DNA of 64,000 nt from Dongia mobilis (lineage in GTDB: Bacteria; Pseudomonadota; Alphaproteobacteria; Dongiales; Dongiaceae). The translations under genes were made by a program, and so were the position numbers. The notes beneath the pieces were generated by a model. It made no database searches and had not been told where the DNA came from. It saw only the letters and a list, made by a program, of their open reading frames with translations. Shown here piece after piece: positions 1-64,000 of the stretch; the stretch's first letter is position 1, and each line of letters opens with the position of its first letter. The stretch spans positions 124,001 through 188,000 of the forward strand of contig NZ_SNYW01000001.1 of assembly GCF_004363235.1 (NCBI RefSeq). The letters are read 5' to 3'.

Positions 1-3
1 CGG

Positions 4-31
4 GTTGCCTGTGGTCCGTTGCCTGTGGTCC
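4..31. repeat. Perfect 14-bp tandem duplication
   Basis: Two exact adjacent copies of GTTGCCTGTGGTCC (4-17 and 18-31), just upstream of the first complete gene. Short tandem duplications of similar length occur at other gene borders in this window (11949, 12716, 18515). No function is evident. The preceding gene lies outside the window, so it is unknown whether this copy also covers a stop codon. Confidence 0.85.
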
Positions 32-66
32 TATGCCGGCCGGTTCGAGAGGAAGGGGAACTGCGC

Positions 67-1086
67 ATGCAGCCGGTCAAATGGGGCATCGTCAGCACGG
101 CCGATATCGGCCTGAAGAAAGTGATTCCGGCGATGCTGCGCGGCCGCAACATCGAGATCGCCGCCATTGCCTCGCGCGACCTGCCGCGCGCCCAGGCGGC
201 AGCGGGCAGGCTCGGCATTCCCCGGGCCTATGGCTCTTACGAGGAATTGCTGGCCGATCCCGCGATCGAGGCCATCTACAACCCGCTGCCCAACCATCTT
301 CATGTGCCGGTGACGCTGCTGGCGCTTGCTGCCGGCAAGCATGTGCTGTGCGAGAAGCCGATCGCCCTCGACGCGGCCGAGGCGGCACTGCTGACCGAGG
401 CGGCGGCCAAGGCCGGCAAGCTGGTGGCGGAGGCCTTCATGGTGCGCTTCCACCCGCAATGGCAGCGGGCGCGCGAGATGGTCCGCGCGGGCGTGCTGGG
501 CGAGGTTCGCCTGGTCAGCTCGGTCTTCACCTATTATCTCGACGATCCCAACAATGTGCGCAACATGGCCGAGATCGGCGGCGGCGGGCTCTATGACATC
601 GGCTGCTATCCGATCGTCACCGCGCGCTATCTGTTCGGCGCCGAACCCGTCCGCGTCACGGCGGCGATGGACCGCGATCCCAGATTCAAGACTGACCGCC
701 TGACCTCGGCTATTGCCGAGTTTCCGCCGGATGCTTCCGGGGCCGGGCGCCACCTCGTCTTCGGCTGCGCCACGCAATTGGTGCCGCGCCAGCATGTGCA
801 GATCCTGGGCACGAAGGCGCGCGCCGAGGTGATGATCCCGTTCAACGCGCCCCCCAACCAGCCGACCATCATTCGCATCGACGACGGCACGGATCTGAGT
901 GGGGCCAATATCCGGGCCGAGACGATTCCCGCCTGCGACCAATACACCTTGCAGGGCGAAGTCTTCTCGGATGCCGTTCGCGGCAAGGCAACGCTCGAAT
1001 TCGGCATTGCCGATGCGATCCTCAACATGCGCGTGATCGATGCCATGTTCCGCGCGGCACAGCACGGCAGCTGGGAAAAGCCCTAG
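67..1086 (+). CDS. Gfo/Idh/MocA family NAD(P)-dependent oxidoreductase
   Basis: A 339-residue cytosolic dehydrogenase of the glucose-fructose oxidoreductase/inositol dehydrogenase family. An N-terminal Rossmann fold starts at GIVSTADIG (residues 7-15). The family EKP motif is at residues 96-98 and the GGGLYDIGCYPI stretch supplies the usual active-site region. The ATG at 67 follows a purine-rich GAGGAAGGGG; an earlier in-frame start would add a poorly conserved leader. The stop overlaps the GTG of the next gene (TAGTG), and the neighbours are glycosyltransferases, so oxidation or reduction of a sugar or sugar-like ring is likely. The exact substrate cannot be read from the sequence. Confidence 0.85.
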   Translation: MQPVKWGIVSTADIGLKKVIPAMLRGRNIEIAAIASRDLPRAQAAAGRLGIPRAYGSYEELLADPAIEAIYNPLPNHLHVPVTLLALAAGKHVLCEKPIALDAAEAALLTEAAAKAGKLVAEAFMVRFHPQWQRAREMVRAGVLGEVRLVSSVFTYYLDDPNNVRNMAEIGGGGLYDIGCYPIVTARYLFGAEPVRVTAAMDRDPRFKTDRLTSAIAEFPPDASGAGRHLVFGCATQLVPRQHVQILGTKARAEVMIPFNAPPNQPTIIRIDDGTDLSGANIRAETIPACDQYTLQGEVFSDAVRGKATLEFGIADAILNMRVIDAMFRAAQHGSWEKP

Positions 1087-2228
1087 TGGCACGGCATCCG
1101 CGCATCGCCTTCTATGCGCCGCTGAAGTCGCCGGACCACCCCGACGCCTCGGGCGACCGCACCGTGGCGCGGCTGCTGGTGAAGGCGCTTAAGCGCAGCG
1201 GGGCCGAGGTGACGCTCGCCTCGCGCCTGCGGGCCCGGGTGGGCGAGGGTGACGCGGCGGCGCAGCGGCGCATGGCGGCCAGGGGGCACGCCATCGCCGA
1301 TCGCCTGATCGCAAAATACCGCAGGCAGCCGGCACGCGAACGGCCGCAGGTCTGGTTCACCTATCACCTCTATTACAAGGCGGTCGACTGGGTGGGGCCG
1401 CGCGTCGCCAGGGCCCTCGGCATTCCCTATCTGGTGGCCGAGGCCAGCCATGCGCCGAAGCGCGCCGGCGGCCCCTATGCCTTCTCGCATGCGGCGGCGG
1501 AAGCAGCGATCCGCGGCGCCGATGCCATTTTCTGCCTCAATCCCGGCGACCGGGCCTGCCTTGCCGGTCTGGTTGCCAAGAAGCGGCTGGTCGACCTGCC
1601 ACCCTTTCTCGACGTGCAGGCCTTTGCGCCGCATCGGCCGGATCGCGATCTCGGGCGGTTGAAGCTTGCCACCCGTTACCGGCTCGATCCCGATCTGCCT
1701 TGGCTGGCCGCCATCGCGATGATGCGGCCCGGCGACAAGCTTGCCTCCTATCGCGTGCTGGGCGAGGCGCTGCGCCATGTGCGGCGACCCTATCAGCTGC
1801 TGGTGGTGGGCGACGGCGCCGCGCGGGCCGAGGTCGAGCAGGCCCTCTCGGCCGTCAAGGGCCGCATCGCCTGGCTGGGGTTGCGGGCGGCCCAGGAACT
1901 GCCCGAGATCTATGCCGCCGCTGACCTCATGGTCTGGCCGGCGGTCAACGAGGCCTTCGGCATGGCGCTTCTGGAAGCGCAGGCCTGCGGCTGCCCGGTC
2001 GTCGCCGGGGCGAGCGGCGGCGTGCCGGCGATCGTCGCCGATGGCGAGACCGGCTGGCTGTCGGCGCCGGGCGATGCGGCAGCCCTCGCCGCCGACATCG
2101 ATTTTGCGCTGGAGCGGGATCTAGCCCCCTATCGCCTGGCTGCCCGTGCCCATGTCCTCAAGCATCACGACATCGACGCCGCCGCCGCCCGGCTCGGCTG
2201 CGTCCTCGCGAAACTGGCGGCGTCGTGA
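1086..2228 (+). CDS. Glycosyltransferase family 4 (GT-B fold)
   Basis: 380 residues, GTG start overlapping the previous stop by one base. The C-terminal half is a typical Glycos_transf_1 domain. It has a VVGDGAARAEVE strand-loop, then the E-x7-E nucleotide-sugar motif EAFGMALLE and ACGCPVVAG, followed by DGETGWL. These are the classical GT4 donor-binding features. The N-terminal acceptor domain is less conserved and there is no signal peptide, so it acts at the cytoplasmic side. It forms a translationally coupled run with a phosphatase, a second glycosyltransferase and a deacetylase-like protein, suggesting one glycan or glycolipid pathway. Donor and acceptor are unknown. Confidence 0.85.
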   Translation: MARHPRIAFYAPLKSPDHPDASGDRTVARLLVKALKRSGAEVTLASRLRARVGEGDAAAQRRMAARGHAIADRLIAKYRRQPARERPQVWFTYHLYYKAVDWVGPRVARALGIPYLVAEASHAPKRAGGPYAFSHAAAEAAIRGADAIFCLNPGDRACLAGLVAKKRLVDLPPFLDVQAFAPHRPDRDLGRLKLATRYRLDPDLPWLAAIAMMRPGDKLASYRVLGEALRHVRRPYQLLVVGDGAARAEVEQALSAVKGRIAWLGLRAAQELPEIYAAADLMVWPAVNEAFGMALLEAQACGCPVVAGASGGVPAIVADGETGWLSAPGDAAALAADIDFALERDLAPYRLAARAHVLKHHDIDAAAARLGCVLAKLAAS

Positions 2229-2824
2229 CGCTTCTTGCCGTCATCCGCCACGCGCCCACTGCCTGGAACCGCGAGAAGCGCCTGCAGGGCCACACCGATA
2301 TCGGCCTCGGGGCGGAAGGACGCATCGTCGCCGCCAGCTGGCAGGTGCCGCGGGAATGGCAGGGCTGGCGCCTGCTCACCAGCCCGCTCGGCCGGGCGCG
2401 GGAAACGGCCGCGATCCTGTTTCCCGAACGGGAAGCCGAGATCGAGCCCGGTCTTCGCGAAATGAGTTTCGGTGCCTGGGAGGGTCGGCGCCTCGCCGAC
2501 CTGCGCGTCGATCCCGGCGCCGAGGCGGCGGAGCGGGAGCAACTCGGTCTCGACTTCCGCGCGCCCGGCGGCGAAAGCCCGCGCGAAGTGCAGGCGCGCC
2601 TCGCTCCCGTGCTGGCGCGCCTGGCTGCGGAAGGGCTGGACACGGTGGCTGTCAGCCACAAGGCGGTGAGCCGCGCGCTCTATGCCCTTGCCACCGGCTG
2701 GCGCATGCTGGAGAAGCCGCCGATCAAGCTGAAGGATGGCTGCGCCCATCTCTTCGACCTGGCCGCCGACGGTTCGCCCCGGGTGGCGGAACTCAATATC
2801 AGGCTGGGGTCGGGCGATGGCTAG
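2225..2824 (+). CDS. Histidine phosphatase family protein (phosphoglycerate mutase-like)
   Basis: 199 residues, GTG start in a GTGA overlap with the glycosyltransferase. The catalytic histidine signature appears as IRHAPTAWN (residues 7-15), an RHA variant of the usual RHG. The second conserved histidine lies in VSHKAVSRAL near residue 143. R/H/E/H family elements are present, including TSPLGRARETA. The family includes phosphoglycerate mutases, CobC and sugar-phosphate phosphatases. Between two glycosyltransferases, a sugar-phosphate or lipid-linked phosphate substrate is the simplest guess, but specificity is not readable. Confidence 0.8.
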   Translation: MTLLAVIRHAPTAWNREKRLQGHTDIGLGAEGRIVAASWQVPREWQGWRLLTSPLGRARETAAILFPEREAEIEPGLREMSFGAWEGRRLADLRVDPGAEAAEREQLGLDFRAPGGESPREVQARLAPVLARLAAEGLDTVAVSHKAVSRALYALATGWRMLEKPPIKLKDGCAHLFDLAADGSPRVAELNIRLGSGDG

Positions 2825-3965
2825 GCGCCGCGTTGCCCTTTATGTGCAGCATCTGCTGGGAATCGGGCATTTGCGGCGTGCGGCGGCGCTGGCCCGCGCC
2901 CTCGATGCTGCGGGGGCGGAGGTGCTGGTGCTGTCCGGCGGACATCCGGTGGCGGGAATCGATTTCGGCGGCGCGCGATTGCATCAACTGCCGCCGGCGG
3001 CGACGGCGGACAGCGATTTCTCCGGCCTGCTGGATGAAGCGGGCCGCCCGGTCGACGATGCCTGGCGGGCGCGGCGGCGGGACGAGTTGCTGCGGGCCGT
3101 GGCGGCATTCCGCCCGGGGATCATCGTCATCGAGATGTTCCCCTTCGGCCGACGGCCGTTCCGCTTCGAATTGCTGCCGCTGCTGGACTGGGCGGTTGTC
3201 CAATCGCCCCGCCCGCTGGTCGCGACCTCGGTGCGCGACATCCTGGTGGACAAGGGCAAGCCGGGCCGGGCCGAGGAGATCGCGGCGATGGTGAGACGTT
3301 ATTTCGACCTGGTGCTGGTGCATGGCGCCCAGGAGATGGTGCCCTTCGAACGCACCTTTCCGGCCGCTTCGGCCATCGCCGACCGGTTGCATTACACCGG
3401 CTATATCGCCGACCTGCCGGATGTGCGGCCGGGCGATCGCAGCCGGGGCGAGGTGCTGGTCTCGGCCGGTGGCGGGGCGGTGGGCGCGCCGCTGCTCGAG
3501 GCTGCGCTCAAAGCGCGGCCCCTGTCGCGGCTGAAGGACCGCCGCTGGCGGCTGATCGCCGGCCAAAACCTGCCGCCGGCGGATTTCGCGCGCCTCGCCG
3601 CCGCAGTGGCGGGCGATCCCGGCATCGTACTGGAACGGCATCGCACGGATTTCACGCAGCTTTTGGCACAATGTCATGTTTCCCTCTCGCAGGGCGGCTA
3701 TAACACGGTGATGGAAATCCTCAGCCTGAAGACCCCCGCCGTGCTGGTGCCCTTTGCCGACGGCGCGGAAAGCGAACAGAGCCTGCGTGCGCGCATCCTT
3801 GCCGAACGCCAAGCGGTGGATTGCCTGGATCCCGCCAGCCTGACGCCAGCCGCATTGGCCGCCGCCCTCGACCGGCGCGCGGCCCTGGGCGGCCCTGCCT
3901 TCACCATCGCCGTGGATGGCGCCCGCCGCGCCGCCGCCCTGTTGCTGGAGCGGGATGGTGCCTGA
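2817..3965 (+). CDS. MurG-like glycosyltransferase (GT28-type C-terminal domain)
   Basis: 382 residues from the ATG at 2817, which overlaps the preceding stop by 8 nt. The N-terminus (residues 5-30) has the LYVQHLLGIGHLRRA pattern seen in glycosyltransferases that open with a gly-rich acceptor loop. The C-terminal domain carries SQGGYNTVMEIL, equivalent to the GGxxT/N-E donor motif of MurG and related GT28 enzymes, followed by PAVLVPF. No membrane helix is seen. It is distinct from the GT4 enzyme upstream, so the cluster encodes two different transfer steps. Substrate unknown. Confidence 0.75.
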   Translation: MARRRVALYVQHLLGIGHLRRAAALARALDAAGAEVLVLSGGHPVAGIDFGGARLHQLPPAATADSDFSGLLDEAGRPVDDAWRARRRDELLRAVAAFRPGIIVIEMFPFGRRPFRFELLPLLDWAVVQSPRPLVATSVRDILVDKGKPGRAEEIAAMVRRYFDLVLVHGAQEMVPFERTFPAASAIADRLHYTGYIADLPDVRPGDRSRGEVLVSAGGGAVGAPLLEAALKARPLSRLKDRRWRLIAGQNLPPADFARLAAAVAGDPGIVLERHRTDFTQLLAQCHVSLSQGGYNTVMEILSLKTPAVLVPFADGAESEQSLRARILAERQAVDCLDPASLTPAALAAALDRRAALGGPAFTIAVDGARRAAALLLERDGA

Positions 3966-4824
3966 GATCACTTCGGCGGATCGGGCGGATTGGGATGATC
4001 TTGCCCGCGAATGTGATCGCTGGGCAGAGGCGGGCGCGCAGCCGACCCTGTGGTGGCGGGATGACGACGCGGTGGCGGACAGCCCGGCCCTGCGGCAATT
4101 GATGGCGGTGGCGCAGGTGCCGGTGGCGCTGGCCGTCATTCCGCTCGCCCCGGAGCGACCGCTGCAGCCCAGCCTCGACGAGGCCCTCGCCGCCTGGCCG
4201 GCGGCCAGCGTCCTGCAGCACGGCATTGCGCATCGCAACCGGGCCGCCGCCTCGGCCAAGAAATCCGAATTCCCGCCGGCCGATCCGTCCGACCCGTCGG
4301 CGGCCAGGATGGCCGCCGAGATCGCCGCCGGCCTGACCGCGGGCCGTGCCGCCCTGGAACGCGCTTTCGGCCCGCGCTTTCTGCCGGTTCTGACGCCACC
4401 CTGGAACCGGCTGGCGCCGGTCTGGGCCGGATCCCTGCCGGGTCTCGGCTTCCGCGGCCTCAGCCGGTTCGGCGAACCGCCCTATGCAGCCCGGCCGGCC
4501 ATCGCCGGTTTGCGCGAGATCGATACCCATGTCGATGTCATCGACTGGCGGGGCGGCGGCGGATTCCTGGGCGAGGCGGCCTGTCTCGGGCGCCTCGCCG
4601 GCCATCTTGCCGCGCGCCGGGCAGGTGCGGCCAGGCGGGACCAGCCGACCGGCCTGCTGACCCATCACCTGGTGCATGATGCCGCCACTTGGCGGTTTCT
4701 CGAGAACCTGCAAGATTGGCTGGCGCGGCGGGGCAATCCGGCATCGTTTCAGGACGCCCGCGATTTGTGGCCGTCCCGCCGGCAAGGGAATGGTTCCGGG
4801 ATGAGTTCGAGGCAGCATGATTGA
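3955..4824 (+). CDS. Polysaccharide deacetylase-like protein
   Basis: About 289 residues. The ATG at 3955 overlaps the upstream gene by 11 nt; the immediately following GTG (3958) is an alternative. Motifs match a divergent carbohydrate esterase 4/NodB-like fold: WWRDDDA (metal-binding Asp pair), QHGIAHRN (His pair), TPPWNR and the late THH. No signal peptide is seen, unusual for CE4 enzymes acting on walls, so it may act on a cytosolic or lipid-linked glycan precursor. Proteins of this type commonly sit next to paired glycosyltransferases and a histidine phosphatase in alphaproteobacteria (recollection, not searched). Confidence 0.7.
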   Translation: MVPEITSADRADWDDLARECDRWAEAGAQPTLWWRDDDAVADSPALRQLMAVAQVPVALAVIPLAPERPLQPSLDEALAAWPAASVLQHGIAHRNRAAASAKKSEFPPADPSDPSAARMAAEIAAGLTAGRAALERAFGPRFLPVLTPPWNRLAPVWAGSLPGLGFRGLSRFGEPPYAARPAIAGLREIDTHVDVIDWRGGGGFLGEAACLGRLAGHLAARRAGAARRDQPTGLLTHHLVHDAATWRFLENLQDWLARRGNPASFQDARDLWPSRRQGNGSGMSSRQHD

Positions 4825-5380
4825 AGTCCGCTACCCGCTGGGCAGCCTGGTGAAGGATTACCTGATCGGCCTTCTGGGACTTGCCGCCATCATCAATATC
4901 CTGACCTCGCTGGAGCCGGGCAGCGGCTTGTTCTGGTTCTTCCTGGCGCTCGGCCTGTTCTTCCTGGTGATGCTGCTGCACGGCGCCCAGCGCCATGTGA
5001 CGCGTGTCACACTCGGTGAAGATGGCATCGCCATCGGGCCGATCCATCGCCGCTTTATCGCCTGGAACGATCTCAAAGGGTTGAGTTTGAACTTTTACCC
5101 GGTACGATCCTGGCTCGGGCGGAACAAGGGGGGATGGATGGCGCTCAAGCTGAAATCGGATCGCAGCTCGATCGCGCTCGATTCCGACCTGCCGCATTTC
5201 CAGAGCATTGTCACCAAGGCGGCGCTGGCGGCGCGGGAAAACGGCGTCCTGGTGGATGCCTATACCGCGCACAACCTGCAATCCATCGGCGTCAGGCTGG
5301 ACGAGGCGGAGGCGAGCGCCGGGGGGCCGCCGCCCGATCTCGGCGGCGAAGTGCGGCCGGATGGCGAGGCGCGGCCATGA
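4817..5380 (+). CDS. Small membrane protein of unknown function, PH-domain-like
   Basis: 187 residues, overlapping the preceding stop by 8 nt and the following ATPase start by 4 nt (ATGA). Two hydrophobic helices occupy roughly residues 10-32 and 38-55, followed by a cytosolic part. That part has the strand pattern VTLGEDGIAIG..RFIAWNDLKGLSL, which resembles bacterial PH-like/DUF domains. The last 25 residues are low-complexity and rich in Gly, Pro and Glu. I do not recognise a named family. Its place between the glycan genes and the ABC importer, coupled to both, is its most informative feature. Confidence 0.65.
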   Translation: MIEVRYPLGSLVKDYLIGLLGLAAIINILTSLEPGSGLFWFFLALGLFFLVMLLHGAQRHVTRVTLGEDGIAIGPIHRRFIAWNDLKGLSLNFYPVRSWLGRNKGGWMALKLKSDRSSIALDSDLPHFQSIVTKAALAARENGVLVDAYTAHNLQSIGVRLDEAEASAGGPPPDLGGEVRPDGEARP

Positions 5381-7278
5381 CCGATCTCCTCAAGGTTAAC
5401 AATCTGGCGGTCGACTTTGCCCTCGAGGGTGGCTCGATCCAGGCGGTGCGCGGCGTGTCGTTCCGCGTGCCGGCGGGCAAGACCGTGGCGCTGGTGGGTG
5501 AATCCGGGTCCGGCAAATCGGTCTGCGCACAGGCGATCATGGGCCTGCTGCCGCGTTCGGCCACGATCCGTTCCGGCGAGATCCTGTTCGACCGACGCAC
5601 CAGCGGTGGCGACTGGAGCGAGAAGGGCGGTATCGTCGACATCGCCAAGCTGGGCCGCGACGGGCCGGAAATGCGGGCCATCCGCGGCCGCGCCATCTCG
5701 ATCATCTTCCAGGAGCCGATGACCTCGCTCTCGCCGGTGCACACGATCGGCGACCAGATTGGCGAGGCGCTGCAACTGCATCTCAAGCTGAGCGAAAAGG
5801 AGGGCAGGGAAAAGGTTATCGCGATGCTGCGCGCGGTCGGCTTCCCGGATCCGGCGCGCGCCGTCAAGACCTATCCCTTCGAACTGTCCGGCGGCCTCAG
5901 GCAGCGGGCGATGATCGCCATGGCGCTGATCTGCAACCCCTCGCTGCTCATCGCCGACGAACCGACCACGGCCCTCGACGTCACCATCCAGGCGCAGATC
6001 CTCAAGCTGATGGCGGATCTGCAGAAGGAACTGGGCATGGCGATGCTGATGATCACCCATGACCTCGGCGTCGTCGCCAATGTCGCCGACGAGGTGGTGG
6101 TCATGTATCACGGCGAGGTGATGGAGGCCGGCCCGGTCGAGGCCATCTTCCGGGCGCCGGAACATCCCTATCTCAGGGCGCTGATGCAGGCGGTGCCGCG
6201 ATTCGGCATGACCGACGCGGAACGCCTGGTGCCGATTCGCGAAATCAAGAGCGAGGCCGGGCCGCTGTTCCAGGAAAAGCAACCCTGGCCGGAAGGCGCC
6301 GACAAGGCGGGTCCGCTCCTCGACGTGCGCAACGTGCAGAAGGGCTTCACCATCAAGAAGGGCGGCTTCTGGGGCGGCGGGCACCAGCAGAAGGTGACCG
6401 CCGTGGCCGATGTCAGCTTCGAGGTGAAGCGCGGCGAGTGCCTGGGACTGGTGGGCGAATCCGGCTGCGGCAAGACGACCCTGTCCAAGATCATCATGCG
6501 CGCCCTGTCGCCCGACAGCGGCGAGATCTACTACAACGATCGCGGCCGCCGCCTCGACGTACGCGGCATGAGCGGCGCCGACCTCAACGAATACCGCAAG
6601 CGCGTGCAGTTCGTGTTCCAGGACCCGATCGGTTCGCTCAACCCGCGCATGACGGTGTTCGACATCATCAGCGAGCCGCTGGTGATCCACCGGATCGGCG
6701 ATGCGGCGATGCGCGCCGAGGCGGTGAAGGAGTTGATGGCACTGGTCGGCCTCGACATCCGCCATTTGCGGCGCTATCCGCACAGCTTCTCGGGCGGTCA
6801 GCGCCAGCGCATCGGCATCGCCCGCGCGCTCGCGCTCCGACCCGATCTCATCATCTGCGACGAACCGGTCTCGGCCCTCGACGTGTCCATCCAGGCGCAG
6901 ATTCTCAATCTGCTCAAGGATATCAAGGCGAAGCTCGGCCTGACCTACATTTTCATCTCGCACAATCTGGCCGTGGTCGATTACGTCGCCGACCGCATCA
7001 TGGTGATGTGCGCGGGGCGCGTGGTCGAGATGGCGCCGACGCAGGAATTGTTCCGCAATCCGCTGCATCCCTATACCAGGGCGCTGCTGGCCGCCGTGCC
7101 CAATCCCAGCCTCGACGACTGCCTCGATTTCGGCCGCGTCATGGAGGAGAAGGCCTCGCAGCCTGCGGCCTGGCCGGCTCCCTTCACCATCGATGCCGAC
7201 AATCAGCCGACGCTGATCGATATCGGCAACGAACATTGGGTGCGCGCCGATTTGTCGATCCGGAGAGAAGCCGCATGA
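5377..7278 (+). CDS. Dipeptide/oligopeptide ABC transporter ATPase, DppD-DppF fusion
   Basis: 633 residues with two complete nucleotide-binding domains in one chain. The first has Walker A GESGSGKS (41-48), signature LSGGLRQR and Walker [13 protein letters not shown]. The second has Walker [10 protein letters not shown], signature FSGGQRQR and Walker [13 protein letters not shown]. Each domain ends in the oligopeptide-type extension ([18 protein letters not shown]). The fused form is common for peptide-type importers. It energises the permeases encoded at 9263 and 10291. Overlap of start and stop codons with both neighbours indicates one transcript. Confidence 0.92.
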
Positions 7279-9245
7279 AACACCTACGCGCGCGCATTTC
7301 CCGCGTCCTCGGCCTCGTGCTGGCAGCGCCTGCCGTCCTGGCACTGGCGACGCTGCCCGCCCTGGCGGCCGAGGGGGCCCGGTTCATCGGCGCGCCCCTC
7401 TTTGCCGAGGCGGAGAAGGCGGGCGACCTGCCGCCGGTGGCGGAGCGGCTGCCGGAGCAGCCCCTCGTCACCGACATGCCGGCGATCGGCCGCCACGGCG
7501 GCGAGATCCGCACGCTGATGGCAAGCCCCAAGGACAGCCGCATCCTGGTGGCCTATTCCTATGCCAGGCTGGTTGGCTATGACCGCAATTTCGAGCTCAA
7601 GCCCGACCTTCTCGAATCCTTCGAGGTGGCGGAAGGGCGCATTTTCACCCTGCATCTGCGCAAGGGCCACAGATGGTCCAATGGCAAGCCCTTCACCACC
7701 GAGGATTTCCGCTTCTGGTGGGAGGATGTCGCCAATAACGAGGAGCTGTTCCCGGTCGGCCCGCCCGCGGTGCTGATCGTCGATGGCGAGAAGCCGCAGG
7801 TGGAGGTGATCGACGAGTTCACCATCCGCTATTCCTGGTCGCAACCCAACACCGAGTTCCTCCCGGCGCTGGCCGGGGCGACGCCGCTCTATATCTACCA
7901 GCCCGCCAAATACATGAAGAAGTTCCACGCCAAATACGCCGATCCGGCGGAACTCGAGGCGGCGGTCAAGGATAGCGGCCAGCCGAGCTGGGCGGCACTC
8001 TACAACCGGCGCGGCAACCAGTACCGCAACGACAATCCGAAACTGCCGACCCTCGATCCCTGGGTGCTGCGCATCAAGCCGCCGGCTGACCGCCTCGTCT
8101 TCGTGCGCAACCCCTATTACCACCGGGTTGACCGCAACGGCCGGCAGTTGCCCTATCTCGACCAGGTCGTGATGGATGTCGCCGATTCCAAGCTCATTCC
8201 GGCCAAGGTGGCGGCGGGAGAGAGCGACCTGCAGGCGCGCTATCTGCGTTTCGACAACTACACCTTCCTGAAGAAGGCGGAGAAGGAGGGGCGCTTTGCG
8301 CTGCACCTCTGGGAAGACAGCCGCGGCTCCAATTTCGCGCTGTTCCCCAACCTCAACTGCAACGACGAGGAATGGCGCAAGCTCAACCGCGACGTCCGTT
8401 TCCGCCGCGCGCTGTCACTGGGCGTCAACCGGCACGAGATCAACCAGGCGATCTATTACGGCCTCGGCAAGGAAGGTGCCAACACCGTGCAGGAGATGAG
8501 CCCGCTGTTCAGGTCGCAATATCGCCTTTCCTGGTCGGTGTTCGATCTGTCCACCGCCAACCGCCTGCTCGACGAGATCGGCCTCACTGAGCGCGACGAT
8601 GAGGGTTATCGCCGCCTGCCGGACGGCAGGCGCATGACCATCATCATCGAGACGGCCGGCGAATCGACCGAGGAAACCGACATCCTGCAGCTGATCAAGG
8701 ACAGCTGGCGGGAGCTCGGCATCGATATCTTCACCAAGCCGTCGCAGCGCGAGGTGTTCCGCGACCGCATCTTCACCGGCGAGACCATCATGTCGGTCTC
8801 CTTCGGCGTCGACAACGGCATCCCGACCCCGGACATGAGTCCGAAGGAATTCGCCCCGTCGACCCAGCAGCAATACATGTGGCCGAAATGGGGGCAGTAT
8901 ATCGAGACGCAGGGTGCCTCCGGCACCCCCATCGACCTGCCGGAGGCGCAGGAGCTGGCCGATCTGCTGGCGCAATGGCGCGGCAGCGCCGATGCCGACG
9001 AGCGGCGCGAGATCTGGGACCGGATCCTCGCCATCTGGTCCGAGCAGGTCTATTCCATCGGCACTGTCACCAACATTCCGCAGCCGGTCATCGTCGACAA
9101 GTCGATCCGGAATCTTCCCGACCAGGGTATGTGGGCCTGGGACCCGGGAGCCCATTTCGGCGTCTACCGCATCGACTGCCTGTGGCGCGAGCTGGCTCCC
9201 GAGGCCCTGGCTTCGCTCAGTCCGGTCGAGGATCGCCTGCAATAG
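7275..9245 (+). CDS. Extracellular solute-binding protein, family 5 (oligopeptide-type importer)
   Basis: 656 residues with a Sec signal peptide (twin Arg-rich n-region, hydrophobic core, cleavage near ALAAEGA, about residue 32). Family SBP_bac_5 hallmarks include the LKPDLLESFEV segment, LHLRKGHRWSNG and the long C-lobe typical of large peptide or oligosaccharide binding proteins. At over 600 residues it is longer than DppA/OppA (about 535), closer to the AgpA/YejA-like group, so the ligand may be a glyco-oligomer or modified peptide rather than a dipeptide. The ATG overlaps the ATPase stop (ATGA). Confidence 0.88.
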   Translation: MKHLRARISRVLGLVLAAPAVLALATLPALAAEGARFIGAPLFAEAEKAGDLPPVAERLPEQPLVTDMPAIGRHGGEIRTLMASPKDSRILVAYSYARLVGYDRNFELKPDLLESFEVAEGRIFTLHLRKGHRWSNGKPFTTEDFRFWWEDVANNEELFPVGPPAVLIVDGEKPQVEVIDEFTIRYSWSQPNTEFLPALAGATPLYIYQPAKYMKKFHAKYADPAELEAAVKDSGQPSWAALYNRRGNQYRNDNPKLPTLDPWVLRIKPPADRLVFVRNPYYHRVDRNGRQLPYLDQVVMDVADSKLIPAKVAAGESDLQARYLRFDNYTFLKKAEKEGRFALHLWEDSRGSNFALFPNLNCNDEEWRKLNRDVRFRRALSLGVNRHEINQAIYYGLGKEGANTVQEMSPLFRSQYRLSWSVFDLSTANRLLDEIGLTERDDEGYRRLPDGRRMTIIIETAGESTEETDILQLIKDSWRELGIDIFTKPSQREVFRDRIFTGETIMSVSFGVDNGIPTPDMSPKEFAPSTQQQYMWPKWGQYIETQGASGTPIDLPEAQELADLLAQWRGSADADERREIWDRILAIWSEQVYSIGTVTNIPQPVIVDKSIRNLPDQGMWAWDPGAHFGVYRIDCLWRELAPEALASLSPVEDRLQ

Positions 9246-9262
9246 AAGGTCGCTAATCCGTC

Positions 9263-10294
9263 ATGCTTCGCTACTTCCTGCAGCGCGTCCTGGTCATGGT
9301 GCCGACGCTGCTGATCATCAGCTTCCTGATCTTCGTCATCATCCAGGCGCCGCCCGGCGACTTCCTGGAAACCACTTTGGCCGAACTGCAGGCGCGCGGC
9401 GAAAGCATGGACCAGAACCAGATCGAGAGCCTGCGCGCCCTCTATGGCCTCGACCAGCCCTTCCATGTGCAGTACCTGCGCTGGCTGTTCGGGCAGTGGG
9501 ATGGCCTGAGCTACGTGAAGGGCGGCCTCATCTTCGGCGATCTCGGCTATTCGTTCGAATACAACCAGCCGGTGGCCGATATCGTCGGCGACCGGCTGGC
9601 GCTTACCGTGATCGTCTCGATCGCCTCGATCCTGTTCGTCTGGATCGTTTCCTTTCCCATCGCGGTCTATTCGGCGACCCACCAGTACGGCCTGTTCGAC
9701 TATATCTTCACCTTCGTCGGCTATCTCGGCCTGGCGACACCCAGCTTCCTCATCGCCCTCATCCTGCTCTATTTCGCCAATATCTGGTTCGGCACCTCGA
9801 TCGGTGGCCTGATGGACCCGGTCTATGTCGGCCAGCCCTGGTCGGCCGCCAAGTTCTGGAGCATCATGGAGCATATGTGGGTGCCGGTGCTGGTGATCGG
9901 CCTGCCCGGCACCGCCGGCATGATCCGCCGCCTGCGCGCCAATCTGCTGGACGAACTCAACAAGCAATATGTCACCACCGGCCGCGCCAAGGGCCTGCCG
10001 CCCCTGAAGCTGCTGGTGCGCTATCCCCTGCGCATCTCGCTCAACCCCTTCATCGCCGATATCGGCAGCCTGCTGCCGGAGCTGATCTCCGGTTCGGTCA
10101 TCGTATCCGTGGTCATGTCGCTGCCGATCACCGGACCGATGCTGCTTACCGCGCTGCGGTCGCAGGATATGTATCTCGCCGGGTCGTTCCTGATGTTCAT
10201 GGCCTTCCTGACCGTGATCGGCGTCTTCATCTCAGACATCCTGCTGGCGCTGCTCGATCCACGCATCCGGCTTGGCGCGGGAGCCGAAAAATGA
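9263..10294 (+). CDS. ABC transporter permease, DppB/OppB type
   Basis: 343 residues with six predicted membrane helices. The first is at residues 9-30 and is followed by a large periplasmic loop (about 31-105). The cytosolic coupling loop with the EAA-like pattern reads YVTTGRAKGLPPLKLL. It begins 17 nt after the binding-protein stop and its own stop overlaps the ATG of the partner permease, so the pair should be made stoichiometrically. It forms the membrane pore with the protein encoded at 10291. Confidence 0.9.
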   Translation: MLRYFLQRVLVMVPTLLIISFLIFVIIQAPPGDFLETTLAELQARGESMDQNQIESLRALYGLDQPFHVQYLRWLFGQWDGLSYVKGGLIFGDLGYSFEYNQPVADIVGDRLALTVIVSIASILFVWIVSFPIAVYSATHQYGLFDYIFTFVGYLGLATPSFLIALILLYFANIWFGTSIGGLMDPVYVGQPWSAAKFWSIMEHMWVPVLVIGLPGTAGMIRRLRANLLDELNKQYVTTGRAKGLPPLKLLVRYPLRISLNPFIADIGSLLPELISGSVIVSVVMSLPITGPMLLTALRSQDMYLAGSFLMFMAFLTVIGVFISDILLALLDPRIRLGAGAEK

Positions 10295-11493
10295 CCGATA
10301 TCGGCCAGCAATCCGGATCGAATGGCAATTCGCGCGGCGGCAGCCTGCTGCCGCATTTCGTCAATCCGAGGCCGTTCGACCCCTACGACGTCGAGAAGGT
10401 CAATCCGGCGCTCGAAAAAATCTACATGGCCAGCCAGTGGCGCATGATGTGGCTGCGTTTCCGCCGGCATCGCGTCGCCGTGTTCTGCGGCATCGTGCTG
10501 CTGGCCATGTATGCGGCCATCCTGTGTGTCGAATTCCTGGCGCCCTATAACCAGCACAGCCGCAATGTCGACTATATCTATACGCCGCCGCAGGACGTGC
10601 ATTTCTTCCACGAGGGGTCATTCATCGGCCCCTTCGTGTATGGCCTCGACTACCGGCTGGACATGGAGAATCTGGAGCGCGTCTATACCGAGCGGACCGA
10701 CGATCCGCGGCCGATCCGCTTTTTCTGCGCGGGCGATTCCTACAAGTTCTGGAACCTGATCGAGGGCAATCTGCACCTGGTCTGTCCGCCGGATTCGGAA
10801 ACACCGCTCTTCCTGCTGGGCTCGGACCGGCTCGGCCGCGACATGCTTTCGCGCATCCTCTACGGCATGCGCATCTCGCTCACCATCGGGCTCATCGGCG
10901 TCGCCGTCAGCTTTGCCCTCGGCATCGTCTTCGGCGGGCTGGCCGGCTATTATGGCGGGTGGATCGACGACCTGCTGCAGCGCACGATCGAGGTGCTGCG
11001 CTCGATCCCGCATCTGCCGCTGTGGCTGGCGCTTGCCGCCATCCTGCCGGTGGACTGGTCGCCGATGCTGGTCTTCTTCGGCATCACCATCATCCTCGGC
11101 CTGATTGACTGGACCGGACTCGCCCGCGCGGTGCGGTCGCGCCTCCTGTCGCTGCGCGAGGAAGATTTCTGCGTTGCCGCGCAGCTGATGGGGGCGAAGC
11201 CGGGCCGCATCATCTTCCGCCACCTGATGCCCAGCTTCATGAGCCATCTCATCGCCTCGGCGACGCTGGCTATCCCCGGCATGATCCTGGGCGAGACGGC
11301 GTTGTCCTTCCTCGGCCTCGGCATCCGGCCGCCGATCACCTCCTGGGGTGTCCTGCTCAACGAGGCGCAGAACATCAACGTGGTGGCGCTCTATCCCTGG
11401 CTGATGCTGCCCATCCTGCCGGTGATCGTGGTGGTCCTTGCCTTCAACTTCCTGGGCGATGGGCTGCGCGACGCGGCCGATCCCTATCGCTGA
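10291..11493 (+). CDS. ABC transporter permease, DppC/OppC type
   Basis: 400 residues, ATG overlapping the partner permease stop. A hydrophilic N-terminal tail of about 50 residues precedes the first helix (IVLLAMYAAILCVEF). An unusually large periplasmic insertion follows, containing HVDYIYTP-like and FFCAGDSYKFW segments, before the SDRLGRDMLSRILYG motif typical of DppC. The EAA loop is FCVAAQLMGAKPGRIIF. The extended external domain matches the permeases that accompany very large binding proteins and supports a ligand larger than a dipeptide. Last gene of the long overlapping chain. Confidence 0.9.
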   Translation: MTDIGQQSGSNGNSRGGSLLPHFVNPRPFDPYDVEKVNPALEKIYMASQWRMMWLRFRRHRVAVFCGIVLLAMYAAILCVEFLAPYNQHSRNVDYIYTPPQDVHFFHEGSFIGPFVYGLDYRLDMENLERVYTERTDDPRPIRFFCAGDSYKFWNLIEGNLHLVCPPDSETPLFLLGSDRLGRDMLSRILYGMRISLTIGLIGVAVSFALGIVFGGLAGYYGGWIDDLLQRTIEVLRSIPHLPLWLALAAILPVDWSPMLVFFGITIILGLIDWTGLARAVRSRLLSLREEDFCVAAQLMGAKPGRIIFRHLMPSFMSHLIASATLAIPGMILGETALSFLGLGIRPPITSWGVLLNEAQNINVVALYPWLMLPILPVIVVVLAFNFLGDGLRDAADPYR

Positions 11494-11516
11494 GCGCGCG
11501 ACAGCCGGCGCGTGCA

Positions 11517-11570
11517 CAATTGGCGACGCGTCAGCAATTGGCAGCGGAAAAGGATTGGCAGGGTGATCCC
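11517..11570. repeat. Degenerate 18-bp tandem repeat
   Basis: Three 18-bp units starting 11517, 11535 and 11553 share an AATTGGC/ATTGGCAG core, between the permease stop and the lipoprotein start. Outside the core the match is poor, so this may be coincidence. It is listed because clearer tandem repeats of similar period lie nearby. Confidence 0.35.
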
Positions 11571-11615
11571 GAAATGCGAGAATTCGTTCTCACCACTATA
11601 TTATTGGGGGCATGG

Positions 11616-11957
11616 ATGTTGATGCGCGTTCTCGTTCCGGCGTTTGCCGTTCTGGCTCTGGCGGCCTGCCAGCCGCAGCATGGCCGGGTCCATCTTGCCG
11701 AAGACGAGAAGATCCAGATCGCCAAGGGCGTCTGGGACTCGTTCGAGGAGTACAAGCGGCTGATGGGCCGGGGCGGCGGCGCCTTTGCCGTGACCGAGGA
11801 TGGGCTGGGCTCGGCCTACTCCTATTGCCCGGCGGATCGCTGCCTGCCCGGCAGCATGACCCAGAGCGCCATCGAATTGTGCGAGGGCGCCGGCGTGAAA
11901 TGCGTGATCTTCGCCCAGGGCACGTCGATCAAGGTCGATTACGACGTGATCGACTGA
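11616..11957 (+). CDS. Small secreted lipoprotein of unknown function
   Basis: 113 residues from ATG 11616 (a second ATG at 11622 is equally possible; a GGGGG lies 5 nt upstream of the first). The N-terminus is a lipoprotein signal with lipobox LALAAC, the lipidated Cys being residue 18. The mature part is about 95 residues, contains CPADRC and a later C-x6-C pair (CEGAGVKC), and ends in FAQGTSIKVDYDVID. This layout resembles small alphaproteobacterial proteins with a disulphide-bonded C-terminal domain, but I cannot name a family. A longer frame starting at 11520 would break the signal and is less likely. Confidence 0.6.
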   Translation: MLMRVLVPAFAVLALAACQPQHGRVHLAEDEKIQIAKGVWDSFEEYKRLMGRGGGAFAVTEDGLGSAYSYCPADRCLPGSMTQSAIELCEGAGVKCVIFAQGTSIKVDYDVID

Positions 11958-12016
11958 TCGGCGCAATCGCCTCGCCAGCGCAATCGACTGGCCGGCGTGA
12001 TCGACGGGTCAGTCGG
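11949..12016. repeat. 17-bp tandem repeat, four units, spanning two convergent gene ends
   Basis: Four consecutive 17-bp units start at 11949, 11966, 11983 and 12000, each beginning ATCG (ATCGACTG.., ATCGCCTC.., ATCGACTGGCC.., ATCGACGGG..). Unit 1 contains the TGA of the lipoprotein gene and unit 4 contains the stop of the convergent glutathione transferase gene. The 9-mer GTGATCGAC recurs exactly at 11946 and 11997, three units apart. Confidence 0.7.
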
Positions 12017-12611
12017 TGATGCGGATATGGCCGGCCTGTCCAGCGACCCGGGCCAGCCAGGCCCTGATTGCCGGATAGCGCGAAAGGTCGAAGCCGCCCT
12101 CATGCGCCACATGGGTGTAGGCGTAGAGGGCGATGTCGGCGATGCTGTAGGTGGAACCGACGAAATAGTCCCGGCTCGACAGGTGATCTTCCATCACATC
12201 GAGGGCGCGATAGCCGCCGGCTATCTTCACCGGCAGCAAGGGCTCGGTCGTCTCGGTCCTGCCCAGATGGGCCACCCAGTGCCGCACCACCGCGATGGTC
12301 GGCTCGTGGGTGTATTGTTCGAAGAACATCCATTGCAGCACCTGGGCGCGCTGCAGGCGGTCCTGCGGCCAGAACGCGGTGCCTTCGGCGAAGTAGTAGA
12401 GGATGGCGTTCGACTCGGCGAGGCAGGTGCCGTCCTCGAGCACGATGGCCGGCACCTTGCCGTTGCGGTTGACCTTGAGAAAGTCGGGCTGACGGGTCGA
12501 GCCGTCATCCACATTCATCTCGATGCGCTTGAACGGCAGTCCCAGCTGCGAGAGCAGCAGGCGCACCTTGTAGGCATTGCCGGATATGGCACTGTCGTAG
12601 AGCGTCAGCAT
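12009..12611 (-). CDS. Glutathione S-transferase family protein
   Basis: 200 residues from the ATG at 12611, which begins directly with the thioredoxin-fold strand MLTLYDS. The N-domain contains the Ser-rich catalytic loop (SAISGNAYKVRLLL), the cis-proline segment NGKVPAI and the glutathione gamma-glutamyl contact ESNAIL. The C-domain is all-helical and ends with the N-capping region IADIALYAYTHVAH. A 19-residue upstream extension is open but not conserved-looking. Expected role: cytosolic glutathione conjugation or reduction; substrate unknown. It is convergent with the lipoprotein gene and shares the 17-bp repeat at its stop. Confidence 0.88.
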   Translation of the reverse strand: MLTLYDSAISGNAYKVRLLLSQLGLPFKRIEMNVDDGSTRQPDFLKVNRNGKVPAIVLEDGTCLAESNAILYYFAEGTAFWPQDRLQRAQVLQWMFFEQYTHEPTIAVVRHWVAHLGRTETTEPLLPVKIAGGYRALDVMEDHLSSRDYFVGSTYSIADIALYAYTHVAHEGGFDLSRYPAIRAWLARVAGQAGHIRITD

Positions 12612-12715
12612 GCGATTCCCCGGTTCGAGAGTGGATGGCGCGGCGAGATTAGGCGCGCCGCGCGGCAAACAACAGGCCGGAAAATCTCAAGGCTCGCTTG
12701 AGCCGGATTCACGCC

Positions 12716-12770
12716 CATTCCGCTTCAGGTTCATTCCGCCTCAGTTCATTCCGCCTCAGTTCATTCCGGC
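12716..12770. repeat. 15-bp tandem repeat at the end of the HIT gene, stacking in-frame stops
   Basis: Units starting 12716 (16 bp, one insertion), 12732 and 12747 (both CATTCCGCCTCAGTT) and a partial fourth at 12762. Read on the minus strand, the HIT stop codon TGA (12763-12761) is repeated exactly in frame at 12748-12746 and 12733-12731 because the period is a multiple of three. The last copy overlaps the HIT coding end. Confidence 0.85.
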
Positions 12771-13126
12771 AGGCTCACCATGCGACCGAGGCGCTGCCCG
12801 CCCAGGAGATGCAGGTGGAAATGCGGCACCTCCTGGTGGCCGTCGGCCCCGGTATTGGCAATGGCGCGGTAGCCGGTGACGTCGATACCGGCGAGACGGC
12901 TCACCTTGGCGACGGCACGGGTGAAGGCGACGATCTCGGCATCCGAGGCGCGGGCGGAAAAATCCTCGAAGGATTCGTACGGGCCCTTCGGGATGAGGAG
13001 CACATGCGCCTTGGCCTGGGGGCGGATGTCGCGGAAGGCGAGGACGTGCTCGTCCTCATAGACCGTCTGGTTGGGGATTTCGCCGCGCAGGATCTTGGCG
13101 AAGATGTTGTTGCTGTCATAGGCCAT
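12761..13126 (-). CDS. HIT family hydrolase (HINT-like)
   Basis: 121 residues. The histidine triad appears as HFHLHLL near residue 102, preceded by GADGHQEVPH, and the N-terminal IFAKILRGEIP matches the HINT branch (purine nucleoside phosphoramidase type). Length is typical for a single-domain HIT protein. The start MAYDSNN is the first sensible ATG. It is divergent from the pst operon, with about 200 nt between the two starts. Housekeeping nucleotide hydrolase; physiological substrate not deducible. Confidence 0.92.
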   Translation of the reverse strand: MAYDSNNIFAKILRGEIPNQTVYEDEHVLAFRDIRPQAKAHVLLIPKGPYESFEDFSARASDAEIVAFTRAVAKVSRLAGIDVTGYRAIANTGADGHQEVPHFHLHLLGGQRLGRMVSLPE

Positions 13127-13266
13127 GGAAATGCGCTCCGCAAACGCGTGATGGGTGGCATCGGGTCACCGCAGGCTGACCGAATCCGCCCGTCGAAGTC
13201 AAGCAAAAGCCCGCCCAGCCCTCATATAACCTCCTGATTGATAATATCTTTTTGTCTTTCATCAAG

Positions 13267-13284
13267 TTGTAACAATAGTGTCGT
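13267..13284 (+). promoter_or_regulatory. Candidate Pho box upstream of the pst operon
   Basis: TTGTAAC-AATA-GTGTCGT: two 7-mers 11 bp apart, matching the PhoB direct-repeat layout (consensus CTGTCAT-N4-CTGTCAT) with TGT at both key positions. It lies about 40 nt before the pstSC start chosen here. An open GTG at 13278 falls inside it, which argues against that codon being the true start. PhoB is encoded in the same operon, so autoregulation is expected. Confidence 0.6.
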
Positions 13285-13322
13285 ACTTGACCCGGCAACG
13301 AAGCCAAAGAGGTTCCCGACCC

Positions 13323-15695
13323 ATGGTCCGAGATCGCCGGCCGGCCGCCCCCGCGCAAACCCCAGCGCCAATTCCCGGGCAGCCCGATGAAGGCCAACCG
13401 CCGCGCGGTCTGCTCGCCGCCCTGGCGGTGGCGCTCAGCCTTGTCCTGGGGCTGGCAGCCCCGGCTCAGGCCAGGGACCAGATTCACATCGTCGGTTCCT
13501 CGACCGTCTATCCCTTCTCGACCGCGGTGGCCGAGCATTTCGGCAGTGGCGAATTTCGCGCGCCAGTAGTCGAGGCATCGGGCACCGGCGGCGGCTTCAA
13601 GCTGTTCTGCGCCGGTCTTGGCGCGAACACGCCCGACATCGCCAACGCCTCGCGCCAGATCAAGGACAGCGAGGTCGAGACCTGCCGGGCCAACGGCGTC
13701 ACCGAAATCGTCGAGATCGAGATCGGCTATGACGGCATCGTGCTGGCCAGCTCGAAGCAGGCGCCGTCCCGCGCCCTTAACCTGCGCGACCTCTACCTCG
13801 CCCTCGCCAAGACCGTGCCGGTCGACGGCGCGCTGGTGCCGAACCCCTATCGCAGCTGGAACGAGATCAACCCGGCGCTGCCGGCCGCGCGCATCGAGGT
13901 TCTGGGCCCGCCGCCCACCTCCGGCACGCGCGACGCGTTCCTCGAACTGGTGATGGAGCCGGCCTGCCACGCCTTTCCGGAAGTGGCGGCCATCGCCGAC
14001 AAGAACCAGCAGAAGGCGCTGTGCCAGACCCTGCGCGAGGACGGCGCCTATATCGACGCCGGCGAGAACGACAATCTCATCGTGCAGAAGCTCTCCGGCA
14101 ACCCGGCCGCCTTCGGCATCCTCGGCTATTCCTTCCTCGCCGACAATCTCGACCGCCTGCAGGGCAGCGCTGTCGACGGTGTGGCGCCGACCGAGGAGAA
14201 CATCATCGGCGGTGCCTACCGGATCGCGCGCAAGCTCTACATCTATGTCAAGAAGCAGCATCTCGAGCTGGTGCCGGGCCTCGGCGAATTCGTTGCCGAA
14301 TTCGTCTCGGACCGCGCCTCGGGCCCGCAGGGCTATCTCGCCGACAAGGGCATGATCCCGATGCCGGCGCCCGAGCACGATATCGTGGCGGCGGCGGCCC
14401 TTGCCGCCCTGCCGATCGCCAGCTCGCTCGGCGCCGGCCTCGACCTCGGTCCCGCGGCGGCGCTGCTGCCCTGGGGCACCGTGGCGCTGCTGCTGATCCT
14501 ATCCTCGATCGGTTTCCAGCTTGGCCGACGCCGTGCCTTCGCCTCGGTCGGCGGCCGCGCCCGCCAGCTGCACTCGCTGCCGGGCTATCACGGCATCTTC
14601 GTCGGCCTCGGCGCCTTCCTGCCCGGCGCCCTCGCCCTGCTTGCCGGCGTCTTCGTCGTCCGCAGCCTGCCGGCCGAATCCAGCCGCGACGTGATCTGGG
14701 CGGCGATCGCCGCCGCCACCTTCGCCGCGGCTGCCATCGGCCTGGCCTGGGCGCAGCGCCATATCAGCGCCCAATTCCGCGCCCGCAACGCGGTCGAGCG
14801 CGCGGTCATGGTGTTGCTCATCGTCTGTTCGCTGCTCTCGATCCTCACCACCATCGGCATCGTGCTGTCGCTGGTGTTCGAGGCGCTGCGCTTCTTCGCC
14901 ACCGTTTCGCCGTTCGAGTTCCTGTTCGGCCTGCAATGGTCGCCGCAGATGGCGATCCGGGCCGACCAGGTCGGCCAGTCGGGCGCCTTTGGCGCCGTCC
15001 CGGTCTTCGCCGGAACGATGCTGATCACCATCATCGCCATGGCGGTCGCCGTGCCGATCGGCCTGATGGCGGCGATCTATCTCTCCGACTATGCCGGCAA
15101 GAAGACCCGCAGCTGGGCCAAGCCGCTGATCGAGATCCTGGCCGGCATCCCGACCGTGGTCTACGGCTTCTTCGCCGCCCTGACCGTGGCGCCGCTGGTG
15201 CGCAATGCCGGCAATGCCCTCGGCCTTGATGTCGCCTCCGAATCGGCGCTCGCCGCCGGCCTCGTCATGGGCGTCATGATCATCCCGTTCATCTCCTCGC
15301 TCTCCGACGACGTGATGAACGCGGTGCCGCAGAGCTTGCGCGACGGCGCCTATGCGCTGGGTGCGACCAAGTCGGAAACCATCCGCCAGGTGGTGGTGCC
15401 GGCGGCCCTGCCCGGCATCATGGGCGGCATCCTGCTGGCCGTCTCGCGCGCCATCGGCGAAACCATGATCGTGGTCATGGCGGCCGGCCTCACCGCGCGC
15501 CTCACTGCCAACCCGCTGGATGCGGTGACGACCGTGACCGTCCAGATCGTCACCCTGCTGGTGGGCGACCAGGAATTCGACAGCCCGAAGACGCTGGCCG
15601 CCTTCGCCCTCGGCCTCGTCCTCTTCGTGGTGACGCTGATCCTCAACATCGTCGCCCTTCACATCGTCAAGAAGTATCGAGAGCAATATGAGTGA
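13323..15695 (+). CDS. pstSC: Fused phosphate-binding protein and permease, PstS-PstC
   Basis: A single 790-residue open frame with two Pst subunits. Residues 1-50 are a long-n-region signal sequence (hydrophobic core 29-46, AQA at 48-50). Residues 51 to about 350 are a PstS domain with phosphate-binding loops GSSTVYPF (58-65), SGTGGGFKLF (86-95) and PPTSGTRDAF (197-206), ending at GYLADKGMIPMP. After a linker of about 30 residues, a first helix (383-399) is followed by GRRRAFASVGG and then a complete PstC permease with the EAA loop LRDGAYALGATKSE. No stop, frameshift or internal ribosome site is visible at the junction (14370-14469). The topology is consistent: PstS outside, first PstC helix running out-to-in with GRRR on the cytosolic side. 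The stop overlaps pstA by 8 nt. The start at 13323 is preferred because a GTG at 13278 lies in the Pho box. Confidence 0.88.
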   Translation: MVRDRRPAAPAQTPAPIPGQPDEGQPPRGLLAALAVALSLVLGLAAPAQARDQIHIVGSSTVYPFSTAVAEHFGSGEFRAPVVEASGTGGGFKLFCAGLGANTPDIANASRQIKDSEVETCRANGVTEIVEIEIGYDGIVLASSKQAPSRALNLRDLYLALAKTVPVDGALVPNPYRSWNEINPALPAARIEVLGPPPTSGTRDAFLELVMEPACHAFPEVAAIADKNQQKALCQTLREDGAYIDAGENDNLIVQKLSGNPAAFGILGYSFLADNLDRLQGSAVDGVAPTEENIIGGAYRIARKLYIYVKKQHLELVPGLGEFVAEFVSDRASGPQGYLADKGMIPMPAPEHDIVAAAALAALPIASSLGAGLDLGPAAALLPWGTVALLLILSSIGFQLGRRRAFASVGGRARQLHSLPGYHGIFVGLGAFLPGALALLAGVFVVRSLPAESSRDVIWAAIAAATFAAAAIGLAWAQRHISAQFRARNAVERAVMVLLIVCSLLSILTTIGIVLSLVFEALRFFATVSPFEFLFGLQWSPQMAIRADQVGQSGAFGAVPVFAGTMLITIIAMAVAVPIGLMAAIYLSDYAGKKTRSWAKPLIEILAGIPTVVYGFFAALTVAPLVRNAGNALGLDVASESALAAGLVMGVMIIPFISSLSDDVMNAVPQSLRDGAYALGATKSETIRQVVVPAALPGIMGGILLAVSRAIGETMIVVMAAGLTARLTANPLDAVTTVTVQIVTLLVGDQEFDSPKTLAAFALGLVLFVVTLILNIVALHIVKKYREQYE

Positions 15696-17004
15696 CGCGA
15701 AGATGAACGGCACCGCCGCCGCGCGGCCGAATCCGCGGCCGAACCTCAGCCAGCAATGGATCCGGCGCCGCTACGCCGCGGAACGCCGCTTCAGGCTCTA
15801 TGGCCTCCTGGCCGTGGCGGCGGCCATCGCCATGCTGGCGGTCCTCCTGGTCTCGATCGTCGGGCGCGGCTATTCCGCGTTCTACCAGACCCAGGTCAGC
15901 CTCGACGTCTTTCTCGACCCGGCCGAGATCGCCGCCGATGGCCGGACCGATGCCGACACGCTGATGGGCGCCAACTACATGGCCCTGGTCCGCGAATCGC
16001 TGCGCGGCATCTTCCCCGAGGTCACCGGCCGCACCGAGCGACGCGACCTCAACCGCCTGATCTCCAACAGTGCCGGCGACGTCGTCCGCACGGCCGTGAT
16101 GGATGACCCGTCGCTGATCGGCCAGACCATCCGCCTCACCTTCCCGCTCGACGACAAGATCGGCATGCTGCACAAGGGGTTCATCGACCGCAATTTGCCG
16201 GAATCGGAACGTGTCGTATCGGACAGAGAAATCGCCTGGTACGACCGGCTGGTTTCGGAAGGGCTGGTCAGCACCGGCCTCAACTGGAACTTCCTCAGCA
16301 AGGGCGATTCGCGCGAGCCGGAACAGGCCGGCATCCTCGGCGCCTTCATGGGGTCGATGTTCACCATGCTGGTGACCATCGTGCTGGCACTGCCGCTCGG
16401 CGTCATGAGCGCCATCTATCTCGAGGAATTCGCGCCGAAGAACCGCGTCACCGAACTGATCGAGGTCAACATCAACAACCTTGCGGCCGTGCCCTCGATC
16501 GTGTTCGGCCTGCTCGGCCTCGCCGTGCTGCTGGGTGTCTTCGGCATGCCGCGCTCGGCGCCGCTGGTCGGTGGCGTGGTGCTTTCGCTGATGACCCTGC
16601 CCACCGTCATCATCGCGACGCGCGCGGCACTCAAGGCGGTTCCGCCTTCGATCCGCGAGGCGGCCTATGGCGTCGGTGCCTCGCCGCTCCAGGTGGTGCT
16701 GCACCACGTCCTGCCGCTGGCTACGCCCGGGATCATGACCGGCGCCATCATCGGCCTTGCGCGTGCGCTCGGCGAATCGGCGCCGCTGCTGATGATCGGC
16801 ATGGTCGCCTTCATCGTCGACGTGCCGGGCGCCGTCACCGACCCGGCGACCGTCCTGCCGGTGCAGATCTATCTCTGGGCCGACAGCCCGGAACGCGCCT
16901 TCATCGAGAAGACCAGCGCCGGCATCATGGTGCTGCTGGCCTTCCTCATCACCATGAACGCCATCGCCATCTTCGTTCGTCGCCGCTTCGAGCGGCGCTG
17001 GTAA
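15688..17004 (+). CDS. pstA: Phosphate ABC transporter permease PstA
   Basis: 438 residues, overlapping pstSC by 8 nt. The N-terminal 40 residues are basic ([13 protein letters not shown]) before helix 1. A large periplasmic domain of about 150 residues follows (about 65-205), the DUF3333-type extension typical of alphaproteobacterial PstA. The permease core then begins at [12 protein letters not shown], with the coupling loop [17 protein letters not shown] and the conserved [13 protein letters not shown]. It pairs with the PstC half of the fused protein to form the inner-membrane phosphate channel. Confidence 0.93.
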
Positions 17005-17015
17005 GGAACCTAAAA

Positions 17016-17792
17016 ATGAACGCGATTTCCCCCGCAATGTCCAAGATGTCCGGCCGCAAGGTGACGGTGCATTACGGCCAGAAGCAGGCCCTGTTCGACG
17101 TCAACCTGGAGATCCCCGAGCGCATGGTGACGGCGCTGATCGGCCCGTCGGGCTGCCGCAAGTCGACCTTCCTGCGCTGCCTCAACCGCATGAACGACGT
17201 GATCGACGGCTGCCGGGTCGGCGGCGAGATCGTGCTCGACGGCCAGGACATCTATGACGCCAGCCTCGACGTGGTCATGCTGCGGGCGCGGATCGGAATG
17301 GTGTTCCAGAAGCCGAATCCGTTCCCCAAATCGATCTACGACAATGTCGCCTACGGCCCGCGCATCCACGGCATGGGCGCCACCAAGGCCGAGCTCGACG
17401 AGATCGTCGAAAGCTCGCTCACCCGCGCCGGCCTCTGGAATGAGGTCAAGGACCGGCTCGACCAGCCGGGCACCGGCCTTTCCGGCGGCCAGCAGCAGCG
17501 CCTGTGCATCGCGCGCGCCATCGCGGTCAGCCCGGAGGTGATCCTGATGGACGAGCCGTGCTCGGCCCTCGATCCCATTGCCACTGCAAAGATCGAGGAA
17601 CTGATCGACGAGCTGCGCGAGAACTTCACCATCGTCATCGTTACCCACTCGATGCAGCAGGCAGCCCGCGTCAGCCAGAAAACGGCTTTCTTCCACCTCG
17701 GCTATCTGATCGAATGGGGCGATACCGAGCAGATCTTCACCAGCCCGAAGGATGAGCGCACCCAGGGCTATATCACCGGCCGCTTCGGCTGA
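17016..17792 (+). CDS. pstB: Phosphate ABC transporter ATPase PstB with altered Walker A
   Basis: 258 residues and otherwise a textbook Pst[19 protein letters not shown]-loop, signature LSGGQQQRL, Walker [14 protein letters not shown]-loop [10 protein letters not shown]-terminal YITGRFG. The Walker A, however, reads GPSGCRKST (43-51): the glycine before the catalytic lysine is Arg48 (CGC, 17157-17159) instead of Gly (GGC). That glycine is nearly invariant in P-loops, so ATP binding could be compromised unless the base is a sequencing error. The rest of the gene shows no decay. It lies 11 nt after pstA and 13 nt before phoU. Confidence 0.92.
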
Positions 17793-17805
17793 GGAGCAGA
17801 TAGCC

Positions 17806-18519
17806 ATGCCCAACAAAGCCCCCGACCATATCGTCAAGAGCTTCGACGAGGAACTGCGGCGCCTGCGCGAGCAGATCCTCGCCATGGGTGGCCGCGCCGA
17901 GGCACAGCTGGTCGACGCTGTCGCGGCTCTCGCAAAGCGCGATTCCGAGAAGGCCGTGCGGGTCATCGAAAGCGACAAGAACATCGACGCCATCGAGATG
18001 CAGGTGGCGCAGGACTCGCTGAAGGTGCTGGCACTGCGCCAGCCGATGGCGAAGGATCTGCGCGAGGTGGTGGCCGCAATCAAGATCTCGTCCGATATCG
18101 AGCGCATCGGTGACTATGCCAAGAACATCGCCAAGCGCGCCCTGCAGCTGAACCAGCTGGCGCCGCTGCGGCCCACCAGCTCGATCCCGCGCATGGGCGA
18201 CCTCGCTGTGAAGCTGATCAGCGCAGTGCTTTCGGCCTATGCCAATGACGATGCCGACGGCCTGCTTGCCGCCTGGCGCTCGGACGAGAGCATCGACGAG
18301 ATGTACAATTCGCTGTTCCGCGAGCTGCTCACCTACATGATGGAGGATCCCCGCAATATCGGTGCCTCCACCCACCTGCTGTTCATCGCCAAGAACATCG
18401 AGCGGATCGGCGACCACGCCACCAATATCGCCGAGACGGTGCATTTCCTGGTCCATGGCAAGCCCATTGACGAGACGCGCCCGAAAGGAGATACGACGAA
18501 TGTTGCGATCAATGCCTGA
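17806..18519 (+). CDS. phoU: Phosphate transport system regulator PhoU
   Basis: 237 residues, two PhoU three-helix bundles in tandem. The paired metal-binding motifs are SSDIERIGDYAKNIA (first repeat) and AKNIERIGDHATNIA (second), the E-x3-D-x3-N pattern that binds Fe/Mn clusters. The start MPNKAPDHIVKSFDEEL at 17806 matches the family N-terminus; an in-frame extension upstream overlaps pstB and is rejected. PhoU couples the Pst transporter to repression of the PhoR/PhoB system. No phoR is present in this window, so the sensor kinase must be encoded elsewhere. Confidence 0.94.
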   Translation: MPNKAPDHIVKSFDEELRRLREQILAMGGRAEAQLVDAVAALAKRDSEKAVRVIESDKNIDAIEMQVAQDSLKVLALRQPMAKDLREVVAAIKISSDIERIGDYAKNIAKRALQLNQLAPLRPTSSIPRMGDLAVKLISAVLSAYANDDADGLLAAWRSDESIDEMYNSLFRELLTYMMEDPRNIGASTHLLFIAKNIERIGDHATNIAETVHFLVHGKPIDETRPKGDTTNVAINA

Positions 18520-18544
18520 CCGCACTGGACCTGACCGCACTGGA
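18515..18544. repeat. 15-bp tandem duplication at the phoU stop, stacking in-frame stops
   Basis: Two exact copies of CCTGACCGCACTGGA (18515-18529, 18530-18544) and a partial third (CCTGAGCGC). The phoU TGA (18517-18519) is in the first copy, and because the period is 15 the TGA recurs in frame at 18532 and 18547. The same arrangement with an unrelated 15-mer occurs at the HIT gene end (12716). Confidence 0.85.
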
Positions 18545-18601
18545 CCTGAGCGCGTGATTTCCGAACGCGCCCGACGGTCTGATGTGCTGCGGGGCGAACC
18601 G

Positions 18602-19306
18602 ATGAACGACCAGCGATCGAAGCCCGTCGTCCTGGTGGTCGAGGACGAACCGGCGCTTCTTACCCTGCTGCGCTACAACCTGGAGGCCGAGGGCTACCGG
18701 GTGGTCGAGGCCGTCAATGGCGAGGAGGCGCTGGTCCGGGCCCGCGAGGAAACGCCGGATCTCATCCTGCTCGACTGGATGCTGCCGCTGGTATCCGGAA
18801 TCGAGGTGTGCCGGCAGATCCGCCGCATGCCGGATTTGAAATCGGCCGCCATCATCATGCTGACCGCCAAGGGCGAGGAGGCGGATAAGATCCGCGGCCT
18901 CGAAACCGGCGCCGATGACTACGTAACCAAGCCGTTCAGCCCCTCGGAGCTGATGGCCCGTGCCAAGGCGGCGCTGCGCCGCGCGCGCCCGCAATCGGGC
19001 GACGAGAACCTGACCTATGCCGACCTCTCGATGGATCTGGCGACGCACCGCGTGCGCCGCGCGAATCGCGACCTTCATCTGGGGCCGACCGAGTTCCGCC
19101 TGCTGAAATTCCTGATGGAGAACCAGGGCCGCGTCTTTTCGCGCGAGCAATTGCTGGATCATGTCTGGGGTCGCGACATCTATGTCGAGCCGAGAACGGT
19201 CGACGTCCATATCCGGCGCCTCCGCAAGGCGATCAATATCGACGGCCTGCCGGACCTGATTCGCACCGTCCGCTCGGCCGGCTACGCGCTGGATATCGAG
19301 GGCTGA
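18602..19306 (+). CDS. phoB: Phosphate regulon response regulator PhoB
   Basis: 234 residues. Receiver domain about 8-125: acidic pair in VVEDEPAL, phospho-acceptor Asp in LILLDWMLP, Thr in MLTAKG, Lys in YVTKPFSP. A linker then leads to an OmpR/PhoB winged helix (about 135-230) with LGPTEFRLLKFLM, REQLLDHVWG and VDVHIRRLRKAI. ATG 18602 is preferred; upstream open frame is made of the 15-bp repeat and lacks conservation. It follows phoU by 82 nt in the same direction and probably activates the operon through the Pho box at 13267. Confidence 0.94.
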   Translation: MNDQRSKPVVLVVEDEPALLTLLRYNLEAEGYRVVEAVNGEEALVRAREETPDLILLDWMLPLVSGIEVCRQIRRMPDLKSAAIIMLTAKGEEADKIRGLETGADDYVTKPFSPSELMARAKAALRRARPQSGDENLTYADLSMDLATHRVRRANRDLHLGPTEFRLLKFLMENQGRVFSREQLLDHVWGRDIYVEPRTVDVHIRRLRKAINIDGLPDLIRTVRSAGYALDIEG

Positions 19307-19314
19307 TCTCGAAT

Positions 19315-19348
19315 GCCGTCAGGCCCGGGCTCGGCCCGGGTTGACGGC
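19315..19348. terminator. Stem-loop between convergent phoB and cyclase genes
   Basis: GCCGTCA at 19315-19321 pairs with TGACGGC at 19342-19348, enclosing CCCGGGC/GCCCGGG. It is a strong hairpin 9 nt after the phoB stop and 17 nt before the end of the convergent cyclase gene. There is no U-run, so termination may be inefficient or the element may be a solo member of the CGTCA..CCCGGG palindrome family seen at 29757 and 42831. Confidence 0.6.
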
Positions 19349-19365
19349 GTGGCGGCAACCGGCCA

Positions 19366-21630
19366 TCACCCGGTCTTGCTGCGTGCCACATGGACGCCGT
19401 CCCAATCGGCGGGCGGCGGATCGGCACGGTATTCGGCGATACGGGCGGCATAGAGGTCATAGAATCCCGCCAGCGAATCCGGGGCGAGGCGGCGCGCTTC
19501 GGCGAGGGCCTGTTCCGCCGCCGGCCAGTCCTTGCCGCGATAGGCGGCGAGCAGTTCTTGGTGCGCCGGCAGCAGCGCTTGATAGGCGGCCGAGCCGGCA
19601 ACCGTCTCGTCGCCGAGAACGGTATAGATGCGCACCGGCTGGGCCTTCCCCTTGACCCGCACCTGGTCGAGTTCGATGCGTGCGAATTCCGGCACCGTCG
19701 CGGCGGTCTCCTGGCCGATCACCAGATCGACTGCATAGACGGGCGAGAGCGCCTCGAGGCGCGAGGCAATATTGACCGTGTCGCCGAGGACCGAATAGTC
19801 AAAACGCTGTTCCGAGCCCATATTGCCGACGCAGGCAAGCCCCGTATTGATGCCGATGCCGATGCGGATCTCGATCGGCGCCGCGCCGGAAGCAGCTGCC
19901 TCCGTCGCGAAATCGCGGTTGATGCGGATGAGTGCCGCGCGCATGTCGAAGGCGGCCAGCACCGCCATGCGTCCGTGCGGCGCCACCTCGAGCGGCGCGT
20001 TCCACAGCGCCATGATGCAGTCGCCGATATACTTGTCTATGGTGCCCTGGCGGCGCTGGATCACCTCGGTCATCGGGGTGAGGAAGGCGTTGATCACGTG
20101 GGTGAGCGCCTGCGGGTCGAGGCCCTCCGACAGGCGGGTGAAGCCGCGGATGTCGCAGAACATGATGGTGAGCTCGCGCAATTCGCCGCCGAGCTTCAGG
20201 CGCTCGGGATGCGCGGCCAGCTGGTCGACCAGGGCGGGGGAGAGATAGCGCGAGAAGGCGCCGCGCACGAAGGCCTTCTCGCGCTCGGAGCGGATATAGC
20301 CGAGAAGGGTCGCCGCCACGAAGATGACGAAGGCGATACCGGCGGGATAGAGCGGATCGAGCAGGAAGCCCTGCGACCGGAACAGATAGAAGGAGCCGCC
20401 GAAGGCGCCGCCGATGCCGATGAGCGCCACGGCAAGCCCGAACAGCGCCGCGCGCTTCTGCGCCAGGGCAACGAGGATGAGGCCGAACCCCAGCAGCGCC
20501 AGCTGCTCCAGCTGCGTCGCCCAATAGGGGCGGGTGAGATAGGTGCCGCTGGCGATCTGCTCGGCGATCTGGGCATGGATCTCGATGCCGGTCATGATCT
20601 CGGCATTGGGCGTCGGCTTGTAGTCGCGCAGGCCGGCGACCGAGGCGCCGATGAAGATGATGCGCCCCGCCACCTGGGCGGCATCAAAATCCGGGTTCCA
20701 GAGATCGGCCAGGGAGAAGAAGCGCTCGGTCTGGTGGCCGCTGTCATAGAGCAGGATGCCCCCATTGGCGCTGGTCGGCATGATGGCCTGGCCGATCTTC
20801 ACCATGGCGATGCCGCGGCTCTCGAACCATTGCTGCTCGCCGCTGGCGCCGCTCGACTTCACCTGATAGGTCCCGGCCCCCTGGGCGACGCGCAGCGCCT
20901 CGATGGCGAGGGTCGGACGGAAGGGGGTGGGATTGCCGGGCTCGGGCAGGCGCACAAAGGCCGGCACACGGCGGATGATGCCGTCGAAATCCGGCTCGGC
21001 ATTGACCGAGGCAATGCCGGCCGCGGCCTGCTGCAACGGCATCATCGTGGTGATCCAATAGGGCCAGGACGGCAGCAGATCCGCGGGATTGTCGCCGGCA
21101 AAGGCGAAGCCCGCCTTCTGCAGCGGCAGCTCCTGCGGCCGCTCGGGATCCGTCGCCTGGGTAGCGAAGGCGGTCACGGTCGGGATGCGCGCGATGGCAG
21201 CGGCCAGGGCCTGGTCCGGATCCGGCACGGCCTGGATCGCGCTTCGGACGGAGTCGAAGGCGGCATCTTCCGGCAGCATCGCGGCAAGGCCCGCGGGACC
21301 GGTCCGGTCGGGCTCGGCATAGATCACGTCGAGGGCGACCGCGGCCGCGCCCAGTTCGCGCAGCCGGTCGACGATTCGGGCCATCAGCCCGCGCGGCCAG
21401 GGCCATTGGCCGAATTTCTCCAGGCTTTTCTCGTCGATGTCGCCGATGCGTACCGGCAGGGTCGGGTCATAGGGACGAGGAACCAGGCGTTGATAGGTGT
21501 CGAAGGTAAGGTTGCGCAATTGCTGGATCGGCTGCGGGTCGTGCTGGCGCAGCAGGATCGCCCCCGCCAGCAGCACAAGCGGCACCCAGAGGCTGGGGGA
21601 TTGGCCCAGGAATCTCAGGCGCGAGAACAT
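19366..21630 (-). CDS. Adenylate cyclase with CHASE2 sensor domain
   Basis: 754 residues from ATG 21630 (a GTG at 21642 with a GGGGG upstream is an alternative; longer frames overlap the oxidase gene). Layout: helix at about 13-30, extracellular CHASE2 domain about 40-385, three membrane helices about 390-460, class III nucleotidyl cyclase about 475-660, then a short TPR-like tail. Catalytic residues look intact: metal Asp in TIMFCDIRGF and in DKYIGDCIMALW, the Lys and Asp (FDYSVLGDTVN) that select adenine, and the transition-state Asn/Arg in VNIASRLE. It should make cAMP in response to an unknown periplasmic signal. Convergent with phoB. Confidence 0.9.
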   Translation of the reverse strand: MFSRLRFLGQSPSLWVPLVLLAGAILLRQHDPQPIQQLRNLTFDTYQRLVPRPYDPTLPVRIGDIDEKSLEKFGQWPWPRGLMARIVDRLRELGAAAVALDVIYAEPDRTGPAGLAAMLPEDAAFDSVRSAIQAVPDPDQALAAAIARIPTVTAFATQATDPERPQELPLQKAGFAFAGDNPADLLPSWPYWITTMMPLQQAAAGIASVNAEPDFDGIIRRVPAFVRLPEPGNPTPFRPTLAIEALRVAQGAGTYQVKSSGASGEQQWFESRGIAMVKIGQAIMPTSANGGILLYDSGHQTERFFSLADLWNPDFDAAQVAGRIIFIGASVAGLRDYKPTPNAEIMTGIEIHAQIAEQIASGTYLTRPYWATQLEQLALLGFGLILVALAQKRAALFGLAVALIGIGGAFGGSFYLFRSQGFLLDPLYPAGIAFVIFVAATLLGYIRSEREKAFVRGAFSRYLSPALVDQLAAHPERLKLGGELRELTIMFCDIRGFTRLSEGLDPQALTHVINAFLTPMTEVIQRRQGTIDKYIGDCIMALWNAPLEVAPHGRMAVLAAFDMRAALIRINRDFATEAAASGAAPIEIRIGIGINTGLACVGNMGSEQRFDYSVLGDTVNIASRLEALSPVYAVDLVIGQETAATVPEFARIELDQVRVKGKAQPVRIYTVLGDETVAGSAAYQALLPAHQELLAAYRGKDWPAAEQALAEARRLAPDSLAGFYDLYAARIAEYRADPPPADWDGVHVARSKTG

Positions 21631-21727
21631 CCCGATCGACACGGCGTTTTGCCCCCGGAAAAAGCCAGCTACGGCGCGAATCGTCCCCGCCGGCCATCCT
21701 ATCAGGCTGGGCACGGAGGTAGCAAAA

Positions 21728-22969
21728 TCAGCCGGCGAGCGCCTTCCGGATGGCGGCAACCGCATCGATGCCGCTTTGCCGCGCGCCATGGGCGGTCGAG
21801 AAGGCGTCCGCCGAGGTCGCCTCGCCGGCAAAGAACAGGCGGTCGTCGATGGGCCGGGCCAGTTCCGCCCGGGCCTCGCCGCCGCCCGGCTTCAGCACCG
21901 AATAGGCGCCGCCCACCCAGGGATTGGCGACCCATTGTGTCGCCTTGGCCGCCACCACGTCGCGCACGATATCGGCACCGAAGACCCGGCCCAGCAGCGC
22001 GGTCGCCTCGGCGACGGCCGCCGCCTCGCCTTGGGCGAAGAGGTCGCGGGCAAAATGGGCGGCGGCGAACAGGGTGATCATCGGCCGGCCATAGGGCTTC
22101 ACCTGGAAGGCGCCATCCGGCAGGGCGGGGTCGTTCAGCATGGCAAAATGCATGTCGATGCCGGGGCAGGGGTCGCGCTTCAGCCAGAAGCCGACCTTTT
22201 CGGCATGGCCCATCTCGATCCGGTCGATCGCGTCCAGTTTCCAATCGGGCAGGCGCGGGAAGAAATTGAAGCGCTCCTGCTTAAGGGTGGGGATGGAGGT
22301 CGTGACCAGAACGGCGCGGCAGAAGATCATGCCCTGGGGTGTTCCCACCATGATCTCGCTGCCGCCCCAATCGACCGATTTCACCGGGCAGTTGAGGTGG
22401 ACCGGCACATGGGCATAGGTGGCGGCGACGAGCGCGCCATAGCCGTCCTCGACCGGCCAGTCCTCGTTGGTGTTGCGGTAGCGACCGGTATCGTAGGTCG
22501 AGGAGAATTCGGGCGCCGCCGCGACATAGCCCGAATAGTTGCGGGCAAAGAGCCCGGCCCAGGGATTGTCCCGGTCGATGAAGGTGGCGGCGGCGCGGTC
22601 ATCGCCGGCCGCCGCCGCCGCATCGATGCGGTCATAGGTATCGTGGACGAAGGCCCAGTATTCCTCGACAGCGGCGTCGTTGAGCCACCATTTGCCGTCA
22701 TGGATGCGGATCTGGAACGGCTGTTTCCAATAGCGGAAGCCGCGCCGGTCGGCTTCCTCCCGGAACGGGTTGATGCCGGCGGAATGCAGCCATTGGCAGC
22801 CATGGTCGAAGGGGGCCGGCAGGCTTGAGGTATCGGTGAAGGCGCGACCGCCGATGCGGTCCATCGCCTCCAGCAATTCGACATTGAGCCCGGCGCGGGC
22901 CGCCGCATCGGCGGCGGCGAGGCCAGCCGCACCGGCGCCGATGATGACAAGATCGCAGGATGTTTGCAT
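21728..22969 (-). CDS. FAD-dependent amine oxidase (flavin monoamine oxidase family)
   Basis: 413 residues. The N-terminal dinucleotide motif VIIGAGAAGLAAA (8-20) is followed by ELLEAMDRIGGRAFT, the amine-oxidase variant of the FAD-binding signature. DHGCQWLHSA, the VVEDGYGALV-type segment and the C-terminal FAGEATSADAFSTAHGA complete the family pattern. No signal peptide, so cytosolic. Start ATG 22969 was chosen because the motif begins at residue 8. It is transcribed with the upstream PuuR-like regulator (10 nt gap) and divergently from the polyamine-type importer, suggesting oxidation of the imported amine to an aldehyde. Confidence 0.88.
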   Translation of the reverse strand: MQTSCDLVIIGAGAAGLAAADAAARAGLNVELLEAMDRIGGRAFTDTSSLPAPFDHGCQWLHSAGINPFREEADRRGFRYWKQPFQIRIHDGKWWLNDAAVEEYWAFVHDTYDRIDAAAAAGDDRAAATFIDRDNPWAGLFARNYSGYVAAAPEFSSTYDTGRYRNTNEDWPVEDGYGALVAATYAHVPVHLNCPVKSVDWGGSEIMVGTPQGMIFCRAVLVTTSIPTLKQERFNFFPRLPDWKLDAIDRIEMGHAEKVGFWLKRDPCPGIDMHFAMLNDPALPDGAFQVKPYGRPMITLFAAAHFARDLFAQGEAAAVAEATALLGRVFGADIVRDVVAAKATQWVANPWVGGAYSVLKPGGGEARAELARPIDDRLFFAGEATSADAFSTAHGARQSGIDAVAAIRKALAG

Positions 22970-22979
22970 GGCGGCGAGA

Positions 22980-23624
22980 CTAGCCGACCACGTTGGTCCA
23001 GACCACCACCGTTTCCTGGGTGGTTTCGTTGGCGAAGCGGTGCGGCGTCTGGCTCTTGAAGCGGAAGGAATCACCGGTTTTCAGGTGGAACACCCGATCC
23101 TCGATCTCCAGCACCATTTCGCCCGCCATCACATAGCCGCCTTCCTCGCCCTTGTGGGTATACAGCTCGGGGCCGGAGGAGCCGCCCGGCGCGATGGTGA
23201 CCAGATAGATCTCGAGCGCGCCATTGGCGGCGGGGGTGAGCAATTCCTTCTGCACGCCCGTGGTGTTGAGGCTGAGCACGCGGCGCCCTTGCGCGCGCAC
23301 GATGCGGCCCAGTTCCTCGACCGGCGGCAGGTCGCCCTCGTGGAAGAGTTGCGACATCGGCACATTGAAGACTTCGGAAAGGCGCCTGAGCGAGCGCATG
23401 GTGGGCGAGGTGAGGCCGCGCTCGATCTGGCTGAGTGCACCCACGGAAAGTCCGCAGCGTTCGGCCAGCTGCTCCAGCGAGAGGTCGTGCATCTTGCGCA
23501 GGCCCCGCAGATGCTGCCCCAGCCACAGATCGGCGATCTTGGTTGCCGGCACGGCAGCCGCGGCATCCGCCGGCTGGTTGCCTGCCCTTCGCGCCGCGCG
23601 CGCTGCTTCCGTGCTTCTCGGCAT
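22980..23624 (-). CDS. XRE-cupin transcriptional regulator, PuuR-like
   Basis: 214 residues. After a low-complexity Ala-rich leader (1-28), the helix-turn-helix spans about 35-95 (LRGLRKMHDLSLEQLAERCG, SVGALSQIERGLTSPT). A C-terminal cupin spans about 135-210 (HKGEEGGYVMAGEM, LKTGDSFRFKSQTPHRF). This domain order is that of PuuR, the putrescine-responsive repressor, and related regulators of amine and amino-acid catabolism. Its position between an amine oxidase and a divergent PotD-like importer fits local control of both. The effector may bind in the cupin pocket. Confidence 0.88.
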   Translation of the reverse strand: MPRSTEAARAARRAGNQPADAAAAVPATKIADLWLGQHLRGLRKMHDLSLEQLAERCGLSVGALSQIERGLTSPTMRSLRRLSEVFNVPMSQLFHEGDLPPVEELGRIVRAQGRRVLSLNTTGVQKELLTPAANGALEIYLVTIAPGGSSGPELYTHKGEEGGYVMAGEMVLEIEDRVFHLKTGDSFRFKSQTPHRFANETTQETVVVWTNVVG

Positions 23625-23680
23625 GCCTGGGTGTCGTCACCTCGGAGTGAATACTGCCCCGAGTTCAGATCATTTGAGTG

Positions 23681-23699
23681 AAAATAGTCAACCGATTTT
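23681..23699. promoter_or_regulatory. Possible operator: AAAAT-N9-ATTTT
   Basis: An AT-rich dyad (AAAAT at 23681-23685, ATTTT at 23695-23699) in the otherwise GC-rich gap between the divergent regulator and importer operons. It is a candidate binding site for the XRE-cupin regulator. Arms are short and low-complexity, so the call is weak. Confidence 0.3.
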
Positions 23700-23846
23700 T
23701 CATTTTCCCGCTTGACGGCCCGGAGGGGGACCCGTGATGCTAGGCGACCGAGACAGGAGATGGGCAGGCCGAAGGCGGAGAGCGAAGCCATGCCAGACCC
23801 CGGTGAGGACGGCCGCACGAACGGCCAAACAGGGAGACTTGAAACC

Positions 23847-24890
23847 ATGATCCAGAAAATGCTGGGCACCGCGGCTTGCGCCTTGCTGGTGTCGCTTGCC
23901 GGTGCCGCCCAGGCCGAAGGCAAGATCGTCATCTCCAACTGGGACGGCTACATGCCGGCCGAGCTGCTGGAGAATTTCACCAAGGAAACCGGCATCGAAG
24001 CCGAAATGACCGTCCATGCCACCAACGAGGAGATCATGGGCAAGGTCGTGGCCTCGGGCGGCAAGGGCTATGACGTGCTCTTCGTGTCCGGCCAGTTCGG
24101 CGAGGCGCTGCACAAGCTGGGTCTCGCTGCCGAGCTCGACCACGGCAATATCCCCAATCTCGCCAATCTCTATCCCGAGGCGATGGAGCTCAGCCATGAT
24201 GTCGGCCTCAAATATTCGGTGCCCTATGCCTGGGGCACCACGGGCCTCTGCTATCGCAGCGACCTCGTCAAGGCGGAACCGACCAGCTGGAACGATCTAC
24301 TGAAGCCCAGCGACGATCTGAAGGGCAAGACCACGATGCTGGCGACCGATCGCTGGCTGATGATGCCGGCCCTGCTCTCGCTCGGCTATTCGATCAACAC
24401 GGTCGACGAGGCCGAGGTGGCGAAGGCCAAGGAGCTGCTGATCGAGACCAAGAAGACGCTGCTCTCATATGACGATACCACCTTCTACACAAAACTGGTC
24501 TCGGCCGAGGCGCATCTGGTCGAGGCCTGGGACGGCTGGTGCAATTACGGCATCGCCGAGAACGCCGACATCAAATACGTGATTCCCCAGGAAGGCAGCG
24601 ACATGTGGGTCGATACCATGGTCGTCACCTCGTCCTCCGAGAACAAGGCGGCGGCCGAAGCCTTCATCAACTACATCCTGAAGCCCGACGTGCATCGCTG
24701 GGTGGCGGAGAACATCCTCTACAAGGTGCCGAACAAGGCGGCGATGGACAGCCTCGATCCCGCTCTGGTGACGCAATATCCCAATCTCGGCATCAGCCCG
24801 GCCGAATTGCTGAAATTCGAGCAATTGCGCGATCTCGGCGACGGCCAGAAGCTGTGGTCGAAGACGGTGACCGAAATCACCGCCAACTGA
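23847..24890 (+). CDS. Periplasmic polyamine-type binding protein (PotD/PotF family)
   Basis: 347 residues with a clean signal peptide (cleavage after AAQA, about residue 23). An AGGGAGA ribosome site lies 9 nt before ATG 23847. The mature protein begins with the family pattern IVISNWDGYMP, whose Trp/Tyr contacts the amine in PotD. It also keeps GTTGLCYR and the EGSDMWVD segment, equivalent to the E..W.D wall that sandwiches polyamines. First gene of a four-gene ABC importer operon. Spermidine, putrescine or a related cationic amine is likely; the exact ligand cannot be read. Confidence 0.88.
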   Translation: MIQKMLGTAACALLVSLAGAAQAEGKIVISNWDGYMPAELLENFTKETGIEAEMTVHATNEEIMGKVVASGGKGYDVLFVSGQFGEALHKLGLAAELDHGNIPNLANLYPEAMELSHDVGLKYSVPYAWGTTGLCYRSDLVKAEPTSWNDLLKPSDDLKGKTTMLATDRWLMMPALLSLGYSINTVDEAEVAKAKELLIETKKTLLSYDDTTFYTKLVSAEAHLVEAWDGWCNYGIAENADIKYVIPQEGSDMWVDTMVVTSSSENKAAAEAFINYILKPDVHRWVAENILYKVPNKAAMDSLDPALVTQYPNLGISPAELLKFEQLRDLGDGQKLWSKTVTEITAN

Positions 24891-24902
24891 GCCACCTCAA
24901 CG

Positions 24903-24935
24903 AATGGCGGGGCTCCCGCACGGGGCCCCGCCATT
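24903..24935 (+). terminator. Intercistronic hairpin after the binding-protein gene
   Basis: Perfect 11-bp stem AATGGCGGGGC (24903-24913) / GCCCCGCCATT (24925-24935) with an 11-nt loop, followed by a few T residues. It lies 12 nt after the potD-like stop and before the permease gene. Such hairpins commonly reduce read-through or protect the upstream mRNA so that binding protein is made in excess over membrane subunits. Confidence 0.75.
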
Positions 24936-24960
24936 TTCCGTTCCTGAACCTGGGATCATC

Positions 24961-25818
24961 ATGGTCTTATCGCGCCGCATCGTGCTGACCGGGCCGGGCA
25001 TTGCCTGGATCGTCGCCCTGCTGGTGATTCCCTGCCTGCTGATCCTCGGCAATTCCTTTTTCGAGCGCGGTGTCTATGGCGGCATCGACTATATCTTCAC
25101 CCTGGAGAATTACGCCCGCGCCGCCGACCCGCTCTATGCCGCCGTGTTCTGGAACTCGGCCCAGGTGGCCGGAATCACGACGCTGATCTCGCTGCTGGTC
25201 GGCTATCCCGCCGCCTATTGCATCGCCCAGATGAACCCCCGCCGGCAGCTGGCCTGCCTGATCCTCGTCATGCTGCCGCTCTGGAGCAACTACCTCATCC
25301 GCACCTATGCCTGGATGGTGATGCTGAACAACGAAGGCCTCATCAACCGCGTGCTGATCGGGGCTGGCCTCATAGACGCACCTTTGCCGCTGCTCTACAA
25401 CGATTTCGCCATCATCATCGGCCTCACCTACGGCTACATGCCGTTCATGATCTTGGCCCTCTTCAGTTCGATCTCGAAGCTGGGGCCGGATCTGCGCGAG
25501 GCTTCGACCGATCTCGGTGCCTCCGCCTTTACCACCTTCCGCCGCGTCACCCTGCCGCTCACGCTTCCCGGCATCGCCGCCGGCTCGGTCTTTGTCTTCG
25601 TGCTCTCGGTCGGCAATTTCGTCACTCCAGATCTGCTGGGTGGCGGCAAGCGCACCATGCTGGGCAATCTCATCTACGACCAGTTCCTGACCGCGCGCGA
25701 CTGGCCCTTCGGTTCGGCCATCGCCGCCATCGTCGTCTTCATCATGATGGCGCTGCTGACCGCCCAGGCGATCATCGTCAACCGCCGCTCCCGCGAAGAC
25801 GGGGAGGCCGGACAATGA
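24961..25818 (+). CDS. Polyamine-type ABC transporter permease PotB
   Basis: 285 residues from ATG 24961; a longer frame would run through the hairpin and is rejected. Six membrane helices, with the first at about 10-32 (GIAWIVALLVIPCLLIL). The large first periplasmic loop, the LIRTYAWMVML segment and the EAA coupling loop REASTDLGASAFTTFRRVTL are typical of PotB/PotH. The stop overlaps the ATG of the next permease by 4 nt. Inner-membrane half of the importer. Confidence 0.9.
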   Translation: MVLSRRIVLTGPGIAWIVALLVIPCLLILGNSFFERGVYGGIDYIFTLENYARAADPLYAAVFWNSAQVAGITTLISLLVGYPAAYCIAQMNPRRQLACLILVMLPLWSNYLIRTYAWMVMLNNEGLINRVLIGAGLIDAPLPLLYNDFAIIIGLTYGYMPFMILALFSSISKLGPDLREASTDLGASAFTTFRRVTLPLTLPGIAAGSVFVFVLSVGNFVTPDLLGGGKRTMLGNLIYDQFLTARDWPFGSAIAAIVVFIMMALLTAQAIIVNRRSREDGEAGQ

Positions 25819-26618
25819 TGTTCCGGGCAATGACGATCCGCCGCTGGCTCAGCGCACATCTGGCGCTGGTCTATGTCTTTCTCTATGCGCCGATCCTGGT
25901 GCTGGTGGCGCTCTCCTTCAACAAGGCGGGTCTCCCCACCGTCTGGACCGGCTTCTCGGTCGAGTGGTACGGCAAGCTGCTCGCCAACCAGAAGATCCTC
26001 TCGGCGGTCGGCAATTCGCTCTTCATCGCTGCCGTGGCGACGGCGATCTCCGTCGTCATCGGCACGCTGCTGGCCATGGGGCTGGAGGAGCGGCGGCCGC
26101 GAGTCGCGACCGAGGCGCTGATCTCGGCGCCGATGATCATTCCCGACATCGTCATGGCGATCTCGCTGCTTTCCTTCTATTCGCTGATCAAGCTGACGCT
26201 GGGCGCGCATTCGGTGATCTTGAGCCACACCGCCTTCATGATTTCCTTCGTCTGCGTCGTGGTCAGGACGCGCTTCAAGCATTTCGACCGCTCGATCATC
26301 GAAGCCTCGATCGATCTCGGCGCTTCGGAAATCACCACCTTCCGTCGCGTCACCCTGCCGGTGATCGCGCCCGGTGTCATCGCTGCGGCCTTGCTCGGCT
26401 TCACGCTTTCCTTCGACGAGTTCATCATCGCCTATTTCACGGCGGGCCCATCCTCCTCCTCCATCACCTTTCCCATGCAGATCTATGCCATGATCCGGTT
26501 CGGCGTGACGCCCGACGTCAATGCGGTGGCGACCATCGTGCTACTCGTCTCATTCTTCCTCATCTTCTTGTCGCAGCGCCTGACGCGCGAGGAACCGGCG
26601 CAGGGGGCGAAGCCATGA
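25815..26618 (+). CDS. Polyamine-type ABC transporter permease PotC
   Basis: 267 residues, ATG overlapping the PotB-like stop. Six helices. Family marks include LVYVFLYAPILVLVALSFN near the N-terminus, the EAA loop IEASIDLGASEITTFRRVTLP and the SFDEFIIAYFTAG segment before helix 5. The stop overlaps the ATPase start by 4 nt, so PotB, PotC and PotA equivalents are translationally coupled. Confidence 0.9.
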   Translation: MMFRAMTIRRWLSAHLALVYVFLYAPILVLVALSFNKAGLPTVWTGFSVEWYGKLLANQKILSAVGNSLFIAAVATAISVVIGTLLAMGLEERRPRVATEALISAPMIIPDIVMAISLLSFYSLIKLTLGAHSVILSHTAFMISFVCVVVRTRFKHFDRSIIEASIDLGASEITTFRRVTLPVIAPGVIAAALLGFTLSFDEFIIAYFTAGPSSSSITFPMQIYAMIRFGVTPDVNAVATIVLLVSFFLIFLSQRLTREEPAQGAKP

Positions 26619-27676
26619 GTGCGCTTCTCGAGGTCGCAGGCGTTTCCAAGAGTTTCGGCCCGGTGAAGGCGGTCGACAATATCGACCTTACCATCGGCGC
26701 CAACGAGTTCTTCGCCCTGCTGGGGCCGTCCGGCTGTGGCAAGACCACATTGCTGCGCATGATCGCCGGCTTCGAGATGCCGGATCAGGGCCGCATCATC
26801 CTTGCCGGGCAGGACATCACCGGGGTGAAGGCCAACAAACGGCCGATCAATCTGATGTTCCAGTCCTATGCGCTCTTTCCCCATATGACGGTCGCCGGCA
26901 ATGTCGCCTATGGCCTCGAGATGGAAGGCATGCGCGGCGCCGAACTGGATCGGCGCGTCGCCGAAGCCCTCGATCTCGTCCAGTTGTCGCCGTTGGCCAA
27001 GCGCAAGCCGGCACAGTTGTCGGGCGGGCAGAAGCAGCGCGTGGCGCTGGCCCGCGCCCTGGTCAAGCGGCCGCAATTGCTGCTGCTCGACGAACCGCTG
27101 GGCGCGCTCGACAAGAAGCTGCGCGAGCAGATGCAGATCGAGTTGAAGCGCCTGCAGCAGGAAACCGGCATCGCCTTCCTGGTGGTCACCCACGACCAGG
27201 AAGAGGCCCTCACCATGGCCGACCGCATTGCGCTGCTGAAGGCGGGTCGTGTTGCCCAGCTCGACGCGCCGCGCGCCCTCTATGAGCGGCCGAGTTCGCG
27301 CTTCGTCGCCGATTTCATCGGCCAGATGAATTTCCTGGCGGGCGAGGTAACGGCGGCCGGGCTGGAAATTCCGGGCCTCGGCTGCTTCGGCGCCGTCAAT
27401 CTCGCCGATCACGCCATCGGTACGCGTGCCGAGCTTGCCATTCGGCCGGAGCGCGTCGAGCTCCTGGACGGCGCTGTGTCAGGTGCGATCGCCGCGCACG
27501 TCTCGGGACTTGCCTATCTCGGCCAGGATCTCATCCTGCACCTCAGCATTGCCGGCCGCGCGCAGCCGCTGGTGGCACGGGTGCCGGCCGCCAATCCGCT
27601 CAGCACACGGCTGCGCCAGGGGCTCGATCTGTGGTGCCGCTGGCCGGCCGAGCACAGCCTTGTCTTGTCGGAATAG
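26615..27676 (+). CDS. Polyamine-type ABC transporter ATPase PotA
   Basis: 353 residues. Nucleotide-binding domain about 5-240: Walker A GPSGCGKTT (intact glycines), Q-loop NLMFQSYALFPHMTV, signature LSGGQKQRVALARAL, Walker B LLLLDEPLGALDKK and H-loop VTHDQEEAL. A C-terminal TOBE-type regulatory domain (about 270-350, including RAELAIRPERVELL) matches PotA. It closes the importer and is followed after 23 nt, with a GGGAGAAAAA ribosome site, by a glycosyltransferase gene in the same direction. Confidence 0.92.
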   Translation: MSALLEVAGVSKSFGPVKAVDNIDLTIGANEFFALLGPSGCGKTTLLRMIAGFEMPDQGRIILAGQDITGVKANKRPINLMFQSYALFPHMTVAGNVAYGLEMEGMRGAELDRRVAEALDLVQLSPLAKRKPAQLSGGQKQRVALARALVKRPQLLLLDEPLGALDKKLREQMQIELKRLQQETGIAFLVVTHDQEEALTMADRIALLKAGRVAQLDAPRALYERPSSRFVADFIGQMNFLAGEVTAAGLEIPGLGCFGAVNLADHAIGTRAELAIRPERVELLDGAVSGAIAAHVSGLAYLGQDLILHLSIAGRAQPLVARVPAANPLSTRLRQGLDLWCRWPAEHSLVLSE

Positions 27677-27699
27677 CATTCGCGTAAGGGAGAAAAACC

Positions 27700-28992
27700 A
27701 TGGGAAAAACCATCGTCCTGTTTCCGGAGGCGGCCTTCGGCCCGGCGCTCAATTGCGTCGGCATCGCGCAGCGCCTCAAGGCCATGGGCCACAACCCGGT
27801 CTTCATCTGTGACAAGGGTTTCAAGGGCGTCTTCGAGAAATACGGCTTCGAGGAGAACCTGGTCGACATGTCAGGCGGCATGTCGGATGAGGAGATCGCC
27901 AAGTTCTGGGCCAACTTCATCGCCGAGAAGCAGCCGCATTTCCGCCTCTCGCCGATTGACCAGCTGCCGACCTATGTCATCCCGGTGTGGGAGGCGATCG
28001 TCGATTCCGCGATCATTGCGGAAGAGGGGCTGAAGGCGCATCTCGACCGCATCAAGCCGGATCTGGTGGCAGTCGACAACGTGATCCTGTTCCCGGCCAT
28101 CAAGAAGGCCGGCTGTCCCTGGGTGCGCATCATCTCCTGTTCCGAGAACGAGATTCCGGACCCCGACATCCCGCCGCATCTCTCCGGCTGCCACGAGAAT
28201 GACAAGGAGGGCTTCAAGAAGTTCGACGACCGGTTCCTGGAACTGGTCAAGCCGACGCATGACCGCTTTACCGAATTCATGGTGCGCCAAGGCGAGAAGC
28301 CCTATCCGCTGGGCCAGTTCTTCGAGGCAAGCCCCACCATGAATTTGCTGCTCTATCCGAAGCCGCTCGCCTTCAAGCGCCGGCATCCGCTGGATCCGAA
28401 ACAATTCCAGTATCTCGAGGGCTGTGTCCGCGACGAGGGCACCTATACCGTGCCGGAATTCAAGGTCCACAACGACAAGCCGCTGATCTATGTCTCCTAC
28501 GGTTCGCTGGGTGCCGCGGATATCGATCTCTACAAGAACCTGATCAAGGCCTTCGCCAAGCTGCCCTATCGCTTCCTCATGAATGTCGGCGATTACATCG
28601 GCGAATATTCCGACGTTCCCGGCAACGTTCATCTGGAAAGCTGGTATCCGCAGCCGGCGGTCATTCCGCATGTGGATCTCTTCATCCATCACGGCGGCAA
28701 CAACAGCTTCAACGAGGCGCTCTATTTCGGCAAGCCGGCGATCATCATGCCGTTCTGCTGGGACGGCCTCGACAATGCCGCGCGTATCCATGACACCGGC
28801 TATGGCGAGCAGTTGCCGCGCTATACCTGGACAGAAGGCGAGCTTGCCGCCACCATCGACCGCCTGCTCAACGACCGGGCGATGAAGCAGCGCCTCAACG
28901 AGGTGGCCAAGCACATGCAGGCCGCCAAGGGCACCGAGAAGGCCGCCAATATCCTGGCCGAGATCGCGACCACGGGGGGCTTCAAGCCGTGA
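27700..28992 (+). CDS. GT1-like UDP-sugar glycosyltransferase in an amine catabolic operon
   Basis: 430 residues, no signal peptide or membrane segment. The N-terminal acceptor domain starts TIVLFPEAAFGPALN. The C-terminal donor domain has YVSYGSLGAADIDLY and a PSPG-like box: WYPQPAVIPHVDLFIHHGG, then SFNEALYFGKPAIIMPF and WDGLDNAARI, including the HxGxxSxxEAL core. This is the fold of small-molecule glycosyltransferases (plant UGT, MGT type). It is unusual directly behind a polyamine importer and in front of aldehyde dehydrogenase and amine oxidase genes. One possibility is that it caps the imported amine with a sugar, but that is inference only. It overlaps the first cupin gene by 4 nt. Confidence 0.8.
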   Translation: MGKTIVLFPEAAFGPALNCVGIAQRLKAMGHNPVFICDKGFKGVFEKYGFEENLVDMSGGMSDEEIAKFWANFIAEKQPHFRLSPIDQLPTYVIPVWEAIVDSAIIAEEGLKAHLDRIKPDLVAVDNVILFPAIKKAGCPWVRIISCSENEIPDPDIPPHLSGCHENDKEGFKKFDDRFLELVKPTHDRFTEFMVRQGEKPYPLGQFFEASPTMNLLLYPKPLAFKRRHPLDPKQFQYLEGCVRDEGTYTVPEFKVHNDKPLIYVSYGSLGAADIDLYKNLIKAFAKLPYRFLMNVGDYIGEYSDVPGNVHLESWYPQPAVIPHVDLFIHHGGNNSFNEALYFGKPAIIMPFCWDGLDNAARIHDTGYGEQLPRYTWTEGELAATIDRLLNDRAMKQRLNEVAKHMQAAKGTEKAANILAEIATTGGFKP

Positions 28993-29372
28993 GCAACAAG
29001 GCCAAGCTCGATTCCTCGGCGCCGCATATCTACGACGCCACGGGCTATGACGATCTCGTCGATTGGGGCGAGCAGCCGGATTGCATGGAGGGGCGGTCGC
29101 ATTCTTCCGGCCGCCTGCTCTTCAAGCGACCGGACCCGTCCGTCGGCGGCAATTCGCCGGAGACGGGGCTCTGGGTGGTGACACCGGGGAAATGGCCGCT
29201 CGCCATTCCGCGCGACGAGTTCTGCCACTTCATCGCCGGCCGCGCCACCTATGTGAAGGACGATGGCGAGGTGATCGAGGTAACGCCCGGCACCTGCGTC
29301 CACTTTCCCGCCGGTTGGGCCGGCATCTGCACGGTCCACGAGACCCTGCGCAATGTCTACATGCTGCGATAG
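28989..29372 (+). CDS. Cupin-domain protein 1 (DUF861/EutQ-like)
   Basis: 127 residues with GTG start (GTGAGC) overlapping the glycosyltransferase stop. It is a single small cupin barrel: TGLWVVTPGKWPL, then RDEFCHFIAGRATYV, GEVIEVTPGTCVHFP and a C-terminal VHETLRNVYMLR. The best family match is the cupin_3/DUF861 group that includes ureidoglycine aminohydrolase-like and EutQ-like proteins. It shares the RDEFCHF..GR.TY and VHET.R.VYM.R patterns with the next gene, so the two arose by duplication and may form a heteromer. Role unknown. Confidence 0.75.
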   Translation: MSNKAKLDSSAPHIYDATGYDDLVDWGEQPDCMEGRSHSSGRLLFKRPDPSVGGNSPETGLWVVTPGKWPLAIPRDEFCHFIAGRATYVKDDGEVIEVTPGTCVHFPAGWAGICTVHETLRNVYMLR

Positions 29373-29387
29373 GAGTAGCGAAACATC

Positions 29388-29732
29388 ATGACCACACCTG
29401 TCCTCTACAACCCGAAATCGGTCGCCGAGCTCAAGGATTGGGGGCCGATTCCGACCATGATCGAAGGCCAGTCGATGACCTCGGGGGTGCTGCTGCACAA
29501 GGGGCCCAATGGCGAGAACGAGACCGGCATCTGGGTCTGCACGCCGGGTTTCTGGAACTGCCACGTGACCCGCGACGAGTTCTGCCATTTCATGCTGGGA
29601 CGCTGCACCTACACCCATGAAAGCGGTGAGGTGATCGAGATCTATCCCGACACCATCGCCTTCTTCCCCAAGGACTGGAAGGGTACCTGCCGCGTGCACG
29701 AGACCGTGCGCAAGGTTTACATGATTCGGTGA
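29388..29732 (+). CDS. Cupin-domain protein 2 (DUF861/EutQ-like)
   Basis: 114 residues, 15 nt after its paralogue, ribosome site AGGAGTAGCG. Same barrel: TGIWVCTPGFWNC, TRDEFCHFMLGRCTY, GEVIEIYPDTIAFFP, VHETVRKVYMIR. The Glu and His of DEFCHF and the late His of VHET are the plausible metal or catalytic residues in both copies. The N-terminal 30 residues differ most, suggesting distinct partners or substrates. Function unknown; it is part of the amine operon. Confidence 0.75.
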   Translation: MTTPVLYNPKSVAELKDWGPIPTMIEGQSMTSGVLLHKGPNGENETGIWVCTPGFWNCHVTRDEFCHFMLGRCTYTHESGEVIEIYPDTIAFFPKDWKGTCRVHETVRKVYMIR

Positions 29733-29756
29733 TTGTCACCCTCGTTCTACCAATTG

Positions 29757-29835
29757 CGTCATGCCCGGATTTGATCCGGGCATCCACTCTATCAACTGCA
29801 CCAGTGGATCCCCGGGTCTTCGCCCGGGGATGACG
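29757..29835. repeat. Dispersed palindromic repeat, copy A
   Basis: Two nested hairpins: CGTCATGCCCGG..CCGGGCATCCA, then CTGGATC-type TGGATCCCCGGG..CCCGGGGATGACG, about 79 bp. A second copy with the same order of parts lies at 42831-42906. It sits between cupin 2 and the aldehyde dehydrogenase gene inside an otherwise tight operon. Elements of this kind are frequent between genes in alphaproteobacteria (general knowledge) and may act as mRNA hairpins. Confidence 0.8.
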
Positions 29836-29857
29836 GCGTCAAACAGCGAGTCTCGTT

Positions 29858-31369
29858 ATGCCCGCCTTCGACCCCAATCTCGGCCAGATCTTCGTCGGCA
29901 ACGATTACATCATGCCGGCAGGCGCAACCCTGGCCGAGGTGAAGAATCCGGCCGATCTTTCCGTGGTCGGACGGGTCGCGCAATGCGCACCCTCGGTCCT
30001 CGACGGCGTGCTGGAGAAGGCGCTGCTGGCGCAGAAGGATTGGGCCGCCCTCGACGGCAAGTCTCGGGCGACGGCGCTGCATCGTCTCGCCGATGCGATG
30101 GAGCGCGCGGTCACCGGCGCGGCGGCCGAGCTGATGACGCGGGAGATGGGCAAGCCCTTCACCGAATCGACCGGCGAACTCATGAACGTGGCGCCGATCT
30201 TCCGCTATTTTGCGGAACTGGCGCGGGAGGATGGCGGCTTCGTCGCGGCGCCCACCTCGCCGGGCTCGCTGCAATATGCGCGCTGGTACCCCTATGGCGT
30301 CACCGGGCATATCGTGCCCTACAACTTTCCGATCATCCTGATGGCCTTCACGGTGGCGGCGTCGCTCGCCGCCGGAAATGCCGTCGTCATCAAGCCGGCG
30401 CCGGCGACGTCGCTCTCGACCCTTGCCTTCATGGAACATTTCAAGGCGCTGCCGGCGGGCCTCGTCGCTTGTGTGACCGGCGGCATCGATACCGCGCAAG
30501 CCCTCATCAATGACGGGCGCATCGGCGCCATCGCCTTCACCGGCTCGGTCGAAGCGGGGCGCGACGTGGCTGCCGCCTGTGCGCGGCATCTGAAACCCTG
30601 TGTCATCGAGGCGGGCGGATCCGACCCCATGATCGTGATGGATTCGGCTGATCCGGAAGTGGCGGCGGCGGCGGCCGTCACCGGCGCCTTCCATCTTTCC
30701 GGCCAGATCTGCACCTCGACCGAGCGCATTTTCGTCCATGAGAAGGTGCATGACGCCTTCGTCGATTCCATGGTGGCAAGGACCAGGCGGCTGCGCATCG
30801 GCAACGGCCTCAAGAATGTCGAGATCGGGCCGCTGGTCTCGGAAGCGGCACGCGCCAAGGTGATGCGCCTCGTGGATGCGGCGGTGGCGCAAGGCGCCAG
30901 GATCGCCTGCGGCGGCCGCGTGCCGCCCGACCACAATACCGGCTGGTTCTACGAGCCCACGATCCTCACCGGTGTGACGCCGGAGATGGACCTGATGCGT
31001 GCCGAGATGTTCGGCCCGGTGGCGCCCATCATCCGCATCCGGAACTTCGAGGAAGCCGTCACTCTCGCCAACAGCTCGAAATTCGGCCTGGGGGCTGCCA
31101 TATTCACCTCGAAGCTTGACGAGGCGATGGCGGCCGTGGACCGGCTTGAAGCCGGCATGGTATGGGTCAACAATGTACTGGGCGACAATGACGCACTGCC
31201 CTTCGGCGGCTGGAAGCTCTCCGGCCTGGGCCGCGCGCTCAGCCGCCTCGGCCTCAACGCCTTCCGCCAGTCGAAGATGGTGATGCTGGACCCGAAGGCC
31301 GAATTGCAGTCCTGGTGGTACCCCTATTCCGATTCCTTCTATCGCGAGCGCGGCGGCCGCTGGGAGTAA
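29858..31369 (+). CDS. Aldehyde dehydrogenase family protein
   Basis: 503 residues with the ALDH core complete. The cofactor stretch is VPYNFPIILMAF, the Lys site VVIKPAPATSLS, and the Gly turn IAFTGSVEAG. The catalytic Glu lies in VIEAGGSDPMIV and the catalytic Cys in FHLSGQICTSTERI. The C-terminus is longer by about 20 residues (QSWWYPYSDSFYRERG). EAGGSDP in place of the usual ELGGKSP groups it with succinate-semialdehyde/aminoaldehyde-type enzymes. In context it would oxidise the aldehyde released by the neighbouring amine oxidases. Confidence 0.9.
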   Translation: MPAFDPNLGQIFVGNDYIMPAGATLAEVKNPADLSVVGRVAQCAPSVLDGVLEKALLAQKDWAALDGKSRATALHRLADAMERAVTGAAAELMTREMGKPFTESTGELMNVAPIFRYFAELAREDGGFVAAPTSPGSLQYARWYPYGVTGHIVPYNFPIILMAFTVAASLAAGNAVVIKPAPATSLSTLAFMEHFKALPAGLVACVTGGIDTAQALINDGRIGAIAFTGSVEAGRDVAAACARHLKPCVIEAGGSDPMIVMDSADPEVAAAAAVTGAFHLSGQICTSTERIFVHEKVHDAFVDSMVARTRRLRIGNGLKNVEIGPLVSEAARAKVMRLVDAAVAQGARIACGGRVPPDHNTGWFYEPTILTGVTPEMDLMRAEMFGPVAPIIRIRNFEEAVTLANSSKFGLGAAIFTSKLDEAMAAVDRLEAGMVWVNNVLGDNDALPFGGWKLSGLGRALSRLGLNAFRQSKMVMLDPKAELQSWWYPYSDSFYRERGGRWE

Positions 31370-31382
31370 CGAGGTTTCGACC

Positions 31383-32720
31383 ATGCAGCATCTTTATCAT
31401 GCGACCGCCCTTGATCCCGCGATCCCGGTGCCGAGCTGGTGGCGCGATACCAAGACGGATGTCCCCGCCTATCCGACGCTGGAAGGAGAGATCGACACCG
31501 AAATCGCCATCATCGGCGGCGGCTATACCGGCCTATCCGCCGCCTATCACCTGGCGCGCGACCACGATATCCAGGCGGTGGTGCTGGAACGCGCCTATCC
31601 CGGCTGGGGTGGATCGGGGCGCAATGGCGGCTTCTGCTGCATGGGCTCGTCGAAGATGCCCTGGAACAAGATGGCGGCGAAGTTCGGCCTCGAGGAGGCG
31701 CGTAGCTTCTGGCGCAGCCAGCGCGAATCGGTCGGCCTCGTCGCCGAGATCATCGACCGCGAAGGCATCGATGTCGACAAGACCGGCCATGGCGAGGTTT
31801 CGCTCGCCCACAAGCCGAACCTGGTGGACGCCCTGCGCGAAGAAGCCGACTACATGGCCAGGACCTTCGGTGCCACCGAGAAATTCATGAGCAAGGAAGA
31901 CCTAGTCGCCCAGGGCCTCAATTCGCCGGGGCTCTATGCCGGTGTCGCCAATCCGGTCGGTTTCGGCCTCAACCCCTGGAAATACGTGACCGGGCTTGCC
32001 GCCGCGACCGCAAGGGCGGGTGCGCGCATCTTCGGCAATGCCGAGGTGATCCACTGGTCGCGCGAGGGCGGCAAGCATGTCCTCACCACCCAGCGCGGCC
32101 GGGTGCGCGCCGACAAGGTCCTGATCGCCACCGCCGGCTATACGCCGGAGGATTTGCACAATGATTATGGCGGACGCGTCCTGCCGGCCCTCTCCTCGAT
32201 CGTTGTGACGCGGCCGATTACGGAGGCCGAGCAGAAGGCGCAGGGCTGGACCAACACCACGCCGGTCTATGACATCCGCTATCTGCTGCATTACTTCCGC
32301 CTGCTGCCGGACGGGCGCATGATGTTCGGCGGCCGCGGCGGGCTTTCCGCCGAACCCGGGAAGTTGCGCGCCCAGCAGGATCGGATCGAAGCGGATTTCC
32401 GCGCCTATTACCCGGAATGGCGCCATGTCGAGGTGACGCATCGCTGGTCGGGCCTGCTCTGCCTCGCCCAGGATTTGGTGCCGCATGTAGGCAGCTGGGA
32501 CGACCAGCCTGGTGTCTATTTTGCCATGTGCTATCACGGCAACGGCGTCGCCATGGGGACCTGGTCGGGCCGCGCGGCGGCGCGGGCCATGGTGGGGGGC
32601 GTCGACGAGAGGCCTAATTTCATCCGCCGCCCGCCGCCGCGTTTCCCGCTCGCCTTCCTGCGCCCGCTCTATCTGCGCGGCGCCTATGTCGCCTATGGCA
32701 TCAGGGACAGCCTGAGCTAG
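31383..32720 (+). CDS. FAD-dependent oxidoreductase, DAO family (PuuB/OrdL-like)
   Basis: 445 residues. The N-terminal SWWRDTKTDVPAYPTLEG is followed by FAD motif IAIIGGGYTGLSAAYHLA (41-58) and WGGSGRNGGFCC, the hallmark of the gamma-glutamylputrescine oxidase/OrdL group. The C-terminal segment CYHGNGVAMGTWSGRAAA closes the fold. It is placed 13 nt after the aldehyde dehydrogenase. In the E. coli Puu pathway a PuuB-type oxidase acts on a glutamyl-capped amine; here no PuuA or PuuD is encoded, so its true substrate is open. Confidence 0.88.
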   Translation: MQHLYHATALDPAIPVPSWWRDTKTDVPAYPTLEGEIDTEIAIIGGGYTGLSAAYHLARDHDIQAVVLERAYPGWGGSGRNGGFCCMGSSKMPWNKMAAKFGLEEARSFWRSQRESVGLVAEIIDREGIDVDKTGHGEVSLAHKPNLVDALREEADYMARTFGATEKFMSKEDLVAQGLNSPGLYAGVANPVGFGLNPWKYVTGLAAATARAGARIFGNAEVIHWSREGGKHVLTTQRGRVRADKVLIATAGYTPEDLHNDYGGRVLPALSSIVVTRPITEAEQKAQGWTNTTPVYDIRYLLHYFRLLPDGRMMFGGRGGLSAEPGKLRAQQDRIEADFRAYYPEWRHVEVTHRWSGLLCLAQDLVPHVGSWDDQPGVYFAMCYHGNGVAMGTWSGRAAARAMVGGVDERPNFIRRPPPRFPLAFLRPLYLRGAYVAYGIRDSLS

Positions 32721-32838
32721 AACGCGACGCGCGTCACCTGTCCGGAGCGAACCAGGCGGCCCGCTAGCGCGACCAAGGCATGCGAGTTTCGGCGCAGGGA
32801 CTGGCGCGCCATCGCATCACACCTGCAACGAGGGGATC

Positions 32839-33780
32839 ATGCGCTCAATTCCGCTTTCCATCCTGGCTGCACTGCCGACCGTCTTGCCGGCTCTTCTCGC
32901 CCAGCCAGCTACAGCCGAGGATCTGGTGCTGGAACAGGCGCCGTCGGAGATCCGCATCGAGGCGATGCCGGACGGCCAGATGCGAATCGTCAACACCACG
33001 CGCCGGTTCGAGACCAACCTGCTTGCCACCCTGGCCGACCGCCAAGCGGTCCAGCACCAGCTGCTGGCAATCGAACACCGGGCCGAGCTGGTCGAAGGCA
33101 CCGAGATCGAGCGCCAGTTCGGCGCAGGCGGGGTCAAGGTGACGGCCTATCCGCTCTCGGCCGCGGGCAAGGGCGGGGCCAGCTTTACCATCGAATCGCC
33201 GGGCGATGCGGTCAGGGTCGATGGCCCCTATCTGACGATCAGCCATTACGGCTGTTGTGCCGAGGGCGGTACCGATTCCATCTTCAGCCTGGAAACCGGC
33301 CGATATCTATTCAATGCCAACGGACCGGGCCAAGCGGGCGACTGGGTAACCATAGGTGCGCGCGGCGGGCTCGAGAACGAGCGTATCCTCGCCTATCACC
33401 TGGTGCCGACGCCGTTGGACAGCCTTCTTTTCGGCGATGTCGAGAACGGTGCCGCGATCATTTCCTATGCGCGGCGCGACAGGCCGTTGCAGCGCGTGGC
33501 GCTGGTGGCGCCGCAAGCGGTGTTCGATGCCGGCCGCGAATTGGACTGGCTGCCCAAGGCAGCACTGACGGGACCCGGACAGGGCGAGGCGAGCGACCGT
33601 CTTTTCATCGAACGCAGCGGCAGCGGAGCCGAAATTTTCGACGGCATCACCTACCGCCTCAGCCTAGATGACGCGACGATGATCGAGATCCCCGTGAATG
33701 CCGACCGGCTGGATATCGCCGGGGCGAAACTGCCGGCCGGCTATCGCCTGGTCGAGACGCCGCTGGAACAGCCACAATAG
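32839..33780 (+). CDS. Secreted protein of unknown function
   Basis: 313 residues with a Sec signal peptide (MRSIPLSILAALPTVLPALL, cleavage after ATA near residue 26) and a good GAGGGG ribosome site 4-9 nt before ATG. The mature part is mostly predicted beta strands, with a single Cys pair in HYGCCAEGG near residue 138. No recognisable domain, no membrane anchor. It stands alone between the amine locus and a gene-poor gap, in the same direction as the amine operon but 118 nt after it. Confidence 0.7.
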   Translation: MRSIPLSILAALPTVLPALLAQPATAEDLVLEQAPSEIRIEAMPDGQMRIVNTTRRFETNLLATLADRQAVQHQLLAIEHRAELVEGTEIERQFGAGGVKVTAYPLSAAGKGGASFTIESPGDAVRVDGPYLTISHYGCCAEGGTDSIFSLETGRYLFNANGPGQAGDWVTIGARGGLENERILAYHLVPTPLDSLLFGDVENGAAIISYARRDRPLQRVALVAPQAVFDAGRELDWLPKAALTGPGQGEASDRLFIERSGSGAEIFDGITYRLSLDDATMIEIPVNADRLDIAGAKLPAGYRLVETPLEQPQ

Positions 33781-33822
33781 AAGTCCGGGAGGGAATCCGC
33801 CTGCGGGCCGCGGCGGCGGCAA

Positions 33823-33978
33823 TCAGCAATCGTTGGCGGGTTGCGGACGCAGGTGATTGGGTACGCGCAGGGCGCGGAGGCCGCAACGAATCTGGGCCAG
33901 CGGCCGCCCGAACCAGCCGCGAATTCCGATCACGACCGGCCAGGCGAAGATGTCGTTGCGTTTGGCGGTGACGTTCAT
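33823..33978 (-). CDS. Possible small protein, 51 residues
   Basis: An open frame starting MNVTAKRNDIFAWP and ending PQPANDC, with a GGGTGA about 4 nt before the ATG. It is weakly hydrophobic (FAWPVVIGIRGWFG), so a small membrane-associated protein is possible. It lies in the only long gap of the window and has no overlapping gene on the other strand that I trust. Low confidence: it may be chance. Confidence 0.3.
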   Translation of the reverse strand: MNVTAKRNDIFAWPVVIGIRGWFGRPLAQIRCGLRALRVPNHLRPQPANDC

Positions 33979-34337
33979 GATTCACCCATACCTGGAATGC
34001 GGGTCGAAAAAATGGCGTCGAGATGACGCTTCCATGACGCGCAGACCCAGGGAAAACCGGAAGAAAAGAAAATCACCGGCGGGCAGTTTGGGGGGCGGTA
34101 AGCCCGCCGGCGGGGCTGGCGGCGCGGGTCGGTTCGGCCCGTCTTCCGCCATCGCCCTGTGCTTTTCGCAAAGCCAAGTTTCAATCGCAAACCTAGGGAA
34201 ACTCCCGGCGGGGAGGGAGGGAAACCCATCCGCCGACGCTTCTAATCTAGGCATCCCTGCGCCAGATTTCAGTGATCGGGGTCACAATGCCGCGATCTTT
34301 CCATATTTCAGCCAAGCGACTGAAACGGCGCGACTTT
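33979..34337. other. Gene-poor stretch with nothing recognisable
   Basis: No convincing coding frame, RNA gene or hairpin with a T-run was found here. A plus-strand frame through 33857-34393 is open but Arg/Pro/Gly-rich, has no family look and no ribosome site. The stretch has a purine-rich run near 34050-34090 and a GGCGGG/CCCGCC-rich part near 34090-34130. It separates two convergent genes for secreted proteins. Confidence 0.5.
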
Positions 34338-35102
34338 TCACTCGATATGGTCGAGGCGGGTCTGCAAATCCGCCTTTGCGGCGGTCAGCGTGAAGACAAG
34401 ATCGTAGTGCCCGAGCTCGCTGGGATCCCAGGCGGCGACACTGACCGGGCCTGATTTCCAGGTATGGACCGGCATCGTCGACGAGATGCCGGGCGCCAGC
34501 TCCACCTTGTCCTTCACCACCTGCGGGCTGCCGAGGCGGCGGTTGAGCCCGGCCAGCAGCTTGTAGCCCTCCTTGGTCTTCACCGGTGTCAGGCGGGCGG
34601 AGACGAGTTCGTAGGACGTGCCGCTTTCGGCAAGGTCGTTGCCGCCATAGAGTGCCTCGCCGAAGCCGGTCTCGTCGAAACCGTCATCACCCGAGACTTC
34701 CATGAAATCGAAGCGGATGCGGGTCATGACGCCGTCGACCTCGACCTCGACCGGCCGCCACCAGGAAAGATTGGCGGGATCCGGCGCCACGACGCGGCAG
34801 GTCTTGACGCCGACCCGCTCGTAGCGGGCCTCGTTGTCGGCCACGTAACCCACCATGCGCTGGCGCAATTCAGGGTCGTCGCCGCATTTGACCGTCGCGC
34901 CCTTGGGCAGGCCCTCGAAGGGCAACGGCATGCTGGAGAACTCCTCCAGCGAGATACCAAGCGGATAGCCAAGCTGGACGGGAACCCGTGAATCGGCACT
35001 CGAATCCGCGTGCGCAACGCCTGCTGCCAGCAGCAGGGCGACAATTACACCGGCGCCGGTGGCGGGTGCCGCCGGGCGATTGGCCTCGAAGCAGGTTGGC
35101 AT
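34338..35102 (-). CDS. Secreted protein of unknown function
   Basis: 254 residues. The N-terminus has a hydrophobic stretch (GAGVIVALLLAAGVAHA, cleavage about residue 33) preceded by a polar leader; it may be a Sec signal with a long n-region. The mature protein contains two Cys (VKCGDD, KTCRVV) that could form a disulphide, and a regular strand pattern through SARLTPVKTKEGYKLL. I do not recognise a family. It is transcribed toward the gene-poor gap and lies 180 nt beyond the start-distal end of the beta-oxidation operon. Confidence 0.65.
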   Translation of the reverse strand: MPTCFEANRPAAPATGAGVIVALLLAAGVAHADSSADSRVPVQLGYPLGISLEEFSSMPLPFEGLPKGATVKCGDDPELRQRMVGYVADNEARYERVGVKTCRVVAPDPANLSWWRPVEVEVDGVMTRIRFDFMEVSGDDGFDETGFGEALYGGNDLAESGTSYELVSARLTPVKTKEGYKLLAGLNRRLGSPQVVKDKVELAPGISSTMPVHTWKSGPVSVAAWDPSELGHYDLVFTLTAAKADLQTRLDHIE

Positions 35103-35281
35103 GTTCCGTCCCCGTGTTCCCGTTGCCGGAATCGGGTGGACTTGTGCCGCCCGACTCGATGCAACTCACGCAGTCAGAATGCGCGTAAAATGCGACGGTT
35201 CCGTTGTGAGATTAATCTCGCAGCCTGTGAAATACCTGTGACGCCATATGAAGTTCGTTCGCCACGTATCGGAAAACGGGA

Positions 35282-37069
<1,788 letters not shown>

Positions 37070-37085
37070 CGATCGTCTCCCTTGC

Positions 37086-39412
<2,327 letters not shown>

Positions 39413-39413
<1 letters not shown>

Positions 39414-40549
39414 CACACGGCCTCCAGGATGGTGGCGATGCCCTGGCCGCCGCCGATGCATTGGGTGGCCAGCGCGAATTGCTTGCCTTCGCGCTTCAGA
39501 AGTGCGGCCGCCTTGCCGGTGATGCGGGCCCCGGTGGCGCCCAGGGGATGGCCGAGCGCGATGGCGCCGCCATCCAGATTGACCTTGGCCATGTCGATCT
39601 TGAGATCGCGGATGCAGGCGATCGATTGCGAGGCGAAGGCCTCGTTGAGCTCGATGATGTCGATGTCGTTGATGGTGAGGCCGGCGCGCTTCAATGCCCT
39701 CTGCGTCGCCACGACCGGACCGATTCCCATGATCTCCGGTGCGCAGCCGGCAACCGAAATCGCACGGATCCTGGCCAGCACCGGCAGTTTATGCGCCTTC
39801 GCATATTCGGCCGAGGTGATGAGGCAGGCGGCGGCGCCGTCGGTGAGCGGCGAGGACGTCCCGGCCGTGACCGAGCCCGCCTGGTCGAAGGCGGGCTTCA
39901 ACCCGGCAAGCCCCTCGGTTGTCGTGTCGGCGCGGATGGTGCCGTCTTCGCTGACCATTTCCTTGCCGGCCTGGATCGGCACGATCTCGTCCTTGAACCT
40001 GCCGGCATCGCGGGCTGCTGCGGCCTTCTTCTGGCTCGAAACCGCAAATGCCTCCTGGTCCGCGCGGCTGATGCCGTATTTCTTCGCGACATTCTCGGCC
40101 GTCGTTCCCATCGAGATATAGGCGGCCGGCAGGCGCTCGTTGAGTGCCGGATTGGGCATCGGGTTAAACCCCAGCATCGGCACGCGCGTCATGCTCTCGA
40201 TCCCGGCGCAGAGGAAGGCCTCGCCCGCACCCATGCGGATCGAGCCCGCCGCCCAGTGGATCGCCTGCATGGAGGAGCCGCAGAACCGGTTCACCGTGGC
40301 CCCGGCGACCGATTGCGGCAGATCGGCGATGAGGCCGATGAGGCGCGCCACGTTGAAGCCCTGCTCGCCCTCCGGAAAGGCGCAGCCGACGACGAGGTCT
40401 TCGACATCCGAAGTCACCACCCTTGTCCGCTCGACCAGGCTGCGGACCACGGCGGCGCAGAGATCGTCGGGCCGCACCTTGACCAGCGCCCCCTTGTTGG
40501 CGAAGTGGAAGGGCGAGCGCTGATAGCCCGCGATGACGACATCGGTCAT
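39413..40549 (-). CDS. Acetyl-CoA acyltransferase (thiolase, FadA type)
   Basis: 378 residues with complete catalytic set: nucleophile Cys in NRFCGSSMQAI (about 90), His in GHPLGATGARI and the second Cys in ATQCIGGGQGIA. NEAFASQSIACI is the usual substrate loop. Size and motifs fit a degradative thiolase. It overlaps the acyl-CoA ligase stop by 4 nt and the downstream dehydrogenase start by one base, so the three are likely co-translated. Confidence 0.94.
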
Positions 40550-42288
40550 GGTTCAATCTCCTTGATGCGCTCGGCGCGCGCCTTTTCCTCGTCAGCGAGG
40601 ACCTTTTTCAGGATCTTGCCGATGATGCTCTTGGGCAGATCGGCGCGGAATTCATAGAGCCGGGGCTTTTCGATCTTGGACAGGCGATCCTCCAGGAAGG
40701 AATCGATCTCCTCGGCGGTCGCCGTCAGGTTGTCCTTCAGCACGATGAAGGCCTTGACCGTCTGACCGCGATAGGCATCGTCGACGCCGATCACGGCGCA
40801 TTCCTTGACCGCCGGATGTTCGTAAAGCGCCTCCTCGATCACGCGCGGATAGACCTTGAAGCCCGACGCATTGATCATTTCCTTGAGGCGGTCGGTGATG
40901 AAGACATAGCCGTCCTCGTCGATATGGCCGACATCGCCGGTATGGAGGCGGCCGTCATAGATCACCTCGGCCGTCGCTTCCGGGCGCTTCCAATAGCCCA
41001 GCATCACCTGGGGCCCCCTGAAGCAGATCTCGCCCTTTTCGCCGGGTGCCACCAGCTGGTGCGGGTCATCCAGCGAGACGATCTCGCAGCTGGTCAAGGG
41101 GAATGGCAGGCCGATCGAGCCGGATTTGCCACCGGTATGGGTGGGATTGCAGCAGCAGACCGGCGACGCTTCGGACAGGCCGTAACCTTCGATCAGATGC
41201 GTGCCGGTACGGGCCTCGAAGGACTTGCGCACCTCGGCCGGCAGGGCGGCGCCGCCGGAAATGCAGAATTTGAGAGAGGTGAGGTCGAAGTCGTCGATGT
41301 TGGGCGCATTTAAGAGCGCGTTGAACAGTGTCGGCACGCCGGCCAAGGCCGCGGGCCGCTTGCGGTGGATCAGCTTCAGGAGTTTCTGCACCTCGAACTT
41401 CGGCTCCAGGATCATGGTGCCGCCGACCGCCAGCGTGAAGTTCATGACGCAGGTCATGGCAAAGGCATGGAAAAGGGGCAGGACGCCGACCATCTTCGCT
41501 CCAGGCCGCTCGACCGTGTGGAAGAAGCGCTCGGCCTGGATCGCGTTGCTGTAGACATTGGCATGGCTGAGCATGGCGCCCTTCGGCACGCCCGTGGTGC
41601 CGCCGGTATATTGCAGCAGGGCCACATCCTTGCTGCAATCGATCGCAACCGGCTGATAGGCGCCGTCATTGTCGATCAGATCCTTCAGGGCTATGTGGCG
41701 GCTGTCGATCGTCATGCGCGCACGCGCCGCGCGCATGACGAAGGGATAGACCAGGTTCTGCGGGAAGGGCAGCTGGTCCGCCATCGGGCAGACGATGACC
41801 GTCTTCACCCGGCATTTCGGCAGCACGGCATCGAGCTTGGGCAGCAGCTGGACGACATCCAGCGTCACCATGAAATCGCATTCGGCATCGTTGATCTGCC
41901 GCTCGATCTCGGGCTCGGCATAGAGCGGGTTGAAATTGACCAGGGTCGCCCCGGCCTTCAAGGCGCCGTGATAGAAGGCGACGAAATAGGGGCAGTTCGG
42001 CAGGAAGAGACCCAGATGCATGCCGGGTTTCAGCCCCAGCAGCTGCAGCCCCTTGGCGATGCGGTCGGAGAGCGCCTTCACCTCGGCGTAAGAGTAGCGC
42101 TTGTCGAGGAAGTCGATGCAATCGAGCTGCGGGTTGGCCGCCGCCTGGTCGTCGAGCAGCGCATGGACCGGCTTCACCGCGATGGGTGCTGCCCAATCGA
42201 CCTCCGGCGGATAGGACGAAGCCCAGACGGGCATGCCTGCGCCCGGCTTGCGCGCCTCTTCCCCCACCCCCGACACGCTTGTCTCCAT
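40546..42288 (-). CDS. Long-chain fatty acid-CoA ligase (FadD type)
   Basis: 580 residues from ATG 42288, preceded by GGAAGGGAA at the proper spacing; longer frames lack a ribosome site. ATP/AMP motif YTGGTTGVPKGAMLSHAN, then YGLSEASPVCC, and C-terminal GDVGHIDEDGYVFITDRLKEMI with the conserved LPKSIIGKILKKVL lysine. It activates fatty acids for the three enzymes downstream and is the promoter-proximal gene of the operon. No membrane segment, so peripheral at the inner membrane. Confidence 0.92.
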   Translation of the reverse strand: METSVSGVGEEARKPGAGMPVWASSYPPEVDWAAPIAVKPVHALLDDQAAANPQLDCIDFLDKRYSYAEVKALSDRIAKGLQLLGLKPGMHLGLFLPNCPYFVAFYHGALKAGATLVNFNPLYAEPEIERQINDAECDFMVTLDVVQLLPKLDAVLPKCRVKTVIVCPMADQLPFPQNLVYPFVMRAARARMTIDSRHIALKDLIDNDGAYQPVAIDCSKDVALLQYTGGTTGVPKGAMLSHANVYSNAIQAERFFHTVERPGAKMVGVLPLFHAFAMTCVMNFTLAVGGTMILEPKFEVQKLLKLIHRKRPAALAGVPTLFNALLNAPNIDDFDLTSLKFCISGGAALPAEVRKSFEARTGTHLIEGYGLSEASPVCCCNPTHTGGKSGSIGLPFPLTSCEIVSLDDPHQLVAPGEKGEICFRGPQVMLGYWKRPEATAEVIYDGRLHTGDVGHIDEDGYVFITDRLKEMINASGFKVYPRVIEEALYEHPAVKECAVIGVDDAYRGQTVKAFIVLKDNLTATAEEIDSFLEDRLSKIEKPRLYEFRADLPKSIIGKILKKVLADEEKARAERIKEIEP

Positions 42289-42444
42289 GGGTTCCCTTCC
42301 CAGGGGATTCCATCGCCTGCGGATGCCACTCAGGATCGGCATTCAGTCACAGCGATTTTGCGCATTCTCCGGCATTTAAGGCAAAGGAATGGTTAACGCG
42401 GTCTGGCAGCCGGTGGCCCCGGGAATTAGCGCAGCTAACCTGCC

Positions 42445-42807
42445 CTATAAACTGCCGCCCAGATCGCCCCCCAGGCATCCCGCGAAGCTGATCCCGCCCA
42501 GGGTCAGATTGCGGAAGGCGATGAGGCCGCCGGCCTGCTTCAGGCGACCGACCAGGCCGGGCCTATCCCCGGCGACGGTGAGGATATTGTCGAAGGCGGT
42601 GGGGGTGAGAAGGCGTGCATCCGCCCGGTGGGTGGCGGCAAGCGATTGCTCGAGGCTCCAGCCGGGCGGGAAGACGATGATCGCGGTGCCGGTTTCCCCC
42701 TCATCCATCTGGGCATAGGCCAGTAGGGCCGCCATCACGCCGAGCCACAGCGCCAGGATGGCGCCGAGCAGCTTCAGGGTCAGGGCATGCGGACTGAAGG
42801 CGGTCAT
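42445..42807 (-). CDS. Small membrane-anchored protein of unknown function
   Basis: 120 residues from ATG 42807; the frame upstream runs through a dispersed repeat and is not coding-like. One hydrophobic helix at about residues 11-33 (LLGAILALWLGVMAALLAYA) with the rest probably periplasmic. It ends in a Gly-rich tail (GGISFAGCLGGDLGGSL) with a single Cys. No family recognised. It lies between the repeat at 42831 and the fatty-acid operon, same strand as both neighbours. Confidence 0.55.
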   Translation of the reverse strand: MTAFSPHALTLKLLGAILALWLGVMAALLAYAQMDEGETGTAIIVFPPGWSLEQSLAATHRADARLLTPTAFDNILTVAGDRPGLVGRLKQAGGLIAFRNLTLGGISFAGCLGGDLGGSL

Positions 42808-42830
42808 GGAGGTTCCGACCTCTATAAGCC

Positions 42831-42906
42831 CGTCATGCCCGGGCTTGTCCCGGGCATCCAGTCGCGCGGCCGGCACTGGATCGCCGGGTCACGCCCGGCG
42901 ATGACG
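42831..42906. repeat. Dispersed palindromic repeat, copy B
   Basis: Same construction as 29757-29835: CGTCATGCCCGGGCTTGTCCCGGGCATCCA, a variable spacer, then CACTGGATCGCCGGGTCACGCCCGGCGATGACG, described here by its parts (hairpin 42831-42860, hairpin 42876-42906). The two copies lie 13 kb apart between unrelated genes, so the element is dispersed and probably present many times in the genome. Confidence 0.8.
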
Positions 42907-42916
42907 CGGAAGAATA

Positions 42917-44140
42917 TCACGCCACCGCCGCACGGTTGAGGGCGCGTTCGTCGATCGGCCAATGGATTGCGGCGGCGAAAAGCCCCAAGGCCACGCTGAT
43001 CCACCAGACGGCGTCGAAACTTCCCGTTGTCTCGAAGAGATAGCCGGCCAGCCAGACGCCGAGGAATGAACCCAGCTGGTGGCTGACGAAGACGATGCCG
43101 AACAGCATCGACATGGAGCCCAGCCCGAAGATCTGCGCCACCAGGCCCGAGGTCAGCGGCACGGTGGAGAGCCAGAGCAGGCCCATGACGGCGGAGAAGA
43201 CGAGGACGCTCGCCGGCGTGATGGGAAGCAGCATGAAGGCGGTGATGGCGACGCAGCGGCCGAGATAGATCATGACCAGCAGGTATTTCTTGCTGTGCCT
43301 GCCGCCGAGCACGCCGGCGGTATAGGCGCCCACGATGTTGAAGCCGCCGATCAGCGAGACTGCCCAGGCGCCGATATCAAGGCCGATGCCGCGGGTCTGC
43401 ACGAAGGCGGGGATATAGGTCTGGATGAAGGTGACCTGGAAGCCGCAGACGAAGAAGCCGAGGATGAGCAGCCAATAGGCGCGCTGGTCGAAGGCCTCGG
43501 CGAGGGCGGCGTGCCAGGAAAGCGCGGAAGGTGCCGCGTGGGGTTCTGCCTTGCGGCTTTTGAGCGCGATGGCGAGCGGGATGATGGCAAGGCAGAGCAG
43601 CCCGGTCATGATCATCGCTGTCTCCCAGCCGAAGGCTTCGAGCAGCACGGCGCCCAGAGGCGTCAGCAGGAATTGCCCCAGCGAGCCGGAGGCGGTGGCG
43701 ATGCCGAGTGCCCAGCTGCGCTGCTCGGCCGGTACCAGGCGCGCGAACGCTCCCATCACGATCATGAAGGAGGCCGATGACATGCCAAAGCCGACCAGCA
43801 CACCCAGGGTCAGATAGAGCTGGATGGCGGATTGCGAGAGTGCGCCCAGGATGACGCCGGCTGCATAGAGGAGGCCGCCGGTGGCGAGCACGCGCGCGGT
43901 GCCGTAACGATCGGCCATGGCGCCGGCAAAGGGCTGGCCCAGGCCCCAGAGCAGGGCCTGCAGCGCCATGGCAAAGCCGAAATCGGCCTTGGTGAATTCC
44001 CTGGCATCCACCATGGGCAGGAGGAAGAGCCCGAAATCCGAGCGCACGCCGAAGCCGATCAGGCCGATGCCGCAGCCGGCCGCGATGATCCAGAGAATGC
44101 GGGTATCCGGTGCGGCCTTCGCCGCCGATTGTGGCGCCAT
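42917..44140 (-). CDS. Major facilitator superfamily transporter
   Basis: 407 residues with 12 predicted helices. A typical N-half opening (IIAAGCGIGLIGFGVRSDFG) leads to the loop 2-3 motif GAMADRYGTARVLATGG, the MFS motif-A region. The central loop is about 190-215 (KSRKAEPHAA). It lacks a distinctive substrate signature; the FGVRSDFGLFLLPM opening is reminiscent of the oxalate/monocarboxylate-type group. Monocistronic on the minus strand, 115 nt from the next gene. Confidence 0.85.
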   Translation of the reverse strand: MAPQSAAKAAPDTRILWIIAAGCGIGLIGFGVRSDFGLFLLPMVDAREFTKADFGFAMALQALLWGLGQPFAGAMADRYGTARVLATGGLLYAAGVILGALSQSAIQLYLTLGVLVGFGMSSASFMIVMGAFARLVPAEQRSWALGIATASGSLGQFLLTPLGAVLLEAFGWETAMIMTGLLCLAIIPLAIALKSRKAEPHAAPSALSWHAALAEAFDQRAYWLLILGFFVCGFQVTFIQTYIPAFVQTRGIGLDIGAWAVSLIGGFNIVGAYTAGVLGGRHSKKYLLVMIYLGRCVAITAFMLLPITPASVLVFSAVMGLLWLSTVPLTSGLVAQIFGLGSMSMLFGIVFVSHQLGSFLGVWLAGYLFETTGSFDAVWWISVALGLFAAAIHWPIDERALNRAAVA

Positions 44141-44269
44141 GCGACGTCTCCCAGGCTTCGATAGGGCGGGAGTCTAGCGCGGCTTCTCTCCGCTTGAGCA
44201 GAGGCGATGCCGGGAGGGGCTTATGCCCTCACCGCATGTATCGGGACAATCGGGCAGGCGGCGAAGGCC

Positions 44270-45055
44270 TCACCCCAGCCCGAACTGCGTCACCACCTTG
44301 GCGAAATCGTCGGCGAAATTGCCGCCGGTACGGATGATGGCCGTGCCTTGCGGCAGGCGGTTGAAGACGGTCGCGGCCAGATCCTGGCTGGTGAGGACGG
44401 CGCCGGGAATCTTCTCTGTGCCCTCGATGGCTTTCAAGGCGCGCAACAGATCGACGCCGTTCAAACCCGTCATCACCTGCGAGGTCAGCACCATGTCGGG
44501 GCGGAGGCGGAGCGCCATGGCGAGCGCCTCGACCGGATCGGCAAGGGTGGTGACGCGGAAGCCGCAGGCCTTGATCTGCTGGGCGAGCAGCTTGGCGACC
44601 GCGCGCGCCGGCGTCACCAGCAGGATCTCGACATTGCGGATCTCGACATCCTTCTCGGAAAAGCTCTGGTTGATATGCGAAGGCAGCGCGCGGACGATGC
44701 TGGCAATCTCCTCGTCGGCGGGCTGCGACTTCCGCTCCAGCATCTCGCCCAGCTTGTCGACGAAGATCTGAAGGTCGTTCTGGCTCCTGTCCTGCCAGTC
44801 GGTGAGATCGTCGAGATAGGCGCCGAGGCGGTGCGCGATCATGGAGAGCACGGGATAGCCGAAGCTGCGGCCGGCGCCCTGCAATTCGTGGCCGTGGCGG
44901 CGGAATTGCTCGAGCAGGTTCTCGGCCGGGCCCTGGGCGGCGATCTCGTCCAGCAGCCGGTTCATCTCGGCGATGTGCTGGGTCGCCTCGTCGCGGAATT
45001 CAAGTTCGTCGCGCTGCGCCAATTCGTCGGCATTGGCGCCGATTACCTTCACCAT
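44270..45055 (-). CDS. Hpt-like domain fused to a degenerate receiver domain
   Basis: 261 residues. N-terminal helices (20-120) include RRHGHELQGAGRSFGYP, which matches the histidine phosphotransfer motif (His, then Gly-x-Gly/Ala at the right spacing; the usual Lys is Gln). The C-terminal 120 residues have receiver strands (VEILLVTPARAVAKLL, PDMVLTSQVMTGLNGVDLLRAL, GAVLTSQDL). The acidic pair is VTP, the phospho-acceptor Asp is replaced by Thr/Ser, and the Lys position is Arg. It should therefore be a pseudo-receiver coupled to a possibly active Hpt. Start ATG 45055 is preferred over an upstream frame lacking conservation. Partners unknown. Confidence 0.65.
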   Translation of the reverse strand: MVKVIGANADELAQRDELEFRDEATQHIAEMNRLLDEIAAQGPAENLLEQFRRHGHELQGAGRSFGYPVLSMIAHRLGAYLDDLTDWQDRSQNDLQIFVDKLGEMLERKSQPADEEIASIVRALPSHINQSFSEKDVEIRNVEILLVTPARAVAKLLAQQIKACGFRVTTLADPVEALAMALRLRPDMVLTSQVMTGLNGVDLLRALKAIEGTEKIPGAVLTSQDLAATVFNRLPQGTAIIRTGGNFADDFAKVVTQFGLG

Positions 45056-45235
45056 GGTCCGGACCTTCCCGATCTTCTCAAGCGGATGGCTTGGCCGCGT
45101 ATCCCCGGCGCAGCCTGCCTCCGTCCGGCGCATGATTCCGCCAAGAATATGAAGAAAGGCTAAATGGACCCGCTCAATGGTGTGGTCCTGGGAAGATAAT
45201 CGGACGCGCTACAGCCAGCGCTGTTTGACCCGGCG

Positions 45236-46096
45236 CTAGTAGGCCTTGACCACGAGCACATCCGTCGGCGGCTGGTTGAGGATGTCGGTGGCGACGCTGC
45301 CCCAGATCGCCGCCGACATGCCGGTTCGGCCATGGGTGCCGATCACCAGCAGATCGGCGCTGAGGCGCGCGCATTCCTCCGGCAGCAGGCGATGCGGCTC
45401 GCCCTCGCGCAGGATCTTGTTGAGCCGCTCCGGGGCGATGCCGCCATCGCGGCCGCGCTTTTCCATCAGATCCATCTCATCCTCGAGGAAGGCGTCGAAG
45501 GCGAGGCGCTGGTCGAGCGCCACCTCGGTCGCCGTCTCGGCACTGCCCAGGAAGCCCTTGAAGGGCACGTGATAGGCATGGACCAGGTGATATTGCGCGC
45601 TGCCGGCCAGCTTCATCGCCTCGCGCAGGGCGGCGCGGGAATAGACCGAGAAATCGACACCGATCACCACCTGGCCATAGGGTTGCGCCGCCTCGTTCTT
45701 CACCAGCAGGATCGGCAGGCGGGTCGATTTGACGATCTGGCCGGCCGTGGTGGCGGCGAAGGAACGCCGCGTCGGCTGGGCCGCCTCGTTATGGATGCCG
45801 AGCAGGATGAGATCGGCCTTGATCGCCGCGGCATGGCGCGCGATGTCGGTCTTGGCGTGGCCGGCCAGCACCTCCAGCGTCGCCTTGACGCCGGTTCTCG
45901 CCGCCTGGGTCTCCGCTTCCTTCGCCAGTGCCGCGCGCGCCCATTCGATGGAATGCGTCCTGAGTTCGGCCGGCAGATCGGCATCGACCACATAGAGGAT
46001 CGACATCTCGGCCTTCTGCTGCTGGGCGAGGGCATAGCCGCGCGCGATGGCGCGGTCGGAACGCGGCGACAAATCCGTGGCGACGAGAATCTTCAT
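45236..46096 (-). CDS. Universal stress protein, tandem UspA domains
   Basis: 286 residues, two Usp domains (about 1-140 and 143-285). The second keeps the ATP-binding motif GTHGRTGMSAAIWGSVA; the first has the shortened GIHNEAAQPTRRSFAA and is probably degenerate. Domain starts are MKILVATDLS and QVVIGVDFSVYS. ATG 46096 is used; the upstream TTG overlaps the GGAGGA ribosome site and is unlikely. Cytosolic nucleotide-binding stress protein. Transcribed alone or with NfeD, from which it is 34 nt away. Confidence 0.9.
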   Translation of the reverse strand: MKILVATDLSPRSDRAIARGYALAQQQKAEMSILYVVDADLPAELRTHSIEWARAALAKEAETQAARTGVKATLEVLAGHAKTDIARHAAAIKADLILLGIHNEAAQPTRRSFAATTAGQIVKSTRLPILLVKNEAAQPYGQVVIGVDFSVYSRAALREAMKLAGSAQYHLVHAYHVPFKGFLGSAETATEVALDQRLAFDAFLEDEMDLMEKRGRDGGIAPERLNKILREGEPHRLLPEECARLSADLLVIGTHGRTGMSAAIWGSVATDILNQPPTDVLVVKAY

Positions 46097-46130
46097 CCCG
46101 TGCAATCCTCCTTCGGGTCGTGGTTATCCG

Positions 46131-46592
46131 TCAGCTTGTCCCAACCTGTTCTACCGACAGCATGGCGCCCCTGACAGAGGTCACCTTGACGCGGGTGCCC
46201 GCGGGCAGGTCCGGTCCTTCGCAGCGCCAGACCGTATCGTCGATCCGGATCTGGCCGCGGCCGTTGACGATCGGCTCGGACAATGTCGCCGTGCGCGCCA
46301 CCATCTGCTCACCGCGGCGGTTGAGGGTGTTGTCGTCGCTCTGGATCACCAGCTTGTCGCGGAACCGATACCAGGCCAGAACGGAAACGCCGGAAAGCAG
46401 GGCGAAGACCAGCACCTGGATTTCCCAGGTCAGGCTCGGCACCACCAGCGCCACGATTCCGGTAAGCAGGGCCGCGCCGCCCAGCCACAGGAAGAAGAAG
46501 CCCGGGGTGAGGATTTCGAGGCCCGCCAGCAATGCGGCCAGGATCATCCAGTGCCAGAACTCAAGCTCGAATGGAATGCCGACCTCGCTCAT
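46131..46592 (-). CDS. NfeD family membrane protein
   Basis: 153 residues: helices at about 12-30, 33-50 and 56-73, then a C-terminal OB-fold (about 85-150: NRRGEQMVARTATL, GRGQIRIDDTVWRCEG, GTRVKVTSVRGAML). This is the short NfeD type without the protease domain. It lies 15 nt downstream of a stomatin/SPFH gene on the same strand, the classic NfeD-stomatin pairing; the OB-fold is thought to bind the SPFH partner (family knowledge). Confidence 0.9.
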   Translation of the reverse strand: MSEVGIPFELEFWHWMILAALLAGLEILTPGFFFLWLGGAALLTGIVALVVPSLTWEIQVLVFALLSGVSVLAWYRFRDKLVIQSDDNTLNRRGEQMVARTATLSEPIVNGRGQIRIDDTVWRCEGPDLPAGTRVKVTSVRGAMLSVEQVGTS

Positions 46593-46607
46593 CTCGACCT
46601 CTTGCCG

Positions 46608-47570
46608 TTACGGCTTCTGCCAGGGTCCTGTGCCGGCGGCGCCACCACTGCGATCGCCCAGCGCCGTCTTGGCCAGCTCGGCGATGCCGCCCAGTGCGCC
46701 GATCACATTGCTCGCCTCCAGCGGCATCAGGATCACCTTCTGGTTCGGGGCGCCGGCAATGGCCTGCAGGGCCTCGGTATATTTGAGGCCGAGGAAGTAG
46801 TTGACCGCCTGCACGCTGCCCTTGGCGATGGATTCCGAGACGACCTCGGTCGCCTTGGCTTCCGCCTGGGCGAGGCGCTCGCGCGCTTCCGCCTCGCGGA
46901 AGGCGGCTTCGCGCTCGCCCTCGGCCTGCAGGATCGCGGCCTGCTTCTCGCCCTCGGCCTTGAGGATCGCCGCCTGCCGCAACCCTTCCGCTTCCAGGAT
47001 GGCGGCGCGCTTGTCTCGCTCGGCCTTCATCTGGCGGGCCATGCTGTCGACCAGGTCCTTCGGCGGGGCGATGTCCTTGATCTCGATACGCGTCACCTTC
47101 ATGCCCCAGGGCTGGGTCGCGTCGTCGACCACATGGAGGAGCTGCGCGTTGATCTTGTCGCGCTGCGAGAGCAGTTCGTCCAGATCCATCGAGCCCATCA
47201 CCGTCCGGATATTGGTCATGGTGAGGTTCAGGATCGCGTTCTCGAGATCGTTGACCTCATAGGCGGCCTTGGCCGCCTCCAGCACCTGGTAGAAGACGAC
47301 GCCGTCGACGCTGACCATGGCGTTGTCCTTGGTGATCACTTCCTGGGTCGGCACGTCGAGCACCGATTCCATCATGTTGATCTTGGCGCCGATGCGGTCG
47401 ACGAAGGGAATGATGAAGTTGAGGCCCGGGCGCAGCGTGTGGGTGTAGCGGCCGAACCTTTCCACGGTCCATTCGCGTCCCTGCGGCACCGATTTGATCC
47501 CCATGAAGACGAGGAGGACCGCCACCACCAGCAGGACGATGACGAAGATCGCAAACGTGCTCAGGCCCAT
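46608..47570 (-). CDS. SPFH/band 7 (stomatin, QmcA-like) membrane protein
   Basis: 320 residues from ATG 47570. One N-terminal helix (5-25: [19 protein letters not shown]) is followed by the SPFH domain ([15 protein letters not shown] to about 200). A long Ala/Glu-rich coiled coil with AEGE/AEGL repeats (about 195-260) and a short Gly-rich tail complete it. It assembles into large ring-like oligomers in membrane microdomains in this family. Paired with NfeD. An upstream open extension is not coding-like. Confidence 0.92.
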
Positions 47571-47673
47571 GGTTTCCCCCCAGACAGGACGGCGCGGCGA
47601 GATGCCGCTGCCGGTCACCCCAAGAATGTAGGGGGCTTTTGCCGGCTTGCAAGTGAAACTGGCGGGACGGACC

Positions 47674-48762
47674 TCAGCGCGCCACCGGAATTTTCGCAAC
47701 CGGCGCAGCGAGCGCCTCGGCCTCCGGTCCGTCCAGGCCGACGCTCTCGATGTCGGCCGATTTCTTCAATGCCTTGTCGGTCGAGATGCGGATCTGGCGC
47801 ACATCCTCGACGGCCTGGTCGAAATGCTGCTGCAGCTTGCCGACCCTTGTGTCGAGGCGGTCGAGATCCTTGGCGAGCTCGCCCACCTTGGCCTGGATAA
47901 CATGGGCCTGCTCGCGCATGCGCACGTCCTTCAAAACCGCGCGCATGGTGGTGAGGGTCGCCATCAAGGTGGTGGGCGAGACGATCCAGACGCGCGACCG
48001 CCCCGCCTCCTCGACCAGATTCGGGAAATTGGCGTGGAGCTCGGCATAGACCGCTTCCGAGGGCAGGAACATGAGGGCGGAATCGGCGGTTTCGCCCGGC
48101 ACGATGTATTTCTCCGCAATGGCACGGACATGCAGCTTGATGGCGGTCGAGAACTCGCGCCGCGCCTGATTGATCGCCGCATCATCAGCCGCATCGCGGA
48201 TCGCGCGATAGGCCTCCAGCGGGAACTTGGCGTCGATGCCGATGGCGCCGGGCGGGTTGGGCAGCCGCAGCAGGCAGTCGACCCGCTTGCCGTCGCCCAG
48301 CGCCGCCTGGAACTCGTAATTGGCCGGCGGCAGGGCGTCGCGCACGATGGCGGCGAGCTGCACCTCGCCAAAGGCGCCGCGCGCCTGCTTGTTGGAAAGT
48401 ATGTCCTGCAGGCTCACCATCCGGGTCGACAATTCGGCGATGTTCTTCTGTGCCGCATCGATCACGGCCAGGCGTTCCTTGAGCTCGCTCAGCGATTGCC
48501 CGGCCTCGGTGGCGGAAAGGGCGAGGCGTTCGTGGACCCGGTCCGACAACTGGTTGAGGCGTTGGTCGAGGCGCTGGTCGATGGCGGCCTGGGTGGCGGC
48601 CTGGGCGGCGGCGAGCGCCTGGATCTGCCCCGCCAGCTGGTCGATGCGGGGATCGGCGGCCGGCGCCGGTTCCGGCCGGCGGCGCAGCACGACCACCAGG
48701 ACCAACAGGACAGCCAGCAGGGTGATGCCAATTCCCGCCAGCAGGAGAGGGCTGGATTCCAT
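47674..48762 (-). CDS. rmuC: DNA recombination protein RmuC
   Basis: 362 residues: N-terminal membrane helix (6-27), coiled coil (about 38-105), then the RmuC nuclease-like core (about 110-310). Conserved segments are [42 protein letters not shown] and [11 protein letters not shown], followed by [10 protein letters not shown]. coli RmuC is 475 residues; this one is shorter at both ends but keeps the core. It limits inversion at short inverted repeats. Divergent from the def gene with a 125-nt gap that shows no clear site. Confidence 0.9.
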
Positions 48763-48887
48763 GGTTTTTTCCTTTGCCAGAGCCGATCCCGGTGCCCGAT
48801 TAGGCCCGACTCGCCCCGGGGTCAGCTTGACGATAGCCCCCGGAATCCATAGGTAAAGCCCGAAAGCGAGGAGTACCCGACCCGATC

Positions 48888-49412
48888 ATGGCCAAGCTCA
48901 ATATCCTGACCGCACCCGATCCGCGGCTTGCCAAGAAATCAGACCCGGTCGCCGCGGTGGATGGCGAGGTGCGGCAGCTGATGGACGATATGCTGGAGAC
49001 CATGTATCTGGCGCCCGGCATCGGCCTGGCCGCGCCACAGGTCGGCGTGCTGAAGCGTGTCATCGTCCTCGACGTAGCGCCGGAGGGCGAGCCGCCGCAA
49101 CCCCTCAGGATGGCCAATCCCGAACTTGTCTGGGTCTCCGACGACGACGCCAGCTACAACGAAGGCTGCCTCTCGGTGCCGGATCATTATGCCGATGTGG
49201 TGCGCCCGGCCGCCTGCCGCGTGCGCTATCTCGACCACAACAACGAGGAACAGGAACTGGCAGCGGACGGCCTGCTCGCCACCTGCGTGCAGCACGAGAT
49301 CGACCATCTCGACGGCGTGCTCTTCATCGACCACCTGACCTCGCTGAAACGCAACATCATCCTGCGCAAACTGCTGAAGGCGAAGAAGCAGGGCGCCGGC
49401 GTGCCGGCCTAG
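48888..49412 (+). CDS. def: Peptide deformylase
   Basis: 174 residues with the three deformylase motifs: GIGLAAPQVG (about 43-52), EGCLSVPDHY (Cys metal ligand) and QHEIDHLDGVLF (two His ligands and catalytic Glu). It removes the formyl group from nascent proteins, using Fe or Zn. Followed 27 nt later by fmt, which adds the formyl group to initiator tRNA, the usual alphaproteobacterial arrangement. Confidence 0.96.
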   Translation: MAKLNILTAPDPRLAKKSDPVAAVDGEVRQLMDDMLETMYLAPGIGLAAPQVGVLKRVIVLDVAPEGEPPQPLRMANPELVWVSDDDASYNEGCLSVPDHYADVVRPAACRVRYLDHNNEEQELAADGLLATCVQHEIDHLDGVLFIDHLTSLKRNIILRKLLKAKKQGAGVPA

Positions 49413-49439
49413 GGCGCGGCGCATGCGCCCCGACTTCCA

Positions 49440-50348
49440 ATGCGCATAGTTTTCATGGGCACGCCGGATTTCGCGGCGACGACCCTCGCGGCACTGATCG
49501 CGGCCGGCCATGAGATGGCGGCTGTCTATGCGCAGCCGCCACGCCCGGCGGGTCGCGGGCAGGAATTGCGGAAATCGCCGGTGCAGGTGCTGGCCGAGCA
49601 GCACGGCCTGCCCGTTTTGACGCCCGTCTCGCTGAAGGATGAAGCGGCGCAGGCGGCCTTTGCCGCACACCGCGCGGACGTGGCTGTGGTTGCCGCCTAT
49701 GGCTTGCTGCTGCCGCAGGCCATCCTGGATGCACCCAGATTCGGCTGTCTCAACATCCATGCCTCGCTGCTGCCGCGCTGGCGCGGGGCGGCGCCGATCC
49801 AGCGGGCGATCCTGGCCGGCGATGCCACCACCGGCATCACCGTCATGCAGATGGCAGCCGGGCTCGATACCGGCCCGATCCTCGCCAGCGAGACACTCAA
49901 GATCGGCCACGAGATGACGGCCGGCGCGCTGCACGATGCGCTGGCGGAGATGGGCGCGCGGCTCATCGTCGAAACCCTGCCGCGGCTGCCCTTCGAGGCC
50001 GTTCCGCAGCCGGCGGAGGGTGTCACCTATGCCGCCAAGATCTCGCCGGCCGAGGCGCGGCTTGACTGGTCGCAATCGGCGACATTGCTGGAGCGGGCCG
50101 TGCGCGCCTTCGCGCCGCATCCCGGCGCCTGGTGCCAGCTGCCCGACGGCGAGCGGCTCAAGGTCCTGAAGGCCGAGATCGTGCCGGGCCAGGCGGTGCC
50201 GGGAACCATCCTCGACGATCAATTGACCGTCGCCTGCGGCGCCGGCGCGCTCCGCCTGACGCTGGTGCAAAGGGCCGGCAAGAAACCCATGACGGCGCCG
50301 GATTTCCTGCGCGGGGTGAAACTGGCCAGGGGTACCCAGCTGTCATGA
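49440..50348 (+). CDS. fmt: Methionyl-tRNA formyltransferase
   Basis: 302 residues. N-terminal catalytic domain: FMGTPDFAA (5-13), [17 protein letters not shown] with the SLLPxxRG motif, then [14 protein letters not shown]. The C-terminal tRNA-binding barrel is about 205-300 ([18 protein letters not shown]). The ATG at 49440 gives the standard N-terminus. The stop overlaps truA by 4 nt, so translation is coupled. Uses 10-formyl-tetrahydrofolate. Confidence 0.96.
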
Positions 50349-51082
50349 CCCGCTTCCGCCTTGGCATCGAATATGACGGCGGCCCCTTCGTCGGCTGGCA
50401 ACGCCAGGAGAACGGCCCTTCCATCCAGCAATGCCTGGAGGAGGCGGTTGCGGCGACGGTGCAGGAGGAAACCCATGTCTATGGCGCGGGGCGCACCGAT
50501 GCCGGCGTACATGCGATCGGCCAGGTGGCCCATGTCGACATCCTGAAGGAGATCGCCCCAGCACGGCTGATGGCCGCACTCAATTTCCATCTGAAGCCGA
50601 ACCCGATCGCGGTCACCGATTGTGCTGTGGCGGCGGATGATTTTCATGCTCGCTTCTCGGCCACCGGCCGTGCCTATCTCTATCGCATCGCCAACCGGCG
50701 CGCGCCGCCGGTGCTGGAGCGCGGCCATGTCTGGTGGGTGCCGGCCGAGCTTGATGCCGCTGCCATGCACGAGGCGGCCCAGCGCCTGGTCGGCCGCCAC
50801 GATTTTTCGACCTTCCGCGCCGCTCTCTGCCAGGCGCAATCGCCGGTGAAATCGCTCGACCGCCTCGACGTCAACCGGGTCGGCGAGGAGATCCAGGTGA
50901 TCGCCGAGGCGCGCTCCTTTCTGCATCACCAGGTGCGCAACATGGTGGGGACGCTGCGCCTCGCCGGCGAGGGCAAATGGTCGGCGGATGACGTGACGGC
51001 GGCCCTCGCCGCCCGCGACCGTGCCGCCGGCGGCCCGACGGCACCGCCCGACGGCCTCTATCTCACCAGGGTGGTCTATTAG
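50345..51082 (+). CDS. truA: tRNA pseudouridine(38-40) synthase
   Basis: 245 residues. The catalytic Asp is in [15 protein letters not shown] (about 48-62), preceded by [12 protein letters not shown]. The C-terminal half contains [14 protein letters not shown] and [13 protein letters not shown], both typical of TruA. It modifies U38-40 in the anticodon stem of many tRNAs. Third gene of def-fmt-truA; the stop abuts the convergent BetI-like gene, overlapping it by 4 nt. Confidence 0.96.
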
Positions 51083-51735
51083 GCCGAGAGCGCCTGCTTC
51101 GCGCCTGCCAGGAAACGGCCGGCGATCAGATTGTCGACCCAGTCATGGGCGATCATCGCGGCTTCCCTTGCGGTGAAGGTGCTGGCATCCAGGCAATGTT
51201 CCAGCCACAGCCCGTCGAGGAGGGCGGTGAAGGCCAGGCTGGCGACACGCGCATCCACCTTCAGCTTCCGCTCGACGGCCAGTTCCCGAATCAGTTCCTC
51301 CAGGCGGCGGCGATAGCCGGCATAGACCTTGCCGTGGATGGCGTGGATCTCGGGATCGGTGCGGGTCAGGCTCCAGAAGGTCAGCCAGACGCCCAGCAGA
51401 TCGGTATCCAGCATCGGCTCGGAAAAGCTCGAATCGACGAAGGCGCGCAACTGCGCCTCCGGCGTCTGCTCGGCGGCGGCGAGCGATGCGCGCAGCGCCC
51501 GGTCGACCTCCTTGCCGGTCCAGCGATACGTTTCGGCGATGAGGTCATGCATGCCGGCGAAATGGTGCCGCACCAGGCCAGGCGAGACCCCCGCCTCGGC
51601 CGCCACCACGCGGACGGTGGTGCCTTCCATGCCATGCCGGGCCAGTGACCGTGCGGTCGCCTCGATCAATTGCTTGCGCCGCGCCTCCGGCAGGTCGCGG
51701 GTGAATTTCGGTGCCTTGTCAGTCAACGGTGTCAA
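51079..51735 (-). CDS. TetR family regulator, BetI-like
   Basis: 218 residues. The N-terminal helix-turn-helix (about 18-62) reads [23 protein letters not shown] and [21 protein letters not shown], very close to BetI of choline/betaine metabolism. The ligand-binding C-domain ([35 protein letters not shown]) also follows the BetI pattern. It is divergent from a 2-oxoglutarate dioxygenase gene; a quaternary ammonium compound is a reasonable inducer. Its stop overlaps the end of truA. Confidence 0.85.
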
Positions 51736-51798
51736 TCCCGGCCTCGGTTTTCGGTGGCTCGATCTTCAGTGAATCGCCTTCATCCATACATGAATAAA

Positions 51799-51814
51799 TA
51801 ATACTTGTGTATTA
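51799..51814. promoter_or_regulatory. Candidate operator TAATAC-TTGT-GTATTA
   Basis: A perfect dyad with 6-bp arms and a 4-bp spacer in the AT-rich gap between the BetI-like regulator (start 51735) and the divergent dioxygenase (start 51867). Surrounding sequence is AT-rich compared with the genome. Position fits a TetR-family operator controlling both genes. Confidence 0.5.
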
Positions 51815-51866
51815 TACAATCGTAAAATAATGATCGCACCGACATTTTTTCCACGGGATTGCCGCC

Positions 51867-53000
51867 ATGACGCATATGACCCATGCCGCCCCCCAGCAGG
51901 GCGGGATCGAGATCGCCTTCGGCGACGGCACCAGCCATGTCTTCACCCATGACTGGCTGCGCGATCATTGCACCTGTGCAAGCTGCCATCACCCGGAAAC
52001 GCGCCAACGCCTGGTGGATACCTTCGCCCTTCCTGCCGGCCTCCAGGCGAGCGCGATCGAACTTGGCGCCGGCGGCGACAGGCTCGGCATCACCTGGTCG
52101 GACGGCCATGAGAGCAGCTTCATGGCGCGCGAGCTTGCGGCGACCCTGTCGCCGGTCTGCCACCCGACCAGCGACATCACCACCTGGAACGAGGCCGAGA
52201 TCTCGGCCGATTTTCCGCAGGTGTCGTTTGACGCGATGATGCAAGGAGATGGCGGACTGGAAGCCTGTCTCGATCGGCTGGAACGTTTCGGCTTCTGTTT
52301 CGTCGAGGGCACGCCGGCGACCCCGGAGGGCACGCAGGCTGTTGCCACCCGCATCGCCTATATCCGCGAGACCATCTTCGGTGGTTATTGGGATTTCACC
52401 GCCAACCTGCAGCACAAGGACACGGCCTATACCTCGCTTGCCATCGGCCCGCATACCGACGGCACCTATGCCTTCGACGCGCCGGGCTATCAGATGCTGC
52501 ATGTCCTCGCCTTCGAGGGTGAGGGCGGCGAGAACGTGTTCGTCGACGGCTTCCGCATCGCCGAGATCATGCGCCGCGACACGCCCGAACTTTATCGCGT
52601 GCTGACCGAGGTCGAGGTGCCGGGCCAGTATATCGATCTTGACCGCGGCATCCATCTGATGGCCCGCCGGCCGCTCTTCCGCCTCGATTCCGCCGGCCGC
52701 CTCGTGCAGGTCAGCTTCAACAACCATGACCGGGCACCCTTCGCGCTCGAGCCCCGCCGCCAGGCACTTTTCTCGGCGGCCTACGCGACCTTCGCCCGCC
52801 ACGCCAATGACCCAGCCCTGCAATACCGCCGCCGTCTGGCGCCGGGCTCGCTGGCCCTCTTCGACAATTGGCGCCTGCTCCACGCCCGGGATGCCTATAG
52901 CGGCGTGCGCCGCCTCGCCGGCGCCTATCTCAACAAGGAAGACGTAGAGAGCCGGCTGCGCGTGCTGCGTGCGCGGCGGCTTGAGATGGCGGCGGCGTAA
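51867..53000 (+). CDS. 2-oxoglutarate/Fe(II) dioxygenase, gamma-butyrobetaine hydroxylase-like
   Basis: 377 residues with two domains. The N-terminal DUF971-type zinc domain (10-100) reads LRDHCTCASCHHPETRQR and holds the Cys/His metal ligands. The C-terminal TauD/BBOX core has the facial triad: GPHTDGTYAF (His, Asp) and the late His in NWRLLHARDAYSG, with Arg in GVRRLAGAYLN for 2-oxoglutarate. This two-domain layout is that of gamma-butyrobetaine and trimethyllysine hydroxylases. The nearby BetI-like regulator agrees with a trimethylammonium substrate; carnitine biosynthesis or catabolism is possible but unproven. Confidence 0.86.
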   Translation: MTHMTHAAPQQGGIEIAFGDGTSHVFTHDWLRDHCTCASCHHPETRQRLVDTFALPAGLQASAIELGAGGDRLGITWSDGHESSFMARELAATLSPVCHPTSDITTWNEAEISADFPQVSFDAMMQGDGGLEACLDRLERFGFCFVEGTPATPEGTQAVATRIAYIRETIFGGYWDFTANLQHKDTAYTSLAIGPHTDGTYAFDAPGYQMLHVLAFEGEGGENVFVDGFRIAEIMRRDTPELYRVLTEVEVPGQYIDLDRGIHLMARRPLFRLDSAGRLVQVSFNNHDRAPFALEPRRQALFSAAYATFARHANDPALQYRRRLAPGSLALFDNWRLLHARDAYSGVRRLAGAYLNKEDVESRLRVLRARRLEMAAA

Positions 53001-53050
53001 CCTCGTCGGGACAGAAAACGACACCGGCTTCCGGGAATGTCGCCCTGCGC

Positions 53051-53629
53051 CTAGATCGGCATCGCCTGATAGAGCTGGGACATCAGCAGCACGAACAGGC
53101 TTTCGCCGAGAATGTAATCGAACAGCGTCAGCAGGATTGCGCCGAGATAGCCGATACCCAGAAGGACCCGAAAGGCAAAGGCTTCCAGGACCAGCGAGGC
53201 GATTACCAGGAAAAGAATCGCGAAACCGGCGATCCCGCTGGCGTCGAAGGCGGCATAGAGAATACGCAGCGGCAATATGAGGCCGACCAGGATGGCGCCG
53301 AACCAGTTGTAGAAGGTAATGGTCCCGATGGCCTGGCCTTCACGCCCGAGCAGCCGGCCGATCAGGATCAGCAGCAGCGGGAACATGATCCAGCCCAGCG
53401 CATAATAGGTGAGGGTGGCGAAGACGAGGCGGATGCTTTCCAGTTCCGGTCGCAGGGTCTTGCCGTAGAACAACAAGACCAGGAAGCAGGGAAAGACCGG
53501 CAGCATCAGGCCGAAGGAGCGGAGCGCGCCGCGCGGCGAGCGGTCGAACCAGGCGGCAAAGCCGGGATCGAAGCGGATGAGGCGCTTGATGCCCTGGATG
53601 GCGGCCAGCGCCTCGGTCCAGCTAGGCAT
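53051..53629 (-). CDS. Membrane protein of unknown function
   Basis: 192 residues from ATG 53629, overlapping the dapE stop by 8 nt. About five or six hydrophobic helices (such as [53 protein letters not shown]). No charged active-site pattern is visible; it resembles small YIP1-like or unclassified inner-membrane proteins. It is coupled to dapE translation and probably rides on the dapE-dapD transcript; there is no sign it takes part in lysine synthesis. Confidence 0.65.
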
Positions 53630-54773
53630 CGAAATACCGGTCGAGCACCCGCTCGTAGATGCGGGCCAGCGTCTCGATATCGGCGACCGGCACCCGCTCA
53701 TCCACCTTGTGCATGGTCGAACCGGCCAGGCCGAATTCGATCACCGGGCAGAAATCCTTGATGAAGCGCGCATCCGACGTGCCGCCGGTGGTGGAAAGCT
53801 CGGGCGTCAGGCCGGTTTCCGCCTCGACCGCCGCCACCAGGATCTCGGACAAGGGGCCAGGCGGTGTCAAAAAGGATTCGCCCGAGCATTCGCAGGCAAG
53901 GCTGTAGCGCCCGCCGGCTGCGTCGAGGCGGCGGCGGATCTCGGCCTCGAGGCTTGCCGCCGTGTGGAGATCGTTGAAGCGCGCGTTGAAGACGGCTTTT
54001 GCCTCGCCCGGAATCACGTTGGTGGCCGGATTGCCGACATCGACGGTGACGAATTGCAATGTCGTCGCCGGGAAATGCGCCGAGCCCTGGTCGAGCGGTT
54101 CGGTGAGGGCGGCGATCATCCGGGCGAGGTGATGAATCGGGTTGTCGGCCAGATGCGGATAGGCGGAATGGCCCTGCACGCCATGCACGACGAGGCGCCC
54201 GGTGAAGCTGCCACGCCGGCCGATCTTCGCCATCTCGCCGAGGCGCGTCGGGTTGGTGGGCTCGCCGACAATGCAGGCATCGAGCCTTTCACCCTTTTCC
54301 TTGAGCCAGTCCAGCACCGGCTTGGTGCCGTTGACCGCCGGGCCTTCCTCGTCGCCAGTGATGAGGAGCGAGATGGCGCCGGCGAATTTGCCGCCGCGCT
54401 TCTCGATGAATCGTGCTGCAGCAGCAGCGAAGGCGGCGATGGCGCTCTTCATGTCGGCCGCCCCGCGGCCAAAGAGCTCGCCGCCGATCACCTCGGCCGC
54501 GAAGGGGTCGGTTTTCCAGGCATCGCTCGGTCCCGGCGGCACCACGTCGGTATGGCCGGCGAAGCAGAAATTGCGCCCCGGCCGGTCGCCCGCGACCCTG
54601 GCATAGAGATTCTCGATCCGCTCGGTCCCCGGTGCGGCGAAGCTCAGGCGGTGTGCCTCGAAACCATAGGGCTTCAGGGCCGTCTCCAGCACGCCGATGG
54701 CGCCTGCGTCCTGCGGCGTCACCGACGGACGGCGGATGAGGGTGCGGGCGAGGTCGACCGGATCGAGGGGCAT
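53622..54773 (-). CDS. dapE: Succinyl-diaminopimelate desuccinylase
   Basis: 383 residues from ATG 54773 ([18 protein letters not shown]); the open frame upstream belongs to a shadow of dapD. M20 metallopeptidase motifs: [26 protein letters not shown], then [11 protein letters not shown] with the catalytic Glu pair and [11 protein letters not shown]. The dimerisation insert spans about 185-290. Hydrolyses N-succinyl-LL-diaminopimelate in lysine and cell-wall synthesis. Lies 4 nt downstream of dapD on the same strand. Confidence 0.95.
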
Positions 54774-54777
54774 GGGC

Positions 54778-55626
54778 TCAATCGCGCAGCAGATCGTTGA
54801 TCGAGGTCTTGGCGCGGGTCTTCTCGTCGACGCGCTTGATGATGACGGCGCAATAGAGGCTGGGACCCGGCGAGCCGTCGGGCAGCGGCTTGCCCGGCAA
54901 TGCCCCAGGCACAACGACCGAATAGGCCGGCACGCGGCCCATATGCACCTCGCCGGTGACGCGATCGACGATCTTGGTCGAGGCGCCGATGAAGACACCC
55001 ATCGAGACGACCGAGCCGGTCTCGACCACGACGCCTTCGACGATCTCGGAACGGGCACCGATGAAGCAATCATCCTCGATGATGACGGGGCCCGCCTGCA
55101 AAGGTTCGAGCACACCTCCCAGGCCGACGCCGCCCGAGATATGGCAGTTCTTGCCGACCTGGGCGCAAGAGCCGACAGTGACCCAGGTATCGACCATGGT
55201 GCCGCTATCCACATAGGCCCCGACATTGATGAAGCTCGGCATCACGACAACGCTGGGCGCCACATAGGCGCTCTGGCGCACGACACAGCCCGGCACGGCG
55301 CGGAAGCCGGCGGCCTTGAACTGGCTCTCGCCCCAGCCGGCGAATTTGGAGGGCACCTTGTCGAACCAGGCGGCGTCACCGCCCGGGAAGCCGCCGCCAC
55401 CCGGTACCACATAGGAATCATTGAGACGGAAGGAGAGCAGCACCGCCTTTTTCAGATACTGGTACACATGCCATTTGCCGTCGATCTTCTCGGCGACTCG
55501 GGCACGGCCGGCGTCAAGATCGGCCAGGGCCTGGGTGACGGCGTCGCGCACCTCGCCCCTGGTGCCGGCGTTGATCGCGGCGCGGTTTTCCCAGGCGGCG
55601 TCGATGACGCTGGCGAGGTTGCTCAT
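54778..55626 (-). CDS. dapD: Tetrahydrodipicolinate N-succinyltransferase
   Basis: 282 residues, normal DapD length. Central left-handed beta helix made of hexapeptide repeats ([20 protein letters not shown] and following), with the conserved [16 protein letters not shown] and [16 protein letters not shown] segments. The C-terminal CAVIIKRVD is typical. Transfers succinyl from succinyl-CoA to tetrahydrodipicolinate. It follows the HAD gene by 3 nt and precedes dapE by 4 nt. Confidence 0.95.
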
Positions 55627-55629
55627 CTT

Positions 55630-56463
55630 CTATCTCTCCACTGTCTTCGTCTGGTTGTCGGATGCGGCCAGCCAGGCGGCCAGGAACTGGGCCAGGTTAG
55701 CGGTACTGTGATGGATGCAAGCGGATTGGGATCCGGCATCGGCGCTGTCATCAAGGCCGGCGAAGGCATCGCCCTCCTCGACCAGCACGGTGGTCATGCC
55801 GAGATTGTGTGCCGGCACCAGGTTCCGCGGCATGTCGTCGATCATCACGGCGCGGCTGGGCTCGATGCGGAAGGTCTCGCAGAGGCGGCGATAAACGCCG
55901 ATATCGGGCTTGGGTACGAAATCCGAGGCGACGATGTCGAAGATTCCGTCGAAATGGCCGGCATCGACGCCGACCCTGGCCAGCACCCGCTCGACATGCG
56001 GCACGGAGCCGTTGGTGAAGATCACCTTGCGGCCGGGCAGGGCGGCGATGGCGCGGTCGAGCGCCGGGTCGGGGGCGACCCCGGAGAGGTCGATGTCGTG
56101 GACGAAATCGAGGAAGGCGTTGGGGTCGATCCCGTCATTGATCATCAGGCCGCGCAGGGTGGTCATGTGCTCACGGAAGTATCTTTTCTGGAGGGCCAGC
56201 GCCCCAGCCTCGTCGAGCCCGAGATGGCTGCGAATGAATTCCCGGATTTTCACCTGGACCTGATCGAACAACCGGCAGGTGCCAGGATAAAGGGTGTTGT
56301 CGAGGTCGAAAATCCAGGTACCGACCCTTTCTGGTTCCCGCCCGGCAGACGCAGCCGGTACGGCCATGGCGCCCCGGAAGGCAAGGCGGTGATCGGGGCG
56401 ATCCGGCATTGCTTGCGGCGTTGCTGCTGCTTGGCCCGGATTTGGATCGTCTGGTATCGGCAT
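55630..56463 (-). CDS. Pyrimidine 5'-nucleotidase-type HAD hydrolase
   Basis: 277 residues as drawn; the first 45 are Pro/Ala-rich and a start at one of the internal Met codons (residue 19 or 33) is possible. HAD motif I is FDLDNTLYPGTC, motif II VIFTNGSVPHVE, and motif IV MIDDMPRNLVPA, giving the subfamily known as pyrimidine 5'-nucleotidase/SDT1-like. It lies upstream of dapD in the same operon, an order seen often in alphaproteobacteria. Cytosolic phosphatase of nucleotides or sugar phosphates. Confidence 0.85.
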   Translation of the reverse strand: MPIPDDPNPGQAAATPQAMPDRPDHRLAFRGAMAVPAASAGREPERVGTWIFDLDNTLYPGTCRLFDQVQVKIREFIRSHLGLDEAGALALQKRYFREHMTTLRGLMINDGIDPNAFLDFVHDIDLSGVAPDPALDRAIAALPGRKVIFTNGSVPHVERVLARVGVDAGHFDGIFDIVASDFVPKPDIGVYRRLCETFRIEPSRAVMIDDMPRNLVPAHNLGMTTVLVEEGDAFAGLDDSADAGSQSACIHHSTANLAQFLAAWLAASDNQTKTVER

Positions 56464-56553
56464 GAACTGGTCCGGTGAGTGGCCCGCCCGGTTGAGCGCC
56501 GCCGGCGGGCGCGGCGACCTTATGGCCTTGCCCGGCCCGGTGGCAAGGGGTTG

Positions 56554-56570
56554 CTTAATAAGGCATTAAG
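56554..56570. promoter_or_regulatory. Dyad CTTAAT-AAGGC-ATTAAG before the diguanylate cyclase gene
   Basis: A perfect 6-bp inverted repeat with a 5-bp spacer, ending 23 nt before the ATG at 56594. It is AT-rich against a GC-rich background, between divergent genes. Could be an operator or a leader hairpin; no regulator is implicated. Confidence 0.35.
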
Positions 56571-56593
56571 GGTGGCCGGGGCAGTCTTGCTTC

Positions 56594-58297
56594 ATGGCGC
56601 CCAAGAATCCGTCACATATGGCCGATCGACCTGCTGCGGGCGCGGAGCCTGCCGACGCGGGGGAAATGCGGGCTGCCGCCATCAGGCTGCTGGCGGCGGA
56701 CGGTCCGCTGGCGCGGGACCTGAGCCCTGCCATGCTGCTGGCGCCGGACCGGACGGAACTTGCGGCCAATGCGGCAGCCGCTGCCCTGCGGCCGCTTCTT
56801 CGCCATCCGCCGATGGAACTCGCCGCCGCCTTCGCCGCCGCGCAGGAGGGCGCGGTCCAGCGCCTGGCCGCCCTCGAAGCACCGCCAACCGACGCACAAT
56901 CGCGGCCAATCAGCTTCGATCTTACCCTGCTCCCCTGCGGCAATGCCGTGCTGGTCCTGGCGCGCGATGTCAGCCTGGAGCGTGCCCTGCGCGGCGCCCT
57001 CATCGATTCCCGGCAGCGCCTCAAGGATCTGGTCGACCGGGCCGCCGATTTCACCTGGGAGGTGGATGCCGAGGGTCGGTTCAGCTTCGTTTCCGGGCAA
57101 AGGCCGCTCGGTTTTGCCGCGGCCGATCTCATCGGGCGCAAGCCGTCCGACCTTGCCATCTCGAGCGATTCCGACGCGGCCTTTGCCGGGGTGGGACCGC
57201 ATGCCGGCGCGGAGATCTGGCTGAAGGGTGCCGGCGACATTCCGGTCTGCCTGCTGGTCCAGGGCCAGGCGCTGGAAGCGGGTGACGGTTCGTTCCGCGG
57301 CGCCCGCGGCCTTGCCCGGGACGTGACCGAGCAGAAGGCGCGCGAGGCGGATCTGGCGGAGGCCCGGCACCGCGAGCGCTTGGTGCTGCATCTAATGCGC
57401 TCGCTCCGGCGCAACATCGACCCCGATTCGGCCCTGGCGGCGGCGCTGGAAACCGCCATCCAGGCCGTTGGTGCGGATCTCGGCAGCGTCCACCGGCTGG
57501 ACGGCGGCGTCATCGGTGCCTGCCTCGCCGGCACCGCCGATGCCGATGATGCCGTTCTATCCCCGACCGCAATCGAATCCGACAACGGCCTTGCCATGGG
57601 CCATGCCGGCCACCGCCATGGCATCGCCTTCGTCTGCCGCCACGAAGGGCGCCCGGTCGGGCTGCTCGTCTTGTGGCGCCAGGACGGGCGCGGGCCCTGG
57701 GCGGCCGATGACATCTTCCTGCTCTCCGAACTGGCCGAGCAGGTGGCGGTGCTGATCGAGCAGCTGAAGGGTCACGAGGCGCTGCGCCAGCTTTCCACCA
57801 CCGACGCGCTCACCGGCCTGCTCAACCGACGCGGCTTCGAGACCGTGCTGGCCCGCGCCGTGACGCGGGCGCGGCTCGACGGCCAGGGCGGCGCCCTCAT
57901 GTATGTCGATCTCGACAACTTCAAGCAGGTGAACGATCGCTTCGGCCATGCCCAGGGTGATGCGGCACTGGTCGCCACCGCCGACATCCTGCGCGAGAAT
58001 CTGCGCACGCGTGATCCGATCGGGCGCCTTGGTGGCGACGAATTCGTGGCCTGGCTGGACGGCGTCGGTCCCGAGGAGGCGAAGTCGAAGGCCCAGGAAT
58101 TGCAGCGGGCGGCGGCGGATCTGGCACGGTTCGCGCCGGGCACCGACCGGCCGCTCGGCTTTTCGATCGGCATCGCGCTGATGCGTCCGGCGGCCCAGGA
58201 CGGGGTCGACGATCTCGAGCGGCTGATGGCACGTGCGGACGAGGCGATGTATCGCATCAAGCATGGCGGCAAGGGCGGTTTCGTACTGGTGGAGTGA
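56594..58297 (+). CDS. Diguanylate cyclase with PAS and GAF-like domains
   Basis: 567 residues, no membrane helix. An N-terminal part (1-130) of unclear fold precedes a PAS domain (about 135-245, FTWEVDAEGRFSFVS, RGLARDVTEQK), a GAF-like domain (about 265-395) and a GGDEF domain (about 400-560). The catalytic motif is intact (RLGGDEFVAWL, GGDEF near 479). The RxxD inhibitory site, RTRD, sits five residues before it, so product feedback by c-di-GMP is expected. No EAL domain. The stop overlaps the DUF2336 gene start by one base. Confidence 0.9.
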   Translation: MAPKNPSHMADRPAAGAEPADAGEMRAAAIRLLAADGPLARDLSPAMLLAPDRTELAANAAAAALRPLLRHPPMELAAAFAAAQEGAVQRLAALEAPPTDAQSRPISFDLTLLPCGNAVLVLARDVSLERALRGALIDSRQRLKDLVDRAADFTWEVDAEGRFSFVSGQRPLGFAAADLIGRKPSDLAISSDSDAAFAGVGPHAGAEIWLKGAGDIPVCLLVQGQALEAGDGSFRGARGLARDVTEQKAREADLAEARHRERLVLHLMRSLRRNIDPDSALAAALETAIQAVGADLGSVHRLDGGVIGACLAGTADADDAVLSPTAIESDNGLAMGHAGHRHGIAFVCRHEGRPVGLLVLWRQDGRGPWAADDIFLLSELAEQVAVLIEQLKGHEALRQLSTTDALTGLLNRRGFETVLARAVTRARLDGQGGALMYVDLDNFKQVNDRFGHAQGDAALVATADILRENLRTRDPIGRLGGDEFVAWLDGVGPEEAKSKAQELQRAAADLARFAPGTDRPLGFSIGIALMRPAAQDGVDDLERLMARADEAMYRIKHGGKGGFVLVE

Positions 58298-59496
58298 TGG
58301 AATACGAAGAGGCGAAAAGGCTGGCAGCCGCCGGCAGCGAACGCGACCGCAGCAGCTTGGCTGCCCGGTCCGACATGCGCCCGGAGATTCTCTATTTCCT
58401 GGCCGAGGACAAGTCGAATGCCGTGCGGCGCGCCATCGCCGGCAATGCAGCGACGCCGCGCCAGGCCGATCTCAGGCTGGCGCGCGATGCGGATGAAGGC
58501 GTGCGCGAATTGCTGGCGGTGAAGATCGGCCAATTGGCCCCCGATCTGCCGCAGGAAACCAGGTCGCAGGTTCGCGATCTTACCATCCAGGTGCTGGAAA
58601 CCCTGGCCCGCGACCAGGCGGTGAAGGTGCGCCGCATCGTCGCCGAGGCGCTGAAGGACCTCACCGACGCGCCACCGCACATCATCCAGGAACTGGCCCG
58701 CGACCTCGAGATCCGGGTGGCCGGGCCGGTGCTGCAGTATTCGCCGATTCTGAGCGATTCCGATCTGCTGGAGATCATCAGCAGCGGGCCGATCAGGGGT
58801 GCCCTCTCGGCCATTGCCAGGCGCGCCCAGATCGGCGAGCGACTGGCCGATGCCATCATCGCCGCCGCGATCGAGGCACCGGAGGAGAGCGAGACCATCA
58901 CGGCGCTGCTCAACAACCGCAATACCGCCATACGCGAGGAGACGCTGGACATCATCCTCGACAAGGCGCCGGCGGTCGAGGAATGGCAGGAACCGCTGGT
59001 GAAACGCCCGCTGCTGCCGATGAATGCCATCAGGCGGCTCGCCGATTTCGTCTCCTCCTCGCTGTTCGATTTGCTGCAGGCACGGCCGGATCTCGACAGG
59101 GCGACGGCCAAGGCGGTCGCCAAGGCGGTGAAGAAACGCCTTGCCGCGGAATCGAGGGAGCGCGATGCCGCCAGGAACGACGCTCCGCCGCCGCCCGGCG
59201 ATGCCGAGGCGATGTCGGCGGCGATCGCGGGCGGCAAGCAGGAACAGGTGGCGGCGGCTCTCGCCCGCGATGCCATCCTCAATCCCGCCATTGTCCGGAA
59301 AATCCTGACCTCGATGAGTGCCAAGGCGGTGACGGCGCTGGCCTGGAAAGCCGGGCTCACCATGCGCCAGGCCCTGCAGTTGCAGTTGAAGATCGCCGGC
59401 ATCGCGCCGCATCAGGTCCTGAACCCGCGCGGCGGCACCGACTACCCGCTGAGCGAGCGCGAGATGGAATGGCAGCTGGAGCTTTTCACCGGTTGA
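58297..59496 (+). CDS. DUF2336 domain-containing protein
   Basis: 399 residues from ATG 58297 (TGATG overlap with the cyclase; a GTG one codon earlier is possible). All-helical and rich in HEAT-like repeats: RPEILYFLAEDKSNAVRRAIAGN, LRLARDADEGVRELLAVKIG, and ARDQAVKVRRIVAEAL, followed by similar units to about 250. A charged linker (280-305) leads to a C-terminal helical domain. DUF2336 proteins are common in Rhodospirillales and Caulobacterales; no enzymatic motif is seen. Coupling to a diguanylate cyclase suggests a scaffold or c-di-GMP-related partner. Confidence 0.85.
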   Translation: MEYEEAKRLAAAGSERDRSSLAARSDMRPEILYFLAEDKSNAVRRAIAGNAATPRQADLRLARDADEGVRELLAVKIGQLAPDLPQETRSQVRDLTIQVLETLARDQAVKVRRIVAEALKDLTDAPPHIIQELARDLEIRVAGPVLQYSPILSDSDLLEIISSGPIRGALSAIARRAQIGERLADAIIAAAIEAPEESETITALLNNRNTAIREETLDIILDKAPAVEEWQEPLVKRPLLPMNAIRRLADFVSSSLFDLLQARPDLDRATAKAVAKAVKKRLAAESRERDAARNDAPPPPGDAEAMSAAIAGGKQEQVAAALARDAILNPAIVRKILTSMSAKAVTALAWKAGLTMRQALQLQLKIAGIAPHQVLNPRGGTDYPLSEREMEWQLELFTG

Positions 59497-59508
59497 CAGA
59501 AGGCGCCG

Positions 59509-61374
59509 TTACAGCCGGTTGAGGCGGCGGAAAGCACGCCAGCTCTTGAGCGGATGTTTCAGCTTGCGCAGAGCCCGCGTCACCGGCAGGTGGATGCGGG
59601 TATCTTCCAGCTCCAGGCCGATGCGTCGCATGCGACCATCGCGCGCCTCGCGCACCACCAGCTCGATCTCGTTGAATTTGACGCGGTCGCCGGCGACGAC
59701 ATGGTCGCCCATCGCGTCATGCAGTACATCGCCGATGCGGCGCCCCCTGGCGCCGGGTCCGAGATCGATTCCGTACATGAGGGCGAGGTCGTCGGCCGGC
59801 GTGTCGGCATCGAAGACGAACTCGCCGAAGCCGGCGAGACCGCCGGAATCCTTGCCGCGCTCGGCGAAATGCTGGTGCAGGCCGGCGATCTCGGTCGGCG
59901 GGGCGATGGCGATGACGTAATCATCTATGCCGGGCCGGGTGGCGCGGAAATCGGGCAGCGGGGTCGATTCGCGGATGACGCTGACAATGTCGACCTGGGG
60001 CGGCAATTGCAGGTCGCCATAGGTGTGGTTGAGCGCCCGCGCGCCTTCCATGACGCGGAAGCCGGCCAGTTCGCGCGTCGCGCCATGGCCGAGGCTGATG
60101 TCCAGTTCATGCCCGTGCGGCGCCGAGGCCGGCACTTCGAGGCCGAGAAAGCGCGCCGCCCGGCTGATCGTCCAGCCCTGCACCAGCAGCGAAGTGAGGA
60201 CCGCCACGAAGGCGACGTTGAAATAAACTTGCGCGTTTTCGAGCCCGGCCAGGATCGGGATCGAGGCGAGGAAAATCGGAACGGCACCGCGCAGGCCGAC
60301 CCAGGCGACGAAGCCACGCTCGCGCCAGTTGAAGCGGAACGGCAGCAGACAGAGAAGGACGGCGCCGGGCCGGGCCACCAGGATGAGGCCGGCCGAGAGG
60401 ATGAGCGCGCCCAGCAGGTTCGAGACCAGGTCGGACGGCGTCACCAGCAGGCCCAGCATCAGGAACATGGCGATCTGGGCCAGCCAGGCGAGGCCGTCGA
60501 GAAAGCGCGTGATGACCTGCTGCGCCCGGTAGGGGGCGCGGGCCAGCATCACGCCGGCGACATAGACGGCCAGGAAGCCGCTGGCATTGAGGGCGTTCGT
60601 GCCGGCAAAGATAAGAAGCGCGCCGGCGGTGGCCAGCACCGGATAGAGGCCGGCGCTCAGGTTGAGACGCTCCAGCAGCCAGCGCAGCGCATAGCCGCCA
60701 CCGGCGCCGAGTGCGCCGCCGCCCAATAGCTGGATCAGGAAGATCCACGCGACATCCCAGCCGTTCATGCTGGCGCCGGCCTGGATCAAGGCGACCGCCA
60801 TCAGGGTCAGGAACACGGCCATCGGGTCGTTCATGCCTGATTCCAGCTCCAGCGTGCCGCCGACGCGGGCATTCACCGCGACGCCCTGGCCATGCAGCAG
60901 CATGAAAACGGCGGCGGCATCGGTCGAGGCCAGGATGGCGCCCATCAGGACGCCTTCCAGCGGCGTCATGCCAAATACCAGAACGGCGATGCCGGCGGTG
61001 CAAAGCGCCGTCAGCACGACGCCGATCGTGGCCAGGGTCAGGCTGGGCCAGAAGACCAGGCGCACCACCTCGCGCGGCGTGCGCAGGCCGCCCTCGAACA
61101 GGATGATGGCAAGGGCGATGGAGCCCACCGCATAGGTGGCGCCGTAGGAATCGAAGCTGAGCCCGAGCAGGCCATCCTCGCCAGCCAGCATGCCGAGCAA
61201 CAGGAAGACCAGCAGCAGCGGCGCTCCCAGGCGCGACGACAATTGCCCGAGCAGGATGCTGATCACGGCAAGCACTGCGCCGATCAGAATGATGTGGTTG
61301 ATCAGTGCCAAATCCCGGAATTCTCCTTCGTCGCTGTCCGAAACAGGTGATGGCGGCATGATTCGCGCCATCAC
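59509..61374 (-). CDS. K+/H+ antiporter, CPA1 type (NhaP2/CvrA-like)
   Basis: 621 residues. Residues 20-400 form about 12-13 helices with the CPA exchanger signature GGTLELESGMNDPMAVFLT (the ND pair that binds the ion) and ILASTDAAAVFMLL. A cytosolic region follows with a TrkA_C-like domain (about 410-490) and a CorC/HlyC-type C-terminus (about 545-610). This layout matches CvrA/NhaP2 potassium-proton antiporters. The start is uncertain among three nearby Met codons (residues 1, 2, 6). Confidence 0.9.
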   Translation of the reverse strand: MMARIMPPSPVSDSDEGEFRDLALINHIILIGAVLAVISILLGQLSSRLGAPLLLVFLLLGMLAGEDGLLGLSFDSYGATYAVGSIALAIILFEGGLRTPREVVRLVFWPSLTLATIGVVLTALCTAGIAVLVFGMTPLEGVLMGAILASTDAAAVFMLLHGQGVAVNARVGGTLELESGMNDPMAVFLTLMAVALIQAGASMNGWDVAWIFLIQLLGGGALGAGGGYALRWLLERLNLSAGLYPVLATAGALLIFAGTNALNASGFLAVYVAGVMLARAPYRAQQVITRFLDGLAWLAQIAMFLMLGLLVTPSDLVSNLLGALILSAGLILVARPGAVLLCLLPFRFNWRERGFVAWVGLRGAVPIFLASIPILAGLENAQVYFNVAFVAVLTSLLVQGWTISRAARFLGLEVPASAPHGHELDISLGHGATRELAGFRVMEGARALNHTYGDLQLPPQVDIVSVIRESTPLPDFRATRPGIDDYVIAIAPPTEIAGLHQHFAERGKDSGGLAGFGEFVFDADTPADDLALMYGIDLGPGARGRRIGDVLHDAMGDHVVAGDRVKFNEIELVVREARDGRMRRIGLELEDTRIHLPVTRALRKLKHPLKSWRAFRRLNRL

Positions 61375-61459
61375 CCAGCAATATAGTCATGGAGGTTACG
61401 TCGCGGCAAAGGTGGATCGCGCGATGTACCGTCGCGGCACTGTTTGCTAGGCTAGCGAC

Positions 61460-62269
61460 ATGAAGGGAGCGCTGTTGAAACATTTGCGTCTTGGCTGCCT
61501 GCTTGCCGCGACACTGGCGTGGTTGCCTGGGGCCGGCCCGGGCGACGTCCTCGCCCATGAGGTGCCGCCGGTCCGTCTGGTCTTTGCCGACAAGCTGCCG
61601 CCGCTTTCATTCGTCGAGGACGGGCTCACGCGCGGCATCCTGATCGACATCGCCAGCGATATTTTCATCAAGGATGTTGGTGTAGCCGTCGAAATAGAAC
61701 TCTATCCCTGGGAACGGGCTCAACAACTGGTGCGCCAGGGCGAGGCCGATGGCTTCATCACGATCTCGACCCCGGCGCGGCGGGAATATGCCGATTGCGG
61801 CGTGCTGCCGGTGCTGCGGGCGCCGCTGCATCCGCTGGTCCGTCGGGACCATCCCGCGCGCCGGCAAATGGAACTGGCGGGATCGCTGGCGGAACTCGGC
61901 GGTTTCAGCTTCGTCAGCTATCGGGGCAATGGCTGGGCAAAGGAGAACCTGCTGGAGCCCGGTTTCGATGTCTATTTCGCGGCCGATTACGTGGCCCATC
62001 TCAAGGGACTGGCGCAGGGCAGGGGCGATCTCGCGCTGGTGACGACGACGTCGGGCGCCTATTACCTGCGCGAACTGGGCCTCGCCGAGGCCCTCGTCAT
62101 GCTGCCCCCGGTGATCGACACCTTCGAATATGTGCTTTGCCTCGGCAAGGCATCGCCGCATCGCGACAGGCTGGCCGATTTCGAGGCCGCACTCGGCCGC
62201 AAGCGCAGCGGCAACGATTATTTTGCCGTCCTTGAAGCCTACGGGCTGACGCCCAGCACGCCCTATTGA
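61460..62269 (+). CDS. Periplasmic substrate-binding protein, family 3 (no transporter partner)
   Basis: 269 residues. Signal peptide through about residue 32 (HLRLGCLLAATLAWLPG). The SBP_bac_3 fold is indicated by PPLSFVEDGLTRGILIDIA, QGEADGFITISTPARREYADC and the late ARGDLALV-type hinge. ATG 61460 has no clear ribosome site. A TTG at 61475 sits 5 nt after AAGGGAG and would give a compact MKHLRLG signal, so it may be the true start. No permease or ATPase is adjacent, so it may serve a distant transporter or act as a sensor. Confidence 0.75.
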   Translation: MKGALLKHLRLGCLLAATLAWLPGAGPGDVLAHEVPPVRLVFADKLPPLSFVEDGLTRGILIDIASDIFIKDVGVAVEIELYPWERAQQLVRQGEADGFITISTPARREYADCGVLPVLRAPLHPLVRRDHPARRQMELAGSLAELGGFSFVSYRGNGWAKENLLEPGFDVYFAADYVAHLKGLAQGRGDLALVTTTSGAYYLRELGLAEALVMLPPVIDTFEYVLCLGKASPHRDRLADFEAALGRKRSGNDYFAVLEAYGLTPSTPY

Positions 62270-62282
62270 GCGACGGCCGCGT

Positions 62283-63185
62283 TCAGCCGCGCGTCACCAG
62301 CGTGCCGATGCCCTGCGGCGTGAAGATTTCCAGCAGCATGGAATGCGGCACGCGGCCGTCCAGGATGACAGCGGCTTCGACACCGCTCTCGACTGCGGTC
62401 AGGCAGGTCTCCAGCTTGGGGATCATGCCGCCCGAAATGGTGCCGTCGGCAGCCAGCGCCCTGACCTCGCCGGCGGTCAGCTGCTGGACCAGCTGGCCGG
62501 ATTTGTCGAGCACGCCCGGCACATCGGTCAGCATCAGGAGGCGCGCGGCACCGATCGCGGCAGCGATGGCGCCTGCTGCCGTATCGGCATTGATGTTGTA
62601 GGTCTGGCCGTCGGGCCCGAAGCCGACCGGGGCAATGACCGGAATGACGCCGGCCTGCTCCAGCGAGCGGATGATGCCGGGATTGACCTTGTCCGGCTCG
62701 CCGACCAGGCCAAGATCGACCCGCTCGCCATCCTTGGTCATCTCGGTCTTGCGGGCGAGGAGCAGGTTGTCATCCTTGCCCGAGATGCCGACCGCCTTGC
62801 CGCCGGCTGCATTGATGGCGGCGACGATCTCCTTGTTGATCGAGCCGGAAAGCACCATCTCGACCACTTCCATGGCGGCGGCATCGGTCACGCGCAGGCC
62901 GTCGACGAAGCGCGATTCGATATTGAGGCGCTTCAGCATGGTGCCGATCTGCGGCCCACCGCCATGGATCACCACCGGCAGGATGCCGACCTGGCGCAGC
63001 AACGTGATGTCGCGGGCGAAGATCCGGGCCAGCTCCTTGTCCACCATGGCATGGCCGCCATATTTGATGACGAAGCGCTTGCCGGCATATTTCTGCATAT
63101 AGGGCAGGGCGTCGGTCAGGGTGCGCGCTGTCTTCAGCCAGTATTTGGTGTCGGTGATGCTCATCGCGGGGCCTTTGCTCGCCAT
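62283..63185 (-). CDS. argB: Acetylglutamate kinase
   Basis: 300 residues (a Met at residue 8, position 63164, is an alternative start). Amino-acid kinase motifs: [25 protein letters not shown] with the Gly-rich loop, [13 protein letters not shown], and the nucleotide-site [16 protein letters not shown]. The N-terminal helix ([22 protein letters not shown]) is that of hexameric, arginine-inhibited ArgB. Phosphorylates N-acetylglutamate in arginine synthesis. Convergent with the binding-protein gene, 13 nt apart. Confidence 0.95.
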
Positions 63186-63239
63186 GCCTTGCGGGGAAGG
63201 AAAATCCGGCGCGCAAGGTGCGGTCGCCGGCCCCCAAAA

Positions 63240-63845
63240 TCAAGCGGAAATAAGACCGCCCCAGGCCGCCATGGCGGCCTCCGCCACGGCGCGCAGGGTG
63301 GCGCGGTCGGCGCCGTCGCGGGCCTGCAGCGACATGCCCTGCTGAAGGGTGGTGTAGAAGATGGCGATGCGCCGGCAATCGGTGCCCCTGGGCAGGCGCC
63401 CGGCGGCGATATCCGCCTGCAGACGCTGTTCGATGCGTTCGATCGCCTGGCGGCGGCGCGCGGCAAGGCGGGTGGCGACCACCGCTTCCGCCTCGCCGCC
63501 GACCAGGGCGCCGAGGACCACCAGACAGCCCTTCGGCCGATCCGGCGCCACATAGGAATCCGCCGACGCGGCAAGCAGGGCGGCAATGGCCGAGCGCGCA
63601 TCGGGTGCGGCGTTGAACGCCGCCCAGAGCGCTCGACCTTCGCTGGCATCGTAGCGGTCGACCGCTTCCTCGAAGAGCTGTTCCTTCGAGCCAAAGGCGG
63701 CATAGAGGCTGGGCGCATTGATCCCCATCGCCGCCTTGAGGTCGGTGAGGCTGGCCCCGGCATAGCCCTTTTCCCAGAAAACCTCCATCGCCCGGGCGAG
63801 CGCCTGGTCGCGGTCGAAGCTGCGCGGGCGGCCGCGTTCAGCCAT
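63240..63845 (-). CDS. TetR family transcriptional regulator
   Basis: 201 residues from ATG 63845 (an upstream ATG at 63884 would add 13 residues and overlap a GATACAT half site). Helix-turn-helix at about 8-55: DRDQALARAMEVFWEKGYAG, then LTDLKAAMGINAPSLYAAFGSKEQLF. A C-terminal TetR_C-like domain follows (about 80-195). It is divergent from an SDR gene; the dyad at 63925 between them is the likely operator, so it probably represses that gene and itself. Confidence 0.88.
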   Translation of the reverse strand: MAERGRPRSFDRDQALARAMEVFWEKGYAGASLTDLKAAMGINAPSLYAAFGSKEQLFEEAVDRYDASEGRALWAAFNAAPDARSAIAALLAASADSYVAPDRPKGCLVVLGALVGGEAEAVVATRLAARRRQAIERIEQRLQADIAAGRLPRGTDCRRIAIFYTTLQQGMSLQARDGADRATLRAVAEAAMAAWGGLISA

Positions 63846-63924
63846 TTTGTTCTGTCCATCCGATTTTTGTTCTTTTCGATACATAATTCTCTTGAAACGC
63901 CCAGGCAAGCGCTCTAACTATTTA

Positions 63925-63940
63925 TGTATCAAACGATACA
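63925..63940. promoter_or_regulatory. Candidate TetR operator TGTATC-AAAC-GATACA
   Basis: Perfect 6-bp arms with a 4-bp spacer, 18 nt before the ATG of the divergent SDR gene. A partial copy (GATACAT, 63878-63884) lies near the regulator start. Position and symmetry fit a TetR dimer site overlapping both promoters. Confidence 0.6.
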
Positions 63941-63957
63941 AAAATAGGAGATATCCG

Positions 63958-64000
63958 ATGGTGCAGAATTCCCTTTCCGGCAAGGTCGCCCTGGTCACCG
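63958..64000 (+). CDS. Short-chain dehydrogenase/reductase, 5' end only
   Basis: The first 14 codons read MVQNSLSGKVALVT, the characteristic opening of the classical SDR Rossmann fold, just before the TGxxxGIG motif that would follow outside the window. A strong AGGAG lies 8 nt before the ATG. Probably the regulated target of the divergent TetR gene. Confidence 0.75.
   Translation, partial: MVQNSLSGKVALVT

Follow-up and report, generated by a model that had tools for sequence, protein, structure and literature searches.

The pst operon of Dongia mobilis encodes the phosphate receptor PstS and the permease PstC as a single polypeptide. As judged from sequence, this fusion is real, conserved and rare, and makes a tethered-receptor variant of the Pst system. 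We consider it about 70% probable that the operon specifies a phosphate importer served by two receptors, one resident on each permease and the other drawn from a soluble pool. The sequence facts are firm, and the two-receptor physiology is what we infer from them.

Receptor and permease in one reading frame

In the window (the whole stretch of 64,000 nucleotides that was analysed), a single frame on the forward strand runs uninterrupted from GTG 13278 or ATG 13323 to 15695 and encodes, in this order, a signal sequence, a complete PstS domain, a linker of about 38 residues and PstC (Table 1). The proposal of the earlier note on this DNA, that both domains lie complete in one unbroken chain, is therefore borne out, and the three phosphate loops that it named (GSSTVYPF, SGTGGGFKLF and PPTSGTRDAF) are all found in the frame. 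Counting residues from GTG 13278, the Pfam family PBP_like_2 (PF12849) matches above its cut-off at 61-346 (profile positions 4-267 of 267), DUF3708 matches at 402-456 with the start of the family only (1-54 of 166), and BPD_transp_1 matches at 591-801 (1-183 of 184). The NCBIfam PstC model TIGR02138 is covered over positions 2-295 of 296, and the PstC, PstA and PstB equivalogs TIGR02138, TIGR00974 and TIGR00972, all above cut-off, lie in one operon. The PstS family model TIGR02136 matches the fusion below its cut-off (136.6 versus 206.6 bits). The signal sequence is poorly conserved (dN/dS 0.33-1.01 in congener pairs), its cleavage site resembling by eye the AxA-RDQ/REQ of relatives, and the product from residue 51 onward has a computed mass of 77.5 kDa.

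Table 1. Features of the pst region, in window coordinates
Feature	Position	Strand	Basis
Weak Pho-box-like repeat upstream of the fusion	13256..13273	+	10/14 matches to a Pho-box consensus
pstS::pstC fusion ORF, longest form (GTG); likelier start ATG 13323	13278..15695	+	ORF, Pfam, NCBIfam
Signal sequence, residues 1-50, ...APAQA/RDQ	13323..13472	+	Hydropathy peak 30-48; cleavage by eye
PstS phosphate-binding domain, residues 51-349	13473..14369	+	PF12849; 9jwy match; contact residues
Linker, residues 349-386	14367..14480	+	Codon alignment; junction comparison; pLDDT
PstC N-terminal region, three predicted membrane helices, residues 378-486	14454..14780	+	Model helices; loop charges; DUF3708 start
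PstC core, residues 491-790	14793..15692	+	TIGR02138; BPD_transp_1; fold match 9k3x_B
pstA with DUF3333	15688..17004	+	TIGR00974, PF11812
pstB	17016..17792	+	TIGR00972
phoU, longest ORF; true start probably internal	17752..18519	+	TIGR02135
phoB, longest ORF; true start about 18602	18362..19306	+	TIGR02154 matches residues 88-311

Elsewhere in the window, translations inspected by eye include an ORF resembling a membrane adenylate/guanylate cyclase (19366-21831, reverse strand) and ORFs resembling a peptide-type ABC importer (6438-11493, forward strand).

Distribution of the fusion

The same fusion is present in five of the six congeners of the window genome. Across the family, a stop-free fusion was found in nine of 17 genomes, namely the six fused members of the genus g1 (G000, which is the window genome, G001-G004 and G006) together with G009, G012 and G015. 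Because the frame is stop-free in that many genomes, it cannot be put down to a fault of a single assembly. A sequencing or assembly artefact, for which the window itself offers nothing, has practically no chance of being the explanation: the frame is open in nine separate family genomes and in G032, and for the window the relatives refute it. The one place where an error may be at work is G013 (L052, 7213-9700), in which a one-base shift breaks the fusion frame directly behind the first PstC helix, through error or a real lesion. Separate pstS and pstC genes occur in four family genomes (G007, G008, G011 and G014), G016 yields a fragment only, and G005 and G010 gave no match at E <= 1e-60 in this 17-genome set.

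The order has no further family in the genome set. Of 385 genomes surveyed from the class, 234 gave a match at E <= 1e-60. Among the matches listed, four fusions of the family and that of G032, the one fused genome outside the family, are stop-free and full-length. A phylum survey of 398 genomes gave 39 with a match at E <= 1e-200 and, among the matches listed, two stop-free full-length fusions, both of g1. These surveys list matches by score, with few candidates scored per genome, and very divergent fusions could be missed by them. Long open frames in G127, G315, G279, G136, G177 and G274 were considered as hidden fusions and proved, on an ORF check, to be separate genes. A single ORF for PstS and PstC occurs in none of 80 named loci taken from the matches listed in a further scan, which may lack close relatives of the window genome, and in 34 plasmid records all 18 rows annotated for both halves show two features. 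A full-text literature search, mainly of papers free of subscription, listed no PstS-PstC fusion. The search for other fused chains and their placement on a tree, which the earlier note had suggested, thus yielded fusions in nine of the 17 family genomes and in G032.

Proposed origin by duplication and loss of a stop codon

The PstS tree unites the fused copies of g1 and G012 in one clade (100/96), with a clade of these genomes' free copies (97/86) as its sister (joint node 100/96); for G009, G015 and G013, free and fused copies fall into one group (92/89). By this tree the fused domain is the product of a pstS duplication, which, given the placement of fused and free copies, is older than the split between g1 and G012. 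The genus of G009, G015 and G013 either duplicated and fused the gene independently or shares the event with g1, gene conversion having obscured its trace. A single clade of the family's fused copies is not rejected by the AU test (PstS p 0.252, PstC p 0.461), and within the family either one or two origins would fit. The PstS part rejects one origin of all fusions, with G032 included (p 0.0076), whereas the PstC part does not reject it (p 0.299).

Gene order points to how the fusion may have come about. Four genomes have the unfused order phoR-pstS-pstC, and three have phoR-pstS-pstS::pstC, as does G013 with its frameshift. In G011 (L051, 7679-7690), pstS and pstC are in frame with TGAACC alone between them, an arrangement of the kind from which the fusion would arise and likely a picture of the pre-fusion state. 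According to this model, pstS was duplicated in tandem within the order phoR-pstS-pstC-pstA-pstB-phoU, and the copy adjacent to pstC may then have lost its stop codon and joined pstC in frame through the former spacer. Duplication without fusion is seen near one pstC of Zavarzinia aquatilis (L080), where free PstS genes lie at 1668-2696 and 4899-5978.

Such a stop loss between neighbours might also be a harmless accident with no special function. In relatives pstS and pstC stand in the same order and often in the same frame, with one to several stops between them, and the fusion arose at least twice by the PstS test above, as stop losses might. However, the fusion has been kept since before the g1-G012 split, its binding site and linker are under purifying selection, and every fused family genome has a free copy as well, as if this were needed alongside; we regard a neutral accident as very improbable.

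The receptor half

CpPstS of SAR11 (9jwy) matches the fusion over residues 51-349 (phmmer, E 1.1e-84). Passages of PMC12421899 name Ser32, Ser33, Thr34, Thr61, Ser83, Gly174 and Thr175 as its phosphate contacts, and the 9jwy alignment with a hand-derived offset gives S59, S60, T61, T88, S110, G201 and T202 as their equivalents. All seven are invariant in ten fusions and are also kept in seven free and four separate PstS proteins, the sole exception being the free G012 copy, with Ser in place of T88. By these residues, the fusion is a carrier of a PstS-family receptor with an intact phosphate site. The domain shares 48% identity with the Candidatus Pelagibacter protein by fold alignment, but CpPstS is a free protein and the domain described here is joined to PstC. 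Both belong to the PstS subfamily in which, by the same passages, Pro replaces the Arg of E. coli (PMC12421899).

The linker and the junction

The linker has 38 codons in all six fused g1 genomes, without an indel, and 39-50 in the four other fusions. Its dN/dS in five congener pairs is 0.060, 0.354, 0.264, 0.137 and 0.310, by which it is evolving as coding sequence under purifying selection. It begins with a half that looks like a free PstS tail, continues with about 17 new residues and leads into the start of PstC; the PstS tail apparently retained in the fused chain is PAPEHDIVAAAALAALPIAS, compared with PAAEHETVGVAAMALQPLTN of G011. In the window the linker is hydrophobic and alanine-rich, with a hydropathy peak at 354-372 that reaches 1.84. 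An extra membrane helix at 354-372 was considered and rejected: the stretch is charged in G003, G012 and G009, free PstS tails are similar, and such a helix would also turn the GRRR motif outward.

The chain might nevertheless be cut in the linker, or PstC might also be started internally, leaving PstS and PstC largely separate and the fusion merely coupling their synthesis. In favour of this are the composition of the linker and its predicted flexibility (pLDDT <50 at 366-374). The earlier note had described the junction as having neither a second start nor a ribosome site. As to starts this did not hold, for ATG 14352 and 14361, within the conserved PstS end DKGMIPMP, and GTG 14385 and 14481 are all in frame; as to ribosome sites it stands, none of the four being preceded, by eye, by a GGAGG-like run at normal spacing. 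In G032, GGGGGAG precedes a GTG. On the other side, GTG at the columns of 14385 and 14481 occurs, in our own reading of the codon alignment, in just three and two of ten fusions respectively, a linker fixed in length across six congeners is needless for a mere cut site, and free PstS is already encoded elsewhere. Separate products are therefore unlikely to be the main outcome.

The permease half and its topology

Unfused PstC of this type has about 460 residues, with three helices ahead of the core. The structure model of the fusion has nine long membrane helices, those of the PstC N-terminal region lying at 378-408, 420-448 and 455-479. The loop after the first of these contains five basic and no acidic residues, compared with 25 basic and 38 acidic in the PstS part. 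Since this loop is positive, the N-terminus of PstC should be outside, and a receptor can therefore be added there. The topology is predicted, from positive-inside charges and predicted helices, to put the receptor outside, in agreement with the arrangement that the earlier note had called workable (first PstC helix out-to-in, followed by GRRR).

The model was built from alignment A3 (44 rows, without free PstS rows); alignment A2, which includes them, was set aside because most of its PstS rows had some 53 C-terminal residues misplaced. Confidence in the model is moderate (mean pLDDT 79.1, pTM 0.51), and low at 17-62 and 77-94. A fold search with it gave TM-scores, by target length, of 0.84 for CpPstS and 0.64 for E. 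coli PstC of PstSCAB, to which (chain 9k3x_B) the permease also matches by profile. A short loop between TM2 and TM3 was examined as a mark of the fusion and discarded: it is short in g1 and G012 but long in G015, G009 and G032, and short in some unfused PstC too (e.g. L107 and L116). PstC cores also end ORFs of 861-976 aa in other Alphaproteobacteria (L072, L073 and L074), which represent a different, long type of PstC.

A second, free PstS

PBP_like_2 matches the window genome at exactly two places. One is the fusion; the other, 128 kb from it and on its contig (G000:C10:8314-9390), is a free PstS, which belongs to the same subfamily as the fused domain and is the second gene that the earlier note had proposed to look for. 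It is this second PstS only, and not the copy of the pst operon, that is a separate, soluble or lipid-anchored type of receptor. All nine fused family genomes also encode free PstS: in G009, G012 and G015 its gene is the tandem neighbour of the fusion, and in the six of g1 it stands elsewhere. The g1 copies are downstream of phoR, immediately so in G000, G002 and G004 and at a distance of 2-4 kb in G001, G003 and G006. In the window genome, phoR, free pstS and a xerC-like recombinase lie together (L040, 6317-10510, on G000:C10), about 128 kb from the window pst operon, and the other five fused g1 genomes have this trio too, with its members up to 4 kb apart. Besides its fusion, G032 carries two PBP_like_2 matches on a different contig, neither of them close by BLAST to the window PstS. 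With no close free paralogue found there, the two-receptor reading need not hold for G032. Its two matches are next to each other and belong to another subfamily (L291, G032:C48, 12864-14470 in the contig).

Several proxies bear on how strongly the two copies are expressed. Codon adaptation was scored against 15-19 ribosomal-region ORFs per genome, chosen by N-terminal letters, other ORFs being left out; a background of 35 ORFs was not relied on because it contains spurious ones. In all five genomes with their own ribosomal reference, free PstS scores above fused PstS (0.79-0.86 versus 0.61-0.73): 0.789/0.727 in G000, 0.823/0.708 in G001, 0.862/0.732 in G003, 0.824/0.728 in G012 and 0.786/0.608 in G009. 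The comparison is weakened by a ribosomal reference that itself averages only 0.69-0.72, a level that fused PstS also has. With the nearest reference borrowed from another genome, G002, G006 and G015 agree; G004 is nearly tied (0.816/0.801, a difference of 0.015) and is reversed with three of five references. The fused PstS of five genomes lies at most 0.013 above its own PstC, and in G007, G008, G011 and G014 unfused PstS outscores its PstC whichever of the five references is used. Consistently, dS is lower for free than for fused PstS in five of five congener pairs; dN is higher for the fused copy in four of five, the fused copy evolving somewhat faster. Higher codon adaptation and lower dS of free PstS are as expected of a more abundant product. 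Pho-box-like repeats were scored against a 14-position consensus: the fusion's 10/14 is reached by a fraction of 0.043 of 300 shuffles, free pstS scores 11-13/14 and fused 9-10/14 in all six g1 genomes, and the two are equal in G012 (13/14 both) and G009 (10 both).

The earlier note had supposed that a tether fixes receptor and permease at 1:1 and does away with the excess in which PstS is normally made. The fused frame would indeed give each PstC one tethered receptor, and this part stands; the supposed loss of excess is not supported, given the free PstS of all nine fused family genomes with its higher codon adaptation and lower dS. In the two-receptor reading, the export signal would take the PstS part across the membrane, where the first PstC helix, already out-to-in when unfused, would anchor it. 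Each PstC-PstA-PstB complex would then carry exactly one resident receptor that docks without a search, and free PstS, more strongly codon-adapted, would be the bulk pool under starvation, competing for the same docking site. At times of little free PstS, the resident receptor could sustain both transport and the Pst/PhoU signal to PhoR. With rather little confidence, one may go on to speculate that labour is divided, with tethered PstS as a self-contained sensor-transporter feeding PhoU/PhoR at all phosphate levels and free PstS scavenging in excess, and that tethering evolved on at least two occasions in Alphaproteobacteria because the N-terminus of unfused PstC was already outside.

It is also conceivable, if improbable, that the fused copy is a signalling receptor for Pst-PhoU-PhoR sensing and that bulk uptake is left to free PstS. 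A duplication with division of expression level, the position of the g1 fusion with phoU and phoB and of free pstS downstream of phoR, and the longer branches of fused PstS would suit this idea. Sensing and transport are, however, not separated by the sequence evidence; the binding residues are equal in both copies save for T88S in the free copy of G012, and seven fused and seven free domains differ consistently at just four aligned positions, the C-terminal tail aside.

Significance and relation to known systems

The fusion bears on the question of why most Gram-negative importers use free receptors and some importers tether theirs. Here, one family of 17 genomes shows the same type of permease with free PstS only, with tethered and free PstS in tandem, or with both apart, and close unfused controls are available among G007 to G015. 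Such matched pairs let the effect of tethering be tested on rate, affinity, phosphate signalling and the need for a free receptor. Where phosphate stress is gauged by counting pstS genes or PstS peptides, two receptors of different expression may be mixed in such genomes.

With PstSCAB of the E. coli type (9k3s, 9k3x and 9k3y) the system shares PstC, PstA, PstB and PhoU homologues and a PstS-like receptor. It differs in having receptor and permease in one chain, in retaining a second, free PstS, and in the three extra N-terminal helices of PstC.

GlnPQ and OpuA carry two or four substrate-binding domains per homodimer. They offer an analogy to the fusion, in which a flexible linker would likewise tie the receptor domain covalently to the permease; receptor and permease lie in one open frame here, and the linker is under selection. 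In GlnPQ the linker of SBD2 is given as 19 residues in a passage of PMC8025302. The fusion falls outside the OpuA/GlnPQ family of homodimeric glycine-betaine and polar amino acid permeases, its best families being PstC and PstA. Unlike GlnPQ and OpuA, which belong to other families and have other substrates, it would have one receptor per PstC-PstA pair, and a free paralogue coexists with it. A review mentions, in a passage that does not name Pst, a receptor fused to a transport domain. Another catalogued permease-receptor fusion is the PotCD-type permease/substrate-binding protein (NCBIfam NF043073) for spermidine/putrescine; the permease part matches the first fifth of this 1021-position model, and the domain order is apparently reversed.
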